Positions 1 to 64,000 of a stretch of 64,000 nt of DNA are shown here, in pieces. The translations under genes and the position numbers were made by a program. The notes below the pieces were generated by a model that made no database searches, was not told where the DNA came from, and saw nothing but the letters and a program-made list of their open reading frames with translations. Location: assembly GCA_945883495.1 (NCBI GenBank), contig CAMCXS010000007.1, positions 62,001 through 126,000 on the forward strand, written 5' to 3'. Source of the stretch: Akkermansia muciniphila (GTDB lineage Bacteria > Verrucomicrobiota > Verrucomicrobiia > Verrucomicrobiales > DEV007). The stretch's first letter is position 1; every line of letters starts with the position of its first letter.

Positions 1-3000
1 GCGTTCCCGCCGTGCCATTGTTGAAGGCGAGATTCGAGCTGATCACTGGCGCGGTGGTGCCGTTCAGGATGAGGCCACCACTGACGACTTGCAGGAGCGA
101 GTTGCTGCCCGCTGCTGTTATGTTGCTGTCGGTGCGGAGGGCGCGGACGCTGATGGTGCTGTCGGCGACGGACGTGGCGGAGAGGATGTCCGCCAGCGAG
201 GTGGCGGAGCTCGCGGCGAGTGTGCCAGTCGTGGTGGCGTTGTGGAGGACGAGTCCGGCGGTGGCGTCTTGGTAACGCAAGAAATTGAGATTGCCGTCAT
301 TGAGGCCAAGGCCAACCACGGTGGGGGAAGTGAGCAGGCCGCTGGTGTTGCCCAAGGCTGCGGGGATGAAGCGCTCTGTGGTGCCGAGATCCGAGCTCAG
401 ATTCGAGCTGATGACGGTCAACATGCCGTTGGTGCCCCGGGTGAGGGCGGTGGCGGTGAGCGAGGAAGAGACTCCGGTGCCCTTGAGCAGTTGAACCGAG
501 CCTCCGTTGTAGGTCAAAGTCGGGATCGTCAGTGCCTGATTGGCGATTCCGAAGGTCAAGGCGGTGGAGGCGGTCGCGGCGGCGGAGGTGGGGAGGCTGA
601 GGGTGATGTTGTTTCCGTTGACGGCCGTCACGATGGAATTCGCGGCGATGTTCGTGCCGGTGACGGTCATGCCGGGGACGATGCCCACGGAGTTGCTGAC
701 GTTGAGCACGTAGCTGGCGGCCGTTTGCGTGGTGCCGACGGTGACGCCCACTGGAGCGGTGCCGGTGACGGCGGTCAGTTGGAGGGTGCTGCCGCTGAGC
801 GTGACGGCCCCGGTGCCGAAGGGTTGTTGCGTGCCCGCCGCCGTGCCCATGGCAGTGCTGACGATGCCGCCACCTCCGGGAATGCCGCCGATGAGGAGGC
901 TATTGTTGGCGTTCGTCGTGGCGTTGAGGACGAGCGTGCCCGTTCCGGTCTTGGTGAGACCGAAAGCGCCGGGGATCGGCAAGCCTTGGGTCAGGGTGTT
1001 GCTGCCGGAGACTTCAATCGTGCTGGCGGCCGTTTGAATGAACTGACGCGGCGTGAGGAAGGTGCCGCCCACGGAAAGCGTGCCGCCGCGGAGACGGACA
1101 TGGCTCGGAAGACCAGCCAACTGGGAGCCGGCCGCGGCCAACACATTGGTGGAGCCGAGCGCTGCATCGCTGGTGACCCGAAGCGTTCCGGCGTCGATGA
1201 ACCACGAGGTGCCGTAGTTGCCGTCAGTGGTGCTGGCGTTCACCACGGAGCTGCTGCCGGTGATCGTGAGGATACCCGGGCCGGTCTTGAGGAGGTTGGC
1301 TCCCACCGCCCCGCTGGCGGTTAGATTGGAGTCGAACTGGATGGCGCCGTGGGTTGTGTTGACGGCGAATGTGCGGTTGCGCAGCGAGGAGTCGGTATTG
1401 ATATCGAAGGCGCCTCCCGCTCCTGGGTTGACCGTGTTGATGAAGGTGAGGTTGCCGCGGCCCTCGAAGGTAGTGGCGAGGTTCGAGGCGGTGCCCATGC
1501 TGGCCAACTGGTTTGGAATCAGGCGGTTGGCGCCGTCGGAGCCGAGGGTCGTGCCGCCGTTGTTCGAACCGGAGCCAAAGAGAACGGTGCCGGTCCCGAA
1601 CGGACTGGTGATGATGTTGAGGGCGTTGGCGGGCCCGGTGTAGAGAGAATCCGCGCCGATGACGATGCGCGCGGCATCCAGGAAGGTGGAGCCGGAGTAG
1701 GTGTTCGGGGAATAGCCGTTGGCATCGCCGCCTAGATACACGACACCGCTTCTCACGGCCGGGTTGGCAGTATCGCCGACACGAACGGTAACCGCACCGT
1801 TGCTGGTAATGGGGCCGAGGACCTCAAACCGACCGCTGTTGGCAGCCTGAATCTGGGTGATCCGGTTGGTTCCACCCGTGACGATGCTGATGCCACCGGT
1901 GAGTTTGGAGGTGTAGAGGCTGTTGCCGAAGACGGAAACGTTGGTGGTATCGGCCGTGTTTTGGATGATTATGTCGCGGCCGAAGGTGACCTGGCCGCTG
2001 AGGCCGATGCCGCCGCTGTTCCCAGTGGTGCCGGCGCCGGAGTAGAGCAACGGGGTGTTGCTGACCCCGAGAGCACCGGCGGTGTTGGGCAGGACGTTAT
2101 TGCCGACGAGGAGGCCGGAGAACGTGGTGCCGGTGCTTGGAAGGTTGTTGTTCGGCGTGATCGTGGTGGTGCCGGTGTAGGTGTTGAGCCCGTTGAGGAC
2201 GAGGGGCTGGTTGCCGGCCTTAACCAGATTGCTGTCGACGCCGCTGATGACGCCGTTGATCCCGAAGGTTGAGGGTTGACCTCCTACGCCGATTTCAAGG
2301 ACCCGAGTGCCCCCTGCGCCGGTGGCCGCGAGGTTGACGTTGCCCCGGAAGACCAAATCGCCATTGCCCTGCCACCGAAGGTCAGCAACGAGATCGATCG
2401 GATTGAGAATGCTGACAGCGCCGTTGAAGGTTTGCAGGGCACCACCTCCGCCCCCGGCGACGGTGCCGGCCAAACTACCCCCAACGTTGGCGGATTGATT
2501 GATGGTGATGGTGCCTGTTCCGGCGGCGAAGTTGTTGCCGAGGTTGAGGATGGAGTTGCGATTCGCGGTGAATCCACCGGTGAAATTCTGGCGTGTCAGG
2601 ACGGTGATGTTCGTGTTTCCGTTAATGACTCCAGGCGTGTTGTTGGCATTGCCGCTGGTGGCTCCCAGCTGGACGCTATTGGTTCCGGTGAGAACATTTT
2701 CAAAGGCGTTCGAACCGATCTGCATCGTTCCCTGGCTGCCGCCTCCTCCGAAGCGATAGACTCCGTCCGTGGAGGCGCCCAGCGTGGGAGCGAAGTAGAC
2801 CTGGCTGCTGACTCCACTTGTCATGGAGCCGAGCCAGAGGCGCTCGACTGGCCCACCAGCGTTAAGGGCGGTTTCCATGGCGCCCATGTCGAGGGGACGA
2901 TACTGCCAAGAGTTATCGAGGGCGATGACGCCAAGGTTGGCGCCGGTGGTGGTGAGCTGAACCTGGCCATCCGCCGCTGCGCCGGTGGTGAGACGGGCGA

Positions 3001-6000
3001 GAATATCCGATTGAGTCAGAGGGCTTCCGTTGCTGTTGTAACCGAAGGAAATGCCGGAGATGGCCCAGTCGTCGCTCGAGGCATAGACTTTCTGATTGGC
3101 GATGTTCGACGCGTCCGCGAGGCGGATCATGGTGCCCGGTTGCAGGTTAATATCCCCAGCGCCAAAGGGCGTTCCAGAAAGCGTCAACGAGGCGACGACG
3201 CTGGAGGAGGTGTTCTGTGTGGAGGGCCAGACATCGAGTCCAATGGCACCATCTGTGCCGAAACTGTTGGAGCCGTTGGCGAACATGAGGCCGCCGTTGC
3301 CGATCTTGATCAGCTTGCCAGAGGCGGCTCCGGTGACCTGACCCTCCAGAATGCTCTGGTTGGACGTCCCGAAGCTGGAACCGATGATCGTCGTGTTGGC
3401 GCCCAGGGAAGTGGTTCCAGAAACGGCGATGCCGTTCTGCGAGAAGTTGAGGAAGATAGGGGAGTTGGGTCCGAGATCGGCGATCGTCAGATTGTTGATC
3501 CGCTGCATGATCCCCTGGTTGTTGTTGGTGATCGTGGCATCGGCATTGACCGTGACGTTGCTGCCGATATTGCCGGTCAGCCGGACGCCGCTAGTGATGT
3601 TGGAATCGCGGCCGGCGCTGTTGGAGAGGAGGCTGTCGATGATGAGCGTGCCGCCATTGAGGATGACGTTCTGGCCGTTGGTGACGCTGGCGATCGCTGT
3701 TCCAGTGCTAGAAACCGGGTTTTGCAAGAGGAGGTTGGCCTCATTGAGGGTGATATTGCCGGTCAAACCTGGATTGCTGGAACTCAGGTTCAGCTGGTTC
3801 GGACCAAACTTGGTCAAACCTCCGGAGCCGGTGATCTGGGCGTTGATCGTGGACGTCGCGACACCGGCGTAGATGACGGCCTCGTTGGAGCCGAAGGCGA
3901 GGGTCATCGGAAGAGTGACCGGGCTAACGGTGGCGGAGGCGGTCTGAACCGGGTTGATGGCGCCGCCCGTCAGCAGGAGGCCGCCGAGTCCGGTGTGGCC
4001 GCCAGAGAAGGTAATGGTGTTAAAGCTGGCGGTCGGTCGGATGTTGAAGCCGTTGCGCAACGCGTAAACCGTGGAATTGGCCGAGAGTGTGGCGTCGGCC
4101 CGCACATCGAGCGTCGTGCCCGCCCCGAGAGCGCCGATACTGCCACCCGTGCTCACGCTGCTGTATCCCATCTGATTCGCGGCGAGTGTCGCGGATCCGG
4201 GGGCGATGAGCGTCTGGAAGCCGGACGTGTTGTTGTAGCCAACGTACGAATTGCTGGTCCGATCGATAATCCAGACCGGGGCGATTCCATTGGTAGCCCC
4301 GGCGCCATTGGCCGTGGTTCCGGCGCGGGTGATGCCTCCGCTGACGAGCAAGCGATCGAAGGAGGTGGGGGAAATGCCGGCGGTGAAGACGCCAGTGCCG
4401 GTCGCGGTGGCGGCGGAGCTAATGGTGATCGAGGTGGCGCTGGCGATGGCGGTGATGGTGGCTCCACTGGGGATGCCGGGGCCAGTGATGGCTTGGCCGA
4501 TGGCCATGCCGGTGGTCGAACCGACCGTGACGGTGGTCGAGCTGTTGGTTGATCCGCTGACCGAAGCAAAGCTAGGAACACCCAAAGTCCCCGCGGCGGA
4601 AGTGGTCAGGCCGAGCGTCGCACCGGCGTTGCGGGTGAGGCCCGGCGTTTCGAGGGTTGCGGAACCGGCTCCCGCGACGCGAGCCACGGTGATCGTGGAA
4701 CCCTTCTCGATGGTCAAGCCTCCGACGAGTTCGTAAGATTGTGCGTTGGCGGCGCCGGAGAGGCGGAAGGTGCCCCCGTTGAGATTCTGACCGGTGGCGT
4801 CCGCCCAACGTCCTTGCCCGCCGGTCACCGCGCCAAGTTGATCGACGATGGTGACGGCGCTGCCGGGGCGCATCACGATGACGTTGCTGTTGGCATTGGT
4901 GGAGGAATTGTAGAAGGACGGGCTGTTCAGGCCACCCGGGTTGCCGAGGGTGAGGGTTCCGTAGACTTCCACGGGGCCAGAGCCGAGTGGCGTGGAGGTG
5001 GAGCCGGTGTCGATCGTGGCAGTGGAACCGCGGTAGATGGTGGTGCCGCCGGAGAAGTTGTTGGAGTTGCGGAAGACGACGCCACCACTGCCAGCGGTGG
5101 TTGTGGCGAGGTTGCCAAGCTGCGAACCGATGAGGACGCGGGCGGTGCCGGTGAGGACGTTGTCAGAGCCGGAGAAGGCCAAGTTGGACCCGGTGTTGCC
5201 ACCGAGGCGATAGGTGTTGTTCGAACCAACTCCGAGGGTGGGGGCGAGATACTGGATTTCTTGGGCTCCGTAACTGCCGAGGAAGAGGGTGCCGTTGCCA
5301 TAATCGGCGAGGTTCAATGGGGTATTGAAGGCGGGGACGGCGAGTTGGAGCGAAGCACCGCCCACGCGGACGCCGTTGATCTCTGCATTGCCGATACCGC
5401 CGTTCATGCGGATTTGCGGATTTAGCCCGGTGCCTGGGTTGAAATCGGTGTCGAGGACGATGGCGGGGAGGCTGTTGATATTCGTGTTGAGGTTGACCGA
5501 CGGAACACCCGAGAGACTACCGTTATCAGCGATACGAAGCGCGGCGCCGGGATTGACATTGACGTTGCCCGTCCCGAGCGGAGTGCCGCCAGTCCCGGTG
5601 ACCTGTACGGCGCCGACGTGAACATTGGTGCCGCCGGAGAAGGTGTTCGAGGTTCCGGAGATGCGGAGGGTGCCGTAGCCGGTGGTGGCCCCACCGAACT
5701 TGTTGAGTGCGGCGGCGCCGGTGACCTCTCCGGCCAGTTCGAGGAAGGACGCACCGCCGGACGTGGTGTTCACGTTGGCGAAGGCTCCGCCGAGCGTGGT
5801 GGTTCCGGCCGTCCGGAGGGAGTAGCTGTTGCCGCCGGTGAGGGTGAGGCTGCCGTTGGCGATGGAGAGGTTCCCGATTTGGATCTGGTTGCCGGTGTTG
5901 GCGTTGACGCGGTCGACGTTGATGGTGGCGGGGCCGTTGACGGCGACGTTGATCCCGTTGGTGGTTGGGTTTCCGAAGACGATGCGTCCGTTGGGGCCGC

Positions 6001-9000
6001 CGCCGTTGCTGTTGAGCCGGAGTTCACCGCCTTGGAGAGTGACGGTGCCTGGGGTGGAGCCGTTGGCGCCGCCCAGAGCCATTGGATCTTGGGCGATGAG
6101 AATGCCCTGGTTGACGGTGACGCCACCGGTGAAGCTGTTCTGGTTGGCGAAGGTGTTGTTGGGGGTGATGTTGCCGAGGGTCAGCGTGCTCAGGCCACTT
6201 TTGACGAGTCCTGTGGTTCCGGTGCCGCCATTGATGCCGTTGACGATGTTGCCGAGGAAGGTGGTCGAGGTGTTGCCGCTGACGGTAATGGTGCCTGGGG
6301 TATTGGTGGCGTTTCCGATGACTCCTGCGGTGCCGGAAAGGCTTGCGACGGTCGCGTTGCCGCCGTTGACGTTGAGTTTTGCGGTATCGTTCAACACCAA
6401 GCCGGTGGTGAGACGGGTTGCTGCGTTCGGGGTACCCAGGGTCAAGGTTCCATTATTGACCGACAGTGCTCCCGCGATGGTGTTTGCTCCCGAAAGAACC
6501 AACTCGCCCGCACCGGTCTTGGTCACTGTCCGGCCGGTGATGCCCCCGCTGATGGTTCCGGTGACACCTGTGTTTCCACTCACGTAGACGATGCCTTCAC
6601 TGGTTTGCGCCGCGACGGCGGGATTGACGGCGAGCGTCAAGCCGCTGGCGGTGGCGGTCGCGGCGGCGCTGATGGTGATGGTCGTGCCGCTGGCAATGGT
6701 GGCGATCGTGGCACCCGTGGGAATGCCGGGACCGGAGATTGGCATGCCGACAGTGAGACCGGCGGTGCTGGGGACCGTGACGGTGGTCGTGGCGTTCGTG
6801 GAGGCGCCCGTGAGATTCACCGTGGAAGCCAAGCCGTTGACGATGACGTTGGAGCCGATCGTGCTGGTGCCGTTGAAGAGGATGGCCCCCATGTCATTCG
6901 TGTTCAGGCTGCGGAGGCGCAGCGTGCCATTGCTGAGATTGGCAGTGGTGGTCAGGCCGAAGATGTCGGTGACTCCGGTGATCGACGTGGGAGCGGTGAT
7001 GTTGGCGATGGTGCCAGGGGTAGAGCCCGTGAAGGTGTTGGTCAGGGCTGAGGCGGGGGTAGCGGAAATGAAACCGACCACGGGATCGTAGGTCACGAAG
7101 CTGGCGGATTGATCCGTGCTGGAGGCGAGGCGGAGAATCGACCCGGCGACGGCGTTGACGTTATTGCCGGTGAATCCGCCGATGTTGTTCAGCGTGGCGA
7201 GTTGCTGAGGAGTGGTGGTGACTTGGCCGAGGATGGTGCCGCCGAGGACGCGTGCATCCGAATTGGGGGTATTGCCCAGGCTCCCGCTGGTGCCGGGAAC
7301 GATGGCGAGGATCCCCGAACCGCTGCGGGTCAAGGTGGTGGTGGTGAGTTGGATGTCATTTCCCATCTGGGCGTCCAGTCTCAGGTATCCGTTGCCCGCA
7401 AACGTGAGGGTCGGTATGGTCAGGGCTGCGCCGGGGCCGCTGGTGTTGATGCGAAGGGAGCCGCCATTGAGCGTTACGGACTGGTCGCCGAACGGGGTGC
7501 CTTGGGTGTTCTGCGTCATCAACGTGGCGCCGTTGCTGATGACCGAATTGTCGTGGGCGTTGGCACCGGACTGGTTGCCATTGAGGATCAACGTGCCGGG
7601 CCCGTTCGCCACGAGATTGCCGAGGGCGTTCGCGGTGAGGCCGTTGACCGTGTAGGTCTTGCCCGAAGCGACGTGAATGGACGCCGTCTGACCCGCGGTG
7701 TTGGGGATGGTGACGACGCGGTTGGTGGTGACGTTGTCCGTGATCAGCAGGTGACCGCCGTTGCCAAAGGTAATCCCGCCCGGCAGAACGTTGGTTCCGC
7801 CAACGCTGCCGAGATTGTTATCGGCGCTGATGCTGAGGACCCCGGCATTAATTGTCGTGGTGCCGAGGTAGGTGTTGGCGTTGTCGAGTCGCAACGTTCC
7901 CAAACCGGATTTCGTCAGGCCGGTCTGGGCTCCGACGAGGGTGAAGTCTCCGCTGATGAGGCCATCCACGGTGAGCGTGGTGGCCGCGCCGACATCAATG
8001 GGGCTGGTCTGAAGGAGCTGGATCGGGTTGGAGACCGTGTTGTCCACGTCCCATGAGGCAAGGGTTCCTGAATTCAGGATGAGATTGTTCGGCAAGGTGA
8101 TCGTTGGGTCGGGAGCGAGAGCGAGTGTTCCCTGGCTGATCACCGTGTCATTGTAGCCCAAATCGAACGAGGGCCGATTGATGCGAAGGATTCCGACGCC
8201 TGTCTTGACCAGGGAAGCACCACCCTCAATCCGGCCCGTGAGGTTCACGATGCGATCCGTGCCTGCGACGCTGATGGCGCGGTAGGTGGCTCCGGAGAGA
8301 TCGATATCGCCGCTGAAGGTGAGGTCGGTCTGGCCCTGCGCGCCGGCCCCGATGAAGGCATCCGCCGTGAAGGCTCCGAGAAGGTTGCCGGATCCAGCCA
8401 ACGCGCTGAGCACTCCCGATCCCGTGAAATTGATGGGGTTCGTGATGGTCATCGGCTGGAGCAAGCCGATGGTCGTCGTCACTCCGAGGCCGGTGGCGTT
8501 GACTTCGAGCGTGCCGCTGTTGAACGAGATCGGGCCGGAGCCGAGCGCGTTGGCATTGGCGATCCGGAGGATGGCGTTGCCATTGATGGTGGTGCCGCCG
8601 GAGTAGGCGTTTGGAGTGTTCAGGATCACGGTGCCGCCGTTGCCGATGAGGTTGGCTACGGGAGTGCCGGTGACGGCGCCAACGATCACGGAGTTGCCCG
8701 CGCCATCGACCAGGACGGGGCTGTTGATCTGAAGGGTGCCGCCGCCCGTGCCGAGGCGATAAGTGGTCCCGGCGCCAGCTCCGAGGCTGGTGGCGGTGTA
8801 GTTGCCGCCAGCGGTGGAACCGAGATACAGTTTGGTGCCCGCCTGGGTCAGCGCAGTGCTGAAGCCGACGACGTCAATCGCCACCGTGCCGTCGATGTCC
8901 GAATTGGTGCTGGAGAAGGTGACGCTGCCGGGGACGGCGCCGTTGTAGCCCAAGCCGAAGACACCAATGCCGTCGTTGTTCGTGTTGATGGTGGTCACCG

Positions 9001-12000
9001 TGGTGCCGATGGCAGCGGCGTTGGAGACGCGCAAACCGGCGCCTGGGTTGACGGTGATGGTTCCGGCTGAAGTAAGCTTTTCGTTCGCTGCGGTGGTACT
9101 GCCCAGGCGCGTCTCCAAGGTGCCCATATCGACGACGATGTTCCCGGCGTAAGTGGAGGCACCGCCGATCACCATGTTTGCGACGCCTGCCTTGGTGATG
9201 GATGGGGTGGATCCGCTGAGACCACCGAGGGCGTTCAACTGGTTGGTATTGAAAATCGTGGTCCCAGCGCTGCCGTTTGCCGTCAAGCCGCCGAAGATCG
9301 TGGTGGTCTGGCCGCCTTGAACCCCGAGGGCGGTCGCGCCCGAGCCGAGGGTGACTGGTCCGACGGCGCTGCTGGCGGCGGAGGCGGCGAGAATGCCATT
9401 CCCGGTGTAGCTGACCGCATTCTGGACGAAGGCATTGCCGACCGCGTTGTTGTAGGCGCCGCCGGAGATGTTGATGGCGGGGCCAGCCGTGTTGAACGAG
9501 CCCCCCAGAGCATACTGGGCACCGGCGGAGAGGGTGCCGTTGTTGACGGTGATCGTTCCGGTCAGGCTGTTGTTGCTGGGGGCGGAGATCGTGAGCAGGC
9601 CATTGCCGCTCTTAGTGAAGCCGCTGAAACCGCCTGCTGATCCGAACGAAGCTCCGATGGTCATGTTGAGAAGCGTGTTGCCCTGGTAAGCGTTCTCGAC
9701 CGTTAAGGTGGGCGTGGCGGTGCCGAAGCTGATGGTGCCGTTGAGGGTTAGGTTCTGGGCGGAAGTGCCGAAGATGAGTTCGGAGTTCGCGGTGATGTTG
9801 TTGGAGATGGTCCGGGTGGCGCCACCGGCGACGAGCTTGGTGCCATTCGCGATGGTGAGCGTGCCGGTTCCGACGGGGCCGGCGGTTACCGTTGACCCGA
9901 CGGTGTTCGGCGTGCTATCGGCGCCGAAGACGATCGATCCCGCGTTCAGGGCGACGCCGCCAGTGAAGGTGCTAGCACCCGTGAGAATCAGGGAGCCCGC
10001 GCCGGTTTTGGTGATGCCTCCGCCGGTGCCCGTGTTGACGCCGCTGAGGATTAGGCCAGTGGGGGAGAGTCCGCTGACGTTGATGGTGCGGGAGGACGCA
10101 CCGAAGTCGATGACGCTGGCGACCGTTGGGGTGGTGCTGAAGCTATCGTTGACGGCGGTGATGCTGCCCGTGAGTGTCAACGTTCCGCCAGTGACGGTAG
10201 GGGTGGCTGTGCTGCCGGAGTTGTTGAAGGTGATGTTTCCGGAAACGTTGTTCGTACCGGTGTAGGTCAGGGTGGAACCGCCGTTGAGGGTGATGTTGGT
10301 GGCGGCGGGGATTTGGTTGGCGGCGGCCACGGTGACGGCGGCGTTGTTCACGGTGAGGCCACCGGTGGATGGGAGGGCTGAGGCGCCGTTGATGGCAAGC
10401 GTGCCTTGGTTGACGATCGTGCCGCCAGTGTAGTTGTTGCTGCCGGAGAGACTCAGGGTCCCTGCGCCGCTCTTGACCAAGGCGTTCCCGCCGGTAATGG
10501 CACTGGAGATGGTGGTGGTGTTGGTATTGATGTAGGCGAAAAGTTCGCTTCCGCCTGAGGTGAGGCTCCCTTCACTAATGGTCAAGGTTTGGTTGGCCGC
10601 CATGAGGAGACCACCGGTCCCGATCGTCAGCGTCCCGCCAGAGCCAAGCGCGATTGTGGCAGCGGCACTGGGATTGACTCGCAATGAGTTGATCGTGCGT
10701 GTCCCAACGCCCGTGATGCTGGCTGCCGTGAAGAGGATGTTGTCGGTGCTGGTTCCAGCGGTGAGCAACGCGGTGGAATAGGTTGGATACGAGGTGCCTG
10801 CCGTGCCGAGGGCGCCGACCCCACCGGCTGTGCCGGAAGGCGTGAGGTAGCCGGCGAAATCGGTTCCATTGACGACGGCCCACCCACCGATAATGCCATT
10901 GGTGAGTGTGGGCGCTGTGGTGAGGATGATTTGGCTGTTGTTGGTACCGCCCGCTCCGGGGTTGGTTCCGGTGAAGTTGACGGTGGCTCCCGCCGAACGG
11001 CTTAAGCTCGGGATCGTCAGCGTCGAGGGAAGGACCGTACCAGTTGCCGGAGTCACGGTGATGGTGTTGGCTCCTCCTGAACCGGCGCCGCCCATAAGGG
11101 TGATGGCACCGACGGTGGCCGCGCTTTGGACGCCGGTGTAGGCCAAGGTGCCACCTTGCATGTTGATGGCGGTGGAGCCGACGCGGGTGGAGATCACGTT
11201 GAGGCCGGTGTCGCTGAGGGTCAATTGACCGAAAAGATTGGTGATGCCAGAGGTGCCGGAGAGTTGGCCTTGGTCACGAAGTTCCAGGATACCTCCTCGG
11301 ATGATCGTTGAGCCGGTGTAAGTATTGTTGCTGGTCAGGGTGGTCGTGGTGTTCCCGGAACGCGTGAAGTTGAGATTGCCGGTGATGGACCCACCAAAGG
11401 TGCTGGAGCCTGGAGCAGAGGTCAACGTCGCAGCCGTCAGGCTGGAGTTGGTCACGATGCCGCCGCTGCCGGGGAGGGCGGACGAGCTGTCAAGCGTGCC
11501 AATGGCTTGGTTGAACCCGTTGAGGTCGAGCGTGCCGCCAGTGACCCGAACCGACTGCAAGGTGGGCGTGGTGTTGGTTGGGATGACGGTCAAGGTGTTG
11601 TCCACTCCGCTGTTGAGCGTGAGCAGACCGTTGTTGATCGTGGTTTGGCTGCCGCCGGTGAAGAACTGCTGCCGGTTCAGGCTCATCGCTCCGGCTCCGG
11701 TTTTGAGGAAGCCGTTGTTGCCGAGGACCTGGGCGTTGAAGTCTAGTGTGTTCCCAGAGTCGAGCTGATGCACGATCAACTGGTTGCCCGCCGATTGAAT
11801 CAGACCTCCGGTGAAGTCGGTGCCGCTGGCATCGAGGACAAGCACACCACCACTGGAAATGGCCAGGATGCTTTCATTGCGGATGGCGTTGAGTGCGCTG
11901 GGACCATTCAGGGTCAGGGTATTCACCGTCAGGCTGCCATAGGTCTGGGCGCTGTTCACTGCGACGTTGGAGGCGGTGGAAACGGCTCGGAACAGGCCGG

Positions 12001-15000
12001 GGGCCAGTTCCGAAGCGGTAATGGGCCTAACGCCACCAGCCGTGGTGACGGTGGCGAAGCCTGTCCCCAGTCCGGTGGCACTGGTGTCCGCGATGATGTC
12101 GGGACGGACATTGATGGTGTTGGTGCCGACGCCGGTTGAACCGCCGGTGAACGCGTTGCTGATGAGAGGCACCATGAGGTTGGCCACTCCGGCGCCGGGA
12201 GTGGAGCCGAGGTTATCGCCCCGGATGAGCAAGGATCCGCCGCCAGAGATATTAGCGATGTTCCCCGCATTCAGGATGAGCGACTGGCTGGGGTCAGCGT
12301 CCAGTGTGATGATGGAGCCGCCCGACTGAATCGTGATCGCGCCGGTCGCCCCCAGGTTGATATTTTCCACTGTGGATGCTCCCGAGTTCCCAACGATCCT
12401 AAACTCGCCTCCCTGGAACGTGAGATTGCGCACCAGGCTGGCTCCCACCGCAAAGTCGGTGCCGCCGAGACGATTGTTGAGATTCGTTCCGCTATTGTCG
12501 AGTGTCAGTGTGCCGCCATCCACCACGGTGTAAGTGGTGAACTTGGTGCTGCCGTTGGCACCGCTAAGGACGGATGTGCCCTGAGAGGTGATGAACGTGC
12601 CGATGCCGGTGGTGCCGGTGCCGGCGGCGCTGTCGATCGTCAACGTGCCGTTGCCGATCTTGGTAAGGTTGAACGAGGTGGATGCTTGGTGGGCCGAACC
12701 AAAACGGCCGGAGAAGGTGAAGTTCGAGTTGTCGAAGCCAGTGGTCAGGGTAGCGGCGGTGCCAGAATTATTGGTGACCAGACCGGTTCCGGTGATGGAG
12801 CCGGTGACCGTGCTCAACCCAGCGAGATCGAGGGTGCCGCCACTCGTGACATTGATGTTGGAGAAGCGGGAAAGTGCGTTGGTGTTTCCGGGGCGCAGGG
12901 TTCCGTTGTTGATCTGGGTGATGCCGGTATAGTCGTTCGCAATGTTCGCGAGAGACAGGATGCCCGGGCCTTCTTTCGTGACGGAGAAGGAACTGGTGTA
13001 TTTCGCGCCCAAAGTTCCCGTGACTGCCGGGCTTTCGACCGTGACCGTGGGCGTTCCCGAGCCGAAGGAGACCGTGCCGTTGAGGGTGAGGTTGTTCGAG
13101 GAGACCCCGTTGATGATGAGGTTATTGTCCGCCAGGGTGATAGGGTTGTAGATCGAGGTGCCGGTGCCAGTCAGTTTGAGACCAGAGGCTACCGTAACCG
13201 TTCCCAGGCCGAGGGGACCAGCGGCCTTGATGCCCGCGTTGAACTGATCACTGGCTCCGATGATGAGGCTCCCTTGGTTGAGTGCGATTCCGCCGGTGAA
13301 TGTGCTATTGTTGCTGGTAAGCGCCAGGGCACCGGCGCCCGTCTTGGTGATGCTGCCACTTCCTTGGATGATTCCGGACAGGACCAAGCCGTTGAGCGAA
13401 AGGCCGGAAACATCAACGGTCCGTGCGGAACTGCCGAGGTTCAGGGCGGCGCTGATAGTGGGGGTTAAGCCAAAGGTGTCATTGACCGAGGTGATGGTGT
13501 TCCCGATGGAGAGGACCGTCGGGATGGTCAAGGTGGTGTTGGTCGCCGATGCCGTGGCAGGAGCGGTAATCGTGATGGTGGTGCCGTTCACGACGGAAGC
13601 GATGGTCGCGCCAATCGGGATGCCTGTTCCGGTGATGGGTTGTCCAGCGGCCAAACCGGCGGAGGAGGACACGGTCACCGTGGTGCTCCCGGTGACCGTG
13701 GTGGAGTTCGTGAGGGAGAATCCAGTGCCGGCGATTGTCGGCGCTGCGTTGCCACCTTGGTTGTTGAAGGTGATGGTGCCGTTAACGGTGTTGAAGGATC
13801 CCGCGTAAGTGAGGGTGCCGCCTCCGTTGATGACGATGTTCGTGCCATTGGCGATCTGGCCCGGATTGGTCGTCATGGTCACCGCCGCATTATTGATCGT
13901 GAGCCCACCGGCCTCCGGGATTTGGACAGAACCTGCTGCACCGCCGAGCGTCAGGGTGCCGGCGTTGACGATGGTGCCGCCGCCATAGTTATTGGAGTTG
14001 GCGAGAGCCGAGGCCAAAGTCAGTGTGTTCGGCCCATTCTTGACAAGCGCCACTCCTCCGCCCGTGATGGTCGCACCGATGGTGGCGGTGTTGTTGGCAT
14101 AGACGAACAGCTCAGCACCGCCGGAGGTCAGGTTGCCTGTGTTAATCGCGCTGGCGGCGCCGTTGAGAAGAAGTCCGCCCGAGCCAATGGTCAGCGTGTT
14201 GCCTGCTGTGATATCGATGGTGGAGGCGGCGCTGACCCGGAGGGAGTTGATCGTGCGGTTGGTGACCCCGGAAACGTTGGCCGCGACTGTAATGTTGTCG
14301 GTTGCTCCGCCAGCAGTGAGAGCAGCGCTCGAGTAGCTGCCGAATCCAGCCGTACCAACCGCGCCGATTCCGCCTTGGGTGGCTCCGGGGGAGACGTAGC
14401 TGGCGAAGTCAGTTCCGTTGACGGTGGCCCAACCGCCGAGAATGCCATTGGTCAGTGTGGGAGAGGCGCCGTTGATCTGGCTGAGGACAATCCCACTCGA
14501 CCCGACAGCCACGACCCCGGCGGAAGCGCGTTGGCCCAGGTTGGAGCCGGTGAAGTTAACCGCCCCCCCGGTGTTCCGGATGAGATTACCGATCGTGAGC
14601 AGGGACGTGCCGGTGTTCCCTACGGAATTGGTAGCGATCGTTGATTGCCCGCCAAGCACGGTCACAGTGCCGAGGGATTCAGTGACCGCCTGGCCTGGGA
14701 CACCGATGAGGGCGATGGTGCCGCCTCGGGAATTCACGGCGTTGGTATCCGCGATGCGATCAGTGAGATTTGCCAAGGTACTGTTATCGATGTTCACAGC
14801 GCCGAACTGCAGATTGAGTCCTGCCGTGCTGGCCAGAGCGCCATTGTCACGAAGTTGCAGGGTGCCGCCGCGGACGTTGGTGGCGCCGGTGTAGGTTTGT
14901 GGGCTGGTCAAGAGGGTGGTGTTGTTCCCTGACCGGTCGAAAGTGATCGGCCCGCTGATGACTCCCCCAAAGTTGCCGCCACCGGTCGAGGTGAAGGTCG

Positions 15001-18000
15001 CGGCAGACCCGGTGTTGGTGACGGTTCCTCCTGTGCCAGGAAGAATGTTGTTGCTGGCCAAAGCGCCCACCACCTGGTTGCGGCCGTTGAGATTGAGCGA
15101 TCCGGCGTTCAGGCTGAGACCTTGTGTTCCGACGGCGGTTGAGGTGGGGTTGGCCACGATGGTATTGTCCGCAGCGCTGTTCAGGGTGAGGGTGCCGTTA
15201 TTAATGACGTGGGTGCCGACGATGAACAGGGGGCTGTTCATCGTCATGTTGCCCGCGCCGGCCTTGACCATCCCGTTCGCGGTGTTGATCAAATAGCTCG
15301 AAACGGCGAGATCGCCTTGAGCATTGAGGTTGAGGGTGGAGCCACCAGCGCTGATCTGGCCGCCGGTGAGACCGGTGTTGCCGGATTTGGCAAGGATCGA
15401 GAAGGCACCGAGCGTCAAAATGCTGCCGGCGTTGCTGCCCGAGACTCCGCCTCCACTTTCCAGGGTGAGGCTGTTGGCCGCATTCGTCGAGAACGTCTGA
15501 CCGGCGGACAACCCGAGGTTTGCCGTGCTCGCATGCATGTTGACGATGCCGTTCAAGGTCTCACCGGCGCCCAGGGCACGGAAGCCGGCACCCGGGAAGT
15601 AAGTCGCTAAGCTGGTGCCCGTGCCGGACAGGGAGGTGTCCACCACAATGTCGCCCCGTATGCTCATATTGGCGAGCCCAGGGATGGCTCCGCCGCCAGT
15701 CAGACCTGCTTGGGCGGCGGAAAAGATATTGGCCACGCCAGCCCCAGGGGTGGAGCCGAGGTTCGTGCCGCGAATCAGCAACGAAGTGTTTCCGCCTAGT
15801 GCAGGCAGGCTGGCGAAGTTCACCACGGTCGAGCCTGTGGAAGGATCCACGGTGATAATGCCGGATCCACCCGCGCCGCTAAGGGCGCCGAGGGATTCGA
15901 ATGTGCCAGACGCATTTCCGTTTACCCGGAACTCGCCACCGGCAACCGTGAGACCCTTCAGAAGCCCTCCGAGGCGGTTGTTTTCGTTGGAGGTGGTGTT
16001 GTCGAGAATGAGGGCACCGGTCTGGTTGATGACGTTGTTCGTGAAGGCTGTGCTTGCGGAGCCGGAATAGGTCACGGCGCCGCCGTTGATGGTGAGCGTG
16101 CCGATCGCGGTGCTATCCCCGCCGGTGAGGCCGAAGGAGCCGCTGCCGATTTTGGTTGCGTTCAATGTGGTCAACACCGCGTCGTTGTAAGCAATGAACC
16201 GCCCATTGAAGTTGGTGGCTGCGTTGTTGAGACCGAAAGTGAGGGTTCGCGCGGTGCCCGAGTTATTGGTAATGTCACCGCCTCCGGAAAGTTGGCTGAG
16301 GAGCTGATCGAAGCCGTTGAGGTCGAGGCGGCTCCCGGCGTTCATGGTGAAGGTCGAGGCGTAAGGAATCGCGTTGGCGATACCCACGAAGATGGTGCCA
16401 GCATTGAGGCTGGTAGCGCCAAGGTAGTAGTTGGCCGGACCGTCCAGGCGGATGCCGGAGGTTCCCTCTTTGGTGATGCCTGCGGAAGTGCCGATGAGGC
16501 TGCCAATCGCCAGAGCGAGCGGCGCATTGCCATTCGCGGTGATGGTCCGTGTGGAGGCTCCAATATCGATTCGGCCTTGGGTCGCTACCGAAAGGACGGG
16601 GGTAGTGGCGAAACTGTCGTTGGTAGTGACGATGTTGTTATTCAGAATCAACGTGCTCCCGAAGGTCACGGTGTCGTCTGTTCCTGTGGCGGTCGCTGGT
16701 TGGGAGAGAGTGACCGTGGAACCTGAAACGGAAACCACGGTGGTACCGGCGGCGATCCGGCTTCCGCTGACCGGAGTGCCAGCTGTGAGACCGAGAGCGG
16801 CGTTGGTGCCGCTCAGCGTGATGACGTTGCTGCCCGCAGTGGTAGTTGTGTTGTTAGAGGTTACGGATGCCGTGCGAATGGTGGGGTTGCCGCCGCCGCC
16901 CGCGTTGTTGAACGTGAGGAGGCCGTTCATGGTGTTGGTGCTCCCCCAGTAGTTGAGCACGCCGCCGCCATTGACGGTGATCGGATTGGAATTGGCGATC
17001 TGGGCTGGGCTGCCCGGGATCATGGTGACAGTGGCGTTGTTGATGGTGACACCGCCCCCTGCAGGGATCGTTGTGTTGGCGCCCCCTTGAAGGTTGGTGG
17101 TGGCGGAGTTGAAGACCGTGCCGCCCGAGTAGGTATTGGGCGCCGTCAGGGTGATGTTGGAAGCTCCGGAGAGCACCAAGCGAGTTTGTCCACCAGAAGA
17201 GTTGTCGATGATCCGCGAATTGATCGTAAGGGTATTCTCGTTGTTGTAGATGTAGAGCGGATTCAATCCATTGCTGGTTCCACCGGCAGTGAGGCGGCCA
17301 TTGTCCACGGAGGCGCCGATCGTGTTGGCGTTGTTGACGCTTTTCAACAAGCCACCCGAGACCAAGTTTAGGGTGTCGGTCCCGGCCGTGAAAGTGAGGT
17401 TGGCGTTGCCGGCAATGTTGAGGCTGTTCAACGAGTAACCCGAAACCGTGGGAACGTTACCAGAGGCCGTGATGCGGATGTTTTGGGTCGGCTGGCTCGC
17501 CGCCGGCATGGTCGTGGCGTTGTAAGCCGGGAAGCCTGACTGTCCCAACGCACCAAGGCCATTCGTGTTTGAGTAACTGGCAAACTCGCCTCCGCCAATA
17601 ATGGCCCAACCCCCGATAAGGTTGTTGGTGAGTGAGGAAGCACTGAAGGACGAGCCGTTCATCTGAGAGACGAAGATGCGGGAGTTGTTGACGCCCGGCA
17701 GTCCCAGGAATTGGGTGCCGCCCTCATTTGTCTGTCCACGGAAGTCGATGGTCGCATCGGCTGAGCGGGTGAGATTGCCAATGGTGAGGGTGGCGGTTCC
17801 ACCGGAGAAGGGGTGGAGTTGCACGAAGTTGCGGCCCGATTGGGTATTGACGGTATTCAGCGCAAGCGCCGTGTTGGTACTGGAGGCCGCCCGGATATTC
17901 AGGTTGCCCCCTTGTAACGTGACGGGAGCAGTGGCGGCGATGCGAACCGGGGGCGTTGTTCCCGGATTGACACCGTTATAGTCATCCCAGATCAAGGTGC

Positions 18001-21000
18001 CAAAGCGGACATCGACAGCGGTTGAGTTGGCGATGGTGCCACTGCTTTGGAGCTGGAGGGTTCCTCCGCGGATCGTTGTGGTGCCATTAAATGTGTTGGC
18101 GCCGGAAAGCACGGTCGTGTTGTTCCCGGCCCGGACGAAGCTGAGATTGCCGTTGACTGTCCCGGCGAAGGTGCCTCCGCCGGTTGATGTCAATGTAGCG
18201 GCCGCGCCGCTGTTGGTGATCGCACTGGAGATGCCTGGCACGATATTGTTCGTTGCGAGGGTACTGACCACTTGGCTGTTGCCGTTGAGGTTGAGGTTGC
18301 CACCGTTCACGTTAAGCGCGTTGGGAGTTCCCGTTGCGCTAACGAATAGGGTGTTGTTTCCGCCATTCAGGGTCAGCGTCCCGTTGTTCAAGGAGGTGGC
18401 CCCGGTGTAAAACTGAGGGGCGTTAAGGGTGAGAGTTCCGGAGCTGGACTTGGTCATCCCGGCGGATCCGGTGATCCCGGCGCTGAAGCTGAGGTCGCCG
18501 ATGGCATGGATAAAGGCTGGGTTGGCACCAACCGCTAGGAGACCATTGCTAATGCCCCGGTTCCCAGCCTGAGCGATGATGCCTCCGCTGGTAACGGTCA
18601 TCGTCGTTCCTTGTGGAATTGGGCCAGCCATCATGGTCCCACCGAACTGGTTGAGGGTCAGGCTGTTGATGGTCGTGGCCGCGATCATGGAACCGCCGTG
18701 GGGGTAGCTCAAAGCCACGTTGGCGGTGGCTCCGCTGGAGAGGAAAGGAGCCAACTCGTTGGCCGCGAGGAGACGGAATCCATTCCCGCCCGCGACGTTG
18801 GCTGCGCCTGCAGCGCCGACGTAAGTGACGAAACCCGTTCCGCTGCCGGTGAGGGAGAGGTCACCCAAGATATCGGGACGGATGCTCATCGTGGTGGTAC
18901 CCACGGCGCCTCCACCACCGACCTGATTCAGCGTTCCACTGATCACCAGATTGCCCGTGCCGGCGCCGATCGTTGCCCCGAGGTTCGGGCTTCGAAGCAC
19001 AGCGGTGCCACCCTGGGTCACGGCGCCGAGTGTATTTGCGGTCAGCGTTACATTTTGGCTGGAGGACGGTTCCAAATTGATGAATCCGCTGCCACCGGTC
19101 AGGTTCAACGTGCCGACGGACTCGGTCGTTCCCGAGGAAGTGTTTCCAACAATCCGCAAAGTGCCGCCGCTCAAGTTAAGCGTTCCATTCGCCGCGGAGG
19201 CGATGGACATGCCCAAGCGGTTGTTTACGTTGGAGGTGACGTTATTCAGCGTAAGCGTGGAATCCCGTTGAACGTTTACGGTGCGGAAGGTGGTTGCTCC
19301 GGCGCCTGAGTATTCGAGCACGCCGCCAGAGGTTGTCAGTGCTCCGGCAGTGCCAGTTGAGGTCGGGGTTGCTCCAGTAATGATGGTGGTTCCCGTGCCA
19401 TACTTTTGGACGTTGAGCGTGGTGGGAAAGGCATCGGAACTCCGATTGAATGCGCCAGAGAAGCTAGTGTTCTGATTGTTGAAGCCGAAGCCGAGGGTGA
19501 CGTTACCGCTGCTCAGGTTGCTGATGTTGCCAGCTCCGGACAGGCCCCCAATGACGGTGGAGGCACCCATGAGCTCAAACTGGGTGCCCGAGGCAAAATT
19601 GTAGGTGGAGAACCGGGAGCCTCCATTGTTCAAGCCGAGGACGAGTGCACCGGCTTGGACATCGGTGAGTCCCGAGTAGGTCTGGGCGGAGCGCAACCGC
19701 AGGGCGCCGTTGCCTAGCTTGGTGATGCCGCCGGTCCCGATGATCCCTTCCAGGGAAAGAGCGGGCTGGAGCAGAGTCTGTTGCTTCCCGTCGATGATTG
19801 TTGGGCTGACGGTGATATTGTGGTTGGTGGCGCCGAGGTCGATAACCCCGAAAGTGATAATGGGCGCTTCGCTGCTTTCGACTCGGACCGTGGAGGCTGA
19901 AGCCGTAATGTCTCCGGTCAGGGACAATACACCGTAGGAATTGACGTTGTTCCCCACGTTTGCGCCGATGTTGAGAGTGACATTGTTGCCATCGGCCTCA
20001 AAGACCAAGCCGGCGAGAGTGTTGTTACCGAAGAGGTTGAGTACAGATGCCCCGCGCATGGTTACCACGTTTGAGGAATCGATCTGGTTGTTGAAGCCGT
20101 TCATGGTCACGGTAGCGCTGCCAATCGTCAGACCACCTGCCGGAATGACCGCTCCAGCTGCCGCGTTGCTAAGGTTGAGGGTGCCTGCGTTGACCACGGT
20201 GCCGCCGGTGTAGGAATTGTTGGGGTTGCTCAGGGCAATCGCTCCCGCTCCAGAGGTGACGAGTCGGACGGCGCCACCGGCGTTATCGACGATCCGCGAG
20301 TTTACCGTCAGGGTGTTCTGGTTGTTGAAGAGGAAGAGATCGGAGTTGGCGGTGGCTCCACCGGCAGTGAGGCGGCCGCTGTCCACTGTAGCGCCGATGC
20401 TGTTGTTGTTCGCGCTGCTCTTAATCAAGCCACCAGAGATCAGATTGAGAGTATCGGTTCCTTCCGCGAAGGTGATGTTAAAGTTGCCCGGGACGACCAG
20501 GCTGTTCACTTGATAATCATCCGCTCCGGCCGTCAGCGAAGGGACGGCTCCACTAGCCGCGAGGCGGATGTTCTGGGTAGGCTGGATTGCGCTCGGGAAA
20601 GTCGTTCCGCTATAGCCTGGTGCCCCAGCTGCGTTCAGTGCAGCGATCCCGAGGCCATCAATATAGGTGGCTAACTCGGTGCCGCCGACAGTGGCCCAGC
20701 CACCCAGGATGTTGTTCGTGGTGTTCCCCGAGAACGTGTGGCCAGTGATGAAAATTCGTGAATTGCTACCTATGCTGCCCAGCGTTCCGGCTCCGGATTC
20801 AAAATTGACCGTGGCTCCTTTGGCGGCGTTTCTGCCCAGGCCTGACAGCGTTAGGTCGGCGGAAACAACGCCACCCGCAGTGCCTCGGTCGGCTCGAATC
20901 GTGGACATCGCGTCCTCGAGGGTGACGACTCCAAGAGTTTCTGAGGATGCAGAGTTTGCCCGGCCAAAGAACTGTAGGACGCCCCCTTGGAGGGTGACTG

Positions 21001-24000
21001 GGGCCGAGTCATTCACCCGGTTGCTCGATTCGTAGAGACCGGTGTTGTTAATGGCGAAGGTAGCGCGGCTGACCGTAAGACCGCTGATTCCGGTGAATGT
21101 GCCGGCGTCGATCAAACTGGTCGTGGAGTTCAAAAGGAGCAGTTTGCCCGTCGTTGTGTTGGGGCTGGTGATGTTGAGTGTGTTCGCACCTGTACGGGCG
21201 AAGGTGACGTAGTCGTTGGTGGAACCACCGATGTTCCCGGCCCAAGTGCGGGCGGTGTTCTGCTGGTTGGCCAAAAGGACACCGTTCCCGCCGGTGCTGA
21301 TGATCTCGCCACCGTTCACCGTGCTGTCGGTCATCAGTTCCCGGGTGTACTGGCTGGTGGAGTTGAGGTCGAGTTTGCCGCCATTGATCACCATGGGGTT
21401 GCGGAAGTAGAGAGTGTTGGTGCCACCGGCCAGCTTCAACGTGCCCTCGTTGACAAAGTTGATGTTGTTGTTGGTGTCGTCGTCACGGCCCATCATGCTG
21501 GGTTGACTGATGGTCAACGTGCCAGGTCCCGTTTTGACCAAGCCACGGAGGCCCAGCAGTACGCTGTTGATGTTCAGGTCACCGAGCGCATGGACGTAGA
21601 GTGGGCGAAGGGTAGTTCCGCTGTTCGCGGTGGCGAGAACCACCCCGCCCGAGATGCCCGTGTTCCCAGGCTGGGCCAAGATGCCCCCGCTTTGGATGGT
21701 GAGAACGGGGTAGGTCGGAAAGCTGTTGGTCAGGGATACACCGCCTCCACTGAGGAGCGCGAGGGAGTTGATGCTGACACTTGCCGCCGACACCGCACTA
21801 CCGCTCAGCTCCTGGTTGACGTTGGCCGTCAAGGTTGTGGTGGTGAGCTTTTCGGAAGCAGCCAGCGGGCGAATGATTCCGGTGGCGGAGTCCGCGGTTG
21901 CGAACCCGATAGCGGAAGACGTGGTGTTCTCCGCGATCGCCCAGGGAAGAATCCCCTTGGTGTTGGCACCAGCGGCACCGGTCTGACCAGCAAATGCAAC
22001 GTTCCCCTTGATCGTGGCAACGTTCGCTCCGGCTGCTGAACCTAGATTGGTGCCTGAGAACCGCACAGTAGCGCCGTTCTGCGGAAAATTTGTCGCAAAG
22101 CTGCCAAATGTCAGGTTGGCTCCGCCCGCTCCGGCCGTGACGCTGATGTTGGAGTGGCCACGGGCTAAGCTCCATGCGCCCAGAGTTTCATTCGTTGCCG
22201 CGGCGTTGCCGATGAGATTGAAGTTGCCACCCGCGAGGGTGATGGGGCGGCTACCGAGGCGGTTGGTGACAGCGGCGGCGGTGTTGTCCAAGGTGAGGGT
22301 TGCACCTGGATTGACGGTGATCGCTCCCGTGCCGCCGATTGCGCCAGCGGCACCAGAGAGCTCCAAGGTGCCCTGGTTGACGGTGGTGGCTCCAACAAAC
22401 GCGCTGTTGTTGATATTGATCGTTGTCTTCCCCGCGCCCAGTTTTGTGAGGCTGGCCACATTGGCCGCTAACCCGGTTCCGCCGATGACGACACCGCCAG
22501 CCCCAGTGGTGGTAAGAGCGAAGGCGCCGGAGACACCACCAGAGAGGGTCAGTGTCCCCGAGTTGGAGCCGATTGCCGAAGCGCTGGCCAGAGTGATCGG
22601 GCCGCTCCAGGTGTTGTTGCCGGAGAGGTTTTGCAGTGCGCCACCAGTGTTGATCCCGCTGTTGTTCAAGGTGAGCGGCTCGGCAGCGTAGGTGATGCCG
22701 GCGCCGCTTAGTTGCAGGGCGGCCCCGACGAAGTTGCCGACGGTGGTGGCGCCGCTGGTGGCGCCCAGGGAAGTGGCATCGGAGATGTTAAGGGCACCCG
22801 CGTTGATCGTGGAGGTGCCTGCCCAGGTGCCATTTGACACCGGAATGCTAAGGGTGCCGTTGTCCGCCTTCACGAAGCCGTTGGCGCCTCCGAAGGCGGT
22901 GTTCAAGGTCAGGGTCTTTCCTTGGACGACTTCAATGATGTTGTTTGTGGCCGTAGCGTTGCCTAAGGTGAGGACACGAGAGGTGGAGATGTTATCGGTC
23001 GCACGAATGGCCGAAGTGGTGCCGTTGAGCGTGATCGTGTTCGCGGCGTTGCCGAGCGCGCCATCGCTTCCGAAGGCGAGGGTGCCACCGGTCACGCTGA
23101 TGGGGCCGGTGAAGGTATTTCCGGAATTTCCTAGGACCATGGTGCCTGTTCCGGTCTTTGTGAGCGTAAAGCTGCCACCCACAGCGCCAGAGAGGGTGAG
23201 GCCCTGGACCACGTTGGAAGCTTGGGCGCTGCCTACGCTGAAGATCGAGTTTCCGCCGAGGGTGGTGGCCCCGGTGAATTCCAGCCCGTAGCCGTTGGCC
23301 GGAGTGACCGTCAGCGTATTGGCGCCACCGGTGCTCAGAGTCCCGAGCTGAATCGTCTTGTTCAGGGCGGTGGAACCAGGGAAACCCGTCGTGCCAGAGC
23401 GATCCACGGCGATCGTGGCGCTGCCTCCGAGGACGATGTTGTCGCCAAACGCGAGGCTTTGCAGGTTGCCGAAACCGTTGCCATCGGCGCGAAGATCGAG
23501 GGTGGAGCCGTTGGCCAGGGTGATGGTGTTCGTCGCGCCACTATTCAAGGCATCGATGCCCACCGCGCGCAGGGTGCCGGAATTCACGGACACGCTGCCG
23601 GAGAATGAGTTGTTGCCACTCAACACGGTGACCCCGTTGCTGCTACCGGCGGCCGCCCCCGCGATCACGATATTCTTGGCGCCACCGCTTTCGGAAACGT
23701 TTCCGGACAGGGTGAGGAGGCTGGTCGTGTTCGCGACGGCGTTGGTGATGTTGAAATTTGCGTTCCCCGTGCTGGCCAGAACGACATTGGTGGAAATCAA
23801 ATCATTGGCCGTGGCCGCAGCCGCCTTGGAGAGCACGGCCGCTGACGCCGCGTTGTCGAACGTCAACGCGCTGCTGTTGAGGCTTTGCAGGGTGTAGCCG
23901 AAGAACGCGGTGGTCGGGTCGCCAATGCTGAGGGTGCCGGTGGTTGCGTTGACGTCCAGGTTGATCGTCTGGGATGCCGTGAGGTTTGCCGTCAAATTGA

Positions 24001-24208
24001 TAATGTCGCCTGCCAGATTCGCCGGAAGTCCGCCCGTCCAATTCCCTCCCGTGCTCCAGGTGAGGGGACCTGCTCCGGTGGGAGTCCAGCTGTAGGTCGC
24101 GGCGAGTGATACAGGACCGGACGTCACAAACAGCAGCGCGATGACAATGCTGGAGACTGCTTGCTTCAGAGCCATGGGCATGGCGAGGCATTGGCGGTGG
24201 GTTTTCAT
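1..24208 (-). CDS. Giant autotransporter-associated beta-strand repeat (PATR) surface protein, 3' end outside window
   Basis: The frame starts at the ATG at 24208 and is open to the left edge (8,069 codons, no stop). I translated stretches along its whole length, and all read as one repeat language (GTLTLSG, NTYSGGTT, GANTLTLN-type strands). A signal peptide is visible at residues 1-37 (MKTHRQ start, hydrophobic SIVIALLFV core, SLAA cleavage region), followed by the W-rich segment typical of PATR N-termini (SWTPTGAGPLTW, GGNW). The product is rich in Gly, Thr, Asn, Ser and Ala and, apart from Cys7, I saw no cysteine. Such proteins form long beta-helical stalks exported through the outer membrane. 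The C-terminus, which would show an autotransporter barrel or sorting signal, is not in the window. Exact function (adhesion, surface layer, substrate capture) cannot be told. Long ORFs on the plus strand here are antisense shadows. Confidence 0.93.
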   Translation of the reverse strand, partial: MKTHRQCLAMPMALKQAVSSIVIALLFVTSGPVSLAATYSWTPTGAGPLTWSTGGNWTGGLPANLAGDIINLTANLTASQTINLDVNATTGTLSIGDPTTAFFGYTLQSLNSSALTFDNAASAAVLSKAAAATANDLISTNVVLASTGNANFNITNAVANTTSLLTLSGNVSESGGAKNIVIAGAAAGSSNGVTVLSGNNSFSGSVSVNSGTLRAVGIDALNSGATNTITLANGSTLDLRADGNGFGNLQSLAFGDNIVLGGSATIAVDRSGTTGFPGSTALNKTIQLGTLSTGGANTLTVTPANGYGLEFTGATTLGGNSIFSVGSAQASNVVQGLTLSGAVGGSFTLTKTGTGTMVLGNSGNTFTGPISVTGGTLAFGSDGALGNAANTITLNGTTSAIRATDNISTSRVLTLGNATATNNIIEVVQGKTLTLNTAFGGANGFVKADNGTLSIPVSNGTWAGTSTINAGALNISDATSLGATSGATTVGNFVGAALQLSGAGITYAAEPLTLNNSGINTGGALQNLSGNNTWSGPITLASASAIGSNSGTLTLSGGVSGAFALTTTGAGGVVIGGTGLAANVASLTKLGAGKTTININNSAFVGATTVNQGTLELSGAAGAIGGTGAITVNPGATLTLDNTAAAVTNRLGSRPITLAGGNFNLIGNAAATNETLGAWSLARGHSNISVTAGAGGANLTFGSFATNFPQNGATVRFSGTNLGSAAGANVATIKGNVAFAGQTGAAGANTKGILPWAIAENTTSSAIGFATADSATGIIRPLAASEKLTTTTLTANVNQELSGSAVSAASVSINSLALLSGGGVSLTNSFPTYPVLTIQSGGILAQPGNTGISGGVVLATANSGTTLRPLYVHALGDLNINSVLLGLRGLVKTGPGTLTISQPSMMGRDDDTNNNINFVNEGTLKLAGGTNTLYFRNPMVINGGKLDLNSTSQYTRELMTDSTVNGGEIISTGGNGVLLANQQNTARTWAGNIGGSTNDYVTFARTGANTLNITSPNTTTGKLLLLNSTTSLIDAGTFTGISGLTVSRATFAINNTGLYESSNRVNDSAPVTLQGGVLQFFGRANSASSETLGVVTLEDAMSTIRADRGTAGGVVSADLTLSGLGRNAAKGATVNFESGAGTLGSIGSNSRIFITGHTFSGNTTNNILGGWATVGGTELATYIDGLGIAALNAAGAPGYSGTTFPSAIQPTQNIRLAASGAVPSLTAGADDYQVNSLVVPGNFNITFAEGTDTLNLISGGLIKSSANNNSIGATVDSGRLTAGGATANSDLFLFNNQNTLTVNSRIVDNAGGAVRLVTSGAGAIALSNPNNSYTGGTVVNAGTLNLSNAAAGAVIPAGGLTIGSATVTMNGFNNQIDSSNVVTMRGASVLNLFGNNTLAGLVFEADGNNVTLNIGANVGNNVNSYGVLSLTGDITASASTVRVESSEAPIITFGVIDLGATNHNITVSPTIIDGKQQTLLQPALSLEGIIGTGGITKLGNGALRLRSAQTYSGLTDVQAGALVLGLNNGGSRFSTYNFASGTQFELMGASTVIGGLSGAGNISNLSSGNVTLGFGFNNQNTSFSGAFNRSSDAFPTTLNVQKYGTGTTIITGATPTSTGTAGALTTSGGVLEYSGAGATTFRTVNVQRDSTLTLNNVTSNVNNRLGMSIASAANGTLNLSGGTLRIVGNTSSGTTESVGTLNLTGGSGFINLEPSSSQNVTLTANTLGAVTQGGTAVLRSPNLGATIGAGTGNLVISGTLNQVGGGGAVGTTTMSIRPDILGDLSLTGSGTGFVTYVGAAGAANVAGGNGFRLLAANELAPFLSSGATANVALSYPHGGSMIAATTINSLTLNQFGGTMMAGPIPQGTTMTVTSGGIIAQAGNRGISNGLLAVGANPAFIHAIGDLSFSAGITGSAGMTKSSSGTLTLNAPQFYTGATSLNNGTLTLNGGNNTLFVSATGTPNALNVNGGNLNLNGNSQVVSTLATNNIVPGISSAITNSGAAATLTSTGGGTFAGTVNGNLSFVRAGNNTTVLSGANTFNGTTTIRGGTLQLQSSGTIANSTAVDVRFGTLIWDDYNGVNPGTTPPVRIAATAPVTLQGGNLNIRAASSTNTALALNTVNTQSGRNFVQLHPFSGGTATLTIGNLTRSADATIDFRGQTNEGGTQFLGLPGVNNSRIFVSQMNGSSFSASSLTNNLIGGWAIIGGGEFASYSNTNGLGALGQSGFPAYNATTMPAASQPTQNIRITASGNVPTVSGYSLNSLNIAGNANLTFTAGTDTLNLVSGGLLKSVNNANTIGASVDNGRLTAGGTSNGLNPLYIYNNENTLTINSRIIDNSSGGQTRLVLSGASNITLTAPNTYSGGTVFNSATTNLQGGANTTIPAGGGVTINNATVTMIPGSPAQIANSNPITVNGGGVLNYWGSTNTMNGLLTFNNAGGGGNPTIRTASVTSNNTTTTAGSNVITLSGTNAALGLTAGTPVSGSRIAAGTTVVSVSGSTVTLSQPATATGTDDTVTFGSTLILNNNIVTTNDSFATTPVLSVATQGRIDIGASTRTITANGNAPLALAIGSLIGTSAGITKEGTSGIRLDGPANYYLGATSLNAGTIFVGIANAIPYASTFTMNAGSRLDLNGFDQLLSQLSGGGDITNNSGTARTLTFGLNNAATNFNGRFIAYNDAVLTTLNATKIGSGSFGLTGGDSTAIGTLTINGGAVTYSGSASTAFTNNVINQTGALILDNTTSNENNRLGGLLKGLTVAGGEFRVNGNASGTFESLGALSGAGGSGIITVDPSTGSTVVNFASLPALGGNTSLLIRGTNLGSTPGAGVANIFSAAQAGLTGGGAIPGLANMSIRGDIVVDTSLSGTGTSLATYFPGAGFRALGAGETLNGIVNMHASTANLGLSAGQTFSTNAANSLTLESGGGVSGSNAGSILTLGAFSILAKSGNTGLTGGQISAGGSTLNLNAQGDLAVSSYLINTANGMVKAGAGNMTMNSPLFIVGTHVINNGTLTLNSAADNTIVANPTSTAVGTQGLSLNAGSLNLNGRNQVVGALASNNILPGTGGTVTNTGSAATFTSTGGGNFGGVISGPITFDRSGNNTTLLTSPQTYTGATNVRGGTLQLRDNGALASTAGLNLQFGAVNIDNSTLANLTDRIADTNAVNSRGGTIALIGVPGQAVTESLGTVTVLGGQSTIATNSVGNTGTSLLTIGNLIRNTGGAVNFTGSNLGQRASAGVVAVGSSGIVLSQINGASPTLTNGILGGWATVNGTDFASYVSPGATQGGIGAVGTAGFGSYSSAALTAGGATDNITVAANVSGVTNRTINSLRVSAASTIDITAGNTLTIGSGGLLLNGAASAINTGNLTSGGAELFVYANNTATIGATITGGGVALVKNGPNTLTLASALANSNNYGGGTIVNAGTLTLGGAAGSVQIPEAGGLTINNAAVTMTTNPGQIANGTNIVINGGGTLTYAGSFNTVNGTITFNNQGGNAAPTIAGTGFSLTNSTTVTGSTTVTVSSSAGLAAGQPITGTGIPIGATIASVVNGTTITITAPATASATNTTLTIPTVLSIGNTITSVNDTFGLTPTISAALNLGSSARTVDVSGLSLNGLVLSGIIQGSGSITKTGAGALALTSNNSTFTGGIALNQGSLIIGASDQFNAGIKAAGPLGLGTVTVASGLKLTGTGTSIYNPITLADNNLIINGVSSNNLTLNGTVSFGSGTPTVTVESPAVTGTLGAKYTSSFSVTKEGPGILSLANIANDYTGITQINNGTLRPGNTNALSRFSNINVTSGGTLDLAGLSTVTGSITGTGLVTNNSGTAATLTTGFDNSNFTFSGRFGSAHQASTSFNLTKIGNGTLTIDSAAGTGTTGIGTFITSQGTSVLSGANGSTKFTTYTVVDGGTLTLDNSGTNLNNRLGGTDFAVGASLVRNLTFQGGEFRIVGNSGASTVENINLGATGAITIQSGGSIITLDADPSQSLILNAGNIANISGGGSLLIRGDNLGSTPGAGVANLMVPLISNAFTGGSTGVGTNTINVRPDIIADTSATGLGTGFATVTTAGGVRPITASELAPGLFRAVSTASNVAVNSAQTYGSLTVNTLTLNGPSALNAIRNESILAISSGGVLVLDASGTDFTGGLIQSAGNQLIVHQLDSGNTLDFNAQVLGNNGFLKTGAGAMSLNRQQFFTGGSQTTINNGLLTLNSGVDNTLTVIPTNTTPTLQSVRVTGGTLDLNGFNQAIGTLDSSSALPGSGGIVTNSSLTAATLTSAPGSSTFGGSITGNLNFTRSGNTTTTLTSNNTYTGSTIIRGGILELRDQGQLSGTSGITNLFGQLTLSDTGLNVISTRVGSTAINMQGGTLAYTGVQSAATVGAITLMGGAGSGGANTITVTPATGTVLPSTLTIPSLSRSAGATVNFTGTNPGAGGTNNSQIILTTAPTLTNGIIGGWAVVNGTDFAGYLTPSGTAGGVGALGTAGTSYPTYSTALLTAGTSTDNILFTAASITGVGTRTINSLRVNPSAAATIALGSGGTLTIGTGGLLMAANQTLTISEGSLTSGGSELFAYINTNTTTISSAITGGNALVKSGAGTLSLSGSNNYTGGTIVNQGTLAINGASALPSTGGLTVNNAAVTVAAANQIPAATNITLNGGSTLTYTGTNNVSGNITFNNSGSTATPTVTGGTLTLTGSITAVNDSFSTTPTVASVIDFGASSRTINVSGLSPTGLILSGVNTGTGGGITKTGAGSLILTGASTFTGGVALNAGSIVFGADSTPNTVGSTVTAGPVGTGTLTIANGTKLVAGGATRTISNNITANSELIFGTSAQNLTLNGTISFGTATPTLTVENAYQGNTLLNMTIGASFGSAGGFSGFTKSGNGLLTISAPSNNSLTGTITVNNGTLSAGAQYALGGSFNTAGPAINISGGAYNNAVGNAFVQNAVSYTGNGILAASAASSAVGPVTLGSGATALGVQGGQTTTIFGGLTANGSAGTTIFNTNQLNALGGLSGSTPSITKAGVANMVIGGASTYAGNIVVDMGTLETRLGSTTAANEKLTSAGTITVNPGAGLRVSNAAAIGTTVTTINTNNDGIGVFGLGYNGAVPGSVTFSSTNSDIDGTVAIDVVGFSTALTQAGTKLYLGSTAGGNYTATSLGAGAGTTYRLGTGGGTLQINSPVLVDGAGNSVIVGAVTGTPVANLIGNGGTVILNTPNAYSGGTTINGNAILRIANANALGSGPISFNSGTLEVNATGLGVTTTIGLLQPMTITNPINFTGSGVLSALAGSGNLLGAFTADAFIGAGAQGQTDLTFSGDIDLSGATYRAISVAGTDRIVNLTGRIEGGASLVKTGVGILRINRPSFDLGYNDTVISQGTLALAPDPTITLPNNLILNSGTLASWDVDNTVSNPIQLLQTSPIDVGAATTLTVDGLISGDFTLVGAQTGLTKSGLGTLRLDNANTYLGTTTINAGVLSISADNNLGSVGGTNVLPGGITFGNGGHLLITDNVTTNRVVTIPNTAGQTASIHVASGKTYTVNGLTANALGNLVANGPGTLILNGNQSGANAHDNSVISNGATLMTQNTQGTPFGDQSVTLNGGSLRINTSGPGAALTIPTLTFAGNGYLRLDAQMGNDIQLTTTTLTRSGSGILAIVPGTSGSLGNTPNSDARVLGGTILGQVTTTPQQLATLNNIGGFTGNNVNAVAGSILRLASSTDQSASFVTYDPVVGFISATPASALTNTFTGSTPGTIANITAPTSITGVTDIFGLTTTANLSNGTLRLRSLNTNDMGAILFNGTSTIGSNVIVNGLASTVNLTGASTNATTTVTVPSTAGLTVGMPISGPGIPTGATIATIASGTTITISAAATATASGLTLAVNPAVAAQTSEGIVYVSGNTGVTGTISGGITGRTVTKTGAGELVLSGANTIAGALSVNNGTLTLGTPNAATRLTTGLVLNDTAKLNVNGGNATVASLSGTAGVIGNATNTPGTITVSGNTSTTFLGNIVNGINGGTGTTGLVKSGLSTLTLGNITPNNTFANQNSFTGGVTVNQGILIAQDPMALGGANGSTPGTVTLQGGELRLNSNGGGPNGRIVFGNPTTNGINVAVNGPATINVDRVNANTGNQIQIGNLSIANGSLTLTGGNSYSLRTAGTTTLGGAFANVNTTSGGASFLELAGEVTGAAALNKFGGATTGYGTLRISGTSNTFSGGTNVHVGAVQVTGTGGTPLGTGNVNVNPGAALRIADNGSLSGVPSVNLNTNINSLPAIVLDTDFNPGTGLNPQIRMNGGIGNAEINGVRVGGASLQLAVPAFNTPLNLADYGNGTLFLGSYGAQEIQYLAPTLGVGSNNTYRLGGNTGSNLAFSGSDNVLTGTARVLIGSQLGNLATTTAGSGGVVFRNSNNFSGGTTIYRGSTATIDTGSTSTPLGSGPVEVYGTLTLGNPGGLNSPSFYNSSTNANSNVIVMRPGSAVTIVDQLGAVTGGQGRWADATGQNLNGGTFRLSGAANAQSYELVGGLTIEKGSTITVARVAGAGSATLETPGLTRNAGATLGLTTSAAGTLGVPSFASVSGSTNSSTTVTVGSTTGMAIGQAITGPGIPSGATITAIASATSITISSAATATGTGVFTAGISPTSFDRLLVSGGITRAGTTANGAGATNGIAPVWIIDRTSNSYVGYNNTSGFQTLIAPGSATLAANQMGYSSVSTGGSIGALGAGTTLDVRADATLSANSTVYALRNGFNIRPTASFNTITFSGGHTGLGGLLLTGGAINPVQTASATVSPVTLPMTLAFGSNEAVIYAGVATSTINAQITGSGGLTKFGPNQLNLSSSNPGLTGNITLNEANLLLQNPVSSTGTAIASVTNGQNVILNGGTLIIDSLLSNSAGRDSNITSGVRLTGNIGSNVTVNADATITNNNQGIMQRINNLTIADLGPNSPIFLNFSQNGIAVSGTTSLGANTTIIGSSFGTSNQSILEGQVTGAASGKLIKIGNGGLMFANGSNSFGTDGAIGLDVWPSTQNTSSSVVASLTLSGTPFGAGDINLQPGTMIRLADASNIANQKVYASSDDWAISGISFGYNSNGSPLTQSDILARLTTGAAADGQVQLTTTGANLGVIALDNSWQYRPLDMGAMETALNAGGPVERLWLGSMTSGVSSQVYFAPTLGASTDGVYRFGGGGSQGTMQIGSNAFENVLTGTNSVQLGATSGNANNTPGVINGNTNITVLTRQNFTGGFTANRNSILNLGNNFAAGTGTITINQSANVGGSLAGTVAGGGGGALQTFNGAVSILNPIDLVADLRWQGNGDLVFRGNVNLAATGAGGTRVLEIGVGGQPSTFGINGVISGVDSNLVKAGNQPLVLNGLNTYTGTTTITPNNNLPSTGTTFSGLLVGNNVLPNTAGALGVSNTPLLYSGAGTTGNSGGIGLSGQVTFGRDIIIQNTADTTNVSVFGNSLYTSKLTGGISIVTGGTNRITQIQAANSGRFEVLGPITSNGAVTVRVGDTANPAVRSGVVYLGGDANGYSPNTYSGSTFLDAARIVIGADSLYTGPANALNIITSPFGTGTVLFGSGSNNGGTTLGSDGANRLIPNQLASMGTASNLATTFEGRGNLTFINTVNPGAGGAFDINTDSSLRNRTFAVNTTHGAIQFDSNLTASGAVGANLLKTGPGILTITGSSSVVNASTTDGNYGTSWFIDAGTLRVTSDAALGSTNVLAAAGSQLAGLPSHVRLRGGTLSVGGTFLTPRQFIQTAASTIEVSGSNTLTQGLPIPGAFGLTKTGTGTLVLNATTNANNSLLIGGIPGGGGIVSTAMGTAAGTQQPFGTGAVTLSGSTLQLTAVTGTAPVGVTVGTTQTAASYVLNVSNSVGIVPGMTVTGTNIAANSIVTAVNGNNITLSLPTSAAATASTALTFGIANQALTIPTLTYNGGSVQLLKGTGVSSSLTATALTRGTNGMLTVISSNLSSDLGTTERFIPAALGNTSGLLTSPTVVGLGLNDGNLNFLRYQDATAGLVLHNATTTGTLAASSATSLADILSATSVADSTISVRALRTDSNITAAGSNSLLQVVSGGLILNGTTAPVISSNLAFNNGTAGT
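600..16860 (-). repeat. Five scattered copies of a 55-residue GPGIPxGATI module in the giant protein
   Basis: A recognisable module with a TTVTV strand, GLxxGxxIxGPGIPxGATI and a TxITISxxATAT strand is encoded near 600-760, 4390-4570, 6640-6840, 13540-13720 and 16690-16860. It differs from the surrounding beta-helix strands and resembles a short beta domain seen in many large bacterial surface and phage fibre-like proteins (family knowledge). The span given covers first to last copy; the copies themselves are about 160 nt each. They occur in both the super-repeat half and the C-terminal half of the visible protein. Confidence 0.65.
10500..22260 (-). repeat. Four tandem super-repeats of about 1.0-1.2 k residues inside the giant protein
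   Basis: Each unit carries the same ordered landmarks in the minus-strand frame: an NRLG segment, a GGxFRxxGN segment, RGxNLGSxPGAGxAN, an IRPDIxxD segment, GTGFxTY with GxRxLxAxEL, several ordinary PATR strands, then GGWAxxxGTxFAxY with TINSLRV. The Trp codon of GGWA begins at 20698, 17608, 14431 and 10882, all in the same frame, giving spacings of 3,090, 3,177 and 3,549 nt (1,030, 1,059 and 1,183 codons). The units are clearly diverged in sequence, so they are old duplications or conversion products. Boundaries are approximate. Confidence 0.8.
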
Positions 24209-24243
24209 GACTTCAAATGGCGCGGTGGCTGAGTGCAAGACGT

Positions 24244-24267
24244 CAGGGCCGGTACACCCGGGCCCTG
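24244..24267 (-). other. GC hairpin in the 5' leader of the giant gene
   Basis: A perfect 7-bp inverted repeat, CAGGGCC and GGCCCTG, is separated by 10 nt and lies 36-59 nt upstream of the start codon at 24208. It is followed by no U-tract, so it is not a standard terminator; it could affect mRNA stability or translation of the giant gene, or be incidental. The rest of the 171-nt gap to the SDR gene is AT-rich near 24310-24370, with no convincing promoter box and only a weak ribosome site (TTGAAG) before the ATG. Confidence 0.35.
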
Positions 24268-24379
24268 GGAAATGCGCAATCCGCCAACTTGCTCAATTCC
24301 AAAAACGAGCGAGCGAGGCAAGAAAAAAAACCAAAGAATACTCTAGAAAATCCTTCGGAAAATTTAATAGTCAGGAAGC

Positions 24380-25147
24380 CTACAAGGCACGAGCGAATGC
24401 CCCTCCATCCACCAGCAGGACTTCGCCAGTGATGTAGCTACCAGCTTCGCTAGCCAGGAGAATGGCGGGTCCGACGAGCTCATCCGGCTGGCCCCAGCGG
24501 CCCAAGGCAGTCCGCGCCGCGAACGATTGTTTCCCCTGTTCGTCGAGGAGGCTCATGGGAAGGTCCGTGAGGAAAGGGCCGGGAGCGATGCAGTTTACCG
24601 TAATGCCGTAAGGGCCCAAGTCCAGCGCGCTGGCTTTGGCGAGGCCAATGACGGCGGCTTTCGTGGCGGAGTAGGCGTTGCGGCCTTCCTTGGACCCGAG
24701 TCCGAGGACTGAGGAAATATGAATAATCCGGCCCCAGCGGCGGATTTTCATCTGAGGAACCAGCGCCCGGGTCAATGCCATGATGCTCGTGAGATTGAGT
24801 TCAAGGATGCGATCCCAGTCTTCATCCTGCACTTGATCGATTGGCTGGGGGATGTTGCTCCCGGCGTTGTTGATCAGAATATCAACTTTTTCAAAACGTT
24901 CCAAAGCGACGCGGGCCAGCGCTTTGACGCCTTCGCGATCCGTCATATCAACCGGCAGGTAATCGACCTGAACAGGCAAGCCATCCCGGATGTGGTCGGC
25001 CGCGGCTTTGAGTTCTTCCTCATTGCGGCTGCAAATCATGATGTGGGCGCCGTGCTCCGCCAACCCCCGGGCCATGGCCAAGCCCAGCCCTTTGCTGCCT
25101 CCGGTGACAAGGGCGACTCTGTTGGTGAGATCGAATCTATTTTTCAT
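24380..25147 (-). CDS. SDR-family oxidoreductase
   Basis: A 255-residue classical short-chain dehydrogenase, full length for the family. It shows the Rossmann nucleotide motif TGGSKGLG (15-22), NNAG (93-96), Asn118, and the catalytic Ser146, Tyr159 and Lys163, plus the C-terminal segment VDGGAFARAL. An NAD(P)H-dependent interconversion of a hydroxyl and a ketone on a sugar acid or acyl substrate is likely; the sequence is closest in flavour to gluconate 5-dehydrogenase or FabG-like enzymes, but the substrate cannot be read from it. It is last in a minus-strand run after a sugar isomerase-like gene (36-nt gap), which favours a carbohydrate role. Cytosolic; no signal peptide. Confidence 0.9.
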   Translation of the reverse strand: MKNRFDLTNRVALVTGGSKGLGLAMARGLAEHGAHIMICSRNEEELKAAADHIRDGLPVQVDYLPVDMTDREGVKALARVALERFEKVDILINNAGSNIPQPIDQVQDEDWDRILELNLTSIMALTRALVPQMKIRRWGRIIHISSVLGLGSKEGRNAYSATKAAVIGLAKASALDLGPYGITVNCIAPGPFLTDLPMSLLDEQGKQSFAARTALGRWGQPDELVGPAILLASEAGSYITGEVLLVDGGAFARAL

Positions 25148-25183
25148 ATTCTTGGTTCTTGGTGCCTGGATCTTGGCGAAGAA

Positions 25184-25981
25184 TTAAGGACTAGGAACCA
25201 AAAACGACAAACTTTGTGCCACCAGCTGCTGCTCAAGGGCGAGGGCGGCGGCGTCGCTGAGCTGGCTTTCCTGCGGGAGGGCATCGCCGGTTGCGTTGCG
25301 TGCCACCCACTCCATCGCGGATTGCTGAAGGGATTCCTGGTGAACGGGAGCGAACGTGGCCCAATAGCGATCCGTGAGGCAGGGGACCGGCAAGGGATCG
25401 CGCGTGATCATTTCCAGAAGGAAGCGCACTTGGGGATTGGCTGTCCGGCAGATGCGGAACAGGGCGGGGAGGTCGAGGAAGCCTTGGCCCAGAGGAACCT
25501 CGCTGAGGACGAAGCCGTGAGGTGAGTGGCGCAAGCCCATGTCCTTGACGTGGGTGGTTACAATCCACGGAGAAAGGGTCTTCGCGACGGCGATCGGGTC
25601 TTCGAGGAGGGCGAGATTGTTTCCGAAGTCGAGGCAAACGCCGAGCCACTGGCTTGAAAGATTCTGGAACACGGCTGCCTGTTCAGCGGCGAGCCAGTCT
25701 TTGTGGTTTTCCACGGCGAGCTGGACGCGATGCTTGGCAAGGATGGGTTCGACCCGTTGCAACGTGGCGATTGCTTCATGTTGCCACCGTTCCCAATCCG
25801 ACCTTGAGGCGAAGTGCTCGTAGCGTCGCTGGAGCAGGCAGTAACAGCGAAAAATGGTGGCACCCGCTTCTTTTCCCGCCATGAGGTCGCGCTCGAAGCG
25901 ATCGAGATCCCCGGGGAGCTCGATTTGGCCTTCGAGTTCGATCCCGAGAGATTCGCATCGGGCGCGGACGGCCGTAGCCAA
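25184..25981 (-). CDS. Sugar phosphate isomerase/epimerase-like TIM barrel, start unresolved
   Basis: AP-endonuclease-2/xylose-isomerase-like fold: the strands with AVENHKD, GVCLDFGNN, TTHVKDMG and FLLEMITRD carry the metal-binding Glu, Asp, His and Glu expected for the family. The coordinates use the first conventional start, a TTG at 25981, but the frame is open upstream to the TAG at 26213-26215, and residues encoded from about 26146 read like the family N-terminus (KLGLTSWSF, then LDIVDHCGSLGCPALQIG). No ATG, GTG or TTG occurs in those 77 codons, so the real start is a rare codon (an ATC at 26167 is one option) or the sequence has an error. It follows the pyrophosphatase gene closely and precedes the SDR gene by 36 nt, suggesting one operon. 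Confidence 0.8.
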   Translation of the reverse strand: MATAVRARCESLGIELEGQIELPGDLDRFERDLMAGKEAGATIFRCYCLLQRRYEHFASRSDWERWQHEAIATLQRVEPILAKHRVQLAVENHKDWLAAEQAAVFQNLSSQWLGVCLDFGNNLALLEDPIAVAKTLSPWIVTTHVKDMGLRHSPHGFVLSEVPLGQGFLDLPALFRICRTANPQVRFLLEMITRDPLPVPCLTDRYWATFAPVHQESLQQSAMEWVARNATGDALPQESQLSDAAALALEQQLVAQSLSFLVPSP

Positions 25982-26183
25982 GGAAAGGTCCCAGCCATCG
26001 ACCCCGATTTGCAGCGCTGGGCATCCCAGAGATCCGCAATGATCGACGATGTCGAGCGGGCTGGTCCAGGCGGGAAAGCCAGCTTCTGGGGCCGACCGGC
26101 GTTGCCACCACCGGACGCGGAACGACCAGCTGGTTAATCCGAGTTTGGTTGGGAATAGAGAGTTGATGGTTGAGGACGGAGCG

Positions 26184-27803
26184 TTAAGCGGGGATGTGGC
26201 GCAGCAGATCCGCTAGATAAGGCATCATCTGCTTTTTGCGGGAGAGGACTCCGGCCATTTCGAAGAGATTCTCGCCCACTTTGGGGTAGGTGACCGCGTG
26301 GATCAGTTTCTCTTCTCCGGCGCAGAGAAGGAGGCTGGTGCTGCTGGTGATGTCGGTCACCATGAGGCAGCCGAGGTGGCAGCCCGCGTCTTGGCGGGCG
26401 CGGTCCAATTCCGCCGCGAGGGGGGCTTGAATGTTGCGGAACAGATCGAATCCGACGGTCTCCATTTGGCTGACGGTCAGTTTCCAGCCGCTCTCTTCGT
26501 ACATCTTGAGGTCCTGCTCAATGATCTTGCGCGGGTCCATGCCTTCGGCGGCGCAACCGGCGGCAAACATCTTGGCGCCGAACTCGGCGATCCCAACTCC
26601 GGCGATGCTGGCTAGCCACTCCGCCATTTCCTGATCGAGCGCCGTCGTGGTGGGGGATTTTAAAATGACCGTGTCGGAAAGGATGGCCGCGAGCATCAAA
26701 CCGGCGATTTCGCGCGGCGGTTGTTGGCCCGAAAATCGGAACAACTCCGCGATGATGGTGCAAGTGCAGCCGACCACGCGGTTGATGAAGGTGATCGGCA
26801 AATCGGTGCCGCGATGTCCGAGCCGGTGGTGGTCGATGATTTCCTCGACGTTGGCTTCTTCAATCCCATCCACCGATTGAGAGCTCTCGTTGTGATCGAC
26901 CAAGGCGACGCGGAAGCGCCATTGGTTGAGAAAGCTCAATCGGGTGACGACACCACGGACTCGGCTATCGGCATCGACGACGATGAAACCGCCCTCGTTG
27001 GATTTGCGGATTTCCCGTTGCACGTCGCGGACAAAGGCGTCTGGAGGAAACGTCGGGTGGTCGCGCTCAACGAATTCGCGCACCGGCATGGCGAGGCAGA
27101 GAGCGACTGCGGCTTCGAGCGGGGTGCGGCGGGTGGTGATGACGGGGATCCCGGCTTTGACCTCGATGTGAGTGGAGTTGCAGACCACCAGAACACTGGC
27201 GCCATGGGCCACGGTATGGGCAATGCGATCAGGACTCGGGTCAGAAACGATCGCCAAGATCGGTCCCTGTGGAGCGATCGGAAGTTCCGTGAGCCCGGGC
27301 AACCAGATGGTTCCGGTGAATTGGGCGGGAACTTGGGCTTCGGCGGCGCTGCCATCGACGTCCGCGAGGAAGCGGTGCAAGTGAATGGAGACGTCCCGCT
27401 TGCGGCCGAGTTCACCGAGGTCATGCAATAGCGAAGCGAGCCGGAGGGCGGAGATTTTTCCAGAGTAGCTGCCATCCGTGCCGGTCACGGGAAGGAAGGC
27501 GAACCGCCGTTGGGTGATGATTTGGTAAGCCAAGCCAAGGGGATCATCCTCCGTGAGGACCATGAGATCCGGGCCTTGGATCATGATATCCGAAAGCTTG
27601 GGCAGAAGCGTGGTGACCAAATCCGGTTGAGGCACTCCGAAACACTCGAGCACGAAGCTCGTTTGCGGGTTCACCGTTCCCGCCCGGTAGGGGAGTGCGG
27701 CGACTCCAGCGATGTGGCGTTTGTAGTGAGCGTAGGCGATGGCTGAACAGATGGAATCCGTGTCCGGATTCTTGTGGCCGATGACCATGAGTGGCTGTTC
27801 CAT
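26184..27803 (-). CDS. ppaC: Manganese-dependent inorganic pyrophosphatase, family II, with CBS/DRTGG regulatory insert
   Basis: Hydrolyses pyrophosphate to phosphate in the cytosol, pulling biosynthetic reactions forward. The DHH-superfamily motifs are present in order: HKNPDTDS (10-17), DHNE (303-306) and DHH (324-326), then a DHHA2-type C-terminal half with SDTVILKSPTTT. At 539 residues it is much longer than the 310-residue minimal enzymes; the extra part (about 70-290) reads as CBS motifs flanking a DRTGG-like domain, which in characterised relatives bind adenine nucleotides and inhibit or activate the enzyme (family knowledge). It lies 48 nt downstream of the GH63-like gene and just upstream of the isomerase-like gene on the same strand. 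Confidence 0.93.
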   Translation of the reverse strand: MEQPLMVIGHKNPDTDSICSAIAYAHYKRHIAGVAALPYRAGTVNPQTSFVLECFGVPQPDLVTTLLPKLSDIMIQGPDLMVLTEDDPLGLAYQIITQRRFAFLPVTGTDGSYSGKISALRLASLLHDLGELGRKRDVSIHLHRFLADVDGSAAEAQVPAQFTGTIWLPGLTELPIAPQGPILAIVSDPSPDRIAHTVAHGASVLVVCNSTHIEVKAGIPVITTRRTPLEAAVALCLAMPVREFVERDHPTFPPDAFVRDVQREIRKSNEGGFIVVDADSRVRGVVTRLSFLNQWRFRVALVDHNESSQSVDGIEEANVEEIIDHHRLGHRGTDLPITFINRVVGCTCTIIAELFRFSGQQPPREIAGLMLAAILSDTVILKSPTTTALDQEMAEWLASIAGVGIAEFGAKMFAAGCAAEGMDPRKIIEQDLKMYEESGWKLTVSQMETVGFDLFRNIQAPLAAELDRARQDAGCHLGCLMVTDITSSTSLLLCAGEEKLIHAVTYPKVGENLFEMAGVLSRKKQMMPYLADLLRHIPA

Positions 27804-27851
27804 AGGAGCGGGCGAGTTGGAGCAAGATCGAAGTGGCCGAAACGAGGCAAG

Positions 27852-30536
27852 TCAAGCGACGTTGACGCCGTCGTGAGGGGATTCGATCGGGCGCCTCGTG
27901 CGCTGCTGGATCTGGTCGGCGATGAGCCTGGTGATCAGCGCGGTCCAGCCGGTTTGATGGGAGGCGCCGAGGCCCAGGCCGGTTTCCGCGTGGAAGTATT
28001 CGTGGAAGAGGAGCAATCCGGATTCCGGCGCGGCCAGGGATGCCGGGCCGAGGCTCGGCCGGATGCCTGACGGGTTGCTGAGGAAAAGCGCACAAAGGCG
28101 TGCTTCGATCTCCCGGGCCGCGGCTTTCAAGGTCATTCTTTTACCGGAGCCGGTGGGGAACTCCACCTGGAAGTTCTCTCCGTAGAAGTGGTGGTAGCGT
28201 TCCAGCGCTTCCGCGATCAGGTAGTTGATGGGAAACCAGATCGGGCCGCGCCAGTTCGAGTTTCCTCCGAAGAGCCACGAATCGCTCTCTCCGGGGACAT
28301 AGCCGACCCGATGGGCATGTCCATCGACATGAAAGACAAAGGGATTCCGTTCATGATAGCGGGACAACGAGCGGATGCCGAAAGGGGAAAGGAATTCGTT
28401 TTCATCAAACAAATAGGTCAGCATCCGTTTCAATCGCTCTTGAGACGGAATCGCCAGGATCCGCAGCGTGGAACCAGTTTGTCCGCACTTGGCACTGCCG
28501 CATAGGCTCATGCGTTCCACCAGATCAGGGCGGTAGCGGATGAACCAGTCCATGCGCTTGGAAAAGCCCTTCAGCTTCTTGATGTCTTCCTCCACCAGGA
28601 TCTCCACCGCGATCAAGGGCAACAGTCCCACCATGGATCGAGTCTTGAGGCGGTGTTCCTCTTGGCCGTTCTTATATAGATCGTAATAGAAACCATCGAC
28701 CGCGTCCCAAAGACCGCTGCCGCCCAAGTGATTGATAGCATCCGCGATCTGGATGAAGTGCTCAAAGAACTTGGAAGCCATGTCTTCATAAACCGGATTT
28801 TCCTTGGCCAGTTCCAGCGCCATGGACAACATCGTGCCCGCGTAAAATGCCATCCAGGCGGTGCCGTCCGCCTGCCGCAGAATGCCGCCTCCAGGGAGCG
28901 GTTTGGAGCGGTCGAAGACGCCGATATTATCCAGGCCCAAAAAGCCACCCGCGAAGAGGTTGCGTCCTTCCGGATCTTTGCGGTTCACCCACCAGGTGAA
29001 ATTCATGAGAAGCTTTTGGAAGACACTCTCCAGGAAGGCACGATCCCGGCCGTTGCGTTCCCCGGTGATCTTGTAGATGCGCCAAGCCGCCCAGGCATGG
29101 ACCGGGGGATTCACGTCGCCAAAATCCCATTCATAAGCCGGGATCTGGCCGTTCGGATGCATATACCATTCCCGGAGCAGGAGGGTCATCTGCGATTTGG
29201 CGAATTCGGGATCGATCTCCGCGAACGGAATCATGTGAAACGCCAAATCCCAAGCGGCGAACCAGGGATATTCCCATTTGTCCGGCATCGAGATCACGTC
29301 CCGGCTATAGACTTGGGTCCACTCGCGGTTGCGCGCTTTGCGTTGCCGATCGGGAGGGGGGGCCACCGCGTCTCCTTTGAGCCAGTCCTCGACAATATAA
29401 TGATAAAACTGCTTGGACCAGAGCAGGCCAGCCCGCGCTTGGCGGAAAATGGTGCGCTCCTCCGCGGTGGCGGATGCGGGCTCGTGAGCTAGGTGGTAAG
29501 CCTCGGCTTCGGCTTGCCGCTTCGCAAACGTGGCGTGGAACTCGGGGCCAAAAGCGGCGCCGGTGGAGGACGCCAGGCGCAAACGAAAGCGGCGGGTCAC
29601 TTCCTCACCGGCAGCCAGGGTATGGCGGCTGAGGACGCCCACTTTGGTGCCGATCAGGGCCGGGTTCACTGCGTTTCGCTCTCGCCCAATGAGATAACGA
29701 TGAAAGGCGTCCTTGGTGTAGGCGGAGGCATTCTCGCGTTGGAAAAGCAATTGCGAGTTGGTCTCGTTGTCCGTGAAGAGCCATTCGTCCGCAGCTTCGG
29801 CCTCGAAACGGAAGGGTTCCAAGGTCTCGTGCCAACTCATAACCCCGCCGTCCGGGGAGGCGGAGAGGCGCGGCCGCAGACTACAACCTTCATGGGAGCA
29901 GCCCCAAATCCAAGTATTGCGAAACCAGAGAGTGGCGATCAGATCCAGCGGGGCCGTTTCGGGACCGCGATTGATCGCGCGGATTTGGATCAAGAGATCG
30001 TCTGGTCCGGCCTTGGCATATTCCACATAGAGATCAAAGAAGCGATTCTCCGCGAAGATACCGGTATCGAAGAGCTCGTATTCGGATAACGCGCGGCCGC
30101 GTTGTCCGTTGACGCCCACCAACTCTTCATAAGGGAACCGCCGCTGCGGATATCGATACAGTGCGCTGCACCAGGAATGAGTTGGGGTGGAATCGAGATA
30201 ATAGTATTCCTCTTTGACGTCCTCCCCGTGATTGCCCTCGTGATTTCCCAGGCCGAAGAGGCGTTCTTTGAGAATGGAGTCCTGGTGATTCCAAAACGCG
30301 GGCGCAAAGCAGAGCCGGCACTGGCGGTCCGTGAAGCCGAGCAAGCCGTCTTCGCCCCAACGATAAGCCCGGCTCCGGGCATGCTCATGGGGGAAATAGC
30401 GCCACGCATCGCCGTCGGCGGAGTAATCCTCCCGCACGGTTCCCCATTGCCGTTCCGCCAGGTACGGCCCCCAGCGCTTCCAGTTGCGCTGTCGCAAGGA
30501 TTCCTCACGCATCCGCACATGTTCCGGCGTTTCCAT
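27852..30536 (-). CDS. GH63/MGH1-like glycoside hydrolase (glucosidase)
   Basis: An 894-residue protein of the bacterial glucosidase type related to family GH63 and mannosylglycerate hydrolase, with an N-terminal beta domain and a C-terminal (alpha/alpha)6 barrel. Recognisable family segments are the N-terminal ERQWGTVREDYS, then YEWDFGDVNPPVHAW and GGFLGLDNIGVFDRS in the barrel, which carry the acidic residues expected in the active site, and the late FHEYFHAETGLG. No signal peptide, so probably cytosolic, acting on an alpha-glucoside or a mannosylglycerate-like compatible solute. It is first in the minus-strand run ahead of ppaC, the isomerase-like gene and the SDR gene. Substrate is uncertain. 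Confidence 0.88.
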   Translation of the reverse strand: METPEHVRMREESLRQRNWKRWGPYLAERQWGTVREDYSADGDAWRYFPHEHARSRAYRWGEDGLLGFTDRQCRLCFAPAFWNHQDSILKERLFGLGNHEGNHGEDVKEEYYYLDSTPTHSWCSALYRYPQRRFPYEELVGVNGQRGRALSEYELFDTGIFAENRFFDLYVEYAKAGPDDLLIQIRAINRGPETAPLDLIATLWFRNTWIWGCSHEGCSLRPRLSASPDGGVMSWHETLEPFRFEAEAADEWLFTDNETNSQLLFQRENASAYTKDAFHRYLIGRERNAVNPALIGTKVGVLSRHTLAAGEEVTRRFRLRLASSTGAAFGPEFHATFAKRQAEAEAYHLAHEPASATAEERTIFRQARAGLLWSKQFYHYIVEDWLKGDAVAPPPDRQRKARNREWTQVYSRDVISMPDKWEYPWFAAWDLAFHMIPFAEIDPEFAKSQMTLLLREWYMHPNGQIPAYEWDFGDVNPPVHAWAAWRIYKITGERNGRDRAFLESVFQKLLMNFTWWVNRKDPEGRNLFAGGFLGLDNIGVFDRSKPLPGGGILRQADGTAWMAFYAGTMLSMALELAKENPVYEDMASKFFEHFIQIADAINHLGGSGLWDAVDGFYYDLYKNGQEEHRLKTRSMVGLLPLIAVEILVEEDIKKLKGFSKRMDWFIRYRPDLVERMSLCGSAKCGQTGSTLRILAIPSQERLKRMLTYLFDENEFLSPFGIRSLSRYHERNPFVFHVDGHAHRVGYVPGESDSWLFGGNSNWRGPIWFPINYLIAEALERYHHFYGENFQVEFPTGSGKRMTLKAAAREIEARLCALFLSNPSGIRPSLGPASLAAPESGLLLFHEYFHAETGLGLGASHQTGWTALITRLIADQIQQRTRRPIESPHDGVNVA

Positions 30537-30588
30537 GGGGTTCGTATCGCATGTCTTCGCCTAATTCCTCAGGATTTCGAATTCAAAA

Positions 30589-30882
30589 CGGGGGAATCGT
30601 CCAGACCGCGAGGGAAAGGGCATTCCGGCGTTTCGGCGCCGGCAATTCGACACGGGAGAGATGTTTCCCAAATTTCGGGAAGGGCAATTGGTCGCGGAGA
30701 AGACGACTCCGAAGTTTCGGGAAGGGCAATCGGACGCGGGCAGGAGAGCTCCGCCGTTTCGGGAAGAGCGATCCGACGCAGGAAAGACAACTCCGCCGTT
30801 TCGGGACGAGCGATCCGACGCGGAAAAGACGATTCCCCCGTTTTGGGAGCCCGGACGGACGAAGGAAAGACGATTACGCCGT
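30589..30882. repeat. 42-nt tandem repeat array 1
   Basis: At least six 42-nt units begin at 30631, 30673, 30715, 30757, 30799 and 30841, each starting TTTCGGGA or TTTTGGGA on the plus strand and ending CCGCCG or close to it; a degenerate unit precedes them. There are no spacers. Because 42 is a multiple of three, several frames stay open on both strands, giving 14-residue peptide repeats (FREERSDAGKTTPP on plus; a PETAE-rich repeat on minus), but I see no start or ribosome site that makes these credible genes. The array abuts and slightly overlaps the stop codon of the minus-strand gene at 30874-31560. It fills the 337-nt gap to the GH63-like gene. Confidence 0.9.
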
Positions 30883-31560
30883 CTTCTCGGCGAATTCTCC
30901 CCTTAGCACTTTGGCGGCGTCGGAGCCGGAACGTTTGGAGGGATAGAGATTGGGGAAGAGGCGATCCGCCAGGACGCGTCCCCATTGCTTGCGGGCGTCG
31001 AGGTAATTGGCCTCATACTTCCGGCGCAGAGCGCTTTTGGCGATGTCTTCCTCGGCTTCGGCTCCTTTCTGGGTGCGGATGGCGTCGCGGTGCGCGTTGA
31101 GGGCTTCCCGGACGGTTTGGGCAGCCTCGCGCAACTTGGCGGAGTGAGGCGCAAGGTCATGGCCGGTGCCGAGCAATTCGAGCTTCTTGGCCAAGGCATC
31201 GACGGCGTCCGGCTCATCGGCGCGGGGCAGATCAATCACGGAACTGAAACCGCCACTGGGAAACAGATCGGGAAGGACGGGGGCGGTAGGAGCGGAGCGG
31301 TCGTGCTGCTTCGCGGAATCAAACAGGTTGCGCACCGCGTCGTCCAAATCCCCATCCGCCGCCAGGACAGCGTCGAGCGCTGCCTGGGCATCGAGGAGGC
31401 GTTCCTCGCTCAGCTGCCGCTTTTGGGCGAGATCGCTGATCAAGGGGTCAATGCCCTTGATCAGCTCATCACAGCGGTAGCGGCGTAGCAAGCGCACATG
31501 ACGGCGGGAACCATTGACAATAAGAGCGGCGGAGTCACGCTCCGAAAGCATTCTAGGCAT
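30874..31560 (-). CDS. Hypothetical helical protein, 228 residues
   Basis: I do not recognise this protein. It starts at an ATG (MPRMLSERD) and is charged, rich in Ala, Leu, Lys, Arg and Glu, with predicted long helices around residues 30-75, 125-190 and a coiled-coil-like feel; there is no signal peptide or membrane segment. Its C-terminus (FAEKTA) ends in a TAA that lies inside the last unit of the 42-nt array: the array consensus CGGCGGAATCGTC becomes CGGCGTAATCGTC, so the stop seems to arise from the repeat. Upstream lies the REP-like region. Genuine coding is supported by length and normal composition; function unknown. Confidence 0.65.
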   Translation of the reverse strand: MPRMLSERDSAALIVNGSRRHVRLLRRYRCDELIKGIDPLISDLAQKRQLSEERLLDAQAALDAVLAADGDLDDAVRNLFDSAKQHDRSAPTAPVLPDLFPSGGFSSVIDLPRADEPDAVDALAKKLELLGTGHDLAPHSAKLREAAQTVREALNAHRDAIRTQKGAEAEEDIAKSALRRKYEANYLDARKQWGRVLADRLFPNLYPSKRSGSDAAKVLRGEFAEKTA

Positions 31561-31689
31561 AAGATCGGGGAAGTTCGAGTGGATTGTGTCCGGTCAGGTG
31601 GATCTTGGCGGACACGGTGAGAATGGGTACCCGGAGAAGACAAAGATCAAGGGCGGGGTGTGAGGAAAGCTGGTGGCCTGTGGTGCGGC

Positions 31690-32045
31690 CAATCATCCCG
31701 AGCTGTACCCAAACGCTTTGATTGCCCCCAGGCCCAGCGGGCCGCGACAGGATAGCCCAGGTCGAAGGTCGCCCATGGCGGCCGCAGGCCTGGGACGTCG
31801 ACGAAAGATGATCCCGCCCTGTCAGGGCGGGACAAACATGCGCTTTCATCGCTCGGATCGTCTCACCACGAACCGCAGGGCTTCGCCCTGGACTGTCCTG
31901 TCCCGTCCCTTCAGGCATCGTGCATGGCCTGAAAGGCCAAGACAGGATAGCCCAGGCCGAAGGGAGCCGAAGGCGACCGCAGGCCTGGGTTTCCCGTCCA
32001 TTCCCATCCCGTCCTGACGGGGCGGGATAACCGTCCGATTTCCCC
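31690..32045. repeat. REP-like palindrome units, left flank of the transposase
   Basis: One diverged composite unit (about 31690-31860) and one shorter unit (about 31873-32045) share blocks with the array right of the transposase: GCAGGGCTTCGCCCTG, TGGCCTGAAAGGCCA, GATAGCCCAGG with the matching GCAGGCCTGGG, and the CCCGTCCTGACGGGGCGGG-type palindrome. These are short GC-rich inverted repeats with 3- to 5-nt loops, as in REP elements. The 497 nt between the neighbouring genes hold nothing else that I can support; ORFs here are by-products of the repeats. Confidence 0.8.
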
Positions 32046-32057
32046 AAAACGTCCCGA

Positions 32058-32507
32058 TCAATCCCAAACGTACTGCTCATCGAACGCCACCCGGTGCCGT
32101 TCCAAGAACAAGCGGAACTCATCCTGAAACGTCGTCTTGGCATGATGCTCCTCCTGCCGGGCGATGTAATCGATTACCTGATCCAGATTGGATGCGCTGA
32201 CTGCGAAAGCTCCATACCCGGCCTGCCAGGCGAACGCCGCTACACCCTTGTCCTGCTTGATCCATTTGCTGGACTCCGCCTTGACCTGGCCTACGACGTC
32301 GGCCAACGCCACGGTCCGGTGCAGGTCGAACAAGGCATGGACGTGATCGGCCACGCCGCCGATCTTCAGGGCATGGCATTTCTGGCCATCGAATGCACCC
32401 GACAAGTAGCGCCAAACATCCGCCCGCCATTCCGTCGCGAGCCAGGGATGTCGGTTCTTGGTGCTGAAGATGAGATGGACGTGAACGTTGGACAACGATT
32501 GGGCCAT
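32058..32507 (-). CDS. IS200/REP-associated tyrosine transposase (RAYT-like)
   Basis: A 149-residue Y1 transposase of the IS200/IS605 class; I place the start at the ATG at 32507 (MAQSLSNVHVHLIF) rather than the GTG 12 nt upstream. The HUH metal site is at residues 55-57 (ADHVHAL) and the catalytic tyrosine is Tyr114 in the YxxxQ helix motif (YIARQEEHH). It ends in the family-typical DEQYVWD. Such enzymes cut and join single-stranded DNA at hairpins. It sits inside arrays of short palindromes on both sides, which is the arrangement of RAYTs with their REP substrates. It is intact by eye. The alternative is a plain IS200 copy, but I see no IS200 ends. Confidence 0.9.
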   Translation of the reverse strand: MAQSLSNVHVHLIFSTKNRHPWLATEWRADVWRYLSGAFDGQKCHALKIGGVADHVHALFDLHRTVALADVVGQVKAESSKWIKQDKGVAAFAWQAGYGAFAVSASNLDQVIDYIARQEEHHAKTTFQDEFRLFLERHRVAFDEQYVWD

Positions 32508-32551
32508 GCCGATGGACACCGTAATGAGAATCGAGAGGTTGTCTCGCGCTT

Positions 32552-33478
32552 TCCCCCAGGGCTTCGCCCTGGGCTGATCCTGTCTCGGCCCTTTGGGCCT
32601 GATGAAAGCGCACCGCCGTTTAACGCGCGCAGCGTCCTGGCCTGAAAGGCCAAGACAGGATAGCCCAGGCCGAAGGGAGTCGGCGGCGACCGCAGGCCTG
32701 GGTCACGGGTCGATTTCCTCCCGTCCTGAAAGGGCGGGACAGCCGTGATGACCCGCCGGTTGTCCCGCGCCTTCAGCGCTCCGATCATTTCGGTGATAAA
32801 ACCCAGGGCTCCGCCCTGGGCTGATCCTGTCTCGGCCCTTTGGGCCTGATGAAAGCGCACCGCCGTTTAACGCGCGCAGCGTCCTGGCCTGAAAGGCCAA
32901 GACAAGATAGCCCAGGCCGAAGGGAGCCGAAGGCGACCGCAGGCCTGGGTCACGGGTCCATTCCCTCTCGTCCTGAAAGGGCGGGACAACCGTGATGACC
33001 CTCCGGTTGTCCCGCGCCTTCAGCGCTCCGATCATTTCGGTGATAAAACCCAGGGCTCCGCCCTGGGCTGATCCTATCTCGGCCCTTTGGGCCTGATGAA
33101 AGCGCACCGCCGTTTAACGCGCGCAGCGTCCTGGCCTGAAAGGCCAAGACAAGATAGCCCAGGCCGAAGGGAGTCGGCGGCGACCGCAGGCCTGGGTCAC
33201 GGGGGCCATTCCCTTCCGTCCTGAAAGGGCGGGACAGCCGTGATGACCCGCCGGTTGTCCCGCGCCTTCAGCGCTCTGATCGTCTCACCCACGAACCCCA
33301 GGGCTTCGCCCTGGGCTGTCCTGTCCCGGCCCTTTGGGCCTGATGAAAGCGCACCGCCGTTTAACGCGCGCAGCGTCCTGGCCTGAAAGGCCAAGACAAG
33401 ATGGCCCAGGCCGGAGGCGACCGCAGGCCTGGGGCACACGTCCATTCCCCGCCCGTCCTGAAAGGGCGGGACAAGCGT
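32552..33478. repeat. Composite REP-like array with 247-nt period
   Basis: Four near-identical units; the marker GGGCTG(A)TCCT begins at 32571, 32818, 33065 and 33313, giving periods of 247, 247 and 248 nt. Each unit has ordered palindromes; in the unit starting at 32802 these are CCCAGGGC-TCC-GCCCTGGG (32802-32820), GGCCC-TTT-GGGCC (32834-32846), TGGCCT-GAA-AGGCCA (32885-32899), a long CCCAGGCC...GGCCTGGG stem (32911-32949) enclosing GCC-GAA-GGC, a CCTGAAAGG-centred CCCG...CGGG element, and GCGCCTTCAGCGC. The high identity suggests recent tandem amplification. Reading frames crossing the units give repeated nonsense peptides. Confidence 0.92.
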
Positions 33479-33496
33479 CCGATTTCAGTTGAGCCT

Positions 33497-33802
33497 TCGC
33501 GGAATCGCCCCGGGGACGCGGAAAACACGATTCCGACATTTTGGGAACGTCTTCCGGACGCGGGAAAGGGGTTCCCAAAATTTCGGGAAGTGCCATCGGA
33601 CCCGGAAAAGACGATTCCGCCGTTTCGGGAAGAGCTGCCGGACGTGGGGACGCCGGTTCCACCGTTTCGGGAAGGGCGATCCGGCGCGGGATCGAGGCCT
33701 CCGCCGTTTCGGGAAGAGCCACCGGACGCGGGAAAGGCCGTTCCCCCGTTTCAGGAGCGCGAGCGGACGTGGGGAAGACGATTCCGCCGGTTTCACTCGG
33801 CT
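33497..33802. repeat. 42-nt tandem repeat array 2
   Basis: Units start at 33539, 33581, 33623, 33665, 33707, 33749 and 33791, exactly 42 nt apart, with TTTCGGGAAG as the usual first ten bases; a degenerate unit precedes them near 33497. The array matches array 1 unit by unit, including the same variants at the boundary of the second unit (TTCCCAAA before TTTCGGGAAG) and at the last boundary (CCCCCGTTT instead of CCGCCGTTT). It lies in the same orientation as array 1 and ends at the stop codon of the minus-strand gene at 33803. No credible gene is encoded in it. Confidence 0.9.
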
Positions 33803-34366
33803 TCAATGAGCGCGTGGGATGCGAATCCGCATCATCGGAATCTCGGCTGGGCTCACGACGAGGGAATTTTCCTCAATGAGGGCCACGCGGAATCGTTTGG
33901 CCCCGCTGGGCGCGGAGAAGTGTGAGCCTTCGCGCACCAGGAAAACGTCGCCTTTTTTTCCCCAGGAGAGGGCTGCGTAATACTCGGGCCACTGAATGTA
34001 ATCGCCTTGGTTGAGGACGAAGCTGCGTTTGGTCGCGGAATCGCTCACGGCGACCACGAACGTGTCGAGCACGCGGTGGGGCGGGCGCTTTTCCAGAAGC
34101 TGAACCCGATCCACCGCGAAACGGCCGTGGTGAAACCGTTTGCCCTGCTCGGTTTCGACCACTTCCAGCTCGCCTGGCGCGCGAGTCAACATCGTCACCT
34201 TCCGATTGGCGAGAACCGTGGCTTGAAAGTGATAGTCCCGATGCCAGCGGCCACGGTAAACTAGGCTGTCCAGGGGTTTCGCGGCTGGGGCGGCGGAAAG
34301 GCCGGGTGCGAGCTGGCAGCCGAGGATGGCTAGGCAGAGGAGGAACGGGGAGGCGGTAGCTTTCAT
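33803..34366 (-). CDS. Small exported protein or lipoprotein of unknown function
   Basis: 187 residues from the ATG at 34366; an upstream start at 34432 would add 22 residues before the signal peptide and looks wrong. Residues 1-27 form a signal sequence (MKATASPFLLCLAILGCQ); the ILGC could be a lipobox with Cys17 as lipid anchor, or cleavage may follow GLSA. The mature part is beta-rich with charged strands (YRGRWHRDYHFQATV, KRSFVLNQGDYIQWPEYYAALSWG) and no motif that I recognise. The stop is followed within 12 nt by the second 42-nt array. The TIM-barrel gene lies about 120 nt upstream on the same strand. Confidence 0.7.
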   Translation of the reverse strand: MKATASPFLLCLAILGCQLAPGLSAAPAAKPLDSLVYRGRWHRDYHFQATVLANRKVTMLTRAPGELEVVETEQGKRFHHGRFAVDRVQLLEKRPPHRVLDTFVVAVSDSATKRSFVLNQGDYIQWPEYYAALSWGKKGDVFLVREGSHFSAPSGAKRFRVALIEENSLVVSPAEIPMMRIRIPRAH

Positions 34367-34488
34367 GGCGGGCAAAGCACCGGGCAGGGCTTCGTGGCCA
34401 CTCAGACATGGTCTTTGTCTCTGAGCAAGCAAAGCGGGGTGATTTTCCGGCCCGGTTCGCCGCCAAGGAAAGCTTGCGTAGGGGCGGC

Positions 34489-35385
34489 TCAGGCGGCCAA
34501 TAGGGCACGAAGCGTCCGCAAGTCTTGCTGAAGCGCGGCCAAATGCTTCTTGGTGCGCTCCGGGCTGGCGGGCTCCTCGGGTAGATATTCCACGTGGAGC
34601 GAGATGGGCAGGCGTGGCGAGAGCTTCGCTACCATGGGGAAAAATTTCGGGCTGACACTGCCTTGTCCCAGTGGCATCCCTTCCTTTTTGTGCCCGTTCA
34701 CGAGGTAATCCTTCACGTAGATGATCCCCAGATTGGGCCGGCAGAGCTGGAAGTCGATCTCCCAGCTGGAGGCGCCTTCGACGGTGGCGTGGCCGATATC
34801 AAAGGCGAGGGCCATGGCCGTGGGGTCGAAATCGCGAACCAAGTCGTGCATATCCCAAACCGAGGCGCCGACATAGTCCCGGCCCGCATGGTTTTGATAT
34901 ACACCTTGGATGCCGAGTTCCTGATTGAGCGCCGCCAGATCCTTGAGCCTCGGCCGGAATTCATCCAGTTGGGCCCGGATCGGCTTGTTCAGGTCATACT
35001 TATAATAAGAGAGCCGGTAACGCGGTATCCCAAGAGTCGCCGCCGTGCGCAAAATGGCTTCGGTGCGTTGTTCTTGGGAGACTTCATTGATGCCAGAGGT
35101 CATCACCTCAAGCGTCAGGTTCCGTGCCTTCAGAGCCGCGACGAGTTTTGGCAATTCGTCCTCGACCTGATCCGGTTCGATATGGCCCTTGGGACGGATT
35201 GCCACCTCAATCCCGTTCAAACCAATTTCAGCCATCGCATCCGCCAGGGCGTCATACGAGAGGTGCTGGAAATACTTGGTGAAGGTGACCATGCGAAAGG
35301 CTTCCTCCGCGGCGGAGAGACTCAGCGCGGGGAGGCCAGCCAACGGCAGCGCGGCGAGGAATTGGCGTCGCGTTCGCATCATCAA
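34489..35385 (-). CDS. Tat-exported sugar phosphate isomerase/epimerase-like TIM barrel
   Basis: 298 residues with a twin-arginine leader (MMMRTRRQFLAALPLAG, cleavage near LSLSAAE), so it acts outside the cytoplasm. The AP-endonuclease-2/xylose-isomerase-like barrel is indicated by IGLNGIEVAI, LTLEVMTSG, YQNHAG, LAFDIGHA, IYVKDYL and LHVEYLPEE, with His, Asp and Glu positions expected for metal binding. It overlaps the upstream Gfo/Idh/MocA gene by 4 nt (35382-35385), so the two are translationally coupled. In PVC bacteria such pairs are common in polysaccharide and inositol-like sugar breakdown (family knowledge); the substrate is unknown. Confidence 0.88.
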   Translation of the reverse strand: MMMRTRRQFLAALPLAGLPALSLSAAEEAFRMVTFTKYFQHLSYDALADAMAEIGLNGIEVAIRPKGHIEPDQVEDELPKLVAALKARNLTLEVMTSGINEVSQEQRTEAILRTAATLGIPRYRLSYYKYDLNKPIRAQLDEFRPRLKDLAALNQELGIQGVYQNHAGRDYVGASVWDMHDLVRDFDPTAMALAFDIGHATVEGASSWEIDFQLCRPNLGIIYVKDYLVNGHKKEGMPLGQGSVSPKFFPMVAKLSPRLPISLHVEYLPEEPASPERTKKHLAALQQDLRTLRALLAA

Positions 35386-36830
35386 TACTCCCGGTCAATC
35401 TTCACCCCAGGCTCGGGAATGGGATAGCTGCCGTCCTCGAACGGCATCACGGGAGAATCTGACTCCAACGTCAGTTGATCGACAAGCGGCGCGAACTCGT
35501 GGGCGCAGTTCAGCATGGCATCATAGGTGATGACTTGCCCCGTGTGCGCGGACATGCGGCCCATGGCGGTGACGAGGCTGGCTTGGACGCCACGCTCCAC
35601 TTCGTTGTAGGTTTCGTCGCGCTGGATGGCGGTAATGAGGTCTTGCCATTCCAAGTCATACGGGCTTGGCTCCCGAGGCGCCTGCGGATAGGCCCAGACG
35701 AGATCCGGGTGCGGTGGTTCCGGCGGTGGAGGCTCTTCGCCGGGACGGGCCCGGCGTTCGACCACTTGATGGATGATCTGTCCTTTGTAGATCCGGGCGC
35801 GGGACGGGGCGTGACCTTTTTCCGAGACCACGGCGCAGCCTTTGGTGCCGTGGACATAGCTGTTGAACTGCTGTTCGCAGCCCGTCATGTTCCGGCCATC
35901 AAGGAAGAGCTTGGTGCCGTCCTTGAAGGTATATTCGACGGAATAGCTGTCGAAGTTTTGGTCGATGTTTTCACCGCGATAATGCCGGCCGCCGATGGCG
36001 CGGGCTTCGACCGGCCAATCGTTCTTCATCCAGCAGCACTCGTCGATGTTGTGGATATTGAAGTCGCTAAATGAGCCGCCGCTGAGCCAGAGAAAGCTGT
36101 GGAACCGCTTGATCTGGTACATAAGATGGCTGAGCGGACCCGGATTGCGCACCGAGAAACAGCTGGCGACGGGGCCTTGCATCCGGTAGGCGCGCATCAT
36201 CGTGAGATCGCCGATGGCACCGTCTTGAATGCGTTTGAAAAGTTCACCCCGGGCGACGCAGTGCCGGATCATCAGGCCGACGCCGACCTTCAAATTCTTC
36301 TTCTTGGCTTCTTCGTTGAGGGCGAGCATGCGCCGGGCGCTGGGGCCATCCGCGATCACCGGCTTTTCCATGAAGACGTTGACGCCTTTCTCGATCGCGT
36401 AGGCGAAGTGGACCCAGCGGAAGGCGCAGGGCGTGGTGAGGATGACGACATCACCCGGCCGAAGGGTGTCGATCGCTTTGCGGTAGCCGTCGAACCCGAT
36501 GAACTTGCGGTCGTCCACCGTCACTTTTCCGGCGAGTTCGGGGCGCTCTGCCAACGCGGTGTATTTGGAGTCGAGGTTCTCCGTGAAAACATCGGCCATG
36601 GCGTGGAGCTTGACTGGGCCTTGTTCGGTGGAAGTGGCCAAGGCGTTGAGGACGGCTCCAGCCCCGCGTCCGCCGCAACCGACAAGGGCCAGGCGGATTG
36701 TGGGATCGTCATTGGCGGCATGCACGTGAGGCAGCGTCACGCCGGCCAAGGCGGAGCCGGCCCCCAAACGGACGCCTGTCTTTAAGATCTCGCGACGGGA
36801 TGGCGGAGGACTCAGAGGTTGGTCATTCAT
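35382..36830 (-). CDS. Tat-exported Gfo/Idh/MocA-family oxidoreductase
   Basis: 482 residues beginning with a Tat signal (SRREILKTG, cleavage near VHAAND). The NAD(P)-binding fold starts with RLALVGCGGRGAG at about 46-58, and the family EKP motif is in NVFMEKPVIADG near residue 155; the C-terminal beta-sheet domain follows with GGSFSDFNIHNID and the HGTKG strand segment. These enzymes oxidise or epimerise sugars, often with a tightly bound cofactor, which would fit export through Tat. The start ATG lies 114 nt from the divergent GDSL-PVC gene, so the interval 36831-36944 probably holds divergent promoters, though I see no clear boxes. Confidence 0.9.
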   Translation of the reverse strand: MNDQPLSPPPSRREILKTGVRLGAGSALAGVTLPHVHAANDDPTIRLALVGCGGRGAGAVLNALATSTEQGPVKLHAMADVFTENLDSKYTALAERPELAGKVTVDDRKFIGFDGYRKAIDTLRPGDVVILTTPCAFRWVHFAYAIEKGVNVFMEKPVIADGPSARRMLALNEEAKKKNLKVGVGLMIRHCVARGELFKRIQDGAIGDLTMMRAYRMQGPVASCFSVRNPGPLSHLMYQIKRFHSFLWLSGGSFSDFNIHNIDECCWMKNDWPVEARAIGGRHYRGENIDQNFDSYSVEYTFKDGTKLFLDGRNMTGCEQQFNSYVHGTKGCAVVSEKGHAPSRARIYKGQIIHQVVERRARPGEEPPPPEPPHPDLVWAYPQAPREPSPYDLEWQDLITAIQRDETYNEVERGVQASLVTAMGRMSAHTGQVITYDAMLNCAHEFAPLVDQLTLESDSPVMPFEDGSYPIPEPGVKIDREY

Positions 36831-36944
36831 GGTGATGTCGGAAAACCAGGGTTGGGTGGAAGATAGGCGACTGATTGAAGGTGTTTGCCCCGAACCCGTT
36901 GCACTTGGACGGGAGAGTCGCAGACTGACACCCCTTTACCAACC

Positions 36945-39890
36945 ATGATGTTGCCGAAGATTCCCCATTTCTTGTGCGGCGTGTCCGCTTGTTTCGCCTT
37001 GATCCAGAGTTCCGGGGCCGCGGAATTCGCCTTTCAGACCGATGATCACGTCGTCATCGTCGGCAATGGTCTGGCCGAGCGGTTCAACTTCGATGGCTGG
37101 TTCGAAACGATGCTCCAAGCCGCCCAGCCGGAGAAAAAGCTGGTGGTGCGCAATCTTTCGTTCCCTGGGGATCAAGTCACCAAACGGCCCCGTTCCCAGG
37201 GCTACGCCAAGGTCGAGGATCAGCTGAAACACTGCGGAGCGGACGTCATTCTGGTCTTCTTCGGCTACAACGAATCGTTCGCCGGGGAGAAAGGGCTGCC
37301 GCAATTCAAAAAGGATCTGGAGGCGATGATTGAGGCCCACCGCGCCTTGAAGCCAAATGGCGAATCCGAGCCCCGGTTCGTCCTATTCAGCCCGATCGCC
37401 CACGAAGATCTCGGGAATCCGAATCTCCCCGACGGCAAGGCGAACAACGCCCGTCTCGCCCTTTACACCGCCGCGATCAAGGAGGTGGCGGACGCCAAAA
37501 GCATCAAATTCGTCGATCTCTTCACCGCGACCCAAGCTCTTTACGCCGCGCAGGCCGCTCCGTTGACGATCAACGGCATCCACCTCAATGAGGAAGGCAA
37601 CCGTCTCTTGGCCGGGGTCATCGCGGAAGCGTTGGCCGGCGCTCCGGTTTCGTTCGAAGGTCGCGAATCACTCCGCCAAGCGGTGCTCGACAAGGATTGG
37701 CATTGGTTCAATCGCTACCGCGCCACGGACGGCAATGACATCTGGGGCGGCCGCTCCACCCTCAAGTTCGTCAACGATCAGAGCAACGCGGACGTCCTCC
37801 AGCACGAGATGACCATGTTCGACGTCATGACGGCGAACCGCGACCCGCTGATTTGGGCCCGCGCCACCGGAAGTGATCACAAGGTGGACGACAGCAACGT
37901 CCCGCCGCCGGTGCCGGTAAGTTCCAACGTCGGTGGAGGCAGCAAGAGTTCGAGCGCCGAGAAGGAAGGGACGCTGCAATACGTCAGCGGTCAGGATGGC
38001 ATCAGCAAGATGACCGTCCCGCCGGATTTCAAGGTCAACCTCTTCGCCGACGAAGCGATGTTCCCCGAATTGGTCAACCCCGTGCAAATGGCCGTCGACC
38101 CCAAGGGCCGGCTTTGGGTGGCCGCTTGGGGCACGTATCCGATGTGGGAACCGCTGAAAAAGATGACGGACAAACTCCTCATCCTCCCGGACGACAACCA
38201 CGACGGCGTGGCGGACAAGGCGATCACCTTCGCGGAGGTGCACAACCCGAGTGCTTTGGAGTTTTGGAACGGGGGCGTCCTCGTCGTTTCGCAGCCGAAC
38301 CTACTTTTCCTAAAGGACACCGACGGCGATGACGTGGCGGACGTCCGCTATGTGATTCTCTCCGGACTCGGCACCGAGGATACCCACCACGGGGCGAACA
38401 ACTTCGTCTACGGCCCAGACGGCGGGATTTACTGGCAGAGCGGCGTCTTCCTGGTGAACAACTTCGAGCATCCGTGGGGCACGTCTTTGGAATCGAAGAG
38501 CGCTGGGATGTTCCGCTTCGACCCACGCCGGTATACCATTACCTTCCACGCGGCGAATTCACCGAACTCGCACGGGACGGCGTTTGATGGTTGGGGATAC
38601 CATTATGCCACCGACGGCACCTCCGGAAACGCCTTCCAAGTCCGTCCCGAAGGTCGCGGCTTCAAAATGCACGAACTCTTGAAGAAAGAGGTTCGCCCGG
38701 TTCCCTCCAGCGGCGTCATCTCCAGCGCGAATTTCCCGGACGATTACCAACAGGATTTCATCATCTGCAACACCATCGGATTCCTCGGGATCAAGCGTTA
38801 CGACTTGGATCGCGATGGCGCCACCGTGCAGACGCAGGTGCGCCAGAAGAACAAGGAGACCGGTAAGGATGAAAACGTCCCGGTCACCAAGGAATACAAG
38901 TTTGGCGAAGTCTGGGGCTCCCCGATGGGGGATCTCATCGCCAGCTCCGACAAGAACTTCCGTCCGGCGGACACCGAGTTCGGCGAAGACGGCGCGCTCT
39001 ACATCGCGGACTGGCACAACGTGATCATCGGCCACATGCAGCACAACGTGCGCGACCCGAATCGCGACAAGCAGCACGGGCGCGTCTACCGCATGGTCTA
39101 CACCAAGAAACCCTTGCAGGAGCGGGTGGCGATTGCCGGCCAACCCATTCCAGCGCTGCTAGATCTGCTGAAGCACCCGATCGACGGCGTGCGCTACCGG
39201 GCCCGACTGGAATTGAGCGGCCGGAACTCGGACGAGGTGTTGGCGGCCACGGAAACCTGGATCAAGCAGTTCGATGCCACCAAGGCGGAGGACGCCCACC
39301 ATCTCCTGGAAGCGCTCTGGCTGTATCAGCAACACAACCGCAAGAACAGCCAGCTGCTCGCGGCGCTCCTCAAATCCCCCGAGCCGCACGCCCGCAAAGC
39401 CGCCGAAACCGTGCAGCACTTCTGGTTCAACGTCGATTTCACCGGTGGCGGCCAAGCCGGCCCGGAACTGGAGCTGGCGGCGAAGAAGCCTTCCGGCGTG
39501 ATCTCCGCGACTGACAAGCTGGTGAAGGTTCAAGTCGGCACGGTGATGGAGCAGCTCCGTTACGACTTGAAGGAGTTCTCCGTAAAAGCCGGGGTCGAGG
39601 TGGAACTGAATTTCACAAACAACGACTTCGTGCCCCACAACCTGCTCGTGGTGCAACCGAAATCCGGCGATGAAGTCGCCATGGCCGCGATCGCGATGGG
39701 GGCGGATGGGTTCGCCGCCGGATTTAAGCCGAAGAGCGACAAAATCATTGCCGCCTCCGCCCTCCTGGATCATGGCAGGGAAGAAACTTTGCAATTCAAG
39801 GCACCCGCGACCCCGGGTGATTACGAATTCATTTGCACCTTCCCCGGTCACCACATTTTGATGCGTGGCCTGATGAAGGTGACCCCCTGA
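36945..39890 (+). CDS. GDSL esterase - PVC propeller - cupredoxin fusion protein
   Basis: About 981 residues from the ATG at 36945 (MMLPKIPHF); the frame is open 60 nt further, but the signal peptide (CGVSACFALIQSSGAA) fixes this start or the ATG at 36948. The first 240 residues are an SGNH/GDSL hydrolase: VGNGLAERF (block I variant with no clear Ser), FFGYNES (block III), INGIHLNEEG (His of block V). Next is the PVC-specific membrane-bound dehydrogenase-like propeller (GISKMTVPPDF, EFWNGGVLVV, HHGANNF, PDGGIYW). The C-terminal 110 residues are a cupredoxin with a type I copper set: His in PHNLLV, then Cys, His and Met in ICTFPGHHILMRG. Periplasmic or surface role in sugar breakdown is inferred. 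Confidence 0.9.
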   Translation: MMLPKIPHFLCGVSACFALIQSSGAAEFAFQTDDHVVIVGNGLAERFNFDGWFETMLQAAQPEKKLVVRNLSFPGDQVTKRPRSQGYAKVEDQLKHCGADVILVFFGYNESFAGEKGLPQFKKDLEAMIEAHRALKPNGESEPRFVLFSPIAHEDLGNPNLPDGKANNARLALYTAAIKEVADAKSIKFVDLFTATQALYAAQAAPLTINGIHLNEEGNRLLAGVIAEALAGAPVSFEGRESLRQAVLDKDWHWFNRYRATDGNDIWGGRSTLKFVNDQSNADVLQHEMTMFDVMTANRDPLIWARATGSDHKVDDSNVPPPVPVSSNVGGGSKSSSAEKEGTLQYVSGQDGISKMTVPPDFKVNLFADEAMFPELVNPVQMAVDPKGRLWVAAWGTYPMWEPLKKMTDKLLILPDDNHDGVADKAITFAEVHNPSALEFWNGGVLVVSQPNLLFLKDTDGDDVADVRYVILSGLGTEDTHHGANNFVYGPDGGIYWQSGVFLVNNFEHPWGTSLESKSAGMFRFDPRRYTITFHAANSPNSHGTAFDGWGYHYATDGTSGNAFQVRPEGRGFKMHELLKKEVRPVPSSGVISSANFPDDYQQDFIICNTIGFLGIKRYDLDRDGATVQTQVRQKNKETGKDENVPVTKEYKFGEVWGSPMGDLIASSDKNFRPADTEFGEDGALYIADWHNVIIGHMQHNVRDPNRDKQHGRVYRMVYTKKPLQERVAIAGQPIPALLDLLKHPIDGVRYRARLELSGRNSDEVLAATETWIKQFDATKAEDAHHLLEALWLYQQHNRKNSQLLAALLKSPEPHARKAAETVQHFWFNVDFTGGGQAGPELELAAKKPSGVISATDKLVKVQVGTVMEQLRYDLKEFSVKAGVEVELNFTNNDFVPHNLLVVQPKSGDEVAMAAIAMGADGFAAGFKPKSDKIIAASALLDHGREETLQFKAPATPGDYEFICTFPGHHILMRGLMKVTP

Positions 39891-39922
39891 CGACCTCGAA
39901 AACGACAAACGTGAAAACCAAG

Positions 39923-40447
39923 ATGGAATTGTGGCTGATTTTTTCCCTTCTGACGGTCCTCTGCTGGGGCACCTATGGCATCGCTCTGCACGGAGGCGCC
40001 GTCGGCATGGCGGATCCGGTGAATGGCCGATACAAGGCGTTCCTCATTGTCGGGTTGATGTATTTCCTGGTCGCGGTGCTCGCTCCTGCGGCGATTCTTC
40101 TCGCGAACGGGCAGTCGTTGAATGTGTTTAGCTATCCGAAGGGGGCGCTCGCTTGGGCTTCGGTCGCGGGGATTCTCGGTGCCATCGGCGCATTCGGAGT
40201 GCTTCTCGCCTTCGGGGCCAAGGGGAATCCGGCGGTGGTGATGTCGATCGTCTTCGCCGGTGCTCCGGTGATCAATGCCATCGTCTCCCTCCTGATGCAC
40301 CCTCCGAAGAGTGCGATTCACCCGATGTTCTTCGTCGGCATCCTTTGCGCGGCGCTCGGCGGTTGTTTGGTTACCTTCTTCAAGCCAGGGGCGCCTCCGG
40401 CAAAAAAAGCATCTTCTTCGGCTCCGATTGAACAGAAAGCGCATTAA
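39923..40447 (+). CDS. Five-helix membrane protein, DMT/EamA-like half transporter
   Basis: 174 residues from the ATG at 39923 (MELWLIFSLL); an upstream GTG at 39911 is possible. Five hydrophobic helices can be seen: residues 2-22, 34-58, 73-97, 106-127 and 136-155, followed by a polar tail. The pattern (CWGTYGIALHGG, GRYKAFLIVG, GNPAVVMSIVFAGAPVINA) is like one half of drug/metabolite or glucose-uptake family transporters, which normally have ten helices; a homodimer would be needed. It starts 32 nt after the preceding PVC gene and is 16 nt ahead of the next, so the three form one transcription unit and a sugar or sugar-acid substrate is likely but unproved. Confidence 0.75.
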   Translation: MELWLIFSLLTVLCWGTYGIALHGGAVGMADPVNGRYKAFLIVGLMYFLVAVLAPAAILLANGQSLNVFSYPKGALAWASVAGILGAIGAFGVLLAFGAKGNPAVVMSIVFAGAPVINAIVSLLMHPPKSAIHPMFFVGILCAALGGCLVTFFKPGAPPAKKASSSAPIEQKAH

Positions 40448-40463
40448 GCTTTCTGAGGGCCGC

Positions 40464-43400
40464 ATGTCGATTTGGAATCGAATTCTCCCGTTGTTTGCCT
40501 GGGCTGGCGTCGTCTCCGCCCAGGTGAGTTTTGATGAGCAAGCGGAACTGCGCATCCGCAACTTTCACCTGGAAGAGGGCTTCAAAGTTTCCCTGTTCGC
40601 GGACGAGAGCCAGTTGCGCAATCCTTCCGCGATCTGCTTCGACGGTCGCGGGAGGCTCTACGTCGCGGAGATCGACCGCTGGCGCGAGGGCGTGGAGGAC
40701 ATCCGCAACAACACGGAGATGCTCCTCGATGACATCTCCAGCACCACCACCGCCGACCGGCTCAAGATGTATCAGAAGTTCACGGGCAAGTTCCCGATGG
40801 AATTCTGGACTAAGCAGTCCGATCGCATCCGGCTGATTGAAGACCGTGATGGCAACGGACGGGCGGACGCGGTTTCTACGTTCGCGGAGAACTTCAAGGA
40901 CGCCCTCGACGGCCCGGGCATCGGCCTGATCCACGGACGGGAAGGCATCTACTACACGAACATCCCGCGCCTCTGGCTGCTCAAGGACAAGGACGGCGAT
41001 GGCGTTTCCGAGGATCGCGTCTCGTTGCAAGAAGGCTTCGGCCCCCGGATGAGCCTGAGCGGTCACGATATGCATGGGCTGATTTGGGGACCGGACGGCC
41101 GCCTCTATTGGTCGATCGGCGATCGCGGTTACCACATCGTGACCAAAGAGGGCAAAACCTTCAGTCACCCGGATCAAGGCGCCGTCTTCCGTTGCGAGCC
41201 GGATGGCAGCAAGATCGAGCTGTTCTACACCGGACTGCGCAATCCTCAGGAACTGGCGTTCGACCAGTTCGGGAATCTCTTCACCTGTGACAACGACGCC
41301 GATGCTTGGGATGAAGGCCGCCTGGTCAACATCATCGAAGGCGGCGATTCCGGTTGGCAGGCGGGTCACCAGGCGCTGTTGAACTTTGCGAAAAACCTGA
41401 AGCTGCGCACTCCGGTCCTCAAGGATCCCAAGGACGGCAAGGAACGCGCGATCAGTCCTTGGTTGGCGGAAGGACTCTGTCGGCCGCGCTTCCCCGGTCA
41501 ACCGGCCTGGATTCTGCCGGCCATTGAAAACGTCAGCTGGGGCCCGAGCGGTTTGGTCTACAACTACGGTGCCACCGCGTTCCCGGAGAAGTACGCGGAC
41601 TCCTTTTTTGTCTGCAACTTCGGCGGCGCCAAGGGCGATCTCGAGGCCTTCGCCGTCGATCCCGTGGGCGCTGGGTTCAAAATCCGGCACTGGACCAAGG
41701 CTTGGATGGTCGGACTGGGGAACACGGATGCGGAGTTCGCGCCTGATGGACGTCTCTACATTAGCTGCTTCAACAACAATGGGTGGGTGAAGCAAGACTT
41801 GGGGAACATCTACGCGATGTATGATCCCACCCGGTTGGAAGATCCGGTGGTTCGCGAGACCAAGTCACTTCTCACCACCTCGTGGACGACTTTCGGCGAA
41901 GCGCGGCTCGGTGAACTTCTCGGACACCCTGATCTCCGGGTGCGGCAACGCGCTCAGTTCGAGTTAGTGGCGCATCGGCCTTATGGAAGTGGTCAATTCG
42001 CCCTGGCGGTGCAGCCCGGCGACAATCAGTTGCGCCGTCTTCACGGCGTGTGGGGCTTGGGACAACTGCTGCGCGTCCACGGGGACGTGGCGGCGCGGGA
42101 CCGGCTCTTGACCTTGGTAGCGGATCCTGACGCCGAGGTCCGCGCCCAAGTGGCCCGAATGTTGGGCGACACCTCGCGGCCGGAGTTCGGCCCGCCATTG
42201 ACTGCCTTGCTCAAGGATACCTCGCTCAAAGTGCGTCTCTTCGCCGCGATCGGAGTGGGCCGCTGTGGCGCCCAGGAGGCCCGGCCGGAACTCATCCGCC
42301 TCGTCGAGGAAAACGCGGACCAGGACGCGACCTTGCGGCATGGTTGCGTGGTGGGCTTGACCTATCTGGCGCAACAGGCTTCTTCGTCCGCCGAAGGCGA
42401 AATCTGGGTGAGTGGGTTATCGTCCAGCCCGGTGCCCGCCATTCGCCGCGTCGCGGTTTTGGTATTGCGCCGTCTGCAAAGCGAGAAGCTGCGAACCTTC
42501 CTCAGCGATCCGGATCGCTCAATTTCCGATGAAGCCGTCCGCGCAATTCATGATCTCAACCTCACCAAAGCGTTACCAGACGTGGCCGCGTTGTTGGGAC
42601 AGGGCGTCGATTCCGGACTCGCGGTGGACCGCAATCAACCCTTAGGTTGGCTCATGGAGCTGCGCCTGATCAACGCGAACTGGAGAACTGGCGATCAACC
42701 ATCCGCTACCCGCCTCCTCAATTACGCGCAGAATGACAAACTTCCCGAATTTCTTCGCAACGACGCCCTGCGCGCTCTGGAGGATTGGAAAAAGCCAAGC
42801 GTGGTCGATCCGGTCATGGCCATGGTTCGACCGCTCGATGCCGCGGCGCGGGCCAACGTCGATGCCTTGGTGAAAGGCCGCCTCCCCGGTTTGGCGCCGG
42901 GGTTGCAGGGAGAACTTTTGGCGACGTTGCAACGGCTCTCCAAGCAAGTGGGCTATGCGTTTCCCGAGCCGATTCTTCTCGGTTGGGCTCGGGATGTCGA
43001 GGCGGGGACGGTGGCCAGGCTCGAAGCGATTCGCGAACTGCGCTCCCGCAACGCGCCGACGCTCTCTGGCGTGTTGAGCAGTCTGCTCGTCGATCCCGAT
43101 GATAAAGTGCGCGCCCTCGCTGCCAAGCTGCTAGTCGAGGTCGCCCCGGAAGCGGGCGTCGAAGCCGCCCTAGTGATGACTTCCTCCAAGAGCCAGAGTG
43201 ACCGGCAGCAGGCCATCCTCATCCTCGGGGACATCAAGGTCCAGAAGGCGGTGGATGCCTTGTCCGCGCGCCTTGATGCCGCGATCCGCGGGGAAGCTCC
43301 TTTGGACACCTTGTTTGAGCTGCTTCAATCCGCTGCCAAACATCCTGCGCTGCAATCCAAGCTGGCGGAGTACCAGAAGAGCCTGAACGCGGCGAATCCG

Positions 43401-43868
43401 CTCGATCCCTACCGCGAATGCCTGGAAGGTGGCGATCCGGCCAAGGGCGCCGACCATTTCGCGAACCACCCGGCCGGGCAATGCACCAAGTGCCACGTCG
43501 TAGGGAACTCTGGAGGCATCGCCGGGCCCAACTTGTCGGACCTCGCCCTGCGGAAGGACCGGAAATACATTTTGGAATCTTTGGTAAATCCTTCCGCGAT
43601 CGTCGTGCCCGGGTATGGTCTCACCATGGTGACTCGCAAGGACGGCAGCAGTGTGGCTGGCAGCTTGGTCCGGGAAAATGAAAAGGAACTCGTCGTCAAA
43701 GTCGGCGATCCCGGTGCGGAACAAGTTATCCCGCGCAGGGAAGTGGCCTCCAGCACCCCGCCCATCTCCGCCATGCCCCCTATGGCCCTGATTCTGCAAA
43801 AAGAAGAAGTGCGCGACCTCGTGGCCTACCTGGCGACACTGAATACCAAGCCGTCGGTTGGACACTGA
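40464..43868 (+). CDS. PVC-type propeller, HEAT-repeat and haem-binding (CxxCH) protein
   Basis: 1,134 residues from the ATG at 40464, preceded by TGAGGG; the signal peptide (ILPLFAWAGVVSAQ) supports it over the earlier in-frame starts. The N-terminal 420 residues are the PVC membrane-bound-dehydrogenase propeller (SLFADESQLRNPSAICF, HDMHGLIWGPDGRLYW, GLRNPQELAFD). A central stretch of roughly residues 480-960 is helical with HEAT-like repeats (PDLRVRQRAQFEL, DPDAEVRAQVARML). The C-terminal domain has the covalent haem motif CTKCH at 1007-1011 and a likely Met ligand in ISAMPPMALI, as in TIGR02603. These are periplasmic electron-transfer proteins linked to sugar oxidation by context; the reaction is not established. 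Confidence 0.92.
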   Translation: MSIWNRILPLFAWAGVVSAQVSFDEQAELRIRNFHLEEGFKVSLFADESQLRNPSAICFDGRGRLYVAEIDRWREGVEDIRNNTEMLLDDISSTTTADRLKMYQKFTGKFPMEFWTKQSDRIRLIEDRDGNGRADAVSTFAENFKDALDGPGIGLIHGREGIYYTNIPRLWLLKDKDGDGVSEDRVSLQEGFGPRMSLSGHDMHGLIWGPDGRLYWSIGDRGYHIVTKEGKTFSHPDQGAVFRCEPDGSKIELFYTGLRNPQELAFDQFGNLFTCDNDADAWDEGRLVNIIEGGDSGWQAGHQALLNFAKNLKLRTPVLKDPKDGKERAISPWLAEGLCRPRFPGQPAWILPAIENVSWGPSGLVYNYGATAFPEKYADSFFVCNFGGAKGDLEAFAVDPVGAGFKIRHWTKAWMVGLGNTDAEFAPDGRLYISCFNNNGWVKQDLGNIYAMYDPTRLEDPVVRETKSLLTTSWTTFGEARLGELLGHPDLRVRQRAQFELVAHRPYGSGQFALAVQPGDNQLRRLHGVWGLGQLLRVHGDVAARDRLLTLVADPDAEVRAQVARMLGDTSRPEFGPPLTALLKDTSLKVRLFAAIGVGRCGAQEARPELIRLVEENADQDATLRHGCVVGLTYLAQQASSSAEGEIWVSGLSSSPVPAIRRVAVLVLRRLQSEKLRTFLSDPDRSISDEAVRAIHDLNLTKALPDVAALLGQGVDSGLAVDRNQPLGWLMELRLINANWRTGDQPSATRLLNYAQNDKLPEFLRNDALRALEDWKKPSVVDPVMAMVRPLDAAARANVDALVKGRLPGLAPGLQGELLATLQRLSKQVGYAFPEPILLGWARDVEAGTVARLEAIRELRSRNAPTLSGVLSSLLVDPDDKVRALAAKLLVEVAPEAGVEAALVMTSSKSQSDRQQAILILGDIKVQKAVDALSARLDAAIRGEAPLDTLFELLQSAAKHPALQSKLAEYQKSLNAANPLDPYRECLEGGDPAKGADHFANHPAGQCTKCHVVGNSGGIAGPNLSDLALRKDRKYILESLVNPSAIVVPGYGLTMVTRKDGSSVAGSLVRENEKELVVKVGDPGAEQVIPRREVASSTPPISAMPPMALILQKEEVRDLVAYLATLNTKPSVGH

Positions 43869-43905
43869 TAGTCTCGGGCAGGTAGGGGACCCAGGAATTC
43901 AAGGA

Positions 43906-43937
43906 GGAGCCACCCTTCTGGCGCGCAGGGTGCCTCC
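43906..43937. terminator. Bidirectional terminator hairpin between convergent genes
   Basis: An 11-bp inverted repeat with one mismatch (GGAGCCACCCT and AGGGTGCCTCC, 10-nt loop) lies in the 90-nt gap between the converging PVC-cytochrome gene and the alpha-2-macroglobulin gene. No strong U-tract follows on either strand, so efficiency is uncertain. Confidence 0.6.
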
Positions 43938-43957
43938 ATCCCGAAGACTGACGTCAA

Positions 43958-46900
43958 TCACTCCGTTACCGACAGTTTCCCCTCATCCGAGTTTCCTCTC
44001 AATTCTGGGGCGTACATGGCGGCGATGTGCGCAGGTAGGGCGCTGAAGGTGCCGGGGATTTCGGCGCGGAGGCGGTGGGTGAGGGTTTGTTTGCCTTGGG
44101 GGAGGGTGCGGAGGAAGAAGGCGACTTTTTCATCGCGCAGTTCCCGGTAGGCGCCGGCTTGGCCGAAGTAGCCACTGCGGACATCGAGCGGTTCGAGGCC
44201 AGCGGCTTTGGGGTCTTCGAGGAGGACATAGTCGTAGTCGTTCTTGCTCTCTACGATGAGTTCGACTTCGACGAGGTCGCCGGATTTGAGGACGGCGCCG
44301 GGTTCGAGGCGTTCGCGATGGAAGGCTTCTGCGGGTTGATCGATGACTTGGCCCCGGGAGCCGCTGACTTGAGTGGTGGCGTCTTTGGGCGTGAGGCGCC
44401 AGTAGGTGCGATCGACCTTCACCTCCAGGCCGGCGGATGGAATCGGATCTTCTTTGGTGAAGTTCGTGAGGTAGGCGTTGAAGTAGAGCGGGCCTTTGCC
44501 GGTTTTGCGGAATTCCAAGGTGTGCGCGCCGTCCCCGAGATCGGCCGGGCCCAGATCGAGGCTGCTTTCGTAGCTGAAGAGATCGGCCGGGGTGATGCGG
44601 ACGGATTTGCGGACTTGGCCGTCGAGGAGGACGTCCACGTTGAGGTCCGGAGAGGCTTCGCCGCTGGCTTGGAAGTAGGCGGCGATCGCTTCAATGCAGA
44701 GAGCGGTGTCGCGGGTGGAGTTCCAGTAGCTGCCGTGGCGGCGGTTGTTGAGGAGATACTTCACGAGGCCGGAGGCGGTCGGCGAGGCGGGATCGATGGC
44801 GACGAGGAGTTGGAGATACGCGGCTTGGGTTTCGATGGGATCGGCGTACCAGTACCACCACGAGTTCGCGTTTTGGAACTTGAGCCAAGCGGTTTGGTTC
44901 TCGGCATCGGTCACGAGGAATTGTTCGAGATTGCGGCGGATCATGTCGCGCTCGGCGTTGCGCCCAGCTGCATGCAGGGCGGAGCCGAGGAGGGCTTGGG
45001 CGTAGGGCGAGAGGCCGAGCCGGGCGTTGTAAAGCGCTTCCAGCATGCCGGGCGCGTTGGTCCCTGGGGTGGCGAGGATCGAGGCGACCAGGGCATCAAG
45101 CGAATCGGGCTTCGATTTGTGTCCGGGATCGGTGACGGGGAGTTTGAGCCGAGCCAGTTCAGCGGCTTGGTATTGTGCGAGCCACTGGAGACCGCGTTCC
45201 AGGAGATCGGCGGGGATGGCGGCTTGGGCGGCGGCACCCCGTTGCAAGCCATCGACGACAATGGCGGTGGTGTGCGCGGAGGATTCATCGGTGAACCAAC
45301 CCCAACCACCGTCTGGATTTTGCATTCCTGCCAGCTTCTTGACGCCCGTGGCGATGATGCGCGCGAGACGTTCCTCGTTGAAGACCGGGTGATCTTCGAT
45401 CGATTGCTTCCACTGCGCGGCGCGTTCCTTGGCATCGCCGAGTTGTTGCGGGTTGAGGTTCACCGCCTTTTTTCGGATGTCCGCGAGGGAGATCTTGGCA
45501 TCGGAGAGCACCTTGCGGGTGATCACGGCGGGCACGAAGCGGTTCACGGTTTGCTCGGTGCAGCCGTAGGGGTAGTCGATGAGATACGGGAGGGCGTCGA
45601 CCATGGCGGCGGCGATGCTGGGGGACCAGCGGACCTGGAGTCTGCTCTGCTCCGGACGACGCTCGGCGGGGACGGTCAAGGTGACTTTGCCGGCTTCCTG
45701 GGCCGGGGAAAGGGCGCCGCTCCAGGAATCCGTCTTGAGCATGCCGTGGACGAGCACTGGGTAGCTAAGTTGCACGGCGTCGGACTCGGCGGCGGAGAGC
45801 GCCTTCATGCGGACGGTGGCGGTGCCCTCGGCGGAGGCGCGGACTTTCCAATCGATCCGCTGCTCGGCTCCGGGAGCGAGTTGGATGGATTTCGGGGCGC
45901 CATCGAGAGCGGCTAAGGCGGGGCCGTCCAATTCCAGGGAGACCTCGACGGGCGCGGGTTGGTCGAGGTAGTTATGGACGTTCGCGGAGAGGACGACCTC
46001 GTCTTTCTCCACGAAGAAGCGCGGGGCTTGTTGGCGGACGAGGAGCTTCTTGCTGGTGGTGAACTGGGTTTCCGCTTCGCCGACGCGGGTGCCCGGTCCC
46101 ATGGCCCACGCCTTGATCTTCCACGAAGTGAGGTTATCGGGCAGATCGAAGCTGACCTTGGCGGTCCCAGCTTGATCGGTGACGACGGCGGCGGCCCAGA
46201 AGATGGAGTCCGCGAAATCGCTGCGGATCATGGGGACGGCGGTCGCGGGGGCTTGCGGTGCCCCGGGTGAGACTTTGTCCTGGCCATTGGCCGATCTCTT
46301 CGACAAAGCATCTGCCATCGGGGGGGGCATTGCGGCGGGGGCGGGCATCGCCGACGCCATGACCATGTCTCTTGTGGCGCCTGCCCCTAAAGCGACCATG
46401 CCACCCAATTCCTCCGAGCCGGACAAACCCAATCCGAAAACGCGCATGGCGTCGTCCGGGGTGAGTGGGAGATCGGGGAAGCGGCGTTCGAGATTGTCGT
46501 CGCGCACCGGATCGTGCTGGCGTTTCCAATCCCAAAAGGCGGCGAGGATGGAGGGGACGTTGCTACCGCCGGCGATGGCTTCGAGCGCCTCGTCATAAAC
46601 GGCGATCACGACTTGGCCGGTGACGGGGGCTTCGCCTTGGGTCAACTTGAGGGCCAGGGTGGCTTTCTCGCGGGGCCGGTAATCTTCTTTGTCAGGCTTG
46701 GCGGTGAGCTGGAGGCTGCGGGTCGCGGGCGGGACGGGGATTTCCAAGGTGACTTGGTGCACTTTGCCGTCGCTGACGGTGTAGGCCTCCAGGAAGAAGT
46801 TGGGTTGATCTCCGGCGACTACGGGGAATTCGTGAACCGCGGTTTTGCCCTGCATCGCGAGCAAGAGCGGAGGCTGGTAAACACCGTTGGATGGTCTCGG

Positions 46901-49900
46901 AAACAGCAGGACGGTGGCGTTTTCGCGGGCGGTGTTCACGAGGAGGCGGACCGTTTCGCCGGGTTGGTAGCTGGGGCGGTCCGGGATCAGCTCGAGGTCG
47001 TTGAATCGGAAGGAGGCGGGATCAGAGTCGCCTTGACCGCGAATCACGAAGAGGCGGCCTCCCGTGCCGAGGTGACCGGTGGCGGTGACTTCGCAGACGG
47101 CGCGATATTGGCCGGCGGTGGCGGCGGTGAAGGTCGCGGAGAACTGCCCGTCTTGGGTGGGGCCGGCAGCGGTTTGGACTTCCTCCTCTTTGGGGTTGCC
47201 CTGGGCGTCGTAGGTGACGTGGAGGAGGCGGGCCTTGGCCTCGCCATTCACCGGCTTGCCGTCCGGCGTCCGGGCATCGGCCACGGCGTGGATGGTATCA
47301 CCGGCCTGGTAATAGCCGCGATCCAGGGAAAGGAAGACCTCGAAGGGCGCCCGGGCCGCGATGACGGAACCGGAGCCGGTGATTTGGCGCCGGGATTCGT
47401 CGGTCACGGAGACTTCGATCTCGTAGCGATGATCCTCGTCGCCGTGCTGTTCCTTGGCGTCGGTGGTGTCGATCCGGATGGACACTGAACCATCGGGTCC
47501 GAGGGGTAGAGTTTCTTGTCGAAGCAATTCTGGATCGGGTTCGTTCCAGGGAATCCACGGGAGACGGGGGGCGAAGCAGCCCCAGGAGGACCACCCCGGA
47601 TACCAGGTGTGCTCGGGCAACTGATGGGCGTAGCCATTCCCGTAGAGCCAATCCCAGGGGCCGCGTGGGAAGAGGCGGGTGGATTGGGCTTTGCGGAGAA
47701 TCTTGATGGTCGCCTCGCCCTTGGTGACGGGGGCGCCAAAGTAGTACGTGGCGTTTGCTTTGACGGTGAAGGTTTCGCCGAGCGGGACCGGTTCCTTGGG
47801 GGCTTCGACGGTGACTTCGAATTCCGGTTTCTTGTATTCTTCGACCCGGAACTGGCCGCTGCCGGCGATTCCTCCGCAGGTTAAGGAGATGTAACAGGCG
47901 CCGAGCGTGGCGTCCGGTCCGAGGGTGAACTCTCCGGCGATGCCGCCAAACTCGTCGGAGGCGGCGTTGGCTTCGTGAATCTTTTCGCCATTGGGTGACT
48001 GAACTTCGAGGTGGACAGCGCGGGCGTTGAATTCTCCTTTGAGATCCATGGCGTAGGACGAGCGGCCGAGCCAGGCTTTGTAACGCACTTTGTCGCCAGG
48101 TCGGTAGACGGGGCGGTCGGTGATGGCGAAGACGCGGACTTCGTCGGGTTGTCCGTATTGGTAATCGCGATGCCAGAGGCCGGAGAAGCCGAGGAAGGCG
48201 AAGCGGCCGTCCTTGCGAGCGGTGATGAGCCATTCCTTGCGGTCGGAGAGATCGACGATGGCCTGGCCTTGGGCATTGGCGGTGAGGGGGAGGGACTGGA
48301 TTTCCGTCTTGAGCTTCTCGCGGTTCACCATCCGGGCGCGGCGTTCGTAACCGAAGCACTCCAGTTCCGCGCCGGGGACGGGAGCTCCGGTCCGGGCGTC
48401 GCCCACGAACAGGTGGAACTTGCCATTGAGGGGCTTGCGCACCAGGGCGCTGTCGGAGATCCAGACGACGACGTTGGTGCGGTTTCCGTCCTTGGCGGCG
48501 GCCTGAAGCCAGTAGGCTCCGGCTTGGTCGAGAGGCGTGGCGATCTCGACGAAGCGGTCGAGGTGCTCTTCGCGCGGTTCCAAGGCGACGGACCACTTGG
48601 CGACTTCCGCGCCGACATACTTCTGCTGGTCCGCTTCGAGCATGCGGTAGCCGACGCTGTCGAGGTTGATGCGGTTCCAGTCGAGCTCCTCGGGATTGCT
48701 CCGGAGGTAGGCTTTCACGTCCGCGAGGAGACGCTCGAAGTCGATTCTGCGCGCGGTGAACTCGACGCCGGTGGCGTTGCGGAAGACGTAGCCGACCTTC
48801 ACCGGTTCGCCGGAAGCTTCGAGGCGCGTGCCGGAGAAGCGGCCGAAGGCGCCGGTGAGTTGCTTCAGGGTGATTTCGCGGCCGGCGGGATCGGCGCCGG
48901 CGCGGCGGATGGCTTCGCGGAGATTGGCTGCGGCCCGGGGGCGTTGGTCGCGGGCCAGGTGGATTTCGGTCAGTTGATCGAGAGCGGTGAGGGCTGGGGC
49001 GTTCTCATTGGACCGAGCCACGGTTTGGTAGAGGAGGATGAAATTGTGTTCCTCGGGCAAGGTCAATGTCTTGGGCCCGGTGGCGAGCATGGCGATGGTC
49101 TGGTCGTCGGTCAGATCGCGAAACTTCCTGGCAAGCAGCTCGGTCTGTTCTTCGTTGGCATCGCTTTCTCCGCGGTGGAACCAACTGGCGGCGAGCGTGT
49201 GGACGTCGAACTGGGAGCGCAGAAAATCGGCGCGCTGGAGCTGGGCGGAGGCAAGATGCGCGGGGCCGAGAGTGCCCAAGGAGTGAAGCGCCCAGCGCCA
49301 ACGCTCGCCATCGGAACGCGAGGCTTCCCAAGAGGCCGGGAGCGCGTGGAAGACGGGATTGCCATCGGCATCGACCGGGGCGTGGCGGGAATCGCCGTGG
49401 GCCCAACCGAAGCGAGGGCCGGAGGATTCGTTGTAATCCGGGAGGGTGGTGAGGTCCGTCAGCGACTGGAGGCGCCAAGCGTCCCAGGTGTGGTTGGGAT
49501 TGAGGACTTCCGCGAGGAACCTCCAGTAATCCGCCTGCGTCTCGACGGGGAGCGGCGCAATCAGGGGCATCGCTTGCTGCAACAGCTGCAAGGTGCGGAC
49601 GCGATCGCGTTGGGTGGAATCGAACGGTCCCCATTGGCGGAGGTATTGGCCATCAATCCGCTGCGCGAAGTGCAGCACTTGGTGGTATGCCTTGGCGGCG
49701 GCGAGGAGAGCCAAGGGCTGATCGGCACGTTTGGCGACAGCGTTTTCCAAAAAGGGATCGAGCTGGGCTTCCTGGCCCAACCGCTGGAGGCAGCTGGTGC
49801 CGGATGCGATGGCTTGGGAAGCGTTTTCGGGCGAGAGCGAGGAGGGGCCGGGGCCGGTGAGCAGCTTCTCGTAGGCGGCGAAGGCTTCCGCGTAGTTGCC

Positions 49901-49993
49901 ATCCTCGTAAAGCTTGGCGGCTTCAGGCATGGTCTGGGCAGGGAGGGATGCCATGAGCATCGCCGAGGCGAGAAGAAATCGAACTGGGGTCAT
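43958..49993 (-). CDS. Bacterial alpha-2-macroglobulin with thioester motif
   Basis: 2,011 residues, at the upper end for bacterial (YfaS-like) alpha-2-macroglobulins. It starts with a signal peptide (MTPVRFLLASAMLMASLPAQ) and a TPR-like region, then MG2-type beta domains (YRPGDKVRYKAWLG near 630, PSYQPGETVRLLV near 990). A Pro/Ala-rich stretch near 1225-1255 may act as bait. The A2M core begins near 1264 (IFWAAAVVTDQAG, LTSWKIKAWAMG). The thioester CTEQ is intact near residue 1476 (YPYGCTEQTVNRF), followed by the alpha-helical thioester domain (GGWGWFTDESSAH) and a receptor-binding-like C-terminal domain. The family traps attacking proteases in the periplasm. The usual partner PBP1C is not next to it. 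Confidence 0.94.
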   Translation of the reverse strand: MTPVRFLLASAMLMASLPAQTMPEAAKLYEDGNYAEAFAAYEKLLTGPGPSSLSPENASQAIASGTSCLQRLGQEAQLDPFLENAVAKRADQPLALLAAAKAYHQVLHFAQRIDGQYLRQWGPFDSTQRDRVRTLQLLQQAMPLIAPLPVETQADYWRFLAEVLNPNHTWDAWRLQSLTDLTTLPDYNESSGPRFGWAHGDSRHAPVDADGNPVFHALPASWEASRSDGERWRWALHSLGTLGPAHLASAQLQRADFLRSQFDVHTLAASWFHRGESDANEEQTELLARKFRDLTDDQTIAMLATGPKTLTLPEEHNFILLYQTVARSNENAPALTALDQLTEIHLARDQRPRAAANLREAIRRAGADPAGREITLKQLTGAFGRFSGTRLEASGEPVKVGYVFRNATGVEFTARRIDFERLLADVKAYLRSNPEELDWNRINLDSVGYRMLEADQQKYVGAEVAKWSVALEPREEHLDRFVEIATPLDQAGAYWLQAAAKDGNRTNVVVWISDSALVRKPLNGKFHLFVGDARTGAPVPGAELECFGYERRARMVNREKLKTEIQSLPLTANAQGQAIVDLSDRKEWLITARKDGRFAFLGFSGLWHRDYQYGQPDEVRVFAITDRPVYRPGDKVRYKAWLGRSSYAMDLKGEFNARAVHLEVQSPNGEKIHEANAASDEFGGIAGEFTLGPDATLGACYISLTCGGIAGSGQFRVEEYKKPEFEVTVEAPKEPVPLGETFTVKANATYYFGAPVTKGEATIKILRKAQSTRLFPRGPWDWLYGNGYAHQLPEHTWYPGWSSWGCFAPRLPWIPWNEPDPELLRQETLPLGPDGSVSIRIDTTDAKEQHGDEDHRYEIEVSVTDESRRQITGSGSVIAARAPFEVFLSLDRGYYQAGDTIHAVADARTPDGKPVNGEAKARLLHVTYDAQGNPKEEEVQTAAGPTQDGQFSATFTAATAGQYRAVCEVTATGHLGTGGRLFVIRGQGDSDPASFRFNDLELIPDRPSYQPGETVRLLVNTARENATVLLFPRPSNGVYQPPLLLAMQGKTAVHEFPVVAGDQPNFFLEAYTVSDGKVHQVTLEIPVPPATRSLQLTAKPDKEDYRPREKATLALKLTQGEAPVTGQVVIAVYDEALEAIAGGSNVPSILAAFWDWKRQHDPVRDDNLERRFPDLPLTPDDAMRVFGLGLSGSEELGGMVALGAGATRDMVMASAMPAPAAMPPPMADALSKRSANGQDKVSPGAPQAPATAVPMIRSDFADSIFWAAAVVTDQAGTAKVSFDLPDNLTSWKIKAWAMGPGTRVGEAETQFTTSKKLLVRQQAPRFFVEKDEVVLSANVHNYLDQPAPVEVSLELDGPALAALDGAPKSIQLAPGAEQRIDWKVRASAEGTATVRMKALSAAESDAVQLSYPVLVHGMLKTDSWSGALSPAQEAGKVTLTVPAERRPEQSRLQVRWSPSIAAAMVDALPYLIDYPYGCTEQTVNRFVPAVITRKVLSDAKISLADIRKKAVNLNPQQLGDAKERAAQWKQSIEDHPVFNEERLARIIATGVKKLAGMQNPDGGWGWFTDESSAHTTAIVVDGLQRGAAAQAAIPADLLERGLQWLAQYQAAELARLKLPVTDPGHKSKPDSLDALVASILATPGTNAPGMLEALYNARLGLSPYAQALLGSALHAAGRNAERDMIRRNLEQFLVTDAENQTAWLKFQNANSWWYWYADPIETQAAYLQLLVAIDPASPTASGLVKYLLNNRRHGSYWNSTRDTALCIEAIAAYFQASGEASPDLNVDVLLDGQVRKSVRITPADLFSYESSLDLGPADLGDGAHTLEFRKTGKGPLYFNAYLTNFTKEDPIPSAGLEVKVDRTYWRLTPKDATTQVSGSRGQVIDQPAEAFHRERLEPGAVLKSGDLVEVELIVESKNDYDYVLLEDPKAAGLEPLDVRSGYFGQAGAYRELRDEKVAFFLRTLPQGKQTLTHRLRAEIPGTFSALPAHIAAMYAPELRGNSDEGKLSVTE

Positions 49994-50064
49994 GGGGCAC
50001 TGGGAGAGACGCTAGCACCGTCCAGGTTCATCGCCCAAAAGATTCAGTTTCTTCCTGCGGTTTT

Positions 50065-51393
50065 GTGAGCATGGTGCCCACCTCTTTACGGGATCAGCAC
50101 ATGGCGGACGAAGGACCACTGCAAATTGGATTGGCGGGCTTGGGCAATGTCGGGCTCGGCGTTTACCGGAATCTCGCGCGCAACCGGGAACTCTTGCGGG
50201 AGCGCAACGGGCGCGACATGGAAATCCGCCGGGTCGTGGTGCGGGATTTGTCCAAGCCTCGGGAACTGCAATTCCCCGCCGGGATGCTGACCGACCGGCT
50301 GGACGACCTCATCGAGGACGACGCGATCGACATCGTGGTGGAGCTGATTGGCGGCATCGACGAGGCGTTGGACTTTGTGACGCGGGCGATTCGCCGAGGT
50401 AAGACGGTGGTGACGGCGAACAAGGCGTTGCTCGCGGTGCATGGGAAAGACCTCTTCGCGTTGGCCGAGGAGCACGGCGTGATGATTTACTTCGAGGCGG
50501 CGGTGGCCGGGGGCATCCCGATCATCAAGACCGTGCAGGAATCGCTCGTGGGGAACAACATCGAGTCGATCATCGGGATCATCAACGGCACCTCAAATTA
50601 CATCCTGACGCGGATGGCGCAGGAGGGGTTGAGTTACCAGGAAGCCTTGGCGGAAGCGAGCAAGCTGGGCTATGCGGAAGCGGATCCCTCGCTCGACGTC
50701 AACGGCGGCGACGCGGCGCACAAAGCGGTGATTCTCGCTTCGCTGAGTTACGGGTCATGGGTTCCGTTTGACCAGATCCACGTGGAGGGGATAGAGCGGC
50801 TGGGCAAGGTCGATCTACAGTTTGCGCGGGACCTGGGCTACACGGTGAAGTTGCTGGCGGTGATCAAGCTGATCGATGGCGACCGGATCGAAGTGCGGGT
50901 GCAGCCATCGTTGATTCCCTCGACGCACATTTTGGCGAGCGTCAATGGGGTGTTTAACGCGATCCTGGTGAAGGGCGACGTGGTCGGGGAGACGCTCTTT
51001 TACGGACGTGGGGCGGGGCAGGATCCGACCTCGAGTTCGGTGATTTCCGATCTGGCCGACGCGGCGACCGCGAGCTGCCGGTGCGGGTTCGTGCCGCATG
51101 GGCTTTATGGAAAGCCGCTGCCGCAGGATGAGAGCGTCAGTCAGTACTACTTGCGGCTTCAGGTGGAAGATAAGCCTGGGGTGTTGGCCCAAGTCGCGGG
51201 CATCTTGGGGAATGCTGGAGTCGGGATCTTGTCGATGATTCAAAGGGAGGCCGGAGAAGGGCAGGGGGCGCCGATTGTGGTCATGTTGCACGACGCGAAA
51301 TTCGGGGTGGTGCAGGCGGCGGTGGCGGAAATAGCGATGCTGGCTTGCGTTCATCATGAACCCGTGTTGATGCGAGTTGAGCGTCTCGACTGA
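50065..51393 (+). CDS. hom: Homoserine dehydrogenase
   Basis: Reduces aspartate semialdehyde to homoserine, the branch step towards threonine and methionine. The NAD(P)-binding motif is in IGLAGLGNVGLGVY, the catalytic region in TANKALLAVHG, GGIPIIKTVQ, GTSNYILTRM and the NGGDAAHKAVIL segment, and a C-terminal ACT domain (YYLRLQVEDKPGVLAQVAG) suggests feedback control, typically by threonine. The GTG at 50065 gives 442 residues, but the ATG at 50101 (MADEGPLQIGL) matches the usual family start better; an ATG at 50071 is a third choice. First gene of a hom-thrC-lysC cluster; it diverges from the alpha-2-macroglobulin gene over about 70-105 nt. Confidence 0.96.
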   Translation: MSMVPTSLRDQHMADEGPLQIGLAGLGNVGLGVYRNLARNRELLRERNGRDMEIRRVVVRDLSKPRELQFPAGMLTDRLDDLIEDDAIDIVVELIGGIDEALDFVTRAIRRGKTVVTANKALLAVHGKDLFALAEEHGVMIYFEAAVAGGIPIIKTVQESLVGNNIESIIGIINGTSNYILTRMAQEGLSYQEALAEASKLGYAEADPSLDVNGGDAAHKAVILASLSYGSWVPFDQIHVEGIERLGKVDLQFARDLGYTVKLLAVIKLIDGDRIEVRVQPSLIPSTHILASVNGVFNAILVKGDVVGETLFYGRGAGQDPTSSSVISDLADAATASCRCGFVPHGLYGKPLPQDESVSQYYLRLQVEDKPGVLAQVAGILGNAGVGILSMIQREAGEGQGAPIVVMLHDAKFGVVQAAVAEIAMLACVHHEPVLMRVERLD

Positions 51394-51460
51394 AACGCGG
51401 CTTGCGCGAGCACGCTACCGGAGCATTAGTTGCGAATCCTTTACGATCGAACCCCACATC

Positions 51461-52825
51461 ATGCGATTTGTCAGCACCAGAAACGAACGCGAGTCCGCCA
51501 GCTTTTTTGAGGCGTTCGCCAATGGATTGGCACCCGACGGGGGATTGTATGTGCCGGAAGAACTTCCGGATCTCAATCCGGACACCGTGAGCGGCGAGGC
51601 TCAGCCATATCCGGCGTTGGCGGTTGAGTTTTTGGAGCTGTTCGACACCGATCACACGCCGGATCAGGTCTTTAAGCTGGTCGACAAGTCGTATTCGAAC
51701 TTCACGGACATGGCGACGGCGCCGCTCCGGCAGCTCGATGAGAAGCTTTACGTGCTGGAGCTCTTCCATGGGCCGTCTTTGGCGTTCAAGGACTTCGGTT
51801 TGCAGCTGGTCGGGAATTTGTTCGAGGACCAGATCCGCCGGACGGGGAACTCGATCAATGTGCTGGGGGCGACCTCCGGGGACACTGGAGCGGCGGCGGT
51901 GGCCGGTTTGGCCGGAAAAGAAGGCGTGAACGTCTTCATTCTCTACCCACAGGGCCGGATTTCCGATATGCAGGAGCGTCAGATGACCTGCACAGGGGCG
52001 TCGAACATTTTCCCGATTCCGATTCAGGGGACCTTTGATGATTGCCAGCGCTTGGTGAAAACGCTGTTCATGGATCACGAGTTCCGCAGCCAGGTGCGGC
52101 TTTCCGCGATCAACTCGATCAATTTGGCCCGGGTCCTGGCGCAGTCGATCTACTACGTTCACGCGTTCACGCAGATTCCGGCGGAGAAATCCGAACAAGT
52201 GGAGTTCGTGGTGCCCACGGGGAACTTTGGCAACGTGTTTGCCGGGTGGATGGCGGCCCGGATGGGCGTGCCGGCGAGCCGCTTCAAGGTGGCGACGAAC
52301 CGCAACGATATCCTGCACCGCCTCTTCAGCACGGGTGTTTACGAGGAGCAGCCGTCGGTTTCTCCGAGCTACGCGCCGTCGATGGACATCCAAGTGGCCT
52401 CGAACTTTGAGCGATTCCTGTATTACCATGTGGGCGGCAATGGCGCCGAGGTGAAGGAAATCATGGAGCGCATCCGCACCACCGGCCGGATCGAGCTGCC
52501 GAATTTCAATCCGGACACCTTCTGCTCCACCCGGAGCAACGACGAGGACATCATTGCGAATATTAAGAAGGTCTACGAGCAATACGACTACGTGGTTGAT
52601 CCGCACACGGCCTGTGGATTCAAGGAGATCGACCCAGATTATACCACGGTGGTTTTGGCGACGGCTCACCCGGCCAAGTTTTCCAACACGATCCACAAGG
52701 CGATCGGGATTCATCCGAAGCATCCGACCCTCGAGAAACTTCGAGAGCGGCAGCAAGTCCGTTATGAACTGGATCCGGACGCGGATGAGATTCGCGCCTT
52801 CATGCTGTTGAACGGGGTGATGTAA
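51461..52825 (+). CDS. thrC: Threonine synthase
   Basis: Converts O-phosphohomoserine to threonine with pyridoxal phosphate. From the ATG at 51461 (MRFVSTRNER) it is 454 residues, normal for the family; the frame is open upstream to 51377 but that part has no conserved sequence. The N-terminal LAPDGGLYVPEELP, the PLP lysine Lys110 in GPSLAFKDFG, NVLGATSGDTGAAA and VVPTGNFGNVFAG are all diagnostic. It lies 67 nt after hom and 7 nt before lysC, so the three are probably one operon for the aspartate pathway. Confidence 0.97.
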   Translation: MRFVSTRNERESASFFEAFANGLAPDGGLYVPEELPDLNPDTVSGEAQPYPALAVEFLELFDTDHTPDQVFKLVDKSYSNFTDMATAPLRQLDEKLYVLELFHGPSLAFKDFGLQLVGNLFEDQIRRTGNSINVLGATSGDTGAAAVAGLAGKEGVNVFILYPQGRISDMQERQMTCTGASNIFPIPIQGTFDDCQRLVKTLFMDHEFRSQVRLSAINSINLARVLAQSIYYVHAFTQIPAEKSEQVEFVVPTGNFGNVFAGWMAARMGVPASRFKVATNRNDILHRLFSTGVYEEQPSVSPSYAPSMDIQVASNFERFLYYHVGGNGAEVKEIMERIRTTGRIELPNFNPDTFCSTRSNDEDIIANIKKVYEQYDYVVDPHTACGFKEIDPDYTTVVLATAHPAKFSNTIHKAIGIHPKHPTLEKLRERQQVRYELDPDADEIRAFMLLNGVM

Positions 52826-52832
52826 TCGAGCC

Positions 52833-54065
52833 GTGGCCCTGATCGTTCAAAAGTATGGGGGGACCTCGGTGGGTTCCCCGGAGAGGATTCGCAACGTCGC
52901 GGCTCGCCTTTTGGCCACCCAGGCCGAGGGGCATCGCGTCGTGGCGGTGGTTTCCGCGATGGGCGGCGTCACCAACCGGCTGATTGAGTTGGCCAGCGAG
53001 GTGACCGCGGGCGCCAAAACGACGGAGAGGGAGATGGATGTGCTGCTGGCTACGGGCGAGCAGACCAGCATCGCGTTGACGGCCATGGCGATTAACTCCC
53101 TGGGCGGTTCCGCCTGTTCGCTCACGGGGGCGCAGGCTGGGATTTCGACGGATGGCGTTCACACCAAGGCGCGGATTGCGAACATCACGCCGGAGAAGAT
53201 CCATGAGTTGCTCGATGGCGGGCAAATCGTCGTGGTGGCTGGATTTCAAGGCACCACGACCGATGGATCGATCACAACGCTCGGCCGTGGGGGATCGGAC
53301 TTGACGGCGATTGCCTTGGCTGGGGCGCTCAAGGCGGATCTCTGTCAGATTTTCACCGATGTGGATGGCGTGTACACCTGCGATCCGCGGGTGGTGAAGG
53401 ACGCAAAGAAGATCGAAGAGATCAGCTACGACGAGCTGCTCGAAATGGCGAGTTCCGGGAGCAAAGTGATGCAATCGCGGTCCGTCGAGTTCGCCAAGAA
53501 GTTTGGCGTGGTTTTTGAGGTGCGCAGCAGTCTGAACAACAATCCGGGGACTTTGGTAAAGGAGGAGAATATGAGCATGGAAGCAGTCGTGATCCGTGGG
53601 GTCAGCCTCGAGCGCGATCAGGCGAAGATCACCATTTCTGGCGTGAGCGACGTCCCGGGCGTGGCCGCGAAGATTTTCCAGCGGATCAGCGATGCCAACA
53701 TCGTGGTGGACATGATCGTACAGAACGTTTCCCGCACGGGGATTGCCGACATCTCCTTCACGCTGACCAAGGCGGAACTGGGCAAAGCGAAGGAAGTGCT
53801 TGAACCTCTCGTGTCGCAGTTTGGCGGGAGCGCCAAGTTGGATGCGGAAGACGGCATCGCGAAGTTGAGCGTGGTCGGGATCGGGATGCGTTCGCACTCC
53901 GGTGTGGCCTCGCAGATGTTCCAGGCGCTGGCGGAGGCGGGGATCAACATCTTGATGATTTCGACATCGGAGATCAAGACGGCGGTGATCATCGCGGAGG
54001 ACCGGATTGATCAAGCTGCGAACGTGGTGCACCGGGCTTTTGGGCTTTCGGGAGCCACGGCGTGA
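52833..54065 (+). CDS. lysC: Aspartate kinase, alpha subunit reading frame
   Basis: Phosphorylates aspartate, the first step to lysine, threonine and methionine. It starts at a GTG (MALIVQKYGGTSVG) 7 nt after thrC with only a weak ribosome site. The kinase domain shows KYGGTSVG (7-14), the substrate region FQGTTTDGSITTLGRGGSD and TDVDGVYTCDPR; two ACT domains follow (VSDVPGVAAKIFQ and GMRSHSGVASQMF), as in feedback-inhibited alpha2beta2 aspartokinases. 410 residues is the usual size. A strong internal ribosome site before codon 247 (see separate entry) predicts a second product made of the regulatory part only. Probably inhibited by lysine, threonine or both (family knowledge). Confidence 0.96.
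   Translation: MALIVQKYGGTSVGSPERIRNVAARLLATQAEGHRVVAVVSAMGGVTNRLIELASEVTAGAKTTEREMDVLLATGEQTSIALTAMAINSLGGSACSLTGAQAGISTDGVHTKARIANITPEKIHELLDGGQIVVVAGFQGTTTDGSITTLGRGGSDLTAIALAGALKADLCQIFTDVDGVYTCDPRVVKDAKKIEEISYDELLEMASSGSKVMQSRSVEFAKKFGVVFEVRSSLNNNPGTLVKEENMSMEAVVIRGVSLERDQAKITISGVSDVPGVAAKIFQRISDANIVVDMIVQNVSRTGIADISFTLTKAELGKAKEVLEPLVSQFGGSAKLDAEDGIAKLSVVGIGMRSHSGVASQMFQALAEAGINILMISTSEIKTAVIIAEDRIDQAANVVHRAFGLSGATA
53559..53573 (+). promoter_or_regulatory. Internal Shine-Dalgarno and ATG for the aspartokinase beta subunit
   Basis: AAGGAGG at 53559-53565, 5 nt before the in-frame ATG at 53571 (codon 247 of lysC), is the best ribosome site in this operon, far better than that of the lysC GTG start. 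Translation from it gives a 164-residue protein (53571-54065) comprising only the ACT domains. Bacillus and Corynebacterium lysC are known to make such a beta subunit from an internal start. Confidence 0.7.
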
Positions 54066-54075
54066 CTACGATTTT

Positions 54076-54095
54076 CTGGAAATTATAAATTCCAG
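54076..54095. terminator. Weak stem-loop after lysC
   Basis: CTGGAA and TTCCAG flank an 8-nt A/T-rich loop 11 nt after the lysC stop. The stem is short and not followed by a U-run, so termination here is tentative. Confidence 0.35.
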
Positions 54096-54100
54096 TTGAG

Positions 54101-54128
54101 TTGCGGATAATTCGTGGAAGCTTATTAA
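54101..54128 (+). promoter_or_regulatory. Candidate sigma-70-type promoter for the small membrane protein
   Basis: TTGCGG at 54101-54106, a 16-nt spacer, then TATTAA at 54123-54128, 21 nt before the ATG at 54150. It follows the lysC stop, so the small gene could be transcribed separately from the operon. Confidence 0.4.
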
Positions 54129-54149
54129 CTAGACTTCCTGAATTTCTCC

Positions 54150-54344
54150 ATGCTCGCCAACTCAATTCCATCTCTCTCTGAATCCGCCACCCAAATGCCC
54201 ACGCCTGCGGTGGCTCGCAACGCTTCGCGGCCCGCGCCCGTCTCGGATGATGGGGCTATGTTTGCGATGACTCTCGTCTTGGTAGTGACCGGTTTGCTCG
54301 TGGCGGCAGCATTTGCCGCGGATTGGATCCAACGTCTGGGTTGA
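54150..54344 (+). CDS. Small single-span membrane protein, 64 residues
   Basis: Residues 1-35 are polar and rich in Ser, Ala and Pro; residues 37-58 form one hydrophobic helix (MFAMTLVLVVTGLLVAAAF), followed by a short tail ADWIQRLG. An ATG start, a plausible promoter upstream and a strong hairpin downstream support a real gene, but there is no recognisable family and the length is modest, so it may be spurious. It lies between lysC and the convergent hisI gene. Confidence 0.45.
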   Translation: MLANSIPSLSESATQMPTPAVARNASRPAPVSDDGAMFAMTLVLVVTGLLVAAAFAADWIQRLG

Positions 54345-54362
54345 CCGAGTCGAAAGAAAGAG

Positions 54363-54395
54363 ACCGCCAGCCGTCGCGAGCGACAGACTGGCGGT
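54363..54395. terminator. Hairpin terminator shared by hisI and the small membrane gene
   Basis: Perfect 8-bp outer stem ACCGCCAG/CTGGCGGT enclosing a second perfect hairpin GTCGC-GA-GCGAC (54373-54384). On the minus strand it is followed by TCTCTTTCTTTC, a pyrimidine-rich tail that suits termination of hisI, whose stop lies about 50 nt upstream; on the plus strand it follows the small membrane gene by 19 nt. Confidence 0.65.
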
Positions 54396-54447
54396 CCATG
54401 GATTGGTGGTGTGGGGCTTGGTCGCTCCCGCTGTTGAGAGGCTTACG

Positions 54448-54885
54448 TCAGCCCGCGAATTCCCGGAACTCGAGGGTCCCATCGGGGTTCACTACGCGGT
54501 AGTAGCAACCGTGGCGCGCCTGTCCGGCGGCGTCCTTGGTGTGGCAAGAGCCCGTGCCGGCGAGGCGGACGAGGTAAAGGAGCGAGTTTTGTTCGCAGTT
54601 CACCCGGACCTCGACCAGTTCGAGGTAATCTCCGGAAGTGGCACCCTTAATCCAAAGCTCGTTGCGGCTCGTGCTCCAAAAGGTGGCTTTGCGCTCCTTG
54701 AAGGTTGTCTCCAGGGCCAATTGATTGGCGTAGCCGATGATGAGGATTTCGCCACTATCGGCGTCTTGGGCGACGACCGGAACGACCTCGGCGCCGGTCT
54801 TGGCGACCTTGAGGAGCTTGCCGAAGTCGAGTTGCAGCCGTTGACCTTCTTCAATTTCCAGGGACATCGGGCCATCATGGATCAC
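54448..54885 (-). CDS. hisI: Phosphoribosyl-AMP cyclohydrolase
   Basis: Third step of histidine synthesis, opening the purine ring of phosphoribosyl-AMP; stand-alone, without the HisE domain. Family segments are ILIIGYANQLALETT, ATFWSTSRNELWIKGATSG, and the zinc cysteines Cys97, Cys114 and Cys127. The normal acidic DCDxD magnesium site is replaced by NCEQN (96-100), which is odd. The GTG at 54885 gives 145 residues; the ATG at 54867 (MSLEIEEG) is an equally good start. It has no other his gene beside it. It diverges from the flavoprotein gene at 54959 and converges on the small membrane gene. Confidence 0.9.
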   Translation of the reverse strand: MIHDGPMSLEIEEGQRLQLDFGKLLKVAKTGAEVVPVVAQDADSGEILIIGYANQLALETTFKERKATFWSTSRNELWIKGATSGDYLELVEVRVNCEQNSLLYLVRLAGTGSCHTKDAAGQARHGCYYRVVNPDGTLEFREFAG

Positions 54886-54958
54886 CCCGGGCGGAGGGCA
54901 ACCGCAAAAGCCCGGAGCCGTCCCTTGCCAGCGAAGCGGGCCGCGCTAGGATACGGCG

Positions 54959-56365
54959 ATGTATGACTTTGTCGTGGTGGGCGGCGGCAGCGCGGGCTAC
55001 GCAGCGGCCCGGACCGCGGCGGGGTTGGGATTGAAAACGGCGGTAATCGATGGCGCTCCAGAGTTGGGCGGGCTTTGCATTCTGCGGGGGTGCATGCCGA
55101 GCAAGGCGGTGATCGAGAGCGCAAACCGGGCGTTGTCCTTGCGGAGGGCCGCCGAATTTGGACTGCGCTACGGCGCGATTGAGGTTCACCCCAAAGAGAT
55201 CATCGCGCGCAAACGGCTCTTGGTGGAGGACTTCGCATCGTACCGCCGGGGCCAGTTGGAGAATGGAAAGTTTGAGCTGATTCGGGGCACCGCCCGGTAT
55301 CTCGGGCCAAACGAACTGGACGTGGCGCTTCGGGAGGGAGGCAGCCGGGTGATCGCGACACGCACCTCCCTGATCGCGACCGGTTCGCAGGTGTCGTTTC
55401 CGGCGATTCCGGGTTTGGCGGAGGCGGGTTGCTGGACCAGCGACGAGGCGTTGGAAGCCGACGTGCTGCCGGGATCGATCATTGTCCTGGGCGGAGGCGC
55501 GATTGCGGTGGAGATGGCGCATTATCTCGCGGCACTCGGAGTCGAGGTCACCCTGTTGCAACGCAGCGCGACGCTCTTGAGCATGGCAGACCCGGAGGCC
55601 GGCGAGGCGGTGCGCGAAGCGTTTGAGAAGCGAGGACTGAGGGTGGAGTGTGGAACGGCGATTCAGGCGGTGGAAGTCGCGGGACGCAAACGCGTGCGCT
55701 ATCGCAAAGACGGGGTGGACTGTGTGGCGGAGGCCGAGGAAATCTTGTTGGCACTGGGGCGGAAGCCCGCGATTGGCGGGCTGGACTTAGCAGCGGCCGG
55801 AGTGGACGTGGCCGGGGGCATGGTGCGAGCGACGGCGAATCAGGAGACATCAAGCCCCGGGATCTACGCGGCCGGAGACGTATGCGGCCCCTTTGAGGTG
55901 GTGCATTTGGCGGTGGAACAAGGAGAAGTGGCTGCCTGGAATGCCGCGCTCCGGCTGGGCAAGGTGAAGGGGGCGGAACGCCTCATGGATTACCGGTTGC
56001 AGCTCTTTGGCGTTTTTTGTGAACCGCAGGTGGCCATGGTGGGAGAGAGGGCCACCGTTTGGCAAGACATGGGCCGCAACGTCGGGATCGCGAGCTATCC
56101 GTTTTCCGACCACGGAAAATCAATGGTGCAGGGCGAGACCGAAGGGTTCGTGCAATTGTGTGCCGACCTGGACACGGGCGAGATCCTGAGCGGGCTGGTG
56201 GTGGGCCCGGAAGCAGTGGAGTTGATCCACGAAATCGTCGTGGCGATGCGTTTTGGCTGCACGGCGGGGCAACTGGCGCGGCTGCCGCACTACCATCCGA
56301 GCCTCGCGGAGATTTGGACGTACCCGGCGGAGGAGCTGGCGGAGCGGATTGAGGACAAAAACTAG
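54959..56365 (+). CDS. Dihydrolipoamide dehydrogenase-like pyridine nucleotide-disulfide oxidoreductase
   Basis: 468 residues. FAD motif VVVGGGSAG (5-13), redox-active disulfide Cys40/Cys45 in GGLCILRGCMPSK, NAD(P) motif VLGGGAIAVEM near 175, second FAD motif GIYAAGDVCGP, and the dimer-interface His-Glu pair in HYHPSLAE near 444-451. This is the full set for group I flavoprotein disulfide reductases (lipoamide dehydrogenase, glutathione or mercuric reductase relatives). With no 2-oxoacid dehydrogenase subunits nearby and no extra Cys pairs for mercury, the substrate is open. Starts at ATG 54959; no operon partner on either side. Confidence 0.9.
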   Translation: MYDFVVVGGGSAGYAAARTAAGLGLKTAVIDGAPELGGLCILRGCMPSKAVIESANRALSLRRAAEFGLRYGAIEVHPKEIIARKRLLVEDFASYRRGQLENGKFELIRGTARYLGPNELDVALREGGSRVIATRTSLIATGSQVSFPAIPGLAEAGCWTSDEALEADVLPGSIIVLGGGAIAVEMAHYLAALGVEVTLLQRSATLLSMADPEAGEAVREAFEKRGLRVECGTAIQAVEVAGRKRVRYRKDGVDCVAEAEEILLALGRKPAIGGLDLAAAGVDVAGGMVRATANQETSSPGIYAAGDVCGPFEVVHLAVEQGEVAAWNAALRLGKVKGAERLMDYRLQLFGVFCEPQVAMVGERATVWQDMGRNVGIASYPFSDHGKSMVQGETEGFVQLCADLDTGEILSGLVVGPEAVELIHEIVVAMRFGCTAGQLARLPHYHPSLAEIWTYPAEELAERIEDKN

Positions 56366-56469
56366 GGGAAACGGAAGAAACCTTCGTCCAAGAAGGGGGT
56401 GCCAGGCAGGGAAATGAAACTTTGTAAATTTCTGTTCACGTTTTCGAACTATCGACAGCCGAATAGAAA

Positions 56470-56498
56470 TTGACACGTTCGAACTTGCTTGGTTTAGT
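56470..56498 (+). promoter_or_regulatory. Promoter TTGACA-17-TTTAGT for bactofilin
   Basis: A perfect -35 box TTGACA at 56470-56475, a 17-nt spacer and a -10-like TTTAGT at 56493-56498. The expected transcription start falls at about 56505, on an in-frame GTG of the bactofilin gene, so a leaderless message, or translation from the later ATG at 56637, is implied. Confidence 0.55.
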
Positions 56499-57038
56499 GT
56501 GAATGTGCTCAAACAAATCATCAATCAAGATCCTGCCGGTGTGCCCAAGGTGGACCGTCCGGGAATCCCGGCGAGTGAACCTTTGTCTCCAGCTCAACCA
56601 ATTAGAACTACGACCAGCCATACCCATTCCAGTCCGATGAGTGCCAGCAAAAATATTCTGTCCAACGACGTTGAAATCATTGGGAACCTTAAGTTCTCAC
56701 ACGACCTGATTATCGACGGAAAAATTGAAGGGGAGGTTAACTCCGACGGCAATTTGACGGTTGGGGAGAACGCCAGGGTCAAGGGCGAAATCAAGACCAA
56801 GTCGGTTACTGTCTTTGGCAAGGTCGAAGGCAACATCACCGTGACCGACCGTTGCGAATTGAAGTCGAATGCTGAGCTTCACGGGGATATCTCCGCGGGG
56901 ACGTTGGCGATCGAAGAAGGAGCGCAATTCATGGGGGCCTCTCGCGTGGGCGCTGCCGCTCGTGCCGCTGCGGCTAGCGAAACCAAGCCTCCTCTTCCGG
57001 GCACCCCGCCGCGCCCGGCTCCAATCGTTAACCCCTGA
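56499..57038 (+). CDS. Bactofilin
   Basis: Polymer-forming cytoskeletal protein (DUF583). The beta-helical core spans about residues 53-150 with the typical alternating strands ILSNDVEIIGNLKF, IIDGKIEGEV, LTVGENARVKGEI, VTVFGKVEGNI and AELHGDI. The first 46 residues are polar and the last 30 Pro/Ala-rich, both expected to be disordered. Three in-frame starts compete: GTG 56499, GTG 56505 and ATG 56637 (MSASKNILS), the last giving 133 residues and keeping the whole core. Bactofilins scaffold cell shape, stalks or chromosome organisers at the membrane. A second, unusual bactofilin gene begins 36 nt downstream and is probably co-transcribed. Confidence 0.9.
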   Translation: MNVLKQIINQDPAGVPKVDRPGIPASEPLSPAQPIRTTTSHTHSSPMSASKNILSNDVEIIGNLKFSHDLIIDGKIEGEVNSDGNLTVGENARVKGEIKTKSVTVFGKVEGNITVTDRCELKSNAELHGDISAGTLAIEEGAQFMGASRVGAAARAAAASETKPPLPGTPPRPAPIVNP

Positions 57039-57073
57039 GATTCCAGGGCCACTAGGTTGGTCTTTTCAACACG

Positions 57074-58240
57074 GTGACAGTTACGGATTCTGGAGCGACA
57101 GGCAGGGACGGCAGAGCGGCTCACGCCGTTTGTCCCAAGTGCAAATCGGAGCAACATGACTCCGCGAGTGCGATCGCGACCATTTGCCGTAACTGCGGGC
57201 ACTATTACAAGGTGGGCCCGGTCTCTTTGATGGGACCGGGTTCCCTTTTTTCCCGTTGGTTGGGTCTGCTGCGAGCGCCGAAACAGGTGCCAGTGGTTCT
57301 CGACCGGCCGGCTTTGAAGGTCACTCAGAAGCTGGCGATCCGGCCTTCGTACCAGGTCGAACCGTTTTACGGGACCGAAGAGTATGTGGCTCCCGTGGAG
57401 GAGCCGGAGTTTGCGCCCAGCCCGGCCGATGCCTTTGTCGAAGCGCTCGAGTTTGAGAGCGCGGAACCGGAAGATCTTGAGCTTGTGGAGGTGCCCGGCA
57501 TTGGAGTCGAATGGCACCCCGCTCATGCCGGGGGACCGGTGGGCAGTGCGTCCCGTCAGGAACCCGGAGATCGGGTGGTGCGCTGTCTGGATTGCTCTAC
57601 GGATCTGCGAGTCAGCCGGGAGGCGACATCGACCCTCTGCCGCCGGTGTGGTTGTTACGTAAACCTAGAAGACTTCGACATCCGGGGGCACCGCCGCGAG
57701 AACATCCGGACACGGGGCAAGGTGGTGATTCACCGGCGGGCTTCGCTGAGCGCGAACGAATTGGCGTGCGATTCGTTGAAGGTTTACGGGAAGATCTCAG
57801 GAAAGATCGAGTGCAGCGGAGATGCGATGTTCCGCTCCTCGGGAAAAGTGGTGGGCGCGGTTCGCTGCCGCCACATCTACATTCACAAGCTGAGCAACAT
57901 CAAGTTCATCCCCGGAATCCGCGCCGAGACGGCGGAGATCCACGGTCACGTGGAAGGGGACATTATCTGCGAGGGAACGATCCAGATCAGCAAGACCGGC
58001 GCGGTCTATGGCGATTGCATCGCGCCGGCGGTGAAGCTTGAGGACGGCGCGTCGCTGTCTGGGCAAATGCGATTCATGAAGCCCGACCGGGCCTTGGAGG
58101 AAGAGTACATTCGCAAGGCACAAGCCGCTCAGGAAGCCTATTTTGCTCGTGAGCTGGAGGCGGATCTGGAGGCCTTCAAAAATGCCTCAGCGGGCGATGA
58201 TGCGGGCGGCGCTGGTTTTCCTGGCCAGGAAGTGGCTTAA
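57074..58240 (+). CDS. Bactofilin with two N-terminal zinc ribbons
   Basis: 388 residues. Residues 20-41 form a Cys4 ribbon (CPKC...CRNC) and residues 171-192 a second one (CLDC...CRRC, with an extra Cys194); the linker 100-150 is acidic and Pro-rich. Residues about 213-350 read as a bactofilin core (GKVVIHRRASLSANEL, LKVYGKISGKIEC, EIHGHVEGDIIC), and the C-terminus is a charged helix. The arrangement suggests that the filament is coupled to a zinc-bound partner, nucleic acid or protein. The start is not certain: the sequence opens with a GTG-type start (MTVTDSG). It is directly downstream of the plain bactofilin and 21 nt upstream of the U32 gene. Confidence 0.85.
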   Translation: MTVTDSGATGRDGRAAHAVCPKCKSEQHDSASAIATICRNCGHYYKVGPVSLMGPGSLFSRWLGLLRAPKQVPVVLDRPALKVTQKLAIRPSYQVEPFYGTEEYVAPVEEPEFAPSPADAFVEALEFESAEPEDLELVEVPGIGVEWHPAHAGGPVGSASRQEPGDRVVRCLDCSTDLRVSREATSTLCRRCGCYVNLEDFDIRGHRRENIRTRGKVVIHRRASLSANELACDSLKVYGKISGKIECSGDAMFRSSGKVVGAVRCRHIYIHKLSNIKFIPGIRAETAEIHGHVEGDIICEGTIQISKTGAVYGDCIAPAVKLEDGASLSGQMRFMKPDRALEEEYIRKAQAAQEAYFARELEADLEAFKNASAGDDAGGAGFPGQEVA

Positions 58241-58261
58241 GGGCTCCCAAGGAGCAACGGG

Positions 58262-60769
58262 GTGACTTGGCAATCTCCCGCTTTCGCGCTAGGCTGCTCC
58301 GTGATCGCCGGAGACTTCAACCCGACTCTTGAACCCGAACTCCTGGCCCCGGCGGGAAATTGGGAGTGTGCGCGTGCCGCTGTCGCGAACGGTGCGGATG
58401 CCATTTATTTTGGCTTGGGCCAGTTCAACGCCCGGTTGCGCGCGGAGAACTTCACCGAGGCGGATCTGCCGGATCTGATGAGCTACCTGCACCGGCATGG
58501 GGTGCGTGGGTTCGTGGCCTTCAATACTTTGGTTTTCCCGGCGGAGTTGGAAGCAGCTGCGACGCAGTTGCGGCTGCTCGCGCGATCTGGGGTCGATGCC
58601 ATCATTGTGCAAGATCTTGGGCTGGCTCGAATCGCTCGCCGCATCGCCCCGGAGCTGGAACTGCATGCATCGACCCAGATGACGATCACCTCTCCCGAGG
58701 CCTTGGCGTTTGTGCAGCGGCACGTTCGGCTGGACCGGGCGGTGATCGCCCGCGAAAATTCGCTGAAGGAGATTCAACTTTTCCGTGCGACCGAACCAGG
58801 AGCGGTCCCCTTGGAGACGTTTGTGCATGGCGCACTCTGCGTTGCCTACTCAGGGCAATGCCTGACCAGCGAATCTCTGGGCCGCCGCAGTGCGAATCGA
58901 GGAGAATGCGCTCAGGCTTGCCGGATGCCTTACGAGTTGGTCGTTGATGGCGAACTCCGTGATCTTGGGGAGAAGCGATACCTGCTCTCGCCCCAAGATT
59001 TGGCCGGGTATGAGGAGATCCCGGAATTGCTTCGGCTGGGGGTGCGCAGTTTTAAGATCGAGGGGCGGCTGAAAACGCCGGAGTACGTCGCGGCCGTGAC
59101 CCGGGTCTATCGCAAGGCCCTTGATGCCGCTTTGGCGGATCAGCCAAGCCCTGTTGGGCAAGAGGAGCGTTACGAGTTGGAAATGGTCTTTTCCCGCGGT
59201 CTTTCCACTGGCTGGCTGCGGGGAATCGACAACAAACAACTGGTGCATGCCCGCTTCGGGAAGAAGCGCGGGGCATTCCTCGGCACGATTCGGGCAGTCG
59301 GTTCCGATTGGGTGGAGCTGTCATTGGAGAATGAGGTGCAAGCCGGAGATGGCGTGGTGTTTGAAACCGGTGGAGATACCGATCACGAGTTGGGCGGCCG
59401 GGTTTTTGAGGTCCGGGGAGAGCGCATCTCGTTTCAAAAAGGGAAGATCGACCGCCGGGTGATCGCGCCAGGGCATCGGCTCTGGAAGACGGATGATCCG
59501 CACTTGGCCGCCGAGTTGCGGGCGACCTGGGCCCCCGGAAAGTTCGAGCCAGTGGCAGGAGAGCGGCCGGTGCGTTGGCAGGTCGAGGGCCGTGCGGGAG
59601 AGCCGTTGACGTTGCGAGACTTGGCCACTGGCCAAACCGTGGCTTCGGCGACCGTGTTGCAAGTGGCGGAACGAAGGCCGCTTGACGCCAGCTTCCTGAA
59701 GGAACAGCTGAGTAGGCTCGGCGGTACGGGATTCTGGCTGGAGGACTTGGCGGTGGACCTAAACGGCGAATGGATGCTGCCGGTCAGTGAACTGAACCGG
59801 ATGCGCCGGGCTTTGGTGGAAGCGATCCGTGATTCCCCTTCCGAGCAGCCACGCGCGGACGGAAGGGAGCATGCGTGGGACAATCTCTTGCCGGGAAAAG
59901 CCGAGTCCGGATCCGGAGTGGCGAGCTCGTTGAGTGTTCTGTGCCGGACCGATGAGCAGGTCGATGCCGCGATGGACACTGGAGTGGGTACGATCTACGC
60001 CGATTTCGAGGACATCGCTCGCTACAAGGAACTGGTGAAGCGCTTCCGGCGTGAAGCGCGCGGTGGCCGCATCGTGCTGGCGACACCGCGGATCCAGAAA
60101 CCGGGAGAAACCGGCTTGTTCCGCATCGTGGAGCGCGCGGAACCGGATGGAGTGCTGGTGCGCAACCTGGGCGGAGCCGGGTATTTTCAGAATCGCCCCG
60201 TGGCGTTGATTGGGGATTTCTCTCTGAACGTCGCCAATCCGGTGACCGCTCGTTTCTTCATGGAGCAGGGCTTTGAATACCTGACGATTTCTTATGATCT
60301 CAACGTGTCCCAAGTCAGCGATCTGCTGGCCTTGGCTCCGCCGCATTGGTTTGAGCTGACGGTGCATCAGCACATGCCGATGTTTCACATGGAGCACTGC
60401 GTTTTCTGCACGTTTCTCTCCTCGGGAAACAACGTGACCAATTGCGGACGGCCGTGCGATCGCCACGAGGTGAAACTGAAGGACCGGGTGGGGCAGTTGC
60501 ATCTATTGAAGGCGGACGTGGGGTGCCGGAACACGCTGTTCAACGGGCGGGCCCAAACGGGGGCGCGGCATGTGGGGGCATTTCTCGCGGCGGGACTGAG
60601 GCGCTTCCGCGTGGAATTGCTGGACGAATCTGGCGCTACCTCCCGGCAAATGATTGAAAGTTATCAAGCGTTGTTGCGCGGGGACCTGGACGGGGATGAC
60701 GTCTGGAAAAAAGTGGGCGCCGAGGCGAAGCTGGGGGTGACGGAAGGGACATTGGTTGGCGGGCGTTGA
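58262..60769 (+). CDS. U32-family protein, RlhA-like, with second U32-like half
   Basis: 835 residues from a GTG at 58262, backed by AAGGAG 7 nt upstream. The N-terminal part is a U32 TIM-like domain (ELLAPAGNWECARAAVANGA, HASTQMTITS) with the cysteine cluster in VHGALCVAYSGQC, GECAQACRMPYEL expected to bind an Fe-S cluster. A middle domain follows, and the last 250 residues resemble a second U32 half (LTISYDLNVSQV, MFHMEHCVFCTFLSSGNN, NCGRPCDRHEV), again with Cys residues. Known relatives hydroxylate 23S rRNA C2501 (RlhA) or ubiquinone precursors (UbiU/UbiV); labelled collagenase in older literature. The rRNA role is the best guess from the fused architecture. Confidence 0.88.
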   Translation: MTWQSPAFALGCSVIAGDFNPTLEPELLAPAGNWECARAAVANGADAIYFGLGQFNARLRAENFTEADLPDLMSYLHRHGVRGFVAFNTLVFPAELEAAATQLRLLARSGVDAIIVQDLGLARIARRIAPELELHASTQMTITSPEALAFVQRHVRLDRAVIARENSLKEIQLFRATEPGAVPLETFVHGALCVAYSGQCLTSESLGRRSANRGECAQACRMPYELVVDGELRDLGEKRYLLSPQDLAGYEEIPELLRLGVRSFKIEGRLKTPEYVAAVTRVYRKALDAALADQPSPVGQEERYELEMVFSRGLSTGWLRGIDNKQLVHARFGKKRGAFLGTIRAVGSDWVELSLENEVQAGDGVVFETGGDTDHELGGRVFEVRGERISFQKGKIDRRVIAPGHRLWKTDDPHLAAELRATWAPGKFEPVAGERPVRWQVEGRAGEPLTLRDLATGQTVASATVLQVAERRPLDASFLKEQLSRLGGTGFWLEDLAVDLNGEWMLPVSELNRMRRALVEAIRDSPSEQPRADGREHAWDNLLPGKAESGSGVASSLSVLCRTDEQVDAAMDTGVGTIYADFEDIARYKELVKRFRREARGGRIVLATPRIQKPGETGLFRIVERAEPDGVLVRNLGGAGYFQNRPVALIGDFSLNVANPVTARFFMEQGFEYLTISYDLNVSQVSDLLALAPPHWFELTVHQHMPMFHMEHCVFCTFLSSGNNVTNCGRPCDRHEVKLKDRVGQLHLLKADVGCRNTLFNGRAQTGARHVGAFLAAGLRRFRVELLDESGATSRQMIESYQALLRGDLDGDDVWKKVGAEAKLGVTEGTLVGGR

Positions 60770-60779
60770 ACGGCGTTGT

Positions 60780-60808
60780 TTGACACCCCGTCCCGCTCCC
60801 TCAATAGT
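60780..60808 (+). promoter_or_regulatory. Promoter TTGACA-17-AATAGT for gatC
   Basis: TTGACA at 60780-60785, a 17-nt spacer and AATAGT at 60803-60808. The predicted transcription start, 7 nt later, coincides with the A of the gatC ATG at 60815. The geometry is the same as for the bactofilin promoter. Confidence 0.5.
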
Positions 60809-60814
60809 GCGCCG

Positions 60815-61108
60815 ATGCCTGAGCCTGACGCGGAATTCAATGTGGGATACGTGGCCCAACTTTGCCGGCTGGAGCTGACCGCGGAAGAGACCGCGCAGTT
60901 TCAAGCGCAGCTCTCCAGCGTGATCGATTACATGAAGAAGATCGATCAGTTGGATCTGTCCGGCATCGAAGCCACGGCTCATGCGGTCCCGACCTTTGAC
61001 GTGTATCGTGAGGACGTTCCCTCGCCGAGCTTGCCGGTGGAGGAGGTCTTGCGCAATGCCCCGCAGATGAACCAGAACCAGTTCTCCGTCACCAAAGTGG
61101 TGGAGTGA
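60815..61108 (+). CDS. gatC: Asp-tRNA(Asn)/Glu-tRNA(Gln) amidotransferase subunit C
   Basis: 97 residues from the ATG at 60815 (MPEPDAEFNV), the right size for GatC. Typical segments are VAQLCRLELTAEE, VIDYMKKIDQLDLSG and the C-terminal LRNAPQMNQNQFSVTKVVE. GatC wraps around GatA and stabilises the GatCAB complex, which amidates mischarged Glu-tRNA or Asp-tRNA in the cytosol. Its stop codon directly abuts the GTG start of gatA. gatB is not in the window. Confidence 0.95.
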   Translation: MPEPDAEFNVGYVAQLCRLELTAEETAQFQAQLSSVIDYMKKIDQLDLSGIEATAHAVPTFDVYREDVPSPSLPVEEVLRNAPQMNQNQFSVTKVVE

Positions 61109-62575
61109 GTGACCGAGCGGTTGACAGAAGATTTCATGGATTTGGCGAAACTCACTTTGGTGGAAATCCGGAACGCGATCCGGAAGGGAAAAGCGACGTC
61201 CGTCGATGCGGTCGAAGCGATCCGCGACGCGGTGGAGAAGCGGGATGAACGGGTTAAGGGGTATGTGGCCCTTGATTTTGAGACGGCGCTGGACCAAGCA
61301 CGCAAGGCGGACCCGAAATTGCCCTTGGGAGGCGTGCCGATCGCGATCAAAGACTTGATCAACGTCCAGGACCAGCCTTGCTCCTGCGGCTCCAAAATGC
61401 TGGCGGGGACCTATCGCTCGCCCTACGATGCCACCGTGATTCGCAAACTTCGCGAAGCCGGGGCCATCCCCTTGGGGCGGACCAACATGGACGAGTTCGC
61501 GATGGGATCCTCCACGGAGAACTCGGGGATTCAACTCACGCGCAATCCCTGGAATTTGGATCGTTCCCCGGGCGGCTCCAGTGGCGGCGCCGCGGCGGTG
61601 ATTGCTGCGGACACGGCGTTTGCATCGCTAGGATCGGACACCGGGGGCTCGATCCGCCAACCGGCCTCGTTTTGTGGAACGGTCGGGTTGAAGCCGACCT
61701 ACGGCCGCGTTTCTCGCTACGGGGTGGTGGCCTTCGCCTCCTCGCTCGATCAGATTGGGCCGATCACCAAGACGGTCGAGGACTCTGCTCTCCTGCTGAG
61801 TGTCATCGCCGGGTTGGACCCCAAAGATTCGACCACCCTGAACGCCCCAGTCCCGGATTATGCGAAGGGGCTCAAGGGGAACGTAAAGGGGCTTCGGGTC
61901 GGGCTGCCGAAGGAGTACTTCATCGACGGCACATCGGCGGGTGTTCGTTCTTCGGTCGATGCCGCCATTCGCAAATTGGAGGAACTCGGGGCCGAGCTTG
62001 TCGAGGTGTCGCTGCCTCACACCGAACCGGCGGTGGCGGTTTATTACATTTTGGCAACGGCCGAGGCGTCGGCCAACTTGGCGCGATTCGACGGAGTGCG
62101 GTACGGACACCGGGCGGAAACGATCCATGATTTGGGCGAGCACTACCGAAAGAGCCGATCCGAAGGATTCGGTGCGGAAGTGAAACGACGGATCATCTTG
62201 GGGACCTACGTTCTCAGTTCCGGTTATCACGATCAGTATTACACCCGAGCCCAGCAAGTGCGGACCCTGATCCGGCGGGACTTTGAAGACGTCTTCGCTA
62301 AGGTCGATGTGATCGCCTCTCCGGCCTCGCCGACGACCGCATTTCAAATCGGCGAACTGACGAACGATCCGCTGCACATGTACTTGGCGGACGTGTTCAC
62401 GATCGCGGCGAACTTAGGGGGGATCTGCGGGATCAGCGTTCCCTGCGGATTTTCCGAGGGGATGCCGGTGGGCCTGCAGCTTCTCGGCCCGTCCTTGGGG
62501 GAACAAGTGGTGTTGCAGGTCGCGCACGCCTACGAGCAAGCCACGGAATGGCACAAGCAGCGGCCGGCGTGGTGA
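61109..62575 (+). CDS. gatA: Asp-tRNA(Asn)/Glu-tRNA(Gln) amidotransferase subunit A
   Basis: 488 residues from the GTG at 61109; an ATG at 61136 (MDLAKLTLVE) is a plausible alternative and matches the usual N-terminus. It is the glutaminase/amidase subunit. The Ser-cisSer-Lys triad is visible: Lys in VPIAIKDLIN, cis-Ser in SPGGSSGGAAA and the nucleophile in SDTGGSIRQPAS. GLKPTYGRVSRYGVVAFASS and the C-terminal GISVPCGFSEGMPVGLQLLG are diagnostic for GatA. Directly follows gatC, so both depend on the same promoter. There is no obvious terminator after the stop. Confidence 0.97.
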   Translation: MTERLTEDFMDLAKLTLVEIRNAIRKGKATSVDAVEAIRDAVEKRDERVKGYVALDFETALDQARKADPKLPLGGVPIAIKDLINVQDQPCSCGSKMLAGTYRSPYDATVIRKLREAGAIPLGRTNMDEFAMGSSTENSGIQLTRNPWNLDRSPGGSSGGAAAVIAADTAFASLGSDTGGSIRQPASFCGTVGLKPTYGRVSRYGVVAFASSLDQIGPITKTVEDSALLLSVIAGLDPKDSTTLNAPVPDYAKGLKGNVKGLRVGLPKEYFIDGTSAGVRSSVDAAIRKLEELGAELVEVSLPHTEPAVAVYYILATAEASANLARFDGVRYGHRAETIHDLGEHYRKSRSEGFGAEVKRRIILGTYVLSSGYHDQYYTRAQQVRTLIRRDFEDVFAKVDVIASPASPTTAFQIGELTNDPLHMYLADVFTIAANLGGICGISVPCGFSEGMPVGLQLLGPSLGEQVVLQVAHAYEQATEWHKQRPAW

Positions 62576-63003
62576 CGAAATCGCCGTCTTCGCACAAGGC
62601 CAAACCCTTCCCATTGCTTGGCCAACGCCGGTGCTGGTGCCCGCCGCCGTGGTCAGGTTGGCGGTGATTTGATCCTTGGGAAGGGCGCGGGCATCTCCGT
62701 GTGACCTCGCTTCGCTTGGGGGCATTTGGCAGGGAAGCGATATCGTGTCCGGAGAGCGAAGGCCGGAATGCCAACAGGAGGAGGCGGTTTGCCGAGTTGG
62801 AGAGGCAGTTTGCCAAGTTGGAGAGGCGATCTGTTGAGCCGGAGAAACCGGAACGATCTCTCCTTTCGTCCAATTTCAGGACGGGGCTCTGCGGTCGGGG
62901 GCCCCAGGGCTGCGGTCGCTAGAAGCTCCCTGTGCCTTCCTATCCCGGGCAATGGGCGAGCCCCGCTTGGAATCAGCGGACCGGTCTGTTCTCCGGAGGG
63001 TAG
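62576..63003. other. Intergenic region without supported gene
   Basis: 428 nt between gatA and the convergent gene at the right edge. It contains a 21-nt repeat (separate entry) and short ORFs in low-complexity sequence on both strands, none with a credible start or conserved composition. I see no clear terminator, promoter or RNA gene here. Confidence 0.6.
62781..62843. repeat. Three tandem 21-nt repeats
   Basis: Units start at 62781, 62802 and 62823 with GAGGCGG, GAGGCAG and GAGGCGA, the first two sharing most of TTTGCCGAGTTGGA. Like the 42-nt arrays, the unit is a multiple of 21 and the block lies downstream of a minus-strand gene, but the sequence is different. Confidence 0.6.
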
Positions 63004-64000
63004 TTAACGGGCAAAGCGGACGACGTCGCTTTGAGTGCCGTCGATGAAAGTCAGTTGGACCGTGACGAACTTGGTGGGTCCGGGCACTGCGATGTAGATG
63101 CTGACGTCCTCCGTGATGGGGGCGATGCCAGGTTTGTCGTAGGCAGGGAAGGCATAGGCTGTCTCCGGGGTCTCCTTGTCCACGCCGTATTTGATCTCCT
63201 TGAGGACGCCGCGATGGCTGAGGAGGTGACTAAAGTAGAGCAGGAGCTTGCCGTCCCACTCCCGGAACGAAACCCAGCTGGTGGAAGTCATTCCCAAGAT
63301 GTATTTGCTTTCCGAAAGGCTGGACGCGTCCGGATCAAAGGGGATGGTGAATGGGCCCATCTCTTGTCCGCTGGCGTTGAGGTATTTGACCAGAATTTCG
63401 CTCGAAGGGGTTTTGTCGGGGAGATTGAGCACCAGGTTGGGCATCGGCGCGCCGGTGCGTGGATCTCGCGCCGGGCTGGCGCCGGTCGATTTGAATTCCG
63501 TCATTCCTGGACCTTTCCAGAACACTTCGCGGGCTGCTTCCGCGATGCTGATCGTTCCCATCCAACCGCCGTTCGTGGCCATCCAGCGGAGCTCCACGGG
63601 GTTGGCGAGCACGGCATCATTCACGGTGGCGGCGATCGCGGCGAGGCGGCTTTCCGCATCCTGCTGCCATCCGGAAACGAGAGAGCGGTCGATGATCCAA
63701 CGCAGCAGTTTTCCGTCACTATGGAGTTTGAGGAATGACTCCAAGGCGGCGCGTTCCTGCCGTTTGTCGTCGAGGCTTTGGGTGCCGAGACGGGCGGCGG
63801 AGTATTCCTCGCTCAAGTGGTAGTAGGCGGGCGCGAAGTCTGGATGCGCGGCTAAAAAGTCACGAAGCTTGGTGATGCGCTGTCCGGGCTCCGCCAAGAG
63901 GATCGAAGCGTAGGTGGGAACGATCGATTTCGCTTTCTGGACGATGAGGGCATACGTCTCCCGAGCCCCGGCGCGGCCCTCTTGAAGTTTGAGGAAATCG
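63004..64000 (-). CDS. Uncharacterised protein with TPR-like N-terminal part, 5' end outside window
   Basis: The minus-strand frame is open from the right edge to the stop at 63004 (332 codons visible), so the true start is beyond 64000; a TTG at 63897 inside it is not the start. Residues at the right edge (KLQEGRAGARETYALIVQK, PDFAPAYYHLSEEYSAARLG) look like tetratricopeptide helices. The rest contains VFWKGPGMTEFKSTG, NLVLNLPDKTPSSEILVKYL, SESKYILGMTSTSWVSF and a final beta-strand pair TVQLTFIDGTQSDVVRF. I do not recognise the family; beta-rich C-terminal part suggests an exported or surface protein, but the signal region is not visible. Confidence 0.8.
   Translation of the reverse strand, partial: DFLKLQEGRAGARETYALIVQKAKSIVPTYASILLAEPGQRITKLRDFLAAHPDFAPAYYHLSEEYSAARLGTQSLDDKRQERAALESFLKLHSDGKLLRWIIDRSLVSGWQQDAESRLAAIAATVNDAVLANPVELRWMATNGGWMGTISIAEAAREVFWKGPGMTEFKSTGASPARDPRTGAPMPNLVLNLPDKTPSSEILVKYLNASGQEMGPFTIPFDPDASSLSESKYILGMTSTSWVSFREWDGKLLLYFSHLLSHRGVLKEIKYGVDKETPETAYAFPAYDKPGIAPITEDVSIYIAVPGPTKFVTVQLTFIDGTQSDVVRFAR

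Follow-up and report, generated by a model that had tools for sequence, protein, structure and literature searches.

The window analysed here is a stretch of 64,000 nt (C7:62001-126000) from a verrucomicrobial assembly of metagenome type, which consists of 206 contigs with a total length of 6.46 Mb. The region described below holds two arrays of 42-nt repeats, one of which adjoins a 228-aa gene (here called gene228). The features, numbered within the window, are as follows.

30584-30615: distal inverted arm of array 1, pairing with 30814-30845 (81% complementary)
~30587-30882, minus strand: array 1, a family A element of seven ~42-nt units in the gene direction
30814-30845: gene-proximal inverted arm of array 1, the partner of 30584-30615
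30869-30882, minus strand: junction of gene228 and array 1, with the final two codons and the TAA in a unit (ACGGCGTAATCGTC against the unit ACGGCGGAATCGTC)
30874-31560, minus strand: gene228, encoding a predicted helical-hairpin protein of no known family
31730-33478: REP/BIME-like cluster of the RAYT, with a 247-nt repeat at 32555-33478
32058-32519, minus strand: RAYT-type Y1 (IS200-like) transposase (PF01797, E 1e-22)
33501-33794, minus strand: array 2, an orphan copy of family A with seven 42-nt positions and no gene228 alongside
33803-34372, minus strand: unrelated gene of ~187 aa with no Pfam match and no homologue among the array-linked genes

Arrays 1 and 2 each consist of seven units and span ~294 nt. 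Tandem Repeats Finder reported 30673-30848 with a period of 42 and 33514-33794 with a period of 42/84, and an ungapped comparison of 30593-30886 with 33501-33794 gave 73% identity over 294 nt in the same orientation. The initial annotation had described a pair of 42-nt arrays in one orientation bracketing a transposase block, and this is confirmed; the arrays are real, although both begin earlier than it had placed them (true extents ~30587-30882 and 33501-33794). The unit variants of the two arrays correspond position by position and in register, so that whole arrays were copied, as had been proposed. When array 1 was used as a genome-wide query it matched only itself, array 2 and two places on contig C11, which excludes chance. 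A search for the array DNA in 57 relatives gave nothing real, the lone match being one of 23 nt in a genome (G042) with no array there. The distal unit of array 1 is inverted, giving the element imperfect terminal inverted arms, and in the predicted fold these arms pair as a closing stem of 19 bp.

The intervening transposase is an ordinary RAYT that has REPs of its own and lies outside the array system. Its REP-like repeats, one unit of which (33297-33341) matches Rfam Acido-Lenti-1, share no sequence relation with the 42-nt arrays. Array 2 ends 8 nt from the stop of the ~187-aa gene (33803).

The stop of gene228 (TTA, 30874-30876) lies within GACGATTACGCCGT, which differs from the unit GACGATTCCGCCGT by a single change; in the direction of the gene, ACGGCG TAA TCGTC stands against ACGGCGGAATCGTC, and the TAA is thus inside a repeat unit, as first noted. 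The genome holds four full copies of gene228 (C7, in the window; C11, at 87%; C157, at 71%; C18, at 42%) and one 3' remnant, and a Chthoniobacteraceae genome (L043) has a homologue that is 57% identical. An array of ~290 nt with a 42-nt period directly follows the stop in all five full copies from these two genomes, so for this gene the reported 3'-end placement is real. Neither the C18 array (TTCGGACCCGCACTCATCGATGAACCCGCGCCGCGAAAGTTG) nor the Chthoniobacteraceae array (CACTCCCCCACGGGGGAGCCGCCCCCGCTGCACGGAAAAGAC) has a unit related to that of the window, and both keep the 42-nt build; between the arrays of different gene228 copies generally, sequence is unrelated or barely related and the pitch unchanged. 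The most degenerate of the gene228-linked arrays have their best lags at 42, 83 and 125, which corresponds to 125/3 = 41.7 nt.

Gene228 is under purifying selection (dN/dS 0.12, C7 against C11). Its predicted structure is a long helical hairpin formed by residues 37-89 and 137-193 (mean pLDDT 79). No significant relative was found in Pfam, NCBIfam, PHROG, PADLOC or PDB, and Foldseek returned nothing at E <= 0.001 and only generic coiled coils. The gene was searched for in several hundred distinct genomes, in overlapping sets of 75 same-family, 388 phylum, 384 class and 213 Chthoniobacteraceae-order genomes, and was found in two only, the present one and that of the Chthoniobacteraceae member; it was absent from the other same-family genomes, and searches of plasmids, phages and viral contigs gave no match.

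Array copies fall into near-fixed-length element families, A and A' with four copies each and B with five copies across the genome (one partial) and additional fragments. Wherever both terminal CTCACGCGTGAG boxes of a family B element are recognisable, exactly 252 nt lie between them. Gene228 stands beside only one or two copies per family, the remainder being orphans, and is the sole gene common to the loci of families A, A' and B. Copies cluster locally, as pairs within 3 kb on C7 and within 6.5 kb on C11 and as a group of four within 14 kb on C18. Inside each family B copy the spacers are homogenised, which points to exchange among its units. Against a control that preserves the period, excess self-complementarity of the whole element was seen in most of A' and B, in D, E and F, in the Chthoniobacteraceae array and in part of A. 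This is commoner than a palindrome within the unit, where only 7 of 33 units beat shuffles, and the idea of a palindrome in every unit was rejected. Terminal inverted repeats and dispersed copies, two of the features by which MITEs and insertion-sequence derivatives are recognised, are both present.

A direct period scan of 2.46 Mb (38% of one genome, with genes called by a simple home-made codon model, 84% coding) yielded 46 merged noncoding arrays with units of 41-43 nt and many unrelated sequences. By period, 34 noncoding arrays were counted at 41.67 nt, 36 at 42 nt and 26 at 42.33 nt, with 4-7 at 41-41.33 nt, against 0-3 at each of the control periods of 30-40.5 and 43.7-55.5 nt. Among noncoding arrays from Tandem Repeats Finder (period 15-135 nt), 33/42 have a period that differs by no more than 1 nt from a multiple of 21 (p 1.5e-20); when unit families without a common 10-mer are counted instead, 22 are near multiples of 21 and 5 are not. 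Pitches between 32 and 40 or 44 and 48 are nearly absent. The value of 41.7 equals 4 x 10.4 and fits B-DNA turns. A single same-genus control genome contained no noncoding array of at least 2.5 copies in 295 kb, where ~5 would be expected at equal density.

Placement relative to genes was compared with random intergenic placement. The nearest gene end was a 3' end for 17 of the 28 placeable arrays, against 15.4 +/- 2.9 expected, and 10 of the 28 were convergent, against a null of 6.2 +/- 2.3; some arrays precede genes, others follow them, and some lie between divergent genes. A general 3'-UTR-targeted repeat, as the initial annotation had suggested, is therefore not upheld, the arrays of DUF6261-like genes (below) lying on the 5' side. 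Random placement of copies, which that annotation had set against its own proposal, is thus what we observed for 3' targeting in general but not for gene228.

The arrays are linked to particular protein families. Of 1664 proteins, an array lies within ~320 nt upstream of 22 and within ~150 nt downstream of 25, and the homologous genes that share such linkage make up three families: gene228, DUF6261-like genes and an unnamed pair. In this genome all four gene228 copies have a 3' array (p 4e-8), all seven DUF6261-like genes an upstream array (p 2e-14) and both members of the third family (L157:16762-17727 and L122:188-1096) an upstream array (p 2e-4), these being hypergeometric values that treat related genes as independent. 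Six of the DUF6261-like genes were found directly, and the seventh, L158, through its 125/83/42 periodicity. Except for the L093/L150 pair they are only 20-33% identical, and their array sequences differ. All three partner families look helical; profile comparison (hhalign) detected no homology among them, and the AlphaFold model of DUF6261 (pLDDT 52) was too poor for use. A distant DUF6261-like ORF in a record of a human-gut phage collection has no clear array, so the link may not be universal. Two further array-linked genes, L040:1338-2246 and L096:673-1593, are weakly similar at 25% identity. A single ParA-like gene adjoins one array.

A private sequence, a fixed pitch and a position in cis beside a helical protein are best explained by protein-bound phased DNA sites. 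Our tentative reading, in which we place somewhat less than even confidence, is that the arrays may be helically phased sites bound by the neighbouring helical protein, with orphan copies dispersed. Each would be a DNA element of ~290 nt that offers about seven sites, spaced exactly four B-DNA turns (41-42 bp) apart, and the recogniser would be the helical protein encoded alongside, namely the gene228 product for the family in the window, a DUF6261-like protein or a member of the one further family. Site sequence would be private to each protein-array pair and drift through homogenisation within the array; the pitch would be held constant by the need for neighbouring protein molecules to occupy one face of the helix and touch each other. 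A cis-acting nucleoprotein filament, or a partition-like or autoregulatory complex, would be the likely outcome, and orphans such as array 2 would be dispersed gene-less copies, mostly nearby. Binding of the protein to the array, the filament and any biological role are what we infer from this arrangement; the role might be partition, autoregulation, silencing or mobility. Counting against this reading, domain and structure searches recognised no DNA-binding domain in gene228, many arrays have no partner gene alongside, and the distant human-gut DUF6261-like ORF lacks a clear array.

The strongest rival, which is not exclusive of protein-bound sites, takes the arrays for non-autonomous mobile elements, MITE- or REP-like, of ~300 bp with inverted ends; we consider it a serious but rather unlikely explanation. 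The 42-nt structure would then reflect recognition by a transposase or recombinase, and gene228, likened to the RAYT of REP systems, might either confer mobility or be carried along by one full-length copy. Such elements would explain why families A, A' and B are of fixed length, have inverted ends and occur as dispersed copies, why copies cluster locally on C7, C11 and C18 and why arrays move separately from the gene. However, gene228 and DUF6261 lack any catalytic signature and resemble plain helical proteins, no target-site duplication was seen by eye in the flanks of family B, the Chthoniobacteraceae array has no dispersed copies and many unrelated families have an identical pitch. An improbable reading is that the arrays act as RNA, as multi-hairpins in a 3' UTR or 5' leader that would control the stability or expression of the adjacent gene and might be bound by its product, in autoregulation or in a manner like that of type III toxin-antitoxin systems. 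Sense-strand folds of all five gene-linked arrays analysed beat dinucleotide shuffles (z -4.1, -6.6, -6.5, -2.6 and -4.0), which could also mean an RNA role and counts to that extent against DNA sites; the antisense strand of array 1 folds less well (z -2.2), and the gene228 array starts at the stop codon. The occurrence of arrays on either gene side and in divergent regions does not suit an RNA element, nor does the absence of covariation in arm swaps within arrays (unit hairpins), with RNAalifold covariation terms near zero or unfavourable and no array matching Rfam at the gathering score. The pitch suits B-DNA (10.4-10.5) rather than A-form (11) turns, and B-DNA turns account for it at least as well as an RNA element does.

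Minisatellites without function, arising neutrally through slippage or unequal exchange that is mechanistically biased towards whole helical turns, would leave unexplained both the 7/7, 5/5 and 2/2 linkage to specific gene families with a conserved side and the constancy of seven units in families A and B, and we regard them as distinctly improbable. In their favour are the homogenisation within family B copies, an overall intergenic position no different from chance and the lack of arrays in the same-genus control sequence, which implies fast turnover. That the arrays are what is left of coding repeats at the C-terminal ends of their neighbouring genes, as the initial annotation had also proposed, seems very improbable indeed, even if 42 nt equals 14 codons and array 1 can be read through in several frames without a stop. 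In most arrays several frames contain stops, codon-position bias is absent, units vary by 1 nt and the gene stop is conserved at the start of the array; pitches that are not multiples of three (41, 43 and 41.67 nt), with the near-absence of arrays at 32-40 and 44-48 nt, likewise argue against coding.

Several known systems resemble the arrays in part. Plasmid partition centromeres and iterons are helically phased arrays of sites beside the gene for the small protein that binds them, with private sequences. Here, too, phased putative sites adjoin a candidate cognate small-protein gene; unlike centromeres and iterons, the arrays are chromosomal, number more than 40 in 2.46 Mb, have a longer pitch (four turns) and accompany several unrelated protein families, and a ParA or Rep gene is generally absent. 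In type III toxin-antitoxin systems such as ToxIN, a small gene lies beside a short tandem array of ~36-nt repeats. In our case the array comes after the gene (gene228), its pitch is that of DNA turns, and gene228 has no match to ToxN-family endoribonucleases. A CRISPR array was rejected, as the whole 42-nt unit is repeated, unique spacers are absent and no cas gene occurs among the neighbouring genes scanned. MITEs and small repeats (Correia, BOX, RUP) are also dispersed elements of ~100-300 bp with imperfect inverted ends, whereas the present arrays have a seven-fold internal periodicity of 42 nt and are coupled to non-transposase genes.

REPs are single palindromes of 20-40 nt, or dimers, with a 5' GTAG or CGTC tag and a Y1/HUH transposase as partner (PMC3733652). 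The REP/BIME and RAYT systems (PMC3733652) are alike in that palindromic repeats are scattered through intergenic regions, with a cognate gene next to some of them, and in comprising several sequence families with a private sequence per gene. The present arrays differ in their 42-nt pitch and ~300-nt length, and their partner genes are not Y1/HUH transposases; CGTC is found 3' of the palindrome instead of 5', and neither GTAG nor CGTC is placed as in REPs (PMC3733652). Membership of gene228 and its arrays in a RAYT-REP system was rejected, since the gene has no transposase match and the RAYT in the window has separate REPs of its own. DUF6261 (PF19775) is a family of unknown function, whose seven members here each have an upstream 42-nt array. 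In open-licence papers we found neither 42-nt arrays described from Verrucomicrobia nor DUF6261 described in association with repeats.

The arrays and their neighbours appear to form a so far undescribed system of paired proteins and DNA in a verrucomicrobial bacterium. We hold it plausible, if short of probable, that they represent a new protein-DNA class, in which unrelated helical families would each have their own cis-linked, self-complementary array of private sequence with a universal four-turn pitch as the conserved 'code', at ~100 arrays per genome by extrapolation. Repeat families are usually found by shared sequence; here it is the spacing, exactly two or four turns of DNA, that is conserved, the sequence differing at each locus while the neighbouring protein family is conserved. 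If real, these would be genome-wide protein-DNA modules invisible to sequence-based repeat finding. They would also offer an initial clue to what DUF6261 and the unnamed 228-aa family do, and provide a natural collection of matched protein-site pairs in which the divergence of DNA recognition may be studied.

All seven listed genes resembling DUF6261 (PF19775), the second family linked to the noncoding 42-nt tandem arrays, carry such an array upstream, at a distance of up to about 250 nt, and at the L093 and L150 loci the stretch separating the array from the gene contains a TTGACA-like box.

DUF6261-like genes with an upstream 42-nt array
L093:17579-18346
L150:1527-2294
L155:1585-2385
L062:16964-17926
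L088:6124-7065
L048:10454-11242
L158:10164-11111

A third array-linked family (L157:16762-17727 and L122:188-1096) comprises proteins of 302-321 aa with 38% identity, whose charged C-terminal part is probably coiled; the L157 member had no Pfam match. A gene encoding a ParA-like ATPase (AAA_31) was also observed to have a 41-nt array (L082:14773-15084) upstream, at a distance of 275 nt.

At L036:9923-10293, a family A array is fused to a 24-36-residue remnant of the 3' end of gene228, the gene for a predicted helical-hairpin protein, and this locus is a decayed gene-array copy. The gene228 array of the Chthoniobacteraceae genome (L043:4679-4960) has no dispersed copies there, whereas copies are dispersed in the A. 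muciniphila genome.

The REP-like unit of the RAYT transposase cluster (window 33297-33341) is matched by Acido-Lenti-1 (RF01687), listed in Rfam as an sRNA, with a second match at L036:7821-7865; some of what this family covers may be a REP element.

The window also holds an array of 21-nt units (GAGGCAGTTTGCCAAGTTGGA; 62758-62845), which separates an amidase gene (61109-62575) from a convergent gene, with relatives at L064:9851-10282 (20 copies) and L065:5568-5680.

Highly regular 41-nt arrays (88-94% matches) occur at L160:15537-15926, L140:17774-18179 and L063:1-269; the two tested, L160 and L140, lack strong self-complementarity. These three are possibly a separate subclass or younger arrays.
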